In this document: in pieces, positions 1 through 64,000 of the stretch
How positions within the stretch are numbered: position 1 is the first letter of the stretch
How the letters are laid out: each line of letters opens with the position of its first letter
DNA from: Diprion similis
Lineage: Eukaryota; Arthropoda; Insecta; Hymenoptera; Diprionidae
DNA length: 64,000 nucleotides
Direction of reading: 5' to 3'
Assembly: GCF_021155765.1 (NCBI RefSeq)
Contig: NC_060111.1
Coordinates: forward strand, 186,001-250,000
Notes under the pieces: model-generated
What the model was told of the DNA's origin: nothing
Database searches by the model: none
Seen by the model: the letters and a program-made list of their open reading frames with translations, nothing else
Program-made: the position numbers and the translations under genes

Positions 1-126
1 TTCCGAGAAAAAAAATTATTCTTATAAAGCGCACTATATATACCCACGCAATTTTATGGCGTGTAAACCTGCAGGTGAAACGAGTCGCGATTGCAAAAGT
101 AAATAATTTTCACTTTGTATTCCCAG

Positions 127-3100
127 TACATGAAGAAGCAAACTGCGGCTTTGAGGGAGGTAAATGATTCTCGATTAAGGGTATACGAGCAACTGGAAGT
201 AAGCATACAGGATTTGGAGCGGGCAAACCATCGCCTGGCTCTCGAAAATTCCACGGATAAGAAACAAATCAAGAGGTACAAACTTTATTACTTATATCAA
301 CCTTAAAGCTCCATGGCGATTAACTTATTTTTCCGCGCTTTCGAATTTTGTGAATGAATTTCATGCAAATCTTTTCCCAACTCCGTACAGCCAGAGTTTT
401 AACATCGAAACTCTCGAAGCTCGATGCGAAGAATTACAGAAAAAGCTGGACGAGCTTGCCGCCGAACACGAAACTCTGCTTCGTCGACATCGCACCAATG
501 ATCATACGAACAATTTGCCAAATCGCGTCACCGCAACTTGGAAGGCCAAGGTCTCGCAGGATGGCAGCATTGAAGAGGTAAATCAGAACCATCGATTTTC
601 ATTCATCATACAATGTATAATGTACCAGTATATTATAGTTACCGAGTTTCTATGACAGGTTCCCGTTTTGGTGCCTTGAAAAAGATTTCCCTAACTATAT
701 CTACGAGATGTTCCGGGTATTCATTTTTGCAGACCTCGGCTACATTGTCAAAGAGTAATTGATTTCGTTTACCACAGGACGCTGCCCCACCTAGCCCTTT
801 GCCTGAAAAATCTATGGATACAAGTATAAGGGAGCTCGCTTCCACACTGGCAAGCGACGATGAAGTCACAGAATTATTGCGGCAGCTTCACGAGGCGCGA
901 AATCAGAGGGCGCGGGAGCAAAAGAGAGTCGCCGAGCTTGGCGAGCAGCTCAACTCAATCCTCCAGGAAAATTCGAGTCTCGAGGAACAGCTCAATATGT
1001 GGCGACGCAAGGCTGAGGACATGAAAAATCTCCAGGACGAAATCAGCACCCTCGAAGAAGTCAGGTATTGTGCCTCGTTATTCCCGTTGTTTTATACTGC
1101 CGCGTTTCAATTTATACTGCAGTCAATTGCGGCAAAACCATCGCAGATACGAGAACGAGGGCTTGCGTGGTTACACATGTATACATATTCGCAACGAAAA
1201 AACTTGACGAATATAAGCATCATTTAATTATATCTGATCGTTAATTAATTTACTGATATACTAGTCTGACCAAATTTTGCAATTTTTATCAACGAATCCA
1301 TTATTCGTCGGATTTATTGTGTTTACTGCATTATTGAAAGTTTAAGGTGTCAAATATTTTCTTTATTTATTCTTAAAATTCATCCCAGACAAGGGCACCT
1401 CTGCGGTCGGTGTTTGCGCGGCGTTGACAACAGAACGCACGATGCGCTCTCGATAATGTTGGACCAAGAGGAGGATGACGATCTAAGCCTGATCGAATCC
1501 ATAACGACCGAAAGCTACAGGGAATCCGAGACTCCCCTACCACAGGTAAGGATTTATTCAAATTTCCATCCCCGCCTAATTCGGTCTCACAATCTCTCAC
1601 CATTTAGCTCAAATTCACGCGCCCAAAAATAAACGAATTGGTCGAGGTTTTTTTTTTTTTTTTTTTTTTCCATTTACTGTATCAATTTCTTTCTATACAG
1701 TTGTATAAAAACTTATTACAAGAGCCACAGGGTTGGACCTCAACTTCGACTTAAAGGTGGAGATGAAATTACTTACCATATCGTAAAATAACCGCGTCTC
1801 AGATTCCCGCATTGATTTTGTATCAAATATATTATTATGTTAGGATATTGAGTTTTACGTTGCGTCAAGCAATGAGATGGAACAAAAAATGTGACGCTTC
1901 CGTGCTCAACTGCAGAGGCTAAAAATTTTATGTCATAATTTTTTTGCAATTACGAAAAAACATCACCGTCGAGATTGATTTTTTTTTGTCATCATATATA
2001 CGTAGTTATTCGACACGCACAGCTGTTCAATTCGATTTCCTCCAGTTTCGTACGAATTTAATCCACGCTTTGTACTTTCGTCATCTTGATTTTTCACAGC
2101 ATCAAATTCATTGAAGCTTTATAGGTTTCGCGAAAATATTACAGACACAAAATTTTTATCTTGTAGAACAATTCTCCAGTCTTCCATAGATTGGGTTAAA
2201 AGAAAATAACCCAATCTCAGTCGAAGACTTATTTTACATGAATTTATAACGTTGCGTTCTAGCAATGGGATGATAGGTGCAGTGACATAACGTAACTTGT
2301 GGTTTTGTTTGTGCTTTAGGTGAAAAGTAATCCGTCCAAAAAAGAGAGTAGACAGTTTCTAGCTCTCATCTGGATGATAGTGACTAGTATTTGGAGAGCG
2401 CCGTCTCTTCTAGGCCTGTTTTTGGAAACGTTGGATTATTTGAGAAACGAATCCGTCTTACCGACCATCCTAAACCCATTCAGAATACCGTTATTTGTAT
2501 TGAAAAAAATTCTACCGTCAAGAATTATTCATAAAAATTGAGCTAACTTTTAATAATATGTCACGGTTTTAATATGCGTATATAATACGTAATTATACTA
2601 CTACACGCCAATTTTTTGTATAATCGCTACACTTTATATCTGCATATATACTTACAAATACACACGATTATTATTTCAATAGTTTTAAGCTATGCGCTAT
2701 TCAAATTTGTGAACAGAAAGAGGAAAACAGACTCGAGTTAAACGCGCCCAAGAGAAATTCGAAATGCGCGCGGTTATTAGTTATCCACTCTGCTTATTTT
2801 ATATTATTACAAATTTATAGGGACAAACGAATTCACCAGATTTAACAAGTACAACGTAAATTTTTAATCATTCAATGCCGGCTGCTTAATATTTATATTT
2901 GTAATTCAGTAGTTATTGACTGCTTTTTATCATTGTTGACAACGAGTTGATTGTAATTGATCAACTTGCTGATAATTTCACTTTTTTCAGATTCAGAGAT
3001 CTTTTTTCTCTTATTTCACATATGTCGTAAATTACCGATCATTCGAAGTACCCAATATCGAAATCGAGGTATAGATCTTTGATATATATTAGTGTATTTA

Positions 3101-5966
3101 TTTTCTCGTAATGGACTGTTCGAATGCTTCGTATTAATTTTATCATACAACAGAAATGATGTGCCCTGTTGTCCGATCTTATCTAATATTTGAAGCAGTA
3201 CTTGTTCAAAGGCCTTCGTCAGTATGAATTGCGGAAGACATCATGTTTTAATGCTTTTTTTATTGCATAGGTCAATGCTTGGGTGCAAGTCCTTTTTTTT
3301 ATCTCTAGTTCTGGTTTTCGCACGTTATTAGTCTTAGTTTAGTTCCTAATACAATCAGTATGAATATGAGTATACTAACGTGCCGATGAAGATACAAATC
3401 AATCATTTTGTGTGATATTACTTCAATTATTTAAAAATTCGTTTGTTTAACATTATGCTTTATAAAACGGCGTAACATATAAGACTGATAATGAGGATTG
3501 TAATTTTTTCTTCTCTCTCGTATTTAGTCTCGCTTTATTCTCTCCTTTTTTTTTTGTTGTTGATACAATGACACATTGTCAGAAATACTTGTTGCAATTT
3601 CTTATTCTGTACCAATAACACGTATTTCACATTAGCTTACGTCGATCTAATATTCTTTCGTAATGCTTAAGTGATACGTATTTTATTTATCATATTATAC
3701 TCATCTAGTCCGATGCTTTTTTTTTTGTAATACTTAGATTTTCTTCAATTAATCATCGTCGTCGTGCAATGTTTTACGCCAGATTTATATGACGTCTTGA
3801 ATAAAAAGGAATTTTTTTCAAAATATATACCGCTGCGTTACAATGTTTTCTTTACATAATAAACATACATCCTATAAATCTGGCAGTAAACCTGCATCAT
3901 CCTTCATTCCATTTCATTCCCTATTCTTTGGAGAAAGAATAATCAATACGTAATCATAGGATATCGCCTTATGTTTTTTTTTTTGTTATCGCCGCTTTTT
4001 CATTTTTCAACATCACGGTGCCAATCGTTCATCGTTCAAAGACGATTAGGATCTAGAAAAAAATATACTTTAGATCTCCTTCCACTATTCTGAGGCCCTG
4101 ACTTCTAAATATGAACAAAAATTGGCGTTATCATTCATTCGTACTCTGTTAGACTGACGAGATGAGACTTTGTTGAAAACTGGGTTCACAATCTGAATGT
4201 AACATGGAATTTACCGAGTATAATTTGTTTCTGCAGGAAGTTGGTCAGAAAGTTGAGGACGAAGAGGTTGAGGATAACCCTTACAGGGTGCTGGTCGAGA
4301 AGTACGAAGCTTTGCTCGAGGTGCAGCGGCACCCGGCGCCGTGTCGAAAGGCAAGCGGAGAAGGAGGAGGAGGAGGAGGAGGTGGGGCCGGGGGCTGCTT
4401 ATCGCTCCAAGAAGAGTTGGTTATGTCGGGAGACTTTAACAGTTTCATAAACGGTTCCACGTCCATCCAGGATCAGTCGTTGTCGACGCAGACCGCAAGT
4501 ACAAAGCGAGAAGTCTGCGCATTGCCGGTGCCGAAATCCACCGGTATCGAAACTCGCGGCAATAAGGGTCTCAGGTCAGCGTGCAAAAAGCCCTTCTCCG
4601 GTACCCCGACTGACCTCTCGGAGGCCGAGTCATCGTCCTCTGGGTTCTCCGACGAGACCAGCAACAAGGCGACCCAAACAGACGACCCGAGGTCCGGCTC
4701 GCTTCTCTGCTCCATCGCTGACGGCGAGGATTGCAAGTTTAGCATCTACGACGACGCCAGTCCCATAGAAAGCCGTTTCCGCAAGACTCCGGAGTACAGG
4801 CAGCTATTCCGCGAAATATTCGGTGTCCTGAAACGTGCCGCCGAAGCTAAGGACGAGGGCGAGAAGCTCCCTCTTTTAGACGACGCCCCCGGCTCATCAC
4901 TCCCCAGGGTTCCTCCGGTCAGCGTTGCTGGCAATAATTACCGTAAGTCCGCTACGATGACGGTCGAACTATGGATACCACCGTTATTCCGATCGATAAT
5001 TAATTGTCAAATAACGAAAAGTCTGATTAAACCACTCTCTTCTCAACTTGAACGTCTGTATCGTTTTACTGGCGTTTAGGTCGTTCGACGCTCATGCATA
5101 TACTGTAATATTATAGCTATATCTGTTAGCATTTCTTTCAAGCGCATGATATTTTAAATCGATCTATTGTACCCCAACTAGCGAGCCACCAATCATCCTT
5201 GAGGGAAAACGCTCCGAGCGAATTCACCGACGACAACCAGAGCGTGGTTTCCTCGGTCGTTTCCGAGCCCCCGTACAGAAGCACACCCGTTTCAGGGGCG
5301 CAGAAAACGGGACGACAGGAGTCCTTGCAGCCGGCGAAACCTGCGAACAATTCGTCCTCGAGCGTTAACGGAACCGGGGAGCAAAATAAGGCGAATGGAA
5401 TTGGAACGAGGCAGGGGATCCACCTTACCCCGATAAAACGACAGCCCCTTGAGTACCTCTCAATTGGAGTGAACGTGAGGAAAAAGTCATCGGCGAAGAA
5501 GAACAATTCGGCAAAGAAAATGCAGGTGGGTGCTGGTGAACGGCCGACGACACCGGATTCTGCTCAGGGGACCAACAACAGGACGAAGACGAATAGCGCG
5601 GGCAGGAGGAGGTTCCGAGCACCGAATTTCGGGCTGGAACAGACGGAAAATAGCGGTAGCAACGGGACCGTGTGGAACGGTAACACACTGAATTTCTTCC
5701 CGAGCAAAACAATTGGCAAAGACACCCTGCAGAACAACGGGGCAACACCGCAAACCGCCAGGCAGAGCAACTCCTCATTTGTGCGATATGTCAGCGAACA
5801 CCATAACACGACGTATGAGTACCGACCTGGCACAGCGTCAGCCGAAGTTGCACGTCTCAAACGCCTCGAAATGTCCTACGCGGAGGCACTCCGCATGCCA
5901 AACAAACCAAAAACGTCATTTAATAACAATAGTAGTAGTAATCATAGTATCAATCGTCGACATTAA
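127..5966 (+). CDS. cen: Centrocortin / CDR2-family coiled-coil protein, 5' partial
   Basis: Six coding exons can be joined in frame: 127-275, 391-577, 778-1064, 1389-1545, 4237-4942 and 5182-5966 (TAA stop). They give 756 residues, and the start lies upstream of the window. The first exon reads RVYEQLEVSIQDLERANHRL, close to the CDR2 helix around its VYEQLDVTARELEETNQKL stretch. Heptad-rich helices follow in exons 2 and 3, then a Cys-pair stretch (CGRCLRG) in exon 4. Exon 5 has the family block NPYRVLVEKYEALLEVQRH and a later PEYRQLFREIFGVLKRA block that matches the CDR2 PEYK.LFKEIF segment. A poly-Gly run in exon 5 comes from GGA/GGG repeats. In flies the CDR2 homologue centrocortin acts at centrosomes; that role here is inferred from family. 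The C-terminal 260 residues are low-complexity, polar and poorly conserved. The family assignment is firm; the ortholog name is slightly less so. Confidence 0.85.
1546..4236 (+). other. Large intron of the centrocortin-like gene
   Basis: A 2.7-kb AT-rich intron runs from a GTAAGG donor to a TTTCTGCAG acceptor. It contains a T-run near 1648-1670 and scattered short T-tracts. A 73-codon open frame at 2320-2541 has no recognisable domain and no coding-like neighbours. I see no exon, RNA gene or mobile element that I can support. Confidence 0.6.
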
Positions 5967-7251
5967 TAATGTAAATTTTTTTTTTATTTTTTTTATTTTT
6001 TTAATTTTTTTTTTAGTAATTTCTTTTTCGAGGCGCGTACACGCATATCGATCTTCCGCACCAAATCTGTTTTCTACCTATAAGTATATATTCTATATAT
6101 TTATATTACACTCTATACACTGTATTTCAACTCAGTGAGAATCATTCTTTTAGTACGTATTATATCATACCCGACCTACACAATACGTGCAGTGTGTTTA
6201 AATATCCCCCCCCCCCCCCCCCCGGCGCCTTCAAGGCGCAAGCTGGTTGAATTATTCCTACATAGGATTCAGAATTGGCTTTAATCGCTGCAGGTGCAGC
6301 CATGTCATTATATCCTCGGTATAATAGTTCAAACTTGTAAATACAGTATAATGCATAACAAGTAGCGTTTAGGTGTTCTTAATTTGTTGTATATTTTTAG
6401 TATTCCTACTTGGTATTTTTAATTTTATCTTTTCTTTTTTATACAGCTTTTGCTCCTGTTCTTTTACTTCTTTTAAATTCCTCGAACCTGATCGAAGCAT
6501 AGTATGCCTACCCATATGAGTGTGATTACTGTAATAAAATAAGGAATTTGCAAAATGCATGTCTACAAGCGTCTATATTTAAAAAATTGTCGCGAAATAA
6601 GACACCTATATTCAGTTTTATATATCATTTCGTGAACCATAACAAATACGGGTTCGATTTTTACGTAACAATTTAATTTTAATATAATACGGTATGGTAA
6701 GAAATATATACATACATACATCATACATATGAAGGTGATGATAATTTCATTGAACGTTGATTAATTGTTATTCATCGTATAACGTAATAGCAAATAAATA
6801 AATACACAGAAACATATACGTATTGGATGATGTCAACACATTTCAGATAACGTGGAGGTCTCACCGATTTTAACGAGACATGATATTTTCAAAATATAAA
6901 TTATACACTCACACATATATGTGCCATAGAAATTCGAATGATAAATTATTGTGACTGTTATTATGATTGTTATTACCTTTTCGTCTCTGATACACGTCTT
7001 ATACCTACGCGTATAATATACAACTGCGTTTGTGTTTAATTATTTACGGTAGATGATTCAATATTTATATTAGACTAATATTATGATATTAATTACAATC
7101 ATTGTGTTTTATTGTATATGCGTATATTCTATATTAGACCTTGTAACGATCAGGTCAGAAACGGAACGATGTGGAATTTCGAAAAATAACCCCTCAGTGA
7201 ATGACCAATATACTGCAGTAGTTTTTATATACACTTAAGACCGTCAATAAA
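5967..7251 (+). other. 3' UTR / downstream flank of centrocortin-like gene
   Basis: AT-rich sequence after the stop codon. It includes a T-rich stretch directly downstream of the stop and a homopolymeric C tract of about 17 bases near 6208-6224. Candidate AATAAA polyadenylation signals lie at 6533-6538 and 7246-7251. Which one is used cannot be told from sequence. Confidence 0.4.
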
Positions 7252-8291
7252 GTAAAATCTATATCTTGTACATTTCAATCGAAAAAGAAACTATCAATTA
7301 TTCACCACATCCATTCTAGATCGTCAATAATTGGTATGAATATGAATGAAACGTTACATAGCCGAAACCGTATTACTCGGGCCTGATAAATCCGCTGCGA
7401 AGAGTGTTGAATATTTTATACACCTCTATGCAAAATAAAAAGGTGCTTCACCTTGGCACCAGCCTTTTCCATTCATTGTTTCGAATGAAAAATTCGGGTC
7501 TTTCTATGAGCTTACAACAGGTGGCAGCAGCGGCGGGACTTTTCCCGATCGAATATGCACTTTCGTCTGCTTCGTCGGTTTTCGCGTGACGTCAATTAGC
7601 GTCAATTTAACTCTAGTGTGTTTTCGAACCTGCCAACGACTCGGGTCAGATCGACTCTCATAGACGTGCGTACTGCGACTATTCTGAACGTATGTCGGAT
7701 CTATGTTTAACGGAGTGAGACTTACAGGTGCAGGGTTGAAACAGCTGTTCGAATTACGATGTATGTACCTACGTTATACGGGGACACGGCGTATTGTATA
7801 TAAAATGACATCTCTTCTGTTTGACTGACTGAATAAATAAATAAATAAATTGGCAACCACGAAACGGCGATAATTTTAACCATCACGCATTACCGCAGTA
7901 TTTATCATTCTACATTACTTAACGTCTAACCACAGGACAGGGAAAAATCGCAAGTGACTTCTCGGTAACAAGTCTAAGTTTGCGTACTACGTACGTACCG
8001 CCGTAATTTAATTTATCGTATATTTGTTTATTTATTTCGGCTACGAAAAACCCGCGATTATTCGATCCTATTATGTATTGAACATCTTCAAACTTGTTCA
8101 TGTATTATCCTCCCCATATTCAGTTATTAGAAAACCTGTGTTCCTGTAAACAATGAGTGGGATACGTACAGCTCAAAAACGAGCATACAAGCTCATCGAG
8201 CTGAGATGCATATATTAAATAAACTGTCCAATATCGAGGTGACAGTTTCTGCTGCTTGTCTTAAACCTAAGGCATCTTGAATTTCTGCATT
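7252..8291 (+). other. Intergenic region and presumed phtf promoter / 5' UTR
   Basis: About 1 kb between the likely end of the upstream gene and the phtf start codon. It holds a short (AATA)n run near 7831-7850 and small open frames without family resemblance. No TATA box or initiator stands out enough to place a start site. Confidence 0.35.
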
Positions 8292-14835
<6,544 letters not shown>

Positions 14836-14837
<2 letters not shown>

Positions 14838-14841
14838 TAAA
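14836..14841 (+). terminator. AATAAA overlapping the phtf stop codon
   Basis: The stop TAA at 14835-14837 overlaps an AATAAA hexamer. If this signal is used, the phtf 3' UTR would be only a few tens of bases. The next sequence downstream is unremarkable. Confidence 0.35.
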
Positions 14842-17800
14842 TGTCTGAAATGTCAAAAAATGTCAAATGTCTGAATGTAGCTTCAACTTTTGGAATGACC
14901 TGTGTCATATTAGTGTGCTACGTGAACTTTTGATTTTGGACCACGAAGCAAGGTCACAAATTCTCTAGCATTTTTCTTATATAGAATAGATTGGCACTGT
15001 ATAAGGCAGAGGTATGTATATGTTATTCACAGGACGAACTTTATGCAGGCCACTGATACAAAAAGCGTTATTCAGTGGACTAGCAGCGTTTGTAGTTGAA
15101 GATCTCATACATATGAGGTCGCTTTAGACATACAAGATGAGAATTACAATAATAATAATAATCATCTTGTTTAACACAGAAGATCGTGATTTTCTGGGAT
15201 AGTAATTACCTTTAGAAGCTTTTATGATCATTATGCAATAGGACTTTTTTTCGAAATTTATAACTGACGTAGTCGGAAGAACATCCGCGGCTTACTTTAG
15301 TTGCAATTTGTTTTTCTTTTTACACCCAGCAATCAATGATTCGATCCTGATCCATTCTTCCAGCTATAATTATAATTGTACAAGTTGATTATTTCATTCT
15401 TCTTTTATCCTATCACTTCAAATTAGATCAATCGTACCGAAAAATAACCAGCGAAAGTTCAGAAAGTAGGGCGAATAACTTTGTGTAGAAACTGGTCGTA
15501 GGTTTAATGGGTAGTCACATCAAACGCAGCATATGTATGTACATACGTACAAATTATTTGCATATTGCGATTTATTATTCGATTTGTCATAAGCATATTT
15601 ATTGTAACGAAAATCTCTAAATACCATAGTTATAGTACGCAAATTTCCGCATTTCTCAATCTTTAACTAATTACAGTAAGAGGTTGTTATATTGTTCTCG
15701 TTGCTGTTGCTATTATTATCGCTGTTGTCATTGTTGCTATAAATCCAGATACATATTATAGTCGCATGAATTTGCTGAGATACAGCTTTGATTACGTAAA
15801 TTGTTGAATGAAAACGAAATTCGAGTCTTATCGTAGTGGTAATGAGTGTCTTAGAAAAAAAGAAATGATAAAAAGTTGTAAAACAAAAATAATATCGGGC
15901 AAAATAGATAGATACAATAAAATTTCGAAATCGAAACTTATGTTACCTCCAATTTTGGCCTGGCGGATGTTAATATTTATTAAATATTTATTATTAAACA
16001 GTGAGCATGTGCATGTTGTCGGCAGCGATTATTTGACCTGATTTTCATCTGTAACATATTTGTCTCGCGTTGGCAACGTAAATAATGATGTAAATAATTA
16101 CTAGGAAGGAAGAAAGATTGACTCATAATTTTATATCTGAAATATTATCCAACATAATAATCATTAATCACTGTCGGTACAACAGAGTCCGAATGAAATG
16201 TATCGTGAAGCGAAAACATTTGATTGTCTGACTATGTAGCGCCTAACCGCAGTCAACCACTTACCACGCCAACTTACACAACCTCTAAACACTATTGACT
16301 ATCAACATTAATAATCCTACAGTAATTACAGGATGGTGGAGATAAATTTTGTCAGGTTCAGCTTCGGTTAATTGTTGGCTCATTATTTTTACACAGATTA
16401 AATACACTGCTGGGTAAAATATTTCAATAGATCCATTTAAAATGAAAAAGACACAATACTTTCAAAAACGTAATGTAAATGGGTAAATGTAAATGACCAC
16501 TTTGAGATCATTTAAAATGTTGAGTGCAAAATGCCTATTTTGAATGAAACCATTTCAAATATTGCTCAGCACAGATTATGTATGTTCGTCATAAATTTAG
16601 CTGTGTGTTGTGTGCTCGATTTTGCATAAGACTCAAGTTTATGTACATACAATAATTACAGCGTTGAATTAGCTATCCTATTCATCATTTCTTTCACGTT
16701 GCTGTACATTCGTGTGCGTGTACTCTGCACTTTAATATTTCGTTACATACGTGTTCCAGACATCATTTCTGAGGAAAAACGGATAATACCGCAGGTTAGG
16801 TAATAATTTCTTTCAAGATTTCACGGCAAAATTCTGTGGCATTATAACTCTCCTCCGCATCAAGTGATTGCAAAAATTTCGGGTTACCGTAACGATCGTG
16901 ACTATAATGATCACTTATCGTGCCTCTAGTTACCGTTACGTGTACCTAACAATATAGGTAGATGTGCTGGATATTGTATAGGGAGAATACGAGTTGAGTG
17001 GTTACTCGCCATGATCAATTACTCCAGAATCATTGGAACTGCAAAAAAATAAGAAAAAGATTACAAAAGCCTGTAACGGAGAAGACCCGAGTCCGATCAG
17101 AACTATCGTAATGTCAGATATTACACGTGAGCCACGTGAGGAAGGAATTGTGCTTCAAATCCAGTGTCGCTGCAGTCCTGCCATGTTTTCTGGTTCCCTC
17201 CGGTATCTCAATTATGTAACTGAGAATGCCGCTATTAGCGAACAATCCAGTTGATGTCTGCATGGATGCTGGGAGGTTGGCTATGGATTCGGACGGCTAC
17301 GTTCCCCTTATATAGAGTGACCAAATTAATGCAATTTCGTCGATGATCAATACAATTTTTCCTCTATAAGTTATTTGACTGCAAAGTTTATTGGTAAGTA
17401 TGGAAAGATCGACGGAAAATTGCAATAATTGTTCTAAGATGAAAACTACATGCACAAGGGTTGACATTTTTTGCACCTATAGTACGAAATGTATGGTCGG
17501 TATTTCTCTCATACGTTAGTCATAATAACGGGTGAAAAGCATGCTGGGAACCGCAACCTCATGGCGGTTTGGAAACTTGACTGCATGCCGGGAATTCAAG
17601 AGATATCTGTTGATTCAGCATTTTTTCCGATGTTTCCTATCCATACGAAAGTGTGATTTGATTTTACAGAGCCACCCGTTGTACAGAAATATGTTCCCCC
17701 GGCCAACGGAACTCGTGGCTGCAGGAGGAACGGAGTGGAGCCGAGTGAACAGGCATCGCCGAAGTTGGTGCGTCTAAAAGGCAGCGGCACGTTGACCTTA

Positions 17801-18454
17801 GGGTACGTGCACACCGGTGAGCAAGGCTAGAATCACTCCGCAAAAAGATACGCGTGCAAAACGTGAACGATGAAAGTATGCAGAGCAAGTGATCGCCGGT
17901 GTGCGAATCCCCTGATTGTTAGCCTTATAAAATGATTCGCTCTTCATCTGCGCTGTATAGGTATACCTATGTATAAAGCCCGGTTGTCGGGTTGTCACCA
18001 GGGACTTGATCGAAACCGTGAATCCGGGTAGATGTAATAACCGGCTCTCGAGCTCTACCGCGTACGTGTGTGCATTGTATGTATGTATGCATGTATGTAC
18101 GCACAAACGCACCGACACGCATGCAACAATCATACGGATTTAATTAATCCATGCGTAGCCGAGTTTTCCAACTTCTTTTGCAAAGATGCGGATCGAAGGT
18201 ATCGGAGAAAAATCGACGGTCCGCCCTGGTGTTCGACGTTGCAGTGGAAACGCAAAAGCGTATAATTTCCTGACCGATTCTTCTCCGGCTGTCGAGCGGC
18301 AACGGCGGACGAGTTTGTTTTTGGTTTTCGGCTGCGAGAGCCGAGTCGGAGCGGAGCAGAGCGGCGTGGTTAGGCATCGAGGGGCCCGCAAATCGCAGAA
18401 CGGCAGAAGTTGTGGCTCGGAGTCCTCGCAGTACGGCGTCGACCGCGAACAGCG
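14842..18454. other. Intergenic region upstream of the acyltransferase gene
   Basis: A 3.6-kb AT-rich spacer. From about 17,680 onward it becomes more GC-rich and CpG-containing, with a TATG microsatellite near 18,070-18,100. This probably marks the promoter and 5' UTR of the next gene. Open frames in this GC-richer part overlap in both directions without family resemblance. No RNA gene or transposon was recognised. Confidence 0.4.
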
Positions 18455-21400
18455 ATGGGTGTGTCAAGCGCGGATGTTTATTACGACGGTTCGCGAGCAT
18501 TCACGTGGCTCGCCGACCTGGCCGGCCTCCCGATTGACCAGGTAAGCTGAAGCCACCGAACGATTCCGGTCCTGCATTACAATTTCTAGTCCCTATTGAT
18601 CCTCACTCGCATTCTCTCGTGTGATAAATCTAGACAGAGTTGACACTGACAGCTGGCCAGCGGCATGGCAGTCTCCTCTCCGCTTTTAACGCGCGTCTGC
18701 AGCTAGGTTACACTGCGTCTGGTTACTTGACGACGGGAGTTGCATGTATCAATCGATCAGAGGATGAAAATTGCGTGTCGCTACGGCTGCTTCGCGTGAT
18801 GAGAAATTCTGCGTTCGCAGGCATATTATCGTATTTATCGTCCGTAATTATCGACAATGAAAGTGACGGGGGACGCGCGTGGGCGTGGGCAAGCCTACCG
18901 GTGTTTACGCATGCACTTCTAAGCGCCAAACGATCTGCGGCACATTAGCACTTGATTTACTACGCTTCCAATGTTACCGAATGAGAAATCTCACGGTCTT
19001 ACGGAGAAAATCATCCTGCGCGACGAACCAATTATGTAAGCCTAACAATGGGTTTGGGGATATGTACTTCGATCGAGATCGTTTGGCGGGAGTACTTAAT
19101 TAATTGTTTTATATTCGAGGAACGATAATCAAACAATACAAACATACGCCCTGTTGCACTACCTCTATACACCTATGTATGTCAACGGCAATGATATCAT
19201 CCCATATTTATAATCGCTTTCATCATTGCTCATACGTGTTGGATCGAGAGCGTATCCGATCTCTGATCTATGCAGGGAGCGACGTCATATTCACAGTTAT
19301 AACCCGTAGACTTTACATGTTGAATGCACGATACTACCGCTGACTTCATTTGTTGATAGTTCGAAACTCATACTTTTTTGGTTTTGTTTGTTGAATTCCA
19401 CTACTGCTTTTTTATATTGTTGCGACTATTTTTTGCTATTGTTATTGCCGTTCCAAATGTTGATATACGAATTATAGTCATACATATTAATTATGAACGG
19501 GAGAAACGTCGCCGCCTGCAGTGCGCACATTGTTATAAAAGCGATTAAGATGTCTTGGCCAAGTGCTGTTGATGAAAAAGGAAAAAAAAATAAGAAACAA
19601 TAGAGGGAAAGGAACGCCTCGTCGAGCTATAAAGTACTATAGAATTTTCATTGAAATAACGTGTTAATGAAATACCAATTGAAGAAATTTCTAAAGCAAA
19701 CACGTAAAAAAGGGCAATGCGCTTTTATTCGCTGCTGACAAAATTGTATAAAAATTTACGAACTTGATGCAGCAAGAGAGGTCAGAGAAGACACGGTTTT
19801 GAAAAACTACAGGTGTAATAAAATACGCCCGTCAGAAGGAAATCAAGTATACATATATATGTATATACCTCCTCAGACGCCGTAGCAGTCAAAAAGCGTG
19901 GGTAACCAACAGGTGTTCGATTTCAGCGACTGGCGTAAATTCATGAATTACGTTACTACATGCGATCCGGTATTTGCTTCGTTTTTTCCCGCGCAATTTC
20001 TGCCTGCGTTGGCACATTACTTGTCCGTTCCACATTGCAGTTTTTTTCAGTTTTATTTTTAGTTACAGAACCTATTTCAAGTACATATACACAAATCGTT
20101 GCATATCCAATTTCAGAATTGAAATTAAAATCAGTCAAACGCCTGCTGCATTTCTTCTATGTTTTTCTTTGTATAGTATTAAGCACAAGCGTTCAAATGA
20201 CGTCGACGCGCATAGACGCATGGTTAAAAATAAAGTTCCCGAAATAAGCGTTGAAAGAGAGAAAGAAAATGTACTAACAAGCTGAACAAGCCATCACATT
20301 TTTGATGTTGTTCTTTTCTTTCTTGTCTCTCTTATATATCTGCCTTGTATAAATAACATATAAGGGTGTTTCAGAAAAAAATAATTTGCGATTTTCCAAA
20401 ATATGGCAAGATTGCGTATGAACGCAAGATTCTGGAAAAAGCTGAGAGTTCTACATTTTGTTGAGGTCGTCGTCATTTTTTACTTTCCTTTACATTTTTT
20501 TTAACGTATCAAAAAACACGTTGTACCACTTCAATTACTATTCCTTTCCTGAAATTTATATGTTGCCACCTCAGAAAATGGCAAATGATATTTTTCTGAA
20601 ACATATTAATGTAATACGCAGTTGGCCGGCTGACACCACCTCAATCTATGATACGTATATAGGAGCAATAAAATGATGAAACACCTCGCTGCTGATAATA
20701 GGCGTCGGGAACAAAATAACAATTATCGCAGGCCACGGTGCAGAGGTCCATGTCGAGAACTTTTATGCATATGTCCGTCCCGCCTCATAAGTATGTCGTT
20801 ATGCATCCTACACACGTTTGTATGAGCAATCCATTATGTTGCCTTAAGACTTCAGATGTACATGCAGGGCGAACTGTAATTTTCCTTGACAATTTCGCAT
20901 ACCGTATATATGACAGTATCGTAATATATCTGGACCAACAATATATTTTTAATAACGATAAAATTGTGTTAAAGTCGGCATGAACGACAATTTACCGTTA
21001 TACAATGTTTCCGCTGTTCTTATTGTACTAAGATTTTTTACCTCTCGCTTACTTCAGCACCATCGTTGCATTTGTATGTTATATACACGATACAAACTAC
21101 GAAGCGATGATAAAAACATCCTTCGTCTATAGCCTCTACTGTTGCGTTTATTCTCGAGAGAATCCTGATCTGCAGTCATGTCTCAGATCTATTCTATAAT
21201 ACGGTAGACGTTTGTCTTATACTCATGCTTATGCGCCTCGTTTTACACGCAACTTGAGGTTATTCACAGGCTGTGTGATACGTTATAATTAATTTATAAT
21301 GTATTATACATTATAGGTATAAGTATAGCACGTGATACTGCAAAACACGGAATGTTAATTCATCGAGCTGTGAGCAACGATGTATATTTATAAAAAATTC

Positions 21401-24400
21401 GATTTCCTCTGCATAATATAGCCGAGCCTTTAAAATTTAAATTCAGGGTATTGTGTCAAACGTGCCTGGAACTCCACACACTTGAATTGAGGAATTTCCA
21501 GTTTCACCCCTTCGTTAATTTTAATGATTGTAAACTATATCTTGTACCATACACCTTGAACTGCCCGGAAGTGGCATCTAATAATAAATAACTACTTTAT
21601 ATATACTTTTTTTTTGCGCTACGCCGCGTGTGCTCACAACTGTTCTGTTTCTGTTATAACAACGTAGATGAACTTCCTGGTGACGCAATTCTCAGCGCTG
21701 GGACTAGCTTCCTTGTTGAGGTCTTCGCTGAGCCCACGAGCCGTTAGTCCCGCCACAAGACATGCCTTTGGCTTGGTTCTCGGCCTCTTCTTTGGTTACT
21801 TCAGTTTCGGCAAGTAAGCCAATTAAAAACCTCGACTCTGGTTGGCATTTAAAACCATTTCTTCTCATCTCTTTCTTGCTTTCTCTGTCTCATTCATTCA
21901 TTCATTCATTCATGTTCACTGCAGTCTGTCTTTCTGTTTCGAATAAATTACTAGGTATACTCCACGGATAGAGAATCTTTGAGAATTCACTGAGTTTCAA
22001 ATGACACATTAATGACTTTGGCTGATCGTTCCTTGGAACTGTACGTTGTACATTATTTAAATGAAACCCCAAGTAATTGACGCTTATCCGTTCACGTTGC
22101 TTGGATTAAATTTTGATAAAACAAACAACTGAAAACGTACAAATGATAAGATATGTATGTGCCGATAATGACGAGGGATTAACAATTCATGTTTAACGAA
22201 AAAACAAAAATCACTTTCAGACATGCGGTGCATTTGGCGGCACTTCCGGCTCTCTGCTACGTCGTCATGCGGACTCATGATCCTCGTAGTATGCAAAGGT
22301 TAATAACAATAATATTTTATGCATCTGTAAGTAATTATCAGTCTTGATTGGATATAACGAGGAAGATAGAAAAAAACCTCATGTGAATTATACAGGCGTA
22401 TCAATTTACTGTAATATCTGTGAACTTTAAAATAAGTTATCTGTAATATGTGAATAATAGTGGTCTCGTAAAAATGTTAGTCGGAGAAACATTTAGAGTA
22501 TTCACGAAGTCTATTGAATGAAATCGGACAAAGGATGGGGAAAAAATTCATGCATAGATTCCGGGTTTTAAAAAAAATGTTCAAAGAGACATTCATGAAT
22601 TAAACAATTTCACTTGAGACTGAAATTTGAGAGGGTTGAGAAAAAATGATTGTTTCTTGATTACAGGCCTGTGCTTCTCGTCGCGCTTCTTTATCTCTCC
22701 TGTATACATTTTCACCGCCAAGTATACGACTACGGTTCTTACACCCTGGACATAACAGGTAAGTATGTTGTTATACGCATAATGTATGCATGTCATCAGC
22801 CATACACACGCAATCAGCACGAGCAATGCTGCGGTAAATTATACCATCAGATCCTTGTTTGCTGCTTGTGCCCTGCGCACTGGACCAATTAATGGATCAC
22901 ATATATAGGCATATGTATTGCACACACTCGTCCGCGCAGCTTGGCAAATATCGCCATTTAATGTATTGAAAGTAGCGTATGTTCCTAATGCGACTTATAA
23001 TACAATTGCGTGACAGGTCCGCTGATGGTGATAACACAAAAGGTAACGAGCCTTGCCTACAGCGTCCACGACGGAATGACACGCAAGGAAGAGGAACTAA
23101 CTCCCTCGCAGCGATATCACGCCGTCAAGTGAGTTGCGAAAATTATCGAGTACATCTTACACGACTCGGCAAGCGGTTATTTGCTCGTTGTCCCACTCAC
23201 CCAGCTATTAGAAACAAGTTATCGCTTTAAGTATGTCTACCTTGTACTTATACCTGTACGGTCTATATTATACCTACATGCGCTTGGAATGTGAATGCAT
23301 GCTGGTTGGTCGGGTATAAGAAAAAGTTGGGGCAGTGTTACATGAGTAATGGATATGTATTGTTTTTCATGCAGCAGTACTTCATTCTCATCCGTACTCT
23401 TATACGTATGTTCTTTTTGTTATTATCCCATTCGAGTCTGCTGCTGCATCGCGGAGTTTGCGGCCAAGTTTCGTGATGATTCACCGTAACACTTGTGACG
23501 TCGCTAGTTTCATTCTGGGACGTTGTTCTCTCTTTGGGGCCCCAGTTGCAGTTCTTACCTGAAAACTGTGAGAACCCAATAATTGAACATTTTAATCGAT
23601 CAACTAGAACAATGCCGGTTTTATTCTGAAGTAATTATTACGAAAGTCTAACAGGTTTAAACGCTTTGTAAGCAGTTTTACCACAGACTTAATTGTCGGA
23701 TGTGTTGCTTGTGTATCATACACGTGTGCATACCTCTGGCGGTCCTAATTCATGAATTTCAACGTGGGCCTGATCTCTTTCCTCGAACTTGTTTCGATTA
23801 AATTTGACATCGACAAGTGACTTGTGCTATGCAAACCGAATGCTCTGACTTCTTCATTGCATTTTGAATTTCATTTTTATTCTCTGACACAGTCTACACT
23901 TTTTGTGATGACTACCTTACATGAGAAATACCGTATAATTTCGCAGTCCAAATATAACAAGTCTCTACAGGGTTTTTTTCCAGACCATCTGGTCAAATAC
24001 TACAAATTTTCATGGAAATCCAATTCAAATACACCGTGTATTTTTGTGTTTCAGAAAAATGCCTACAGCCCTTGAGTATTTCGCCTACGTCCTACACTTT
24101 CAAGCGTTGATGGCTGGTCCGGTTATTTTCTACCGTGACTACATTGATTTTATCGGCGGTCACAATATTTATGGCTCGAAAACGTTAGCTGTGAGGAATT
24201 GATTCTTTCGGATTCTACATACTTTCTTTCGCATCGAAATTTCCGTCCTCTAGTCATTCTTTCTAATTTTATATATTCTTTATTCTCAGGGCTACACGGA
24301 CAAGAATTTGAACAGTAACAAGATCGTCTTGGAACCTTCGCCGCGTCTGGTTGTGGTAAAGAAGGTTCTTGCCAGCTGTATGTGTGCTGTAATATTTGTC

Positions 24401-25908
24401 TCTTTCATACCATCCTTTCCGATACAAAAAATCAAAGGTTCGTACGCTGAATTTCTTTTTCACCCCGATTCTTTTATACGACATTTGTTGATTGATGTCG
24501 GAAAACAATTTTCTACTTTTCTCTCCAGAGGATGACTTCATCGAAAATACGACTCTTGGTTACAAGGTGGGCTTTCTTATGGTGTCCACGATGCTAGTTC
24601 GCTTCAAGTACTATCACGCGTGGCTCTTTGCTGACGCTATATGCAACAGTTCGGGCCTCGGCTTCAACGGTTACAATGTCGATGGCACCGCGCGCTGGGA
24701 CCTGATTTCAAACGTCGACGTACTTAAGTTCGAAGTTCGTACACCAGGCATTTTCATTTTATCATTCTTTTATTTTGATAATGTATTTATCCCCTACTTT
24801 CTGTTTTACCTTGTATTCAAAAAGTACATGATATTCTTTTATCAACTCGTTTATAGACGGCGCTTAGCCTAAGGGACAGCATAGAGCAGTGGAACAAGGG
24901 TACCAATCGGTGGCTACGCATGATCGTTTACGAAAGGGTAGAAACACACAGTACTATCCTCACCTACGCGTTGTCCGCGCTATGGCATGGTTTTTATCCT
25001 GGCTACTACTTGACCTTTGCTGGAGGGGCGTTATTCACCTTCGCAGCGCGATCTGTAAGTCACAACAAAGACAAAAGTTTTGTAGCCTTATTATGCATAG
25101 TTGAGGAAACACTTAAGCTCCCACCATTTTCTGCATCAGCATGGTGGGTATTCGAATTCTCGAAAAGCATATATAACCATTACAATAGTGTGAGAATCAC
25201 AGACGGTCTCTACGCAGTCCAATTTTTGCAGTTGTTTTCTGCCCGTAATACGTGCAAAGTGGCAGTGTTTTAAAATTTTTCGATGAACATTTCGATATTT
25301 TTTTGTTCAGTGAAATTTCTTTAAGCTGGATATTCATGTAGGTATACTTTGTAACGTAACGATGAATACTTGTAAGTTGAAAAGTTTGGATTGGATGGAA
25401 ATATTAGCAGGTTATTAATTGCTTCACATTTCATTCATTATTTCAATTCTTACACAGATACGGCGACACGTTCGACCTTACTTCCTCGGATCGAATGTTT
25501 CCAAGCTATTTTACGATACGCTTACTTTTTCCACAACTCGAGTTTTCATGGCATACATCACCTTCAGCTTCATTCTACTCGAGTTCTACCCCAGTATCAG
25601 ACTGTACCTGTAAGTTGAGTCAGCTGTCCTGTATGCTCAATTTCTTCTCACGGAATTAATTTATGGAAATTGTTTATTTACTTTTTCTACACAGACACAT
25701 GTACCTTGCCCCGCATATTTTGGCACTGGCAGCTCTAATTCTTTTGCCGAAATTGTCGGCGCTAATGCACCACCAAAAGATTACTACTGCTGCCGCTACG
25801 GCTGCAGCCTCGGACATTTCTACAAAAAAACATGTGTCGAATGGTCACGGCGGGCCAGTTGCTGACCGCATGGCTCACGTCGCCCACCTCGCACAAAAGG
25901 CTCAGTAA
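18455..25908 (+). CDS. oys: MBOAT lysophospholipid acyltransferase (oysgedart, MBOAT1/2 type)
   Basis: Eleven exons join in frame to 522 residues: 18455-18541, 21668-21813, 22221-22298, 22667-22758, 23017-23128, 24055-24190, 24290-24437, 24529-24734, 24857-25054, 25458-25609 and 25695-25908. Family blocks in order are LPIDQMNFLVTQ near the N-terminus, YDYGSYTLDITGPLMVITQK, SLAYSVHDGMTRKEEELTPSQ, AGPVIFYRDYIDFI, KYYHAWLFADAICNSSG, ARWDLISN and SALWHGFYPGYYLTF. The MBOAT catalytic pair is visible as N328 in RWDLISN and H379 in LWHG. Many hydrophobic segments fit an ER membrane enzyme that reacylates lysophospholipids; substrate preference cannot be read from sequence. The C-terminal tail is Ala/His-rich and variable. 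The length and the match to MBOAT1/2 favour oys over the related nessy or farjavit. AATAAA at 26017-26022 is the probable polyadenylation signal. Confidence 0.93.
18542..21667 (+). other. First intron of the acyltransferase gene
   Basis: A 3.1-kb intron after the first coding exon (GTAAGC donor, AACGTAG acceptor). It is AT-rich. A pair of short inverted ends (GGTGTTTCA type) at about 20364 and 20685 hints at a small decayed inverted-repeat element, but the match is only about 9-10 bases. Nothing else could be supported. Confidence 0.45.
21891..21913 (+). repeat. (TTCA)n microsatellite
   Basis: CATT/TTCA units repeated about six times inside an intron of the acyltransferase gene. Confidence 0.85.
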
Positions 25909-26016
25909 ATCGGTTATTGCACAAAGCTGGACAGCTGTAATTCTAATCTATACGTATAATACCTACTACTAATCGTAAGTTTTATATAAAGCAAAAATAT
26001 TTTTATGGATATTTTT

Positions 26017-26022
26017 AATAAA
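26017..26022 (+). terminator. Polyadenylation signal of acyltransferase gene
   Basis: AATAAA lies 109 bases after the stop codon in AT-rich sequence. It is the first canonical hexamer downstream. Confidence 0.5.
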
Positions 26023-28187
26023 AATTACAACATATCATAAACATACGCGTTCATAAGCGTTGAGGTTAGAAGGTAGAGATCAGGTGCGTGCAACTGAGAT
26101 CTATCTCACGTTTATTCTGAAAAAAAAGGATAAGAGAAAGGGACAAAAGAAGTGTAGACCAATGCATTATGATGCAACCATTGTGATCCGAAAATTTCGA
26201 AAATTGATTTTTATACCAAGCGTTTTTGCACAAATTCACGGTGCACTTGTTTCAATAATTGGGGTATTCGGCGCTGTGAGTGTGTGAGTGAGCCACAGAA
26301 TTTTCTACAGATTCGAGAGAGTTTTTTAATTACTGACTGACTATTTGTTTTTCTCTTCTTTGTTTCAACTTTGGACATTGATAAGATTAGAGATACTCGA
26401 ATGTTTAAATTATATAATGTGTATGATGCATGTTGTTTCAATAAGAAATGTGGGTGGCATGCATTTGATTGAAACAATTTATTATTTCGTAAAAATGTGA
26501 ACATTTTTAATGGTAGTTTAGCGATTACAGATACTACGTACTGTTATATTAGCTCAATAGCTTGAAGATGCGTAAATTTACGTAATTTCAACTCATTTTC
26601 CCACCTATTTGGACCCTCTATACGTACCGATATGTATACACGTTATGACTGACTCGTATTGTATTAAGATATGTAGCAGAGGCGTACATATGTACACATG
26701 TATATATAATTTGAATACTTTTTACAAATGTTTATGTCCAAAAGAAACGAAAGGAAAAAAATACCAACAAATATTTGTTTTCACTGTTGAGTAGAGAATA
26801 ACGTGTTTTTTTGTATTGCTTTTTTTTGTTTCATTGAAATTTTGTTATTAGTCACCGTATCTTACACTTATCACCCTGATAATCATTGTGCGGTTTAATC
26901 GCACGTAATCCTATTTGGACGTAGGTGTAATAATATCTGCAATATAATAGATTGGTCATATTCCATCATAAGCTTTGAATGATTCTTTTTTCGTTGTTTA
27001 TTCTTAACTTGAGCCGGAAATGTAATATTCAAAGCGTTATCGACAAATTATCACTGTATATATATCGACATAATGATTATAACGACTGATATGATTGAAT
27101 CGTGTAAAAATTCACTTGCAAATTCGAGAGTAACCGTGAAGTTTCTTAAAGCATGAATATGTCCTGCAAATTCTACACGTATTAACCATCGGGCATTTAT
27201 ATTTTTCCAAACTTACAAAAATTTAATAATTTAAGATATGCATGCGTGACCCATCCACATACGTATATACATGCACCATACCATATTTATGTATATATAG
27301 GTATTGTTACACAGTGAAATATTGTTTGTATAGTATTAATTCATAATTGTGCTAATTGCATTTAAATAATAATTTGTTATTGGTCTGGCCGCTTTAAAGA
27401 CTACGTGTTTCTTATCGACAGCCTCCGGATACAAAGTTGGATGAAATTTACCAACTTTGATCTACTATTTCAAATTTTTAAATGGAGAGAAATGGTCTCC
27501 GCAAAAATTTTGCTAGAAATCTGAAAAATTAAGTTATGGACCTAATATTTGTAACCTTGAAATAGTAATTTTTCTTTTGTAAATTCAACTCTAAACATAT
27601 CCTGAAGGCTGAAAGTCTAACAAAGACTTAAAAAACTGCTTACTACGTTTGATAAGTGGACAAGTACAGTACGCTTTTGCTCCGGTCAAACGGCGTACGG
27701 ATAGCACAAATGAATATCACGTTGCCTGGATGCTAGGCGTTCACTAGTTCCATGTAAAAGAAGCGTTCGTACCGGCGGCACCGGCTCATTCGATTCTCCA
27801 CGAAATTGGCATACACGCAATCGATCAAGCTGCACGTAATCAAGCTTACAAATCTTTCGAATCGCAAGGGATTGCCCTGCGTAGTTCAACCCTACATAAG
27901 TAGTTCTTCCCTACACGGCGTGGTTGGCAGTCGCGAAAACAGCAGCGTAGAATGACTTTGGAGGTTAGTCGCGTTGGTAATATAACGGTATGAAATTTAG
28001 AGAAATCATTATTTCGGAAGTTCGATAAAAACATTGAAGCTGATCGTCGGACATCAATGTTATTTTCGAATGAAAAGTATTGTCTTTTCTCGACAGGTTC
28101 CTACCATTGTCGCCAAGCCACAGAATATTGTTATTAATATAATGCAGCGCATATTATACTGCAAGACTTTTTTTGTTATCCGTGGGC

Positions 28188-28295
28188 ATTTCATTTGACG
28201 CAGAAATATAAAGAAATTTCATGAATTCTACGAAATCGCAATAGTTAAATTCGTAGAGTTCATGGCATTGTTTTATTTCTGCGTCAAATGGAAAT
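28188..28295. repeat. 108-nt imperfect hairpin
   Basis: Arms 28188-28234 and 28250-28295 are near-complementary over about 46 bases with a few mismatches and one bulge, around a 15-nt loop. The inner paired block pairs TTCTACGAA with TTCGTAGAG. The outer block pairs CATTTGACGCAGAAATA with its complement. It could be a miRNA-like precursor or a small foldback transposon. No target-site duplication is evident. Confidence 0.6.
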
Positions 28296-28386
28296 CCATC
28301 GGAGTCTTTTTGTTTAGAATTGCATGTAGGATGGAGTCGTCAAGCCCTTTTTGGTTGTCGAGATGCGTGGACTTCGATATTTGAAG

Positions 28387-28387
<1 letters not shown>

Positions 28388-28412
<25 letters not shown>
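28388..28412. repeat. (TA)n microsatellite
   Basis: A run of about twelve AT dinucleotides followed by ACACAC. Confidence 0.85.
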
Positions 28413-28421
<9 letters not shown>

Positions 28422-30803
28422 TCAACATCGAAATCGACTAGGGCACCTCCTTAAGACCCGTGACAAGTATATAGCAAGTGCCAAGTCCATTGAGGACACG
28501 GCACTCACATTTTCGCCAGACCTTCCACGTATTGTTGTCAGCCTGCGAGCTAATCTCAGATCATTAACATCTTTATCCTCGAGAGGAAACCACGAGCGTG
28601 AAGTACAATCCCACGTGTTACGGGGACACCTGCGACAAGTAATTTTACAAACAATTTCGCAAGGTCAGGCCGCTCGGATTTTTTTCCCATTCTCTTCTTT
28701 CTTCTTTTAACGCGTAATGTGCAGTTGAGAACTTTATATAGCCACTCAGTAAACGAATTCAATCCTGTATCATTTCATTCAACCGTTTCATGTAATCCCA
28801 GTTAACGCAGGCGTTAGGTATATATCGTAATTACTGCCTGCAGAGTTAAATCAACCGCTCTCGTCGGCGCGACGCTTTGTGTATAACAATAATTATGCAA
28901 AGAAATTAACGCGTGGATCATCCGACTTCTACGCTTGGGATATAAAGATAACGCACGCGTTATAATCTTCTCGTATATTATATTTTTTTAAAAAGTTATG
29001 TAACAATGTCCACAAGCATTAGACTTAGCGATAAGTAGTCACTGTTAAGGATTCGAACATACAATCACGCACAACATTCGACGAAGTAAATAACGCGAGG
29101 ATATCACAATTTCATTATTGTCCGTTCAGCCTGTAACGAGCCGTAGGTTATTTGAATAATCTGCAGCTCGCGATGCCAATCTTTTATCGTCATGCAAAGT
29201 ACAATATTACAACAAATTTCATTGAGCATAATTATGCACCTTTGTTTATGTGCGAATCTGAACGATTGCAAGGCAAAAAGTTTCCACGCCACGCGAATCT
29301 TCCGATGAAAAAGTATTAATTATTTATCGTTTCCATCTCTACAAACGCGCGTAAAACGAAATCGTCTTTTTGCGCCCATATTAAATCTGTTAGTGACCAT
29401 GAAAGTTTTGCAACTGAATCCTTGATCGAAAGTTGCACCGCAAGGGTGACAAATTTCGCACGTTTAATTCGTTTGGAACAATTGGTTTTTTTATACATTC
29501 CTTTCCGTCCGTCAGCACCTGTACAACCAAGCTTGATTCATTATAATTGAAATGTTATGATATGACGCATTATGAGAATATATTACGGAAGATTTACACA
29601 AATTCTCCATCGATGCTCGAGATTGTCGGTAGACAATCACGTTAGCGATGCACCATCTGTACAATTAAGTCTTACAGGTAGACGTAACTGTTATACGTCT
29701 CGGTACCTGAAACACGATTAATTAACGCCGGTGAAATTTTTTCAATAGGGCTTACGTGTCTGCTAATCAAGAACGCGAATCTTAAGGCCTGCAGATGCTT
29801 GGCGTTAGCTGATAATAATTCTTTTCATGGCGCATTCGAATTGGGGTTCCTTCGCTGGGTATTCAAGCATGTATGTGAGCCAAGGCGACGGCAGCCGCGA
29901 AGTTCGGAATTGGTAATTAGTCACTATTGCGTTCCTCTCAACTCTCTTTGATTTAGAGAAGCATCGTAACTCGCATAGAGCTAGGCACGAAAGGAGAAAG
30001 AATTAGCATTAGATAATAATGTATGTACATGGACAGTCTTGTGCGGTCAGAAAAAGTCGTCGATATTTCTGACCCATCATACAATGCATATAGACGCGAG
30101 TAAAAGTGTGACCGCAGTCGGTTCGTGTCATTTCAACTTTTGCCAATTCGCTGATGTCTTTCACGTAGCATTGCGCACGAGTTGGAAGATTATAGGTTGT
30201 ATCTGTAGTATATCGCAAGTTTATCGCCGAGTAAATACCGAAGGTTTATCCGAAGGCAATTGATGTTGGCTCGGCTGCACATTTCGCGACCAAGTTGCAA
30301 CATTTTTTCAATACGTGTTTAGATTTTAAAAATTCACCATACCGTGTAACGACCATACCATGCAACGACCGAACCGGACAATTTCTTTCGCGGACGCGCG
30401 GCGAAGTGTTGCCAACCTGTATCACCGTATAAATTGATGATACTGGTGCCCGTTATTGCAGAAACCACGTATGGACATTCGACAAGCTTAAAGAGCTGGC
30501 TCATTTAATCAGAAAATTCTTCGCACCTATGCTCGACGACATACGGGTGCAATTTGTTCGTTGTTCTACTAATTCGAAAATTAGTCACGTGTTCGGTTAC
30601 TGGTGCGGAACAAAGAATTTCTCTAATTTTTGTTACATATTCAGTATTCAGTTGAACTTCAGTCCACGTGCTATGGACAACGAACATCGCAGTTGTCTCT
30701 GCTCGCTCCATCGGCGAGGACGAGGACCACCCTACGCATGATGATCGATTGGGAGTCATCTAAGGAAGGAGACACACCGCAGAAGCGCGTGCTCCTCATG
30801 AGA

Positions 30804-30843
30804 CCAAGAAGGAGGAGAAGAAGAAAAAGAAGAAGAAGAGGAA
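30804..30843 (+). repeat. Purine-only (AAG/GAG)n tract
   Basis: GAA/GGA triplet-like low-complexity purine tract. It produces Arg/Lys-rich open frames that I do not take as coding. Confidence 0.7.
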
Positions 30844-33013
30844 AACAACAGTATTCTGGTGCAACACGCGGTGAAACTCGTCTCCTTTGGCGAATGAGCC
30901 AGTTGGCGGAATCGATCGGTAAGTAATAGTTCATTCACGCTTATAGTAACGAGATAGCTAGTTCCTCCAATTTCTGACCATCTGATACTAGAATTGCTCA
31001 CCGTTTAAAATATCATTCACATACAGAGGTGATACAAACGATATTCACGAAAAGACTTTGAAACATGTTGACCAACGCAATGTTATTGATTCCTCGTACG
31101 TGATGTGTCCTTGCAGGCCAATTCATTATAATACGTTCTTAAACTTGACGCTCAAGAAGTTTTGCCCACTTGACGTTTGCCTGCGGCACAACTGTTAGGT
31201 TGTTTGTCTTCTTCGTCGTGACGCCGGACTTGATTCGGCGTGAGCTGCGTGTAGTGGTCTCTTGGATTTACTCGAATGACAAATCGAAACATATACAGTT
31301 GTTGCCCTGACGTATGATTGTATTCTAACGGCGCGATCGAAGTTGGAGAGTATCTGTACGGTGTGTGATTATGACAGTCTTCCTCTCCTACAGTCTAAGC
31401 TTTAGTCTAGGAAATCTAGACAAAAATTAATGAAGCAGTGAAGTGTGGTGCCCGAGTGCTCGCTTAGGCCATAGAAAGATTATATAGAGTACCTAGAAGA
31501 GCCGTGAGGGTACGTTTATTGATAATGCGTTTGGTCATCCGTGCCTTAATTAGGCCTTAATTAAGGTGGCCCGGTTTAGCGCCGTTCATTGTGGATTATG
31601 TCATACCGAGAAACATATTATGTATCACATCATAGATTCAGGTGCTTGTTTTATTCCGAGGAGACCGAAAAATTCTTGGAGGGGACATCACGAGTCGTAG
31701 CGTCCGTATGGGGTTTCGTAATTTTGCCACTGCTACTCCGAGAAATAATACGCAACGTTGATATACCTGCACGCGTTACAAAAAGACTCCGTCGTAAACT
31801 CCTCGGCGAGTATGTCATGTATATGTACATATTAGAGATTAGCCTTCTTCTCGAATTCTCGTCGACCAGAATTCCTGTGCATGCATACAGCCGGTGCCTT
31901 GACAACGGCATGCCGACTACATGAGTTGCGAAGTAAATCTTGTTTACCTGTAAGGTACTTTTACGTTGGATTACGACGACGGACGAGTCTTCAATTCGAT
32001 ATGGTTATAACTATCGAAAAATTGTCTACTAATTACCCGCAGTTTACTAATTTCTTAGAAACAATTCATCAATGAAATGATTTCCACGCCAAATGATTCA
32101 GAGTGTAGCTTTGCAACTTTTAGGTGAAAAAAAACAAACAAAGAAACCCAATTAGGGCAAAATTTTCGATCGACGAGCTTTCTGATATATAGGTCCATTT
32201 TTGAATCAGTTGAAAACTCTCTCTCTCTCTCTCACTCTCTCACTCACTCTTACAATCAAGGGTAAACCTCGTCCGCTATTCTTATGCAACACGTGGCTAC
32301 AATAGAATTTCGCAAGGTTACTAGATTATGGGTAGGGAATCATGGAAAATGTGAGAACCAGGTAGACTGGGCTTTCTCGAAGGATACAAGATATAATATT
32401 CACATCAATAACAGTTTAAATAGTCCCAGATGCGGTCACTTAACCGTAGGAATAAATTTACGAAAGATTAGTTGTGGTCCTTCATCGTGCATGCGATGGA
32501 CCGCATGCATATATCTATTATACTCACAGGGAATAGACTTGACATGTGGAAATCGTATCTGGGTGCGGAATGTAATTCGACTATCCGTAAAAATTCAAAT
32601 TTTCGCTAGCGAATCGCACGTGAAAGATGACGAGTGAAAGGAACGATGAGCTGAATATACATTGCGGTTAAGTAAAACGGGTCAAATGTAATGTATACTC
32701 TGTAACAGTGATTATACAAAAGGAAAAAATGACCGATATACCGGCTATAATTAGTTATGTGTGGGAATTCCGAGGCACGGGAAAACCCTTAGCCGTCGTC
32801 TGCCAACGCGGCGAGGCCTGCCGGCCTGGCTTGGCTTTACTTGGCTTGACTACATTTACGGAATTCGGACCATAGAAGTTAAGTGTAGAAAGTGACATAT
32901 CACTTGAATACGCTGGTGATGAGCCGCTGGAGAATCGCTATGAGCATATTGAGCAATAATTGCACAATTGATAAATTCAAACACTGTAGCATGAAAAAGA
33001 TCTATGAAGCGGG

Positions 33014-33137
33014 AGAGAGAGAGAGAGAGAGAGAGATTTGCAATCCACTATAATGTGTTGCACTTTGCAAATCCACCCAGAGAGTGGAAAAGCTTTTTAA
33101 CAAAAACTGTAGAAGAGAGAGAGAGAGAGAGAGAGAA
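33014..33137 (+). repeat. Paired (GA)n microsatellites
   Basis: Two GA runs, near 33014-33037 and 33113-33136, are separated by about 75 bases of unique sequence. They are the source of a spurious Arg/Glu-rich open frame. Confidence 0.8.
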
Positions 33138-36100
33138 GAGAGAAAATAAAAGGGAATTCTCTTGCCTTTCGCTCAAATCGAAAATCAAGTCTGGCCCATC
33201 GAGAAAGTGCGTCGAGATCAGTCCACTCAGTTCTTCTCGGTCGAATTCTTGGGATTTCCGCTTAATTGCGGTCCACTTGGTCTTTTATGAGCCAGCGTGT
33301 GTACCGCGTGTTCCTGTTTCGACGATCGTTTGTTATTAAAATCAGTAAAATAACTCAGTTTTCGGCATGGTCAGTGATTATCCCACTTTATCTTCTACTT
33401 GCATTGCGCTCCGTTGTGCAATTCTTAAATATTTGGAACGCCTGCCTGTAGGTCAACAAGGTATGAAGTAAAAAAACATCAACCGAACCGAGGTGGTACA
33501 GTAGAATAGACAAACAACAATAACTCTATATAGAACATTGCCTAACCGTACCTACATAATTTCACCACTCATTGTCGAGCAAGTTTGCTTGCCGGATTTC
33601 GAAAAGGAATCGACTGTAATCACACACGTTACTACTGATGATAAAATGGTCTTGGTTTACAAAATAATTCATTACGCAATGGATCTTTGTGCTGTGGTGA
33701 GTGATAAAAAAATTAGAAAAATATTAATAACGAGGCTCTGGGCGAAAACATCTGCTGGTCATTAATCTTTGAGCTCGAATCATAGAAAAACAGGTGACAA
33801 TTAACGTCCGTGCAAGAAAGTTCCCATCTTAAAAGATGGCGAATATTGCAAGGCTACACGTTATACAATTCAAATTACGTTGGAGTATGAAGAAGGAGGA
33901 AAAGAATAATTATATAAAACGTTTCGTCTCATTATTAGGCCAGATCTTGACGCCACACTCTGCAGTATTTTGCTTTGAATAAATACTATGCTCTGGGCTC
34001 AATAATATTTTTGAAACGTTTGAAAAACACCATTCAATAGAAGGATACAATGTTTTTGTAATACTTGAATATATTTTTAATAGGTTTTAAAAACTTCTAT
34101 ATATGATAATGTTATAAGATTAGCTCGGAAATGTATCTCAAAAACATTTTTCAAATATGTCTTGTAAAAATATTCACAACTTAAATTTTTCTTGCGTCAA
34201 CACAAAAGACGTATTGCAAAAATGTTTCGAATATTTCACGTTGTAATATGCAGTCAGGTATAGGTGAATACTCGAGCGTACACATTCAAGCTAGACCTTG
34301 TATTAATATTTTATCACACGGTCAGCTGACATTTGCCATTTTGGCCGCGTATTTTTTCTTGCGAAATGCACACTCACTCATGTGCTTGTGATCATGAAAA
34401 TCTATAAGAAAGTATGAAACTCAGAGATTCGTAGAAAAAAGAATCGACCGTTACTTATATACGTACGTACTTTAGTGATGCCGGTAGCACGCATGCAGTT
34501 AGATATTATAGTTTATAACAGGAGCTATTCGATGTAGAAATTGTTCCTATTAACAACCGGTTGTTCGTTCTGCGAATTTTATTTATCCATCCTTCTTCCG
34601 CATCTATAAAAATCCGAATAAACAGAAAAAGGCTGGTGTAATTAAAAAAAAATCTTTTTTCTTAAATATGCCACATTCGCTGTACACTTATGCTGTATAC
34701 CTATTGATACCTGTACACAGACATTAAGAGACGCGGCAATCAAGAGAATGTGGATTCACGCGTTATGCAAAATCAGTACCTACTGAAGTTTGTTCCACTT
34801 ACACAATCCCGCAGAAAGGAAACAGCTGGCAATTTTGATCGTTGCATTTTAGCCATAACTACCAGTTTTAGGTAAAATTTATACCTATGTTATTTTAATC
34901 TCATGCGAGTTATTTAACAATTGGTGTGTAATAGTGCGACTTGCGTTTAGAACTACCCATCAAATCAATTAATCATTTTACTTGCAGTAAACATGTGCGT
35001 ATTCCGCACTTCGTTTACAGACTTAATGCATTAAGACACGAAGGTAATATCAAGGATGTGTAATTTTAGAGTAATCCACCGTCTGGGATATCACCGTTCC
35101 GTTCTACCTATAGTAGAAACAATATCGTCACCTTGTCGACTAATTAACTTACAATGTTATGATATATTCGACATAGGTTTAAACAGTGCATTGAATTAGT
35201 TTTGACAAATATTTTTTTTAACCTTACGCAAATTGTACGTGGTAAAAACATCATGCGGCTGCGGTATAGGCGACTAATAAAATTCCACTGGCACGATATA
35301 CACACTTGACTGTGAAGCCTTGAGAAAGAAATTCGACCTTACATTTTGCGCGAATTAAATACGGTACGAAATCAAATTTGCACAATGAATATGTGACCAT
35401 GTAACGTCGTATATGATACTTTTCTAGACAAAGCTGCATTACTCGTATAACAGCTATGGATCGCTCGAATAGAGTGTGCGAAGATAATACATATAATATA
35501 CATAGGTATATGTATGTATAATTGTATATATGCCATATTTGCACGCGACCGCTTCAATTTCCGATTTTTTTTTTTCGCACAATATACAAGATCCGATCAT
35601 CGTGCTCAGCGGATTGGTTTTGACCCCGGTGTTTTTCACTCACATTGATTCAAAATTTACATACATATCAAATTTCGCTTAGCATATTAGGTATAAACGA
35701 CCGAAAATTAGGTATCGACAAATTTAGGAGACCGATCGCATCGAGTCGCGAAAGCTACAAAAATTCCACAATAAGGCCGAAACCAGCGGCTTGTAAAAGT
35801 TTAGCTTGTGAAAACCAGTAAACGGGATATTACTTTATGGTCCATTGAACTCTAGAATCTTGAATATGCCTGTGAATTTGCTGATTAGTAGACCAGGATA
35901 AACTACTCGAGTAGATGTATCAAGAATTTAAAAACAGGTTCTATTTTATTCGCAATGAGTTTATGAGAAAAGCGAAACGAGCATATTATAAAATTAAAAT
36001 AGGTATATCATGAAAAGGTGACGAGAGCCTACAAATAATTACAAAATAATTTTATTTAAAAACCAGCAAAAGTTAGCAATTTAAAACCTTCGATGGAATA

Positions 36101-39100
36101 AATTAATAACGTATAATAAAAATAATTTATGGTCCTCGGAGAGAACGGTTACTGTCGGAGGTAACATATGACGTATCTCTTTGGATCCTGCGGCTTGGTA
36201 GCGTCCGGGGATTTCCCGACGAGGAAAAGAGCAGAACAGGAACTACGGAAAAGAGTAAAATAGGAACTAAAGAGAAGAGGAAAACAGGCACCAGTGGTTG
36301 CCCTGACCAACGTCTTTCTATGTCAATGTATAAAGCAATGTCAGAGTTCAGGAAATACCCTACCGGTCTCGAGATAACCGAACTCTCCTAATGTCTTGGA
36401 GTGAAAAGTCACTACGCGAGAGTAGAAACTGCATAATTCCAAATCGAGTGAATATTTCACTCAAATAAAGTGAATATTCATTCCAATCGAGTGAAATTTA
36501 CATTGATTTTATTCATTCCAAGCGTTTGGAGTGGAAAAGTTCGCTCATAGAGAGTGAATATTCACACCGTTGTGCGAGTTGCACAGTTTTCACTACGAGG
36601 ACATTTATATTCTTAAGCATTTACAGCTCTGCAGCAGACGGATCCTACGTCTGTTTCTGGTTCACCGCACTTTCCCAAGAATTGCTTTCGCATCGTTTCT
36701 TCATTCCGCTGGGGTCTTGCCGTCATGTATGAAGAAACGTTTTGTTTTTAATATTTTCTTGGAATAGTACATCTACCACTGCGGTTATTGAAAAAGGAAT
36801 CGAGATTATTATGTCAGCCAGTAAACAATGCAAATACGAGTGGTTGATTTTTTCCAGTGACTGACCTCTACCATTCTATGAACGCATCTTCGAAAAGTCA
36901 TGGCTAGTAGAATTGTTATTCAATATACAGTCATTTGTTAGCGTTGGGAGAAAAGTGAAAAGTCAATTTTATAACTCAGCCGGAATCAGAAATTATTTTG
37001 TTTTTTGATTTTTTTTTCTGTTTCCGTTTTTCAGTCCTTCTATTTTGGATGCTGAATTTCGTCGTGACTTATAAGCAATGATTTGTTTTTCCAAGCAATC
37101 TTTTCCAGATTGAATTTTTAAATCAGAACTCACATTGAACTCGAAAAACTTGTTCGCCTGATGAGATTAGAAGAAAAACCCGCAATTTATCATAAATCTT
37201 GCTGTGCGGTATAATCCATGTAAATGATCTTATTATTTATTATTGACGCGTATAATACAGCTAGTGAATAAATCCCCGAATGAATGCACCAGGAAGTATA
37301 TTATATACGCACATATGTATGTATATTTTATCGTGTGTCCATAATATGACGAAACATAAAGTATAAAGTGTGCAAAGTAAAAAAGTATACATTTATCATA
37401 CCTAACTTTACATTCTACGTCCATTTACAGGTAGACACGTTCTGCGTATAAGCGACGCTTACACGGCTCGCAGATTATTCTCGGTGCATTCATTCTGGGA
37501 ATTGTAGTAAATAAGACCGCACTTACTCGTTATCTGCATATATCCGTACCGTATTACTTAATTGTCTTATACCGTACGGTGAGATTTACGATGACGGGTC
37601 TTTTTTCCATCCTCGTTCAGGTGAAGAAATTTTTCTATATCAGCGTGAGTGACGGATGGAAATTCAGGTTGAGAAAGATTTTTTTAGTATAAATTCATTA
37701 TTCCATAGATAATGAATAACGGCCAATGAAAGGCTCTGGAATTTCGTGCGGTGTTGCCCTATGATAATTATGTCATCGGGTGATTGCACACCTCTGACAC
37801 AACATATCCTTGTGTGAGAGAATTTGCGCGAACTTACGATAATGCCCGATATCGTGGAAACTTATTTGGCGACTTAAAAGTAGCGCTTCCGCAGCAGAAG
37901 CTGTCAATTCGTAGACTCGTAATAAACCCGTTCACCTTATACAATTCAAGCAAATATATTTGCCTTCATTATTTACAGTGTATGAACCTCGCAATACGTA
38001 TATGACTGCAAATCTCTGTGGAATGGGAGCTTCGTATATTGAATTTGCAATCGAGAGGGAATTTGTAATTTTTACAAATCTGGAATAATAGCCAATAGTT
38101 AATTTTTAATGAAAAATATCAACTTCTTGAATTGAAATTCATCTCTCTGTATGAGCGTTTCCTTTTGAAAAACCGAGATATCCTTCAAAAACTCGAACTA
38201 ATGTTAAACGCCACCAAGGTAGAATCACCAAAGGTGCGCAGTCATTATATACCGGAAATTGAACTCGCTAATCTAAATTTACGCTCTGCAGTTTTTACAA
38301 GCTCTTCGATGTCCTTGCCGGCTTCATGACCGAACGAATTTCAAGAATCAATCTACATAATATTGCGTGCTCGGGACCGTCTATAACATCACAGATACGT
38401 ATAACAGCGTACAACGTGAGAAATTTTCATTGTTAATTTGAAGCCACTGAACCAGGGGATCGTTGCTTCCGGGGTTGCAAAAGCTGGTTTCCATGGCTGC
38501 TCGACCCGCCCTTGAGAACTTCCGGTCTATCGCTTGCAACGCGATGTGTGCTATCTTCCCCGCGATTCCAAAATTGATCGAAAATTCTTCAACACATTGT
38601 CCATCAATGTCACGGTTATACATACGTGCAGTCCATACGCTGTAAGAATTACGTATATTATTATCGTATGCACGTGTCTGCATCGTGCTATTACAGATAA
38701 AGCGAAAGGTTGCGGCACGATAGGCTGGAAGAATAATAGAGTTCACTGCGAAATGTTTATGGTGTACGTAGGACATAATACCTGTAATTCAAGTTTCTTT
38801 TGCAGGATGAATTGCGCGTGACCTTCTTCTGTTCCGAATAAAAGTGCTTCGCGTCTTACGCGACTGCCATGATTTGTATAGGTATAGATTCTCCTCATTT
38901 CAGAATTGCAAATATATTCACGTATCTCGCGATTTAAACGTGCTGAAATGATGTAAAACAAAGTTTACGTTCAATGGTGCAACTTGTTGTGGGATGAAAA
39001 TGATACTTTTTTTTACCAGAAATTCCGGGCTTCAAATCTGCTTTTTTTTTACTAAGAATCTAAACAGATTCTATACAAAGTATCCGCAATAATTATTTTG

Positions 39101-39891
39101 ACGATATGAGAAATACGATCCGTCTATTTTGCGTTTCTCACAAGCAGCCTTTTAAATGTATTAGATTTTTGACATATCCCAATACCCCTATTGGGATCTG
39201 GAATCTCTGTCAAGTAATAAAGACGTATAATTTGCATAAGCCGACTGTTATTTTCGCGATATGCAGATTGAAAAAGTTCGCGGATTCCTCGATGACGCAG
39301 GTAAATTTTTGAACTTTTTTGGGACTTGGTTGAGGTAATACTATAGTCTATATAATATTACATATAAGGAGTTACATGGTATATATATATAAATATATTA
39401 CAATATCTGTTTATTATCTAAGGATGTTGTGTACGGTGACGTCAGGGAGATCCGGCTTCGTAAACGATGCCTACGTACGTGCCTGCGTGGAATAACCGAC
39501 AGGATCGCTGTGAAGATAAATAAGAAGGAAGCATGCACAGTCGGCTGTCGAACTGTCGCAAGGCACAAAAGGATTAATTAATCCTCCAATTATCTCACCA
39601 AATATATAAGAGATGGACAAAAAATTTGTTCTTGGAATATCGGACTTGGAGATTAATTAGCGATTTTCGCTCACTGTAGACGATGAATTTTTATTGAGAT
39701 CATTGTATAAATATAGTAACCTCATTAATTGTTGGTTCTTACCGCATATTATATCCGTATGGATTGCCGCAATCTATAATATGACATCCGCGATCGAGAA
39801 ACCACGAATTACATCATCATAAAAAAGGATTTTTTCAAATTATTGTAGACTTCGAACACACGTTGTACGCATTAATTTCGGAATCTCAGAG

Positions 39892-39917
39892 TGGGGGGGG
39901 GGGGGGGGGGGGGGGGT
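39892..39917 (+). repeat. Poly-G tract
   Basis: About 25 uninterrupted G bases in otherwise AT-rich DNA. Its exact length is likely to be unreliable in an assembly. Confidence 0.85.
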
Positions 39918-42224
39918 AACGCACGGGTGCTGACTTACTTTTCGTGTGAAATGTAATATTCTATAAATTGTATTCCATAGCTAGAGCATAGAGCATATGT
40001 AATAGAACGCGTAAAAAATGCGTTCGTAAAATAGAATTTGCAAATCGGATTCCGTATACACCCGGCAGCGGTCTAGACTCGGTGCACTCGCAGTGGTTGT
40101 TATTCTTCCGGCTTCTAGTCTCATCGACATTTTTTACTTGTAGTTCAATTTACCTTCTACCAATCTTACGCTCGTTATTAACAATCGTATATTATTTACA
40201 TTCGACCGTATTCGCAACTTGGAACAAAAGGTTGCGGGTGTTTCACGCAAGAATAACGAAAAATAAAAATAAATTGTCAAAGATACAAGTAAGGTTGAAA
40301 GGAAAATTCTCAAGAGATAATCAAAGGCATGATAGGCGTTCCGGAACCCAAGTCGTTATACAGAAGCTTGAATGATTTCGCTTCCGTAGAGCAAATTACG
40401 TGTCAGGTGTAACCATAATACATACCGGCGCGTAATGAATCGAGGATAAATCCTGGAATCGATTAACACCGTGCGTTGGGATTGCGGAATCCCCGATGAC
40501 GTCTTCGGGGTCCGATAGCTCATCGAGACCTGTTCATGCTCGGAGAGCGTGTGGGGTGTGTTTGACCTCCGATCGAGTCTTGTGCGTGCATACATAGGAG
40601 ACGGGAGCTGCGTTCTGGCCGTCAGTTCTTCGCAGAGACCCGGTCTTTCGGCATCGGCACCTCCGCTCAAGGCACTCGCTGATTTTTCCCCTCAGGGAAT
40701 AGTCACGCTTAATCGGTTTCCTCGAGCTACGCGATCGGCAACGCGGTAGAGTCGGGGGATAACCTGCAGTGCAGTGCCCAATACTAGGAAAAGTGCTCGA
40801 CGTCGGTTCAATTCATCATATATTGTTCATCAAGTTCATCAAGTTCAATTTTCGGTGATATTGCGTGGGACGAAAGGGGTGCCTTGAATCAATTGAGGGA
40901 ATACTTCGAAATAAGACACCACAAACAACACATTAGGTACGGGGTTTGTTGCAATTGCATGTTTCTTCTACTGGGTAACAATGGTGTATTGGCCATATTA
41001 TATTACATGCAACTAAAAGGAAGGACGATACTGTGAAATAATTAGACTCTGCTTTGCTGCCACTTTCACCCCTCTTAGAAATAATTCGTCGTCAAATCGA
41101 GGAAACGGAGGGTCATGAATAAGTGAATTTGACAAATCGGAAATCGTGCAGACTCCTTGGTGGGCTTGCAATTTTTATAATGTCTGATTTCAAATCTTAG
41201 GATCTCACCTTCAGTAGTGGACGCGCTTAGAATTATAAAAACAAGAGTGAGAATGACAATTATTTAGAAACAACTCTGTCAGCTGAAAATCTATTGTGAC
41301 GGGAAATTGAAACCAGTGAGACTAGTTTGTTCATTGATAGCCAACTATCGTCATCGGTTGACGATTAGGATTATAAGAAATCAACTAAAACCGCAATTAG
41401 AACCAGATAGATTCTATATTTTTCCCCAACTGGGCAAAGTCAACTAGCGCGCGATGTTCCGTCTATTTGGAGACGTATTAATGACGGTGATGAAACAGCA
41501 GAAAAAACGTGTCGGTTACCCGCTTACTCGAGCAAAATAGCAGGGCTATAAACGCTCGAGATTCGCAAGTGTTTATTTAATTGGATGTTATAAAAATTGT
41601 TCGCGTTACGGCGAGGGACATATATGATATTTTACTTCGTCTGCCTTGTTTTCTTCTTTTCGATTCTGCGTCATTGTGGAATTTTCTTACAATACATGCA
41701 GTAAGCTTGTATATGGATGCACATATACCTGTACACTTTCGAATACTGTTATACAGGATAAAATTGAAGCATCGACCGACTGCGTGTTAGAAAGTTCCGA
41801 AACAAACGGACGGTTGGTCGGGAGTAAGAAATGAAGATAAGAATAAATAAAAATCATTGGTTTACACGCGGTGAGCGGTAGATTTAATTGAGCCATAGCC
41901 GCAGGAAGAAATAAAAAATTTGAAATTACAAACAAGGTGAGCCGTGCTTGGCGGTGGTATGAACACTTCATTAGTTGATCAATACCTTCGTTTTCACACA
42001 TGATCCACGTAATTGGGCGACAATGAACGCGCTTTATTACACAATCTTACCCGCCCGAATAATAAGCACGTATATCTTTCAGGATGCTAAGCATGATACT
42101 CGAATTAAGGTCCTTGAATCTCATAACAGAATCATATTTATTTAAAAAGTTGAACATTTTGGAGGACTCGGGCGACTTCAGTGATCTTAATTTTACTCTT
42201 TCCCTTTTGGGTTTCAGATTAAAC

Positions 42225-45200
42225 ATGCTTCTACTCGTGGAACTCATGGTTTTGGCGGCTCAGATAATGGCGCTGGGTCACGAAGTCGTTGCAGGTAAGA
42301 AAAGCAACCTGCACAAATCGAAATACCGTATTGTTCCGAGTATAAGCTGACCCCGCTTATAAGACGACGCCGCGACGCCCAATTCCAAGACAATATTTCG
42401 GGTTTTTTTTCTTAATTACCCGCATATAAAACGAGGACGATTTTGGCGATTGGTGTCGAGGATGAAAAAAATTTCGGTTTATGTTCCAAAGAATATGGTA
42501 TTGTTTTCCCCCTTGGGTCGACTTTGCGTATTACGTCATCTTCGACGAAGCGGAATCATTTCTCCGATTTTCAAGATCGATATGAAATTGAATTAGGTGA
42601 AATAGTTTTTCATCGTATTTCTAAATGGTGCCACGAGTATGTGTGTTTTTACTTTTTTCCTTCTCATCACGTAATTCAAACATTGAAGAAAAATTGAATG
42701 AATAAACAAATAGTAAGTACATAATAGCTATCGGAATCTCAGGACGCAGTTATAAGACCGCACGTACCGCGCCACCATAATCTATGACTTCCCACGGACC
42801 TATTATATTTACGAGTGATATTTTTGTTGACGAAATCCGGACCATTCGTACTAATCTGTAGTGTTTTACTCTACATGTACGTATAGAAACGGTGATAACG
42901 GCGGCTGAGGCGCCCGCGTGGTTCATGAAATCGGAATTCTTCTCCGAAAGCGAGCCAATGACGGACCTGAGCAAACACCCGTGTCGGCGAAGATGCAGGG
43001 ACGGAGAGCCCTCCATGGAATGTCGCTACGATTTCCGTCTTGAGGCTTATCACACAATGAGCAAAGCCTGCTTCGACTGCTTTTCAAATATAACCGACTG
43101 CTTCAGGCAGGATTGCATTCCCGCCGACGGCGTGAAGCGATCCCTCGTCGTAGTCAACCGGCAGATGCCAGGACCCGCTATCGAGGTAGGCGACATTCCC
43201 GTCTGACTTTGGAGAAAACGTACATATCAAGATAATGCACGAGGCTCGACCGATCCCCGATAGTGAATATATTTTTACTAATTCTTTCGACGTTCAGGTC
43301 TGTCTGGGGGACCGGATAATAGTCGACGTCCACAACATGTTGCCCGCGGAGAGCACGACCATGCACTGGCACGGACAACACCATCGCAGCACCCCTTACA
43401 TGGACGGCGTACCCTACGTGACGCAGTGCCCGATTCACCCTGGAGCCACCTTCCGGTATCACTACGGCGCAGCCACCTCCGGGACCCATTTTTGGCATTC
43501 GCATTCCGGTGAGTACGAGGGATATACCCGATCGCCCTTGTCTTATTTTCCCTGCAATTTCATCAATCGAAATTCCGTAATGCGCAGGATTTCAGCGCGG
43601 CGACGGTGTCTTCGGCCCGCTCATAGTCCGCGTTCCACCCCTTCTGGACCCTCACTTTAATTACTACGACTTCGACGAGCACACGATGATCGTCATGGAT
43701 TGGGATCACGAGACCGGCGCCGATAAGTTTCTCGCTCACCACCACGCTGGCGGAGACAACAAGCCCTCAAACCTTCTGGTGAACGGCCTCGGCCGCTACG
43801 ATGGTGTCAAGACACCCCTCGCCACTTTCGTTGTGAAAGAGGTGTGTGTTGACGTAATTGACTCGCCTTGTGGGTCATATGCATGCGGCTAACCGGTTCG
43901 ATCTTCTTTCAGAAACGAAGGTACAGATTCCGCGTGATAAACGCCGAGTTCCTCAATTGTCCAATCGAGATCTCTATCGACAATCACACCATCTACGTAA
44001 TCAGCACCGACGGAAACGATATCCAACCGGTTGAAGGTGAGCTGAAGGCATAAATTAGGGTTTCCACCTAGCGGCACTGTTGTAAGAGCCATAGTACTTG
44101 GACACGGGTGGGGAAGCGTTCAAGCACAAAATAGGGAACGCGGCGCTATCGAGAGTGGCACTATTGGTAGAGCGCCCTGTAGATTACAACGTCTATTTAA
44201 CCTGCGCGATCGATTTCAGCCGAATCGCTAGTTACCTACGCTGGGGAGAGATTCGACTTTATCCTCCAGGCAAACCAGAAGCAGGACAACTATTGGATTC
44301 GGTTCCGGGGTCTTATGGACTGCGACGAGCGGTTCACCAGGGCAAACCAGGTGGCAATTTTACGGTATATGGGAGCACCCGAGGTCGAGCCAACCGCAAA
44401 TGTATCTTACGAACGAAATGTTTCAACCTCAACGAAAGCGTTGGTGAGAACTCATTATCCGTTCTAGCAAGCAACTAAGAATAATGCTACTTTGAAATAT
44501 GGACATGTAATTTGGGCATCTCTTATTTGTTGTGTAACAGCAAGTCAATGCGCTCAATCAAGGCACGGAAAATAACGCGACGACCAGCATGCCGTTACTG
44601 TACTCCCTGGATCTCGACAACGAGGCCAACACCAGAGATCCGGATTATCAGTTTTATATTTCTTATGATTTTTATGCAAAGGATAACCCCCATTTTCACC
44701 GGAAAAATCTCTACGGTTTTCACAAAGGTAGTTTTCATCACTCGAATTCAAGAATAAATTTAGAACCAGATGAATTACACTCAACGACGAATACACGTGC
44801 AAGTGTCTTCCAAGGATCCATCTAAGATCCTCTCATCCAAAGATATATTCTTTATACTTTTTAGTGATAAACAACAGTCAGAGAGTATTTACGCCCCAAC
44901 TTAATTACATATCAATGAAACTACCGGATTTTCCGCTGCTCTCCCAACGCGAAGCGATCCGGCCTGATCAGTTCTGTAACGAAAGTAGCGTTACAAATTG
45001 CGAAGAAAACTATTGCGCCTGCACTCACGTTCTCCAAGTAAAATTGGGAAGCGTGGTAGAGCTGGTTTTGATCGACAAAGGTAAATACACGGTTTGATAA
45101 GAGAGGACTCAGTTCAGCATAATTCGGGTTTCAATCCAACGAATACGATAAAACTTATTTTCAACCAACAGGTTTTACCTATGATGCAAACCATCCATTT

Positions 45201-45931
45201 CACTTACACGGTCACGACTTCCGAGTCGTGGCCATGGAGAGGGTTGGAAAAAATGTTACAGTCGACGAAGTTAAGAGGCTAGATGCTGCTGGTCTTATTA
45301 AAAGAAAGCTCAGTCAGGCCCCAATCAAGGACACGGTGACCGTTCCTGATGGAGGTTACACGGTGGTCCGTTTCCACGCCAACAACCCCGGTAAGTGACT
45401 CGAATGAACTTTCAAGACGCACCGAAGCCTTATACCAACAGATTCACAGAGAGATTAAAAGGGAATGTTATTTATGGATTAACAGGGTACTGGCTGTTCC
45501 ATTGCCACATCGAGTTTCACGTTGAACTTGGGATGGCCTTAGTATTCAAAGTCGGTGAGCACAAGGACTTTCCACCGGTACCCGATAAGTTTCCACGATG
45601 TGGAAGCTACACCCCAATTGGACCTCCGGAAGCAACGACGAGGACAACCGTGGAGACGACGACTGTTGATTCAACGACGACGGAGTTGATGACAACGAAA
45701 AAATCATTTTCCACGGCTTCGACGACGACGACGACCGCGACCGCGACGTCAAATCTCACAGAAAACGAGGTTGTGATCAGAGAACAGCTCAGCATAATTC
45801 GATGGCTTTCTTCGGTTGTTCGCGATTTGACGATGAAGGCCAGCTCGGCGGATTCGACCAAAAAAATTTCTCCTGTTAAGATCGTTCTCTCAATAGTCAC
45901 ACTTTTGTTTGCCAATAGTATTCAACGATAA
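42225..45931 (+). CDS. Laccase-type multicopper oxidase, secreted, possibly GPI-anchored
   Basis: Ten exons join in frame to 749 residues: 42225-42294, 42887-43185, 43298-43508, 43588-43841, 43913-44036, 44220-44443, 44541-44727, 44865-45080, 45172-45390 and 45486-45931. The N-terminus [18 protein letters not shown] is a signal peptide. It is followed by the insect-laccase Cys-rich region ([20 protein letters not shown], then [11 protein letters not shown]). Three cupredoxin domains carry the copper ligands: [25 protein letters not shown] and [12 protein letters not shown], the last with a Met at the axial type-1 position. Such enzymes oxidise phenols or related substrates outside the cell. 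After the last domain comes a Thr-rich stretch and a hydrophobic end ([20 protein letters not shown]) after small residues, which resembles a GPI signal. It is divergent from the cuticle-tanning laccase 2 (straw), so I give no symbol. An acceptor AG at 42216-42217 before the ATG suggests an upstream non-coding exon. Confidence 0.92.
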
Positions 45932-47702
45932 AACGATCAACGAAGCGAACACTCGACTGATGGTTTTCGAGATGTCGTGACCTTTGGCAGGTACGAATTT
46001 GGCGACATTTGCCGGTACCTGTAGTAACGGTTCAAAGGACTGAACTTATCGCCATCTGAAATATTTTCATCGTCGCACTCGTAATTTCTTGTAAAAGTAT
46101 AATGTTTTTCTTTTATCACAACTAGACGAAATGACGATTAAACTACTCTAAAATATGTCGGTGTAGTAGAGGTATTCATCTTCTCCTTCGGTGATACAAA
46201 AATTACATAAAACTTCTGATCCTACTGATAGTAATAAGTATTACAATCTATAGGATACACAAAGAACACATGAAACGAATAAAACGGAAAACAGAGACGT
46301 TCGTATGTCGGCCATGAAGAATTCGACGAGTTGTTAATTTATGATTTAATTTCCAACAGACATTGTATGGACGGTCAATTGTTTATGTCTTGATTAACAT
46401 CAAAGCCACGGACATTGAACACGCGGTTACTTTAGCACGGGACGAAGGAAATCGCGTTACGTAACTCCCGCGTAACGTCGCTTCCCGTACTAAATTAGAT
46501 TATAATAATTTTGTAATATCAGTGATACTAGAAATCCGTTATACGGTGTATACTGTGTAATGATCCGGATATTATATAAATCTCAGCATATTATATATAC
46601 ATATACATTATACATGTATATATATATATATACTTATTACTGTGATATGAATATATTTATGTATTGGCAAGTACTTAATTGATACATGTAAAGCATAATT
46701 CGTCAATCGACAATAGGATCCTTATACAGAATAGTTTTACTACATCATTTGTAAGTGTGTGCGTATGTGTGATTTTTTTAAGTATTTTTATTGCTAGAAA
46801 TAACGTGTGAATGGAAGATTTATGATTTTTTGATACGTTTCTCGTGATTTCTTGCTATAGGACAAAAGGGACCAACGCATTTTGAATACACCAGTTCATC
46901 GCGTTATATTCTTGCCCTGCATTGCATATACCTAGGTATTTTAAAAATAAAATCTATAAATGATGTATGAATAATCGGTTTTTCCATCATGTGTACAAAT
47001 AAATTGCGTTTTATAGCAACAATAAGTCTAACTTATCCCGATTATTGTAGATAAAAATAATATTTCGAGGTGTATAGTCTGAAAAAGATGACACAAAAAA
47101 TCAGGAGTGAACATTAACGTAAAAGGAAATACCAGTTCGTGAATTACAACGGCTGCGATTAATCATTTTTGATACTAAAATGATTCCCAATTAAAGTACA
47201 CACTTGCACTGCTATCGTGTGCGTGTCGTGTGTGTGCGAGTGTGTGCAGAAATGTAACGATGGCAGGAGGGAGATTGGTAGAGAAAGAGAGTGCAGTACT
47301 TGGAGTGAACAGTACGGTGGAAAGGGAAGGGACGAGAGACAGAAAGAGAGAGAAGTAACGATTGACACAACGGTCCAGAGAGAGTCGAGTGAATATCGCG
47401 GCAACAGAAGAGGTCAAAAAAAATTCACCGAGCTAACTGGGAACTCCAAACGGGTATTCCCCAATGCCCCCACCACGCTGTTTACGCGCGACAGGTTGGT
47501 CTTTCCTATAGTATCAGCCACTTGACGGTAGTCACAGACAACTCATAGACGGCAGTTGCCGTTTAGACTTCGGCACGAGCGTTAGTCAATTACGTTGAAT
47601 TGCCGATACGTGGAGGGTTAGTGGTATAGATTCCCGCGGTACATCGAATTGTAACGAGTTCATTTGTTGCAATAGCCAAAAGTTTCGACTTTACCCGTAA
47701 AT
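45932..47702. other. Intergenic region between oxidase and zinc-finger genes
   Basis: The proximal part is the oxidase 3' UTR, with AATAAA candidates at 46278-46283 and 46946-46951. There are AT-rich and (TA)n stretches near 46,590-46,630. A GT-rich then AG-rich low-complexity tract lies at about 47,217-47,360, just upstream of the next gene. No additional gene was seen. Confidence 0.45.
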
Positions 47703-48853
47703 ATGGCTTGCCAAGCTCTCGGACGGTGCCGCATCTGCGCTCGGAAGCACAAAATTGCCATCTACGGAAGCGAAGAGAGGCAACATATCTTCATTGAGAA
47801 AGCCAACCTGAAGCTCATTGTGAGTTACCATTTGTCAATTTTTATTTTCACCTTCTTTTACAATAATCACAGTAAATATTTAAACATTATTTCTCAATCA
47901 GAAAATCGATGGGCAAAGTGTAGAAAAATTGTTCTATCCACTTTGCAGATTTTGAACACCGTGTGCGCAGTTTGCATAACGAAAATCGAACGTTTGATAA
48001 AGAAGATGGATCCGGACCTGAATTTCAGCAACGGCATCGAGGATCAGGATAACTACGAGATAAAGCCTGATGTAAACTTGCAGTTGTCGCGAGAAGAACC
48101 CAGGGAAAGTAGCGAAAAGGTGAACGAGAACAGTGAAAAATCTGCATCTATCAGATCGACGACGAAGGACGTCGAATCTCCGGTCCATCCCGAGCGGAAG
48201 TCTGTCGCGTTTCAGGGTTCGATTGCAATCACAAGAACGAAAAGAGTGGAAACCCCGTTTCGAAAACGCTTTAGAAATGACCATTCAGATATTAGCGACA
48301 AGTCTGAGGAAACAACCACGCCGAAAGAGTGGCGAGATTCATCGACAACATTTGCGACTCGCGACGAGAGGGAAGCGAACAGTTTATCGTAAGTTGAATT
48401 CCCATGATCGAAAGTCATACTGAATAAAGATTTGAAGCGCATTAAATCGTGTATATTATTAACGGTTTTCAACATTTTTCTTATTCTTACAATTCTTGGT
48501 GTGTTTCGTATAGGCCGGCTGGACCTCCCGCGGTGTGTACTATTACCGCCACGAATCGCGGCTCGGACGATACTTTGTTGGCCGTCAAAAGGCAAGGCCG
48601 TTGCTTGTCGTGTGATTTTTGTCAAAAGAGGTTTACACATGCAGGCGACCTGAACAAACACCGTCGAAAGCATACTGGAGAAAAACCGTACGAGTGTGAC
48701 CAGTGCCAACGGAAGTTTGCGCACGCTTCGAACTTGGCGAGGCATCAACGTGTTCATTCCGGCGAGAGACCGTTCGTTTGCACCGGATGCACCCGAACAT
48801 TTAGCAGGCGAGATAAACTGACTGTCCACGTTACAGCGGGACGCTGCTGCTAG
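47703..48853 (+). CDS. ZAD-like C2H2 zinc-finger protein
   Basis: Three exons (47703-47819, 47949-48388 and 48514-48853) give 298 residues. The N-terminus has a Cys pair (RCRICARKH) and, after splicing, a second pair about 36 residues later ([12 protein letters not shown]). This is the C-x2-C...C-x2-C layout of an insect ZAD dimerisation domain, although short. An acidic, Ser/Glu-rich linker follows. Two canonical C2H2 fingers (C219-H239 and C247-H267) are joined by TGEKPYE- and SGERPFV-type linkers. A third finger (C275/C278/H291/C297) ends in Cys rather than His, four residues from the C-terminus. The fingers imply sequence-specific DNA binding in the nucleus, probably as a transcription factor. 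The ortholog is not identified. The first intron is 129 bases with no in-frame stop, so its retention would leave the frame open. Confidence 0.82.
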
Positions 48854-49766
48854 GTGACACGAACGATTTGAATGCCGCTCAAACGCAACCGTGAGAAAAA
48901 TGGATGTATATAGGTACATATAAGTATCATTTATAGCTCCTAGTTTTGTACATCCTCGCCAGGTTAATTGGTGTCGACGTTCAGGAATCGGTGAAAATCG
49001 TTAAACAAATTCTACAGAAGAATTACCTCGAACTGCACAGTCAGTGAGCAACTTATCTATCAGTTCCTAGGACGAACCTTGCCGTCAACGTTACACAGAA
49101 AAGAGTATTATGGTTCGCAATACGTGATCACGAACAAAAGTTCTTACATCTACATGTATTATCGAATTTCAGATATTGATGCAAAGCTAATACGACTGCC
49201 GTATATCAAATCACTCTCTGCTTCGCGTCTCTTTACTGCTCGGGATATTTAGAGTTCGTGAAGCAAGAAACATAGTTTAAGAAATTACCTACAAGCAACG
49301 TTACTTCAAAATAATATTGTGTTGCTGAACTACTACTTAAATACTTAAATTCGTCAGGAAGGGATGCTGGTAATTGAATCCAAACAGACAGCCTTTAAAG
49401 AAAAGCAATATATTAGTCGTACACTTAAAAATAAGGCGTGTGAGGTCTGTTACAATAGCCTTACATATGCACCATATAGAAATTAAAAAGTGATGACATT
49501 ACAAAATTGTTATAAATGTAAGATTGCAAATGGAAGAGCTCATGATGAAATTGGTAATTAACACCTGTCAGGTAAGTTTTAATTGTTTTTGTTGACTGAG
49601 CATAAGGTTTAACACCTTAGTATTTTATGTTCAAAATTTTTGAAAATATACACCGTTACGTCTTTGAAGCTGCAAGTGAAACTCTGCATATGACATATTA
49701 GGATGATCATGCTACTAAGTATGATAACAAAGTAAATAATATCTTCTTGGAATAAAAAAATCATTA
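48854..49766. other. Convergent intergenic spacer
   Basis: About 0.9 kb between the 3' ends of the zinc-finger gene (+) and the BABAM1-like gene (-). AT-rich, with no recognisable gene, repeat family or strong polyadenylation hexamer for either strand. Confidence 0.5.
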
Positions 49767-50744
49767 CTAAACATTTGAGTGAATTTCTTCCGTTCCAGGT
49801 ATGCAAATGGTGTAAGAAGTATTCTTTTGCAAGGGCCTCTGCATAGGATGTGCGAGTAATTTGGCCATATTGTCATGGAGTTTGGTGGCGTTTCTTCCAA
49901 CTTCTAGGATATAAGATAAATTCTTAGCATCTAGAGCCGTAAGCTCGTTGTAAACTTCTTCACACATGTTCTCGCTACTTGGCGGTTCGTGAATAAACAA
50001 AGCATCCAGTATGAAGTATGGATTATCTGACAACAACTCGAAAAATTTGTTTCCTGTTTGAAACCGGGGAATACAGTTTGACCGCGAGTAAATCAATATA
50101 GCCCTTGTGATGAAAGAGGGGATATCATTGGAGTCCGTGTCCCTTGGCAAATCGGTATGAGTGTTAAGAGCCTCGAACACTTGGCTTAGATCAAATGAAG
50201 TGTCGTCTGTATTGAGTTCCTCTTCTGCGAGAGAATCTAGAGTGTTGAGAACGGTTTTGATATTGGCGGTAAAGTCGCAAACCCATTTGATCGAGTCAGA
50301 GCATAGAGTCATTATAGCAAACTCATGGTTTCGATTGATCATCGACTTTGCACCAACGAAAATTTCAACAACTCTTTTTATTAAAAACATAGGCATGTAG
50401 GTAGCTCCTGTTCCTAACTTGAATTGGGTGCAGTCCTTCTCTTTGGTAATGTCAATTATCAATACTATTTTCTCAGGCAGATTAATCTCTGGCAACGAGC
50501 GTACCATATCATTTTCATCAGTCTTATATGTTTCCACTTCCTTCTTCATTTCCTGCTTGTTATGAACTTGCATTGGAATAGTGGCGGCGTGGTAGTTTTG
50601 GCGGATCGACGATAGTGGGTTAATCAGCTCCGTAGCCTCTCTAGGACCACTCATAATGTTCTCTATCGTTGTCACAGTCTGAAACCTCCGCGCCATCGAC
50701 TGTATTTCGTCGCTTGAATCCTGATTGTCTATCATTTTTAACAT
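49767..50744 (-). CDS. BABAM1: BRISC and BRCA1-A complex member 1 (MERIT40)
   Basis: A single 325-residue open frame without introns, near the length of human BABAM1 (329). The core reads LPEKIVLIIDITKEKD (first strand of a degenerate von Willebrand A fold), IKRVVEIFVGAKSMINRNHEFAIMTL, and ITRAILIYSRSNCIPRF. The C-terminal signature is LHDNMAKLLAHPMQRPLQKNTSYTI, which closely parallels LHNCMAKLLAHPLQRP in the human protein. BABAM1 is the scaffold subunit of the BRISC and BRCA1-A K63-deubiquitinase complexes. The N-terminal 90 residues are polar and variable. An alternative start is the Met three codons in (MIDNQ). The head-to-head flank at 50745-51271 probably holds its promoter. Confidence 0.92.
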   Translation of the reverse strand: MLKMIDNQDSSDEIQSMARRFQTVTTIENIMSGPREATELINPLSSIRQNYHAATIPMQVHNKQEMKKEVETYKTDENDMVRSLPEINLPEKIVLIIDITKEKDCTQFKLGTGATYMPMFLIKRVVEIFVGAKSMINRNHEFAIMTLCSDSIKWVCDFTANIKTVLNTLDSLAEEELNTDDTSFDLSQVFEALNTHTDLPRDTDSNDIPSFITRAILIYSRSNCIPRFQTGNKFFELLSDNPYFILDALFIHEPPSSENMCEEVYNELTALDAKNLSYILEVGRNATKLHDNMAKLLAHPMQRPLQKNTSYTICIPGTEEIHSNV

Positions 50745-51271
50745 TCAACGATTATAACCTCTGAGTGTGTCACACGTCAAACACTAACGTAGACAAACAG
50801 GGATGTAAATTAACCTATGAAATTAACTCAATTTGTGATGATTAGATGCTCTAAGATCGTGGCACAAATATGAGTCCACGGACACAAAGAACAGCGTAGA
50901 CTGGAAAATGTGAAATAAAAATTTCGCCATCTTGTGGTGACGCGAGAAACTAACAGTAGTTATGACGTCATGCCGCGTGGGCGTCAAGCACGCTACATTC
51001 TCTGGGCAGCAAACGTCACATTCTCACCGACAGTTCTCGCCGTCGCAGTACCGTGTTGCTTGCTGTCGCGGCATTTTGCTCGCCGTGAAAATTAAATTTC
51101 AACGTGACACCATCGTGTGACGTTACAACGGTACTCTCCGACAATTCCAGAAGTTAGGCACTAGATATAATCGTCAAGGCACCACTATACGCAGAGTTGG
51201 TAATGCTGGGGGTTCTGGGTTACCAAATACACTGTGAACGTCGTTGAAACTTTCAGATCACCACAGACCAC
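50745..51271. other. BABAM1-side promoter flank up to the transposon end
   Basis: A 527-base stretch, relatively GC- and CpG-rich for this window around 50,930-51,100. This fits a promoter driving BABAM1 leftward, perhaps bidirectionally. No core element could be assigned with confidence. Confidence 0.4.
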
Positions 51272-51303
51272 GGGTATGTTCCGATATGCACTGTGAGCAC
51301 TGT
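51272..51303 (+). repeat. Left terminal inverted repeat of Harbinger element
   Basis: Matches the reverse complement of 58315-58346 at 30 of 32 positions; the two differences are at the 17th and 23rd bases. Confidence 0.88.
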
Positions 51304-51724
51304 AAGGTGTGACGTCACTTTAGTATACTGCGAAGCCGTTCCTTTATAGTTAGCTATACTGGTTACTGTTTAAAACGGAACGCAGTTCAGTATACTGTTA
51401 CCCATGATTTTTCCCGCTTTTTTCACTTGAAAATAATTATAAATGTACAAGTTATCTGTTCAAGAAAAATTGTTGTTGAGTGTAGTTATACCTAAAAAAT
51501 GAATATTCAAGTTAATAATCAATTGAATTAATCGCATAATAAAAGTAAGTATACTTTTGGTTAAAAGAAAATATTGTTTTTTAAGCAACGTTAATATAAC
51601 TTTACATATTAACATAATAACTTTATAAACGAATTATTTAAATGAGGTTATGTACGGTAAAAGTGATGAACTTATTTCAACAAATAATTGTTTATTATTT
51701 AACTGGCAAAAAAATGTATAGCCA

Positions 51725-53158
51725 ATGGAATACGCATTAATTGCAACTGCAATTGCTGGTGCAGTCCAAAATTTATTGGAATCTTCCGATGATGAATCTG
51801 ATGACGATGAAGATCTCATATACATCTTTGGAAATCGTGCGGGACAAAATATCATCGTCAGAACAAAAGATTATGTGGAGACAACCGTTTTTAGAATGAC
51901 TGATGAAACTTTTAAAAGTCACTTTCGGTAAGGCATGCATTTTTATCCAATAAAGTTATTGATTATTTTTTTTCTCATTAAAAATCAATGTAATTAGAAT
52001 TTTCATTAACTGTTTTTCATTGGATTTCCATTTTTTACTCAATTATAGCATGAGGCGAGATACTTTTCAATTCCTACTAAATTTACTCGGACCTGATTTA
52101 CATAAACAATCTGTTCATTACGGTAGACACCCCATTTCTGTCGAAAAACAGCTTCTCTTGAGTATTTGGACCATGGCAACACCAGACTCCTACAGGTAAA
52201 ATATTTATTTCATGCTATTTATCTACTCTGAAAAAAGATAGAAATGCAGACGTAATTTAATATATCATTTTTTTAATAGATCTGTATGTGATCGCTTTGA
52301 TGTCGGAAAAGCAACTGCATGGAGATCTGTTTGGAAAGTAGTTAAATCAATTTATAATTATTTACCTGTCTACATCAAATGGCCTACGCGCGAAGAAGCA
52401 AGGACAACATCAAATTATGTACATCGACGGTACGGATTTCCAAACGTTTTTGGAGCAGTTGATGGAACACATATAAGAATAGCTCAGCCCAAAGAACACC
52501 ATGCTAGCTATATTAATCGTAAAGGATTTCATTCCATCCAAACTCAGGTATTAAAAAAATTATATTCTTACTACACACGTACATAATTGTATGACTTATT
52601 TGAAAAAAGTTAATTTTGTAATTTCAGCTAGTATGTGATCATAAATTGAAAATCATTCATGCATATTGTGGTGAAGCAGGTTCAGTTCATGACGCTCGAG
52701 TTTTCCGGCTGTCAAGTCTACAAAATTATTGTACACCTGAATTTCTTCCTGATGACACTCATTTGTTAGGAGACAAGGCTTACAGTATCCAACCGTGTAT
52801 AATGGTACCTTATCGAAACAATGGTAATTTAAGTCAAGAATGTTTACGATACAATATGATACATTCGAGTTCGCGTATGATGATAGAACGAGCAAACGCT
52901 TCATTAAAAGGGAGATTTCGCAGTTTATTAGACAAGCTACCATTCAAAAGAACCGATTTAATACCATATTATGTTATTGCTTGTTGTATTTTGCACAACA
53001 TTTGTATTTTGAGAAACGATTTGATCGAAATTCCGATTCTTGTGAATCATGACATTCCAGCATTTGATGTTGATGTTGAAGTAAATAATGCCATGAAAGT
53101 TGCCGGAATGGAGAAGAGAGAACGCTTGAAAAATTTTATTAACAATTTGGAAATTTAA
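51725..53158 (+). CDS. Harbinger transposase (HARBI1-like, DDE_Tnp_4)
   Basis: Four exons (51725-51927, 52049-52195, 52280-52547 and 52628-53158) join in frame to 382 residues. An acidic N-terminal patch (ESSDDESDDDEDL) comes first. A helical DNA-binding-type region follows, with the family words RMRRDTFQFLL, SVEKQLLLSIW and VCDRFDVGKATAW. The RNase-H-like catalytic core then shows all three acidic residues: D178 in FGAVDGTHI, D255 in LLGDKAY and E293 in MMIERANASLKGRFR. The C-terminal helices include LIPYYVIACCILHNIC, the usual end of this family. Transposase and Myb partner together mobilise Harbinger elements. All splice sites are canonical and there are no internal stops, so the copy looks functional in coding terms. 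It is more likely a transposon gene than domesticated HARBI1, because it sits inside TIRs beside the Myb gene. Confidence 0.92.
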
Positions 53159-53339
53159 TGCGTTAGCTATAAATGTGTGCAACTTAATTACAAACTGTTA
53201 AATTCATGTATATAAATTTATGAAAAGCAGGCATTCAAATCGATTTGATTGAAAAACAAATTGTACATTTGTTATAAACATATGTTCCTCTGTAGAATTT
53301 TTACGGGTTATCGCTATGAAAACTAAATGAGAATTAATA

Positions 53340-54230
53340 GTTCAGTTTAGTTTAGTTTAGTTTATTTGTTTTTCCTCATGTTGGTGTACACGTTACATTG
53401 AATCAATGTGATTTACATAGATATATTTGCTATTTATACAAGTAACAATCATTTTTTTTTTTTTTTACATTTTTCTTGTCATGATTTTTACGAAAAATGA
53501 ATACCATCCTGTGTACCTTCATGTAGAGTGCTGTGCCCTTACCCAGATAAGTTTGTAGGCTTGTGCGTAGGGAGTTCAGGGTTTAGCTTCATTTTGTCCG
53601 TTATTGTGATTGTTTCGTCAGTACTGTGTTTTGTCTTCTAGCTATAATTAGGTTTATTCCGGGTTTGTAATTTTATCGAAGTATTTTTTTCCTTTGTTCA
53701 ATATCCATTGTTTTATGTCTCTCTTAAATCTGAGTATTGGTTGTTTTCTGATTTCATTAGTAATTTTGTTATAAATATTTCTGCCTATGTAGACAGTTTG
53801 GTGCTGTCCTTTTGTGGTGAATGTTTTCAAATTTGTTATCTCTTTGTTGACTTTAGCCATTGTGTTATGCGTATGCACGATCTGATATTCTTCGTCCATT
53901 AAATTTGTTTTGTGTATTTTTATCGGTGCAACCTTCATGTAAATTTGTCTAATATCTGATAATCCTGTTTCTTCAAAGAGTTTTTCTGTAGGGTAGGTAC
54001 ATCCTATCTCTTTTGTATGCGATTCTTGGGATGAGCTTCTGAGTAGTGTCAATGATTATTTCTAGGTATCTAATTTCTTCGTATGTGCATTTCTTGTGTG
54101 TTATATAACATTTGTGCAGTTTACACCCGTATTCATAGTTGTCCCTCAATAGATAAGGGGTCCTCATTGTATGTTCTATACACACCATAAGGAATCTTTG
54201 TTCCTCAAGGAAGGACTATGAATACGGGTA
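53340..54230 (-). mobile_element. 5'-truncated, decayed non-LTR retrotransposon (LINE) fragment
   Basis: The minus strand encodes a C-terminal LINE ORF2-like segment (54052-53654) with the pattern EKLFEETGLSDIRQIYMK, then HNTMAKVN, then VYIGRNIYNKITNEIRKQ and FKRDIKQWILNKGKK. Upstream sequence continues in another frame, which indicates a frameshift. A (CTAAA)n-type 3' tail lies at 53341-53365. A short inverted repeat (ACCCGTATTCATAG and its complement) at about 54124-54230 lies at the 5' edge and may reflect a 5' inversion on insertion. No domain capable of activity remains. Confidence 0.7.
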
Positions 54231-54684
54231 TTAATCAAAAATTACGGACCGCATGTTTCTTCTTCCATTTTGCTCGATGCGTATATCATATATTTGGTTT
54301 TTTTGCCGTTTAAGGATAGTAGTTGCTCATTAAAATGTAAAAATTTATTAATAATAAATTTTTTTTCAACTTTATTGGTATTTCTTTTCCAAGTTATTTT
54401 ATACATTTTATTTTTAAAATACGTATATTATAAAGTACTTGAAAATGTATTATAAATTATTTATCGAAAAATATAAAAATATTAATCTTTCTAATTTGTA
54501 CTGTTCATTTTGGCAAACTTTTAGATAATAACATTTATTTTTATGAAGATAGTCATTAGACTAAAAAACTCTTATCAATAATCAACATTTTTTAAAATCT
54601 AGATCTTCGGTTTTTCAGTAATGACTTAGTACATGTTAACATATAAGCTCTAATATGTAACTACAGTGAGTACAGTCTCCATAA

Positions 54685-54933
54685 CGGCTGCCCAATTTTA
54701 AAACACAGTAACTGACAAAAAGAAAATTTTTCAGGAAACCAATAAAACATATTGTAGTCGAGCCACACGAAACGGTAACTATACATGAGAAATGAGCAGT
54801 AAATTATCATCATATTTAAATCGTGATAAAATATGAGTCGGACTCTTTTTGTAGGTCTGCACCAAAACAAAGAATGCCAAAAAATCGATTTTGAAAAATT
54901 TGTGAGTTACTGTGTTTTAAAATTGGGCAGCCG
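54685..54933. mobile_element. 249-bp inverted-repeat element (MITE) inside the Harbinger
   Basis: The ends are inverted repeats of 29 perfect bases beginning CGGCTGCCCAATTTTAAAAC. The element is flanked on both sides by ATAA (54681-54684 and 54934-54937), a plausible target-site duplication. It has no coding capacity. It lies between the transposase and Myb genes, so it inserted after the Harbinger element. Confidence 0.8.
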
Positions 54934-55011
54934 ATAATTTTTAAAATCTAATTAAAATGATAATATTGACAATGACTTTATAAAATAAGAAATGATAAAA
55001 AATACTTAATC

Positions 55012-57911
55012 CTAATTTTTTTTACCCATAAGTTGTGCTACAACATCTGTCAGTCGATTCATAGCAGCTATTTTTTCCTGATGGTGTTGTTCACGGATCT
55101 CGTCTCTTCTCTTTCTTTCTTCAACTAATTGGTCGCAATAGTCTTTTAAACATTTTTGCCTCTTGGATGGTGGACTTTTGATTTCGTGTTCTAAAAATTA
55201 GAAAGTTAGTTTTTTATTTCTCAATGAAACGTAAGAACATGACAGGAAACTTGTTTTGTAAATTTTAGGTAATTTTGGAAATTAGTAAAAGCATAAAATA
55301 TAAATTAAAGCTTTCGAATGGCAATATCAATTATAAATATTTTCGAAAATGTTATAAGTACCCATTTCGTTGGGAATATTTGATCCTGCAGTTGACAGAG
55401 GTTGAACCCATGGCTGCTCACCAAACAGCTCTTCCATTTCCTAGAAATTATAGATTTATTTAAAATTAATTCAAACATATTAACGTAAAAGAAACAATCA
55501 TAAATTTCAAATATTACATCATAGTAAGGCCAAGTAATTTTTGAATTCCCTGATTTCTTGTTGCTGTCTTTCAGATTCTTATAATGACGCTTTAGGGTGT
55601 CCATTTTTGTTCTGCATTTTTTTTCATCAATAAGCGGTAATCCGTGTTCGGCAAGTGTAGTTTTCATATCATTTACGACCTTCGACCAAACTTCACTTTT
55701 ACAAGCATTTTCTTCTAAAAATTCCAATTGGTGTTCTTTGTATGTTGCAATTAAAAGTAAAACCTCTTCTTTCGTCCAGTTGTGTATTGCTTTAATTGAA
55801 TGATAACAATATATTAATTAAAAACGTATTATAAAGTAGCTGAACTTATAATCAATGTAATTGTAATCTTATGACATAGGAAGTAGCAGATATTGAATAA
55901 ATGTCAAAGTAATTTGATAACTCCATATTGGTAAAAGATTTTTTTGGACATTTTCTAGGAACAATACATTAGATATTTAATTTATTTTTGTGTTAAAAAG
56001 TAATTGTTAACTAAATTTTTTATCACACGTAGAGTTACCCAATTTGCTAATTAGAACGTCGATATGTGATCTTAGATTCTTTCTTTAATTAGCATCGAGT
56101 GAACGTTTCATTATTCAGGTTTTATTACATCTTACCAGTTTTTGCATCGCTGTCATCTGGAATTGATTTTTGTTTTCTTTGTGATTTACTGCTCGATGAC
56201 GCGGTATGTGATGTAGCAGCCGTCAAAGGCACTGCATCCGAAAAACCTTGGTGTTCTGTTGTATTGTCAACAGAATCAAAGCTGTCTACAGAACCATCAA
56301 ATACTGTTATTCCTGCAAGTTATAAATGATTATGAAATAATTATTAAACTTGTAAGCCGACCACCTCCTGCCCGCCAATTCCGGGAAATCGTTACGGCGG
56401 CAGGGAGTGCGTACAAAAGGCGTCCGTGAGGCGTGACAGAGAGACAAAGCGGAATTGCAGCAAGAAGTAACCTGAAAGAAATTGTGTTGGGTGCCAGGTA
56501 CGAATATACCAGATATTGAGGTAGAAGCGGAAGGAGGTATTAACAGGAATAGGAAACCAAGTAGCTCAGGGATTTAGAGGGAAACGTGTGCCAATGAGGG
56601 AAACTTGCCAAAAGGGTTAAGTAAAGAATAACCAAGGATTTATTTAAACCAATTTATTTATTTATTTATTTATCAAGAATCAACGGGCAGAAAATGCCCT
56701 TTACAGTAAAATAAATACAAAAAAATAAAAAATAAAATGAACTAATATTATATGTTATATAAAATAAACCAATAAACCAATATTCAAAATTGATCCATTC
56801 TCAAAAAGCTTCCTAACGGTCAGACAGTTTATGAAACGCAAGTACGGCGTCAGCGGCAAAGAATGATATATAGTATAAATTCGAGAACAATGCGAGGAAG
56901 AGCAATAATGACTTAACAAGTAGTGCTAGTTATTTATGTAAGAGCCACGCGATGACTGATGCGAGCTCGGGCATCGCGGATAATGTTCGACGCTTAATTT
57001 GAAATGCGATAATAGGTCAGATTAAGACAATAGCATAGCACACAAATAATGATAAAATAATACGAGGAAATATATCAAATGTGAAATATTACAAGAAAAT
57101 GTTAAAGCTACTGTAAGCTTAAATCTTATATGCAGTGTCGCAATACCCAGACGCGTGGCAGCGGATCACCGATCAATTACCACGGGTAAATCTCTAATCT
57201 TGACTAAAAGTAATATCGAAAACAAAAGCAATGAAAATTAGTAAAGCAGAAAACAATGAATAATAATCAGTAAACCAATTACTAATATAAGAAACCGTTA
57301 GCGAATTAGTAGCGACAGAATGCAAAGTTGAGCGAACAATTAATAAAAGAATATTAGATGATAACTCATAACATGGGCCAATATAATAGAATATAAACTT
57401 AAAGTAAAGCAAATTAAAACGAACGAAAACCCGAGAGACGCTACTAATGACTCAAGCGGACAATTCAACAGAACAAAATATACAGCAAAGGACTCAGGGT
57501 TTCGACCGGGAACAGAAAACACACTTACGTAAAGTAAATAGGAGAAAAAGAATAAAGAACTCAGATGTGAATAAAGGAAATTAGAAAAAGCAAGAGAGAA
57601 CTGTTAACTGGTTATGTTAATGTTAGTTAAAGAAAAACTTAGATATCACTTAAGATCTGAAAAGTAAAAGGAACGAGGCAAATAAAGGAATAGAAGCGCA
57701 GGCAGCAAAGACATCTGTCTTCCTCAGGCGGTGACGACAAAGTGAAGAAGTAGGGTAGAGTAGTGCAGCCTCCTGGACGTAAATCGCCATGTTACTAACT
57801 ACAACTAATTTTATTTAAATAATAACAGTATCAATGGAAAAATTATTTATATTGTTTTTCTTTCTTACCCTCATTAATACTTCGCGTCAAAAGTTTATTC
57901 GCAAAAACCAT
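55012..57911 (-). CDS. Harbinger Myb/SANT-like DNA-binding protein
   Basis: Five minus-strand exons (57911-57869, 56312-56136, 55789-55518, 55440-55362 and 55190-55012) join in frame to 249 residues, with consistent phases and canonical splice sites. The N-terminus is short (MVFANKLLTRSINEG), then a Ser/Thr-rich linker. The Myb/SANT-like domain runs from NWTKEEVLLLIATYKEH through VWSKVVNDMKTTL to CRTKMDTLKRHYKNLK, with three helices and the usual tryptophans. A Trp/Pro linker (GEQPWVQPLS) and a basic, coiled-coil C-terminus (ERKRRDEIREQHHQEKIAAM) finish the protein. In Harbinger transposons this second protein aids nuclear import of the transposase and binds the element ends; that role is from the family. 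The 1.56-kb first intron carries unclassified inserted sequence. This gene would be missed by single-ORF searches because its exons are short. Confidence 0.85.
56345..57800. other. Unclassified inserted-looking sequence in the Myb-gene first intron
   Basis: About 1.4 kb with base composition unlike the surrounding element. It is GC-richer at both ends (CCGACCACCTCCTGCCCGCC at the left and a CTCCTGGACGT patch at the right) and A-rich, T-poor inside. A (TTTA)n run lies at 56651-56673. No coding potential. It may be a non-autonomous retroelement remnant, but I could not find terminal repeats. Confidence 0.35.
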
Positions 57912-58314
57912 GTCTGCAAAATAACGAGAAAATATTTTATATAAATAATTAGGTTATGAATTTAATTGTGGTTCAATTGAATATTTACCCATGGATGCAC
58001 GATTATAAATTTCTTCAGTTACTTTCATTTCGTACAGAGTATTTGTTTCACAATGCAATAAACATAATATTCTCAAATTTTCGGGATTTCTATTTGACGG
58101 ATATTTCTTCCTATTTTCCATGTTTGTATTTGACGAATATCTGGACGCGGTTGATCACGTGATCAAAACCACTGAGAGCACCTTACCTCGAGAACGCCAG
58201 TGCTCACAGTACAAAAGTGGTGACGATTGATGACGTCATATATTTCCCTAGGATACTGCGGCAGTATACTGTCGGTCCATAACGGAACGAATTTCTACCC
58301 AGTAAGAGCACTGA

Positions 58315-58346
58315 ACAGTGCTCGCAGTGTATATCGGAACATACCC
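58315..58346 (-). repeat. Right terminal inverted repeat of Harbinger element
   Basis: Reverse complement begins GGGTATGTTCCGATATACAC and pairs with the left end. It is followed outside the element by TAAG. Confidence 0.88.
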
Positions 58347-59937
58347 TAAGTTTACACAATCTGTGGTAGTTGCGTGGATGTGAAAGTTGTTGGTCGTATG
58401 CCAATGGGTCACCTCGTCACCTGCTGGTGAAGTATTTTTCATTCAAGAACAAAGTCTGTTTGTCGGGATATTTGTGTGTAATTTTTGTTTAATCCGTGAG
58501 GACCAGCGCCCTGCATATCAGCGTAACATAACCTCGAAATTTCAAAGGTAAGCCTTTTTTCTTACTTAATCCTAATCTTTTACCTATGGTAACCTAGGTT
58601 AGTGATTCACGCTAGCTGCACTTATATAAAATATAATAAATTAGATCAGCAGCATTTTGAGTTTCTCCGAAGGTGACGTGGATAAATTTTATACAAAAAA
58701 CAGTTTCCTCTTATTTCTTGTCAATTAAGGATCATTGTTAATCCTGTTTTACGCGGTTATTGCTGCTCATCGGCTGATTTGTGAACGTTGTAATTGGACA
58801 ATATACGATTATCCACGAATAATATTAACCACAGTATTTATCGGCGATTATTGACACTGGGTACACCGAGAGCGTCGCGAGCTTGTTTGATAATAACATG
58901 TCTCTCAGTTACTTGTAAACAAATGTGCACTACGTACAAATAAATTTCAAAGCATCCATGCACAACAATTTTCATCGTCATCCCCACGTACGTAATTTCC
59001 GAAGGCTTTAACATCCATCCGCCAAAGTTAAAATTTCTACCTTTTCAATATACGTCATTTTCTACTAACTGGCATAGCATTACGTAGGACAGATTAGAAT
59101 CAGAAAGTGTACGTAACTGCAACCACCCGTTATATTGATATCGAACATGCTATATTAATTCATCGTAATTGAACCAATTGAGACCAATATAAACATTCGT
59201 GTATTATTATCGGCACCTTGATTATAAACTCTACGATGTAACCATCAGGGAGCGTGCGCGATTTATTCGTGTAAGCTGTACCCCTTGCTTTACTACCGAT
59301 GATGTGTAAGACAAGTGGTATAAGATATATCCTGAATTCCAAGGTTTGCGTCAAGGAGGATGGCATTGCGTATATTAAATTAATATTGGGAAATACCACA
59401 CCAGTCAAAATGTCTGGTATTTAAAAAATCGTTATGACGGAAAATAATTATATCAATTTGATATAAGAATATTCTATTATCGCGTATTTTTAAAGATCAG
59501 TCATCTAAACTGGTTTTGATAGAAATGGCGTCGTCTTAATTTCGGTAATTTTAGTGTTAAACGCTGAATAATAATCACTATTGTCGCTTTTTTACGCCGC
59601 ATTTCATTTCATGCGTGATGTTCGATAATATTTTCACAAATGTTGTTCAAACCATTGTTTTTATGATCCGTACCGTTTATGAGGGACAACAGAGTTGTGA
59701 AAAATTTGCTCAATTTCACGTGCATGTAACAATTACGGAAATATTCCGGCATGCAACAGTCAGATGTTTGATATTTGGTTTCCTGGGATAATTTTCGTCA
59801 TTACAATACGTATATGTGTTTCTTCACTCATACCGGTTCATTCGCGCTTACGCTTATAATAATCTTCGGGAACTTTATTAAGGAAATTCCTCGGGAAATT
59901 CTTTGACGGGACAAATGCTCCCCATCTCGAAATTCCT

Positions 59938-59970
59938 TCACACACACACACACGCACACATACACACACA
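59938..59970 (+). repeat. (CA)n microsatellite
   Basis: About 16 imperfect CA units, interrupted by one G and one T. Confidence 0.8.
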
Positions 59971-61489
59971 CCGTCCGTTGTTTCCGCAACTTGGATATAT
60001 ATCTCTACAAATGATGAAAATGATTTATTCCTATTTAACTATAATTTCGTCTGTCTAATAATTCTAAAATCAATAAAATGTAGAGTATTAGAATGTCGAA
60101 GAAATACGTGCTTCTTAGTTTTCGATGCACTACAACATGTATGAATCGGCTAAAAATCGGAGGAGTCGACCTACATAGGGTTCCTCGTGAGATAATCATT
60201 TTTCAGACCGTGATTCCGTTGATTTGAGAAGAACTTTCGTCTTGTTAAGAACATTTTGATTTCTATTATAAGAACTTTTTTCACTTAAGGGGACAAAAAA
60301 AAAAACAGTTTCATAAAGATAGATCTGTAAATTTCATATTTTTCGATTGCGGTCTCGATCAAATTGGCCGTTCGATTTCTCTTGCACCAGCGTGTCATAT
60401 CTAACTCTTTACTTTTGGTGAAAGTACCTAATGGGTACAGTTGCTTTCGGTTAGATCCAAAGTTGTCCACTCACGATATTCAGAGGTATAAAGCCTTGGG
60501 ATTTTCGTTTTTAATGAACCGTAATCGCCGCAGCAAATGATGTGATGAGAATGCGTCTAATCAGATTTTTGTGGTGTCACTGAGAGAATGACGACGGTGG
60601 GTAAAGACAATTAACAACTATCTATACGCCTGTGTATTCCGTATTTATTATCGTGTCGTGCCACGTTCCTCCTGCAGTTTGTTATCTTTTAATACCTACA
60701 ATTTCACGACTCGATTGGAGCGTTTCTTTTCGTTCTCTTTATATTTTTTTTTTATCAGTTAATTTTTTTCCCGCTAACAGGTGTTTTTTGCATCGTTAAC
60801 TCCGAGCGAAAACGATCAAACATGTAACGGAAAACGTGGATACGTATAATCGCGCATATCATATAAAAAATGTCAAGTCAACCATTCAATACAGAGAACA
60901 TTTTTTTTCTTCGCCAATTCAGTATTATTAAACTGATTTTTCATCCCATTACTCTCCACGTGTACTGCCAGCGTGTAATGGATCGAACAAAACTACCTTC
61001 CTTTTTTTTTCTACTGAATTTGTATACCCGTACAGTCGCAATTGTAACTATAACAGTCTAACAGATGTTCAAAGGCGTATTCATTTGCTCGGTATGCGAA
61101 TTTCCGAGTTAATGTTGATCGATCGGCCTCACCGCTGCTGCTGCTGCGTTATTTTCCGATAGTCCAAACATTAAACATTCGATGGAAAATACTCTTTCAA
61201 TGACACTCGTCACAAACGATTCGTATATTATAGCAACACGATCGCTGGCTTCTGATGCGGTATGATATGAATATTAGACACCGAAGGAATTTATTGCGTC
61301 GCATCGATATCTTCGATTGAAAATTCTTCAGTCATAAAAAAATCCGAGAAATTTCCTTTATCCCACAATGAACGACGTATTTTCTATTTGCTGATTTCCT
61401 TTCTGTATCGATAATAACTATAAAAAAGTCGGTGGAAATACCGTAAATATACCCAACAATTTGGTTTAATTACCAAAAACGGTAAAATT

Positions 61490-61885
61490 TTAACCGGTCA
61501 ACTGATATTGTTTCATAATATGTACAAATTTGAATAACTTTCTCAATTTTCAACCGATCCCCATAAAAATTGGCATGTAACCATTTTTTGGAATGTTTTA
61601 CCCAATGATACCACCAGAATGACAAAATTCAAAATTTCACCCTCAAAATGGCGTCATTAATGACGATCATTTTTTAATAACTTTAATAGAGTTCGTATTT
61701 GTGGCCTGAAAATGGTGTCATTGGATACGTACATTTTCAACAATGCCGCAAAGTCGACTGTACGGGAGTGGAATGAGCAATATCAAAAATCTCCAAAAAC
61801 ATTCTATTATATATTTTAGTGAATAATATGCTTGCGCTAGTTTACCCACGAAAACTGGAAAAAAGCCTACCAGTTAACCGGTTAA
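61490..61885. mobile_element. Possible 396-bp MITE with TTAACCGGT ends
   Basis: Left TTAACCGGTCAACTG at 61490-61504 matches the reverse complement of CAGTTAACCGGTTAA at 61871-61885 with one mismatch in 15. The interior is non-coding. Flanking duplication is not clear, so this remains tentative. Confidence 0.45.
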
Positions 61886-63795
61886 TATATTTAATTTTTT
61901 CACGCGTATTTTCCATTCTTTCTGTCCCGCCTTATCAGTTGTGGTATTTTGCTTCCTTCTTTAATGTTTAATGTACAGAATTGTAAGAAAAAAAACATAT
62001 TTATATTAATATAAACCGCTCGAGGAAATGCGGTTCTTCCTATTATGTCCTTAGGTTCCTTTATTTTTTCTTCGATTCTGCTCTTATCGGTACACCACAG
62101 GATCGTGTTTTTTCCGCACTTTCCTGAAGTTATATTAGCAAGGTAAAAGATAAAAGTATACATAACAACACTGCAGCGCTGGCAGCGCGTAGGTTTCAAT
62201 ACTGTGTGTGTGTGTCTGTGTGTCGATCCACGTGTTAGAAAGTCCCTGTCCTGCGGCTCTGCCATTCTTGTAGTTTTTTCTAACTCCGGTTCGTTGGCAT
62301 CTTTCAAATTAATTTGATCAGATTACACATATGTACCTGTGCGCGAAGTTTTTCACACGATACTTTGAACTGCAAAACCTTGCAGGATTTTTTCTTATCT
62401 CAATTATCCGTTGATAATTTCAACGAAAACCTCGTTGTTACACCCATACCGATATGGTCGATAAAATCATTAATGTAAAATTGCGACCATATGATAACAT
62501 GGCTGGTCAAAATTGCGTGATTATTTAACATCGAAGACAGTTACTGGAAGGTATTCAATTGCCGTTAGGAAAATGAAAACCTTCTTCAACAATGGCTATA
62601 TTCGATAAACCAGATCTTATACGCCTGCGCCGCGTACAAGTATTGTTATTGTATAGCTATATGAAAGCCGGCACTGTGCGTTCTTACGTTATGCTTCAAA
62701 AGAGATTGGCATTCCGCATGTGCGTCCACGAGTATAAGAATTTGATCTCATTCGAATTCATGACTTGAAGATATAATATAAAATAGTTCTACCATATGGT
62801 TATAATCTGCAATCAACGATTTGTGTCACTCTTAGCAGATGACATTGTTAACTGGCGGATTAATACGCCGTCAGGATAATCTGAGAAAGAGCGATACGGA
62901 TTGAAATAATATACAAAACTATACTTATAGAAATAATTTAGGTTCACATTCATATAAGCGTATGCATGTATCAGCCAACGTGTGGCAACGGCAGTGGCCG
63001 AACGTCGGTTTTATACGCGCCATTCACCTCTGTTACGCTCATACGGATACACAGGCTCCTGCGGCTGCTTATATAGTTCGAGTTTCAGTTTGAGAATCAA
63101 TTATTTGCAGTTAGTGTTTAACCGAGAACGCAACCACGCTCCGAGTTTCATGTGCAACCAGCTGCGCGGTCTTATTGTTAACCAGTTGCTATTAGCTATA
63201 TTCTGCTGCACTTTTTGGGAATTTGATAACTAATACCGTTTTCATAATACACCATGTGCCACCTTCACGAAGCCGTGTCCTCTTCTGCTCCGTTGAATGT
63301 ACCTATCGCAATATTTATATTTGATTTAATTGAGTTTAGATAACGGGAATATGTAATCTTGAAAAACGTTATGATAATCAGTTGGTATAAGAACATGGTG
63401 CAATTACTTTTGCAAGTGGTTCAGGAATATCCCAGCTGGATATACTTTGGATGCCAACCTTTTATCGTGATTTTAAACGCAACAGCACTACCCATTGATA
63501 GTCGGCTGTAGAAATTCGAATTGATCATTTCTGTCGATCAATAAAAATGGATATTTTGGGGGAAAGAAAAGAGAGTGATCTCAGTTATGAATTTATTCGT
63601 TTATTTCTCGTCGAATAAAATTCATATAAAGCCACACGAGTTATTGTGAAAAATGAAGCCTATCGAGTACACATCTTGGTACAATTCTCCGAGAGATTCT
63701 CTCGTACGGCGATGAATACAGTTTTAACTTGTAACATCAAAGCTTCACTCCTCGAGCCGGTTCAAATATCTAAATGGTTTATTAAAAATTTCCAG

Positions 63796-63972
63796 ATGTC
63801 CGATGATCACTTAAATTCGTCGGATGGGCACTCGGGTCACGGAGGACATATGATGGGACATGGCGGAGGTCACGACGAACACGTGGGTCACGGGGGCAGT
63901 ATGGCACACGTAGGAGCGTCCAGTGGACCATCCGCGGAAGCCTGCAGTGGTCACGGGATGCACGGAATGATG
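63796..63972 (+). CDS. Ctr1-type high-affinity copper transporter, first coding exon only
   Basis: The exon begins exactly at an ATG after a TTTCCAG acceptor. It encodes MSDDHLNSSDGHSGHGGHMM and continues as a His/Gly/Met-rich ectodomain with CSGHGMHGMM at the end. It then meets a GTAATG donor at 63973. Extracellular His/Met clusters of this kind coordinate copper in Ctr1 proteins, and insect Ctr1A/B begin similarly with SGHGG and MHGM motifs before the first membrane helix. The three membrane helices lie beyond the window, so the call rests on the N-terminal composition alone. If the donor is not used, the frame would stop at 63994-63996 after a few codons. A His-rich protein of another kind is the main alternative. 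Confidence 0.65.
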
Positions 63973-64000
63973 GTAATGTACAAGACCCAGGACTAATCTT

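Follow-up and report, generated by a model that had tools for sequence, protein, structure and literature searches.

A recently mobile two-gene Harbinger transposon in Diprion similis with apparently foreign cargo

How does a two-gene transposon that carries other mobile elements come to lie, in near-identical copies, at unrelated sites of one genome? This question is raised by a locus of Diprion similis in a window of 64,000 nucleotides (the whole stretch of DNA that was analysed; contig NC_060111.1, positions 186,001 to 250,000 of the forward strand). Window positions 51272-58346 form a complete two-gene PIF/Harbinger transposon of 7,075 bp. We consider it likely that this element is a composite with donor-acquired inserts, which arrived recently by horizontal transfer and afterwards made a few moves. 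Searches for RNA families and tRNA returned none in the window.

A complete PIF/Harbinger element

The features of the element itself are given below in window positions.

51272..51303, + strand: left terminal inverted repeat (TIR), beginning GGGTATGTTCCG
58315..58346, - strand: right TIR
51322..51398, + strand: left subterminal motifs, three matches of AGTATACTG, two of them overlapping; just beyond this stretch lie GAGCACTG at 51295 (within the TIR) and TGACGTCA at 51310
58198..58323, - strand: right subterminal motifs, two overlapping matches of AGTATACTG, three of GAGCACTG (the last within the TIR) and one of TGACGTCA
51725..53158, + strand: DDE transposase gene, 382 aa, four exons (51725-51927, 52049-52195, 52280-52547, 52628-53158)
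55012..58121, - strand: Myb/SANT (ORF1-type) gene, 294 aa, six-exon model (58121-57989, 57913-57869, 56312-56136, 55789-55518, 55440-55362, 55190-55012)

The two TIRs were located by an inverted-repeat search, and their outer edges were set by three copies of the element with unrelated flanks. They are 32 nt each, as a sequence-only reading of this DNA had proposed, and 94% complementary. That reading also described a DDE transposase with residues D178, D255 and E293, and all three residues are located as stated. The protein matches the full length of the Pfam domain DDE_Tnp_4 (E = 3.5e-37), and the protein of the second gene matches Myb_DNA-bind_4 (E = 8.6e-18). A second gene in opposite orientation was correctly recognised in the earlier reading; its five exons become six in the present model. 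Both frames are open and all internal joins are GT-AG, in agreement with the claim of in-frame genes with canonical splice sites. A sequence search of solved structures returned no match to the transposase or to the Myb protein.

Splice joins in both genes come from an enumeration of GT/AG sites within preselected stretches. The enumeration also allowed two shorter variants of the transposase, and the joins chosen are those that fit two of its diverged relatives in the same genome, L052 and L054. For L052 and a further relative, L053, the match is interrupted close to residues 68, 117 and 207, at the exon joins of the transposase, and these breaks give the joins independent support. The match to L054 has no break near residue 207, so an intron at this position is not universal. 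The transposase of both L053 and L054 is interrupted by in-frame stops. Among the 93 DDE_Tnp_4 matches listed for the genome, 13 have no internal stop and lie in an open frame that is 400 aa or longer, and an open transposase is therefore not unusual here. Other two-gene Harbingers are also resident in this genome. The enumeration for the Myb gene allowed three shorter variants as well, and the longest was chosen. Three of the six Myb matches elsewhere fit the edges of exon 4 (residues 117-209, 118-209 and 122-209), and three cross an edge of it (residues 112-230, 121-239 and 123-221).

The repeated subterminal motifs are candidate binding sites. CAGTATAC has five matches in the two 160-bp ends and none in the element interior, and CAGTGCTC has four matches at the ends, two of them within the TIRs, and again none in the interior. 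Outside the TIRs, eight canonical 8-mers are common to both 160-bp ends; the mean after base shuffling is 0.45, and 0 of 2000 shuffles reach eight.

The element is an intact, recently mobile member of the known PIF/Harbinger superfamily, and its special trait is its apparently foreign cargo. It resembles the animal two-gene PIF/Harbinger transposons (Harbinger3_DR and insect PIF) in its TIRs, its DDE_Tnp_4 transposase, its separate Myb/SANT gene, its repeated subterminal motifs and a 3-bp target duplication, the last found at two sites. It differs from them in that the window copy is without such a duplication and in its long nested inserts. In the characterised PIF/Harbinger systems of rice and zebrafish, according to passages of PMC2836001 and PMC9710019, both proteins are required for transposition, with the Myb-like protein binding the ends and the transposase cutting. 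By homology with these members, the Myb protein of the present element would bind its ends and recruit the DDE transposase, which would excise the element and insert it elsewhere.

Three near-identical copies at unrelated sites

A DNA search of the 269-Mb genome with each 300-bp end found three copies of the element on three contigs.

C7: the window copy
C1: 17994708-18001782
C10: 1566524-1573599

The search for copies with the same TIR, which the sequence-only reading had suggested, thus returned three full, near-identical elements. Over 7,075 bp the C7 and C1 copies do not differ. Six substitutions and a single 1-bp indel set the C10 copy apart; all lie outside the 2,034 coding bases, and overall identity among the three is 99.9-100%. 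If about 3e-9 substitutions per site and generation are assumed, the difference on the C10 branch would take approximately 280,000 generations to build up; for the C7/C1 pair the figure is below about 70,000. All six substitutions would fall outside exons with a chance of about 0.13, since coding sequence makes up 29% of the element, and nothing firm can be said on selection from these copies.

The flanks of the copies are unrelated. In a BLAST comparison of 49.5-103.6 kb around each copy, the element is the only common stretch longer than 300 bp. At lower stringency the C7 and C1 regions have one 221-bp repeat in common (80.5%), away from the element; with one such repeat among three regions, the flanks are a weak control for common host repeats. 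A larger segmental duplication was rejected as the origin of the copies, because over 21-71 kb per side only the element is common at lengths above 300 bp. Three near-identical copies in unrelated flanks indicate that the element was mobilised recently and in one piece.

A 3-bp target duplication is present at two of the three copies, ACA at C10 and AAA at C1. The chance of a 3-bp match at two of three sites is approximately 7e-4 if equal base frequencies are assumed. Both duplications differ from the TAA/TTA named for PIF/Harbinger elements in passages of PMC4735498 and PMC2836001. At the window copy CAC on the left faces TAA on the right, and there is no target-site duplication. No empty site for this copy was found in the genome, where the left flank has one 63-bp match on contig C14 (83%). 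Recent activity, as proposed from the sequence, is borne out by the near-identity of the copies, their unrelated flanks and the target duplications of the C10 and C1 copies. With its nested elements aboard, the entire 7,075-bp composite recently reached three unrelated sites.

Older relatives were sought with the transposase and with the TIR. Among the 48 transposase matches listed, nothing besides the three copies exceeds 58% identity. The three copies themselves match at 86-99% per exon piece (the pieces were read past the exon ends), and the next-best matches stand at 58% for a short exon and then at 56%. A genome search with the TIR pattern, allowing up to three mismatches, found the six copy ends and one stray with three mismatches, and its reversed control found 0. 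The same search found no non-autonomous derivatives with this TIR. Near-identical copies without older close relatives in the host, as looked for under horizontal transfer, are what these searches found.

Nested elements and their relatives in the genome

The inserts enlarge the Harbinger by approximately 2.7 kb, partly within an intron.

53340..54346, - strand: nested 5'-truncated LINE fragment with a TAAAC-type tail; possible 7-bp duplication ATTAATA
54124..54230, no strand assigned: small MITE-like inverted repeat within the LINE, arms beginning YACCCGTATTCATAG; possible 3-bp duplication TTA
54685..54933, no strand assigned: nested MITE-like element with arms CGGCTGCCCAATTTTAAAACACAGTAACT; 4-bp duplication ATAA adjoining the arms
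56360..57785, no strand assigned: stretch of about 1.4 kb, richer in G+C, within intron 2 of the Myb gene; bounds approximate, set by eye

The sequence-only reading counted three insertions and placed them later than the active element. Nested inserts are indeed present, and their number is three or four once the small MITE-like element within the LINE and the intron stretch, a probable insert, are counted. Their timing was misjudged: all inserts are carried by all three copies, and were therefore already in place when the element spread in this genome. Counts from the DNA searches with nested inserts are lower bounds, and very common words were skipped by the search; the pattern searches with TIR and MITE arms apparently do not rely on such words.

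The LINE fragment has at least 34 matches in the genome, comprising the three composites and 31 others. The best of these others reach 81% identity (62 bp) and 78% (354 bp), and long matches lie at approximately 74-76%; none of the 31 exceeds 81%, and none of at least 100 bases exceeds 78%. A further part of the LINE, 106-107 bp long, matches at least 13 places at 81-83%. Stretches were fetched for 22 of the 31 matches, 17 for the main comparison and five in addition. The 17 host copies are 93-100% identical to one another and 69-77% identical to the nested fragment, which is thus approximately 75% identical to the LINE family of the host. Two of the five additional stretches (L061 and L063) belong to this family, and three (L059, L060 and L062) are old divergent LINE relics that are 61-74% identical to nearly everything. 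In two host copies that were scanned, the reverse transcriptase frame (RVT_1) is kept. A duplication scan of the nested fragment offered two 7-bp pairs besides ATTAATA, which was chosen as the pair at the tail, and the length of the duplication alone therefore proves nothing.

We compared 113 codons of the nested LINE with seven host copies. The nested sequence contains no stop in these codons, with dN of 0.142-0.151, dS of 0.63-0.84 and dN/dS of 0.17-0.23. Neutral decay was also simulated 1000 times, each run with as many differences as observed. In no run was the nonsynonymous share as low as this (any run with an undefined dS would have dropped out of the count), and 57 were without a stop. 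The low dN/dS and the simulations together place most of the divergence between working LINE lineages, before insertion. Decay in place as the main source of LINE divergence was ruled out by this synonymous and nonsynonymous pattern. The upstream part of the nested LINE is damaged by one in-frame stop, a deletion of approximately 61 residues and a MITE insertion, and this damage implies that some time passed before the element spread. In a tree of the LINE pieces the nested copy falls among the old host relics, with support values of 0.000 and 0.710.

Short elements of the MITE type are usually present in many copies. The two 29-bp arms of the MITE-like element at 54685-54933 are identical, and a search of all 269 Mb with up to three mismatches found only the six arms of the three composites. 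The small element at 54124-54230 likewise has nothing beyond the three composites in a genome search with up to two mismatches. The stretch in Myb intron 2 is probably also an insert. A DNA search found no copy of it in the genome outside the composite, and its candidate 7-bp duplications do not exceed chance expectation.

Origin of the composite

The four stretches appear not to be part of a Harbinger core and no close relatives of them were found in the genome outside the composite, while the composite is young and no fossils of it were found; taken together, these observations suggest that the inserts were acquired in another genome. The nested elements would have been acquired in the genome of another species, and horizontal transfer would then have brought the composite into this lineage, where it made a few moves. 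We infer the transfer itself, and the donor was not found. On balance, the evidence leans toward a Harbinger that crossed between species as a composite, carrying at least three donor elements (the LINE fragment and two MITEs). By the same reading, and with the same measured confidence, these passengers are tags of the donor genome that were copied in the new host without machinery of their own. The large dS of the LINE would point to a distant donor, provided that the LINE was inherited vertically. Some observations count against transfer by this route. The window copy is without a target duplication and the nested LINE is damaged, and the host holds old LINE relics that group, with poor support, with the nested copy. 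Given this tree and these relics, the nested LINE may instead derive from a former host lineage.

The best-surviving alternative, which we nevertheless think unlikely, is vertical inheritance: an old, low-copy resident collected host elements, the families of these elements later died out, and the composite was recently re-amplified. The grouping of divergent host relics with the nested LINE, poorly supported as it is, would fit this history, as would the partial damage to the LINE and the presence of other two-gene Harbingers in the genome. Against it, no intermediate or decayed copies of the element were found in the genome. The MITE arms are identical over 29 bp, so this insert is probably not old, yet sister copies were not found. 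The divergence of the LINE, moreover, bears the mark of purifying selection and arose mostly before insertion. Introgression would mean that hybridisation with a related species, and no transfer from a distant one, brought in the composite. It would equally yield foreign inserts and near-identical copies, but a LINE dS of approximately 0.6-0.8 appears to exceed what interfertile species would show, provided that the LINE was vertically inherited; we hold this route to be very improbable. Least credible of all is co-option of both genes under host selection. Both frames are open, and co-domestication of PIF/Harbinger gene pairs is published for insects (passages of PMC9710019). The TIRs are intact, however, and the three near-identical copies lie in unrelated flanks, two of them with a 3-bp duplication; these are the marks of a mobile element.

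For the preferred reading, horizontal arrival of the composite, a donor or carrier was sought in viral, phage and bacterial collections, of which IMG/VR and the phage sets were not built for insect viruses. Moth Harbingers that jump into baculovirus genomes, described in passages of PMC4735498, offer a plausible carrier route between insects; no transposase relative of the present element was found in IMG/VR or the phage collection. The exact TIR was absent from IMG/VR and GTDB contigs, and the exact MITE arm from IMG/VR. A parallel is Harbinger-Snek of sea kraits, another two-gene Harbinger reported as horizontally acquired in passages of PMC8437027. The same passages describe strong expansion and short non-autonomous derivatives, in contrast to the three full copies without a derivative found here. 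The word "nested" is absent from the main text of that paper, and none of the titles and abstract openings returned by our literature search describes the use of nested donor elements to support a transfer.

The locus shows that a Harbinger enlarged by approximately 2.7 kb, partly within an intron, has been recently mobile. Horizontal transfer is often claimed where an element is patchily distributed and unexpectedly similar between species. Elements nested within a transferred transposon would add evidence that is independent of these signs. They would also serve as a practical donor tag, since the species to look for is one that holds the same LINE in near-identical form together with both MITE families. 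The apparently foreign cargo thereby makes the origin of the element testable.

Positions of the element copies and the target site

The three near-identical copies of the two-gene Harbinger element lie at the following contig positions.
C1:17994708, element copy
C7:237272, element copy in the window
C10:1566524, element copy

All three sit no more than 1.6 Mb from an end of their contig, and for two the distance is approximately 240 kb or less. The window copy (51272-58346) lacks a target-site duplication, which is present at the C1 copy, and the interiors of these two copies are identical. Further DDE_Tnp_4 matches appear to be concentrated in particular parts of the contigs.

Neighbouring gene pieces and open frame in the window

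Neighbouring features are as follows.
43190-43657 (+), multicopper oxidase piece (Pfam domain Cu-oxidase_3)
48446-48850 (+), piece of a C2H2 zinc-finger gene
49770-50744 (-), 325-aa open frame

The 325-aa frame starts approximately 530 bp to the left of the element and is directed away from it, and the element may occupy its upstream region. This frame has no Pfam match and may resemble MERIT40/BABAM1.

Host LINE family and probable further Harbinger families

The DNA search with the LINE fragment nested in the element returned rows from which 17 host stretches (L035-L051) were taken. These copies share 93-100% identity (n = 17 compared) and contain long open frames, with RVT_1 in both copies scanned. 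This LINE family is young, and has probably been active recently in the Diprion similis genome. Since transposase and Myb relatives lie approximately 2 kb or less apart at both C4:7383990 and C2:1878419, further two-gene Harbinger families are probably resident in this genome.
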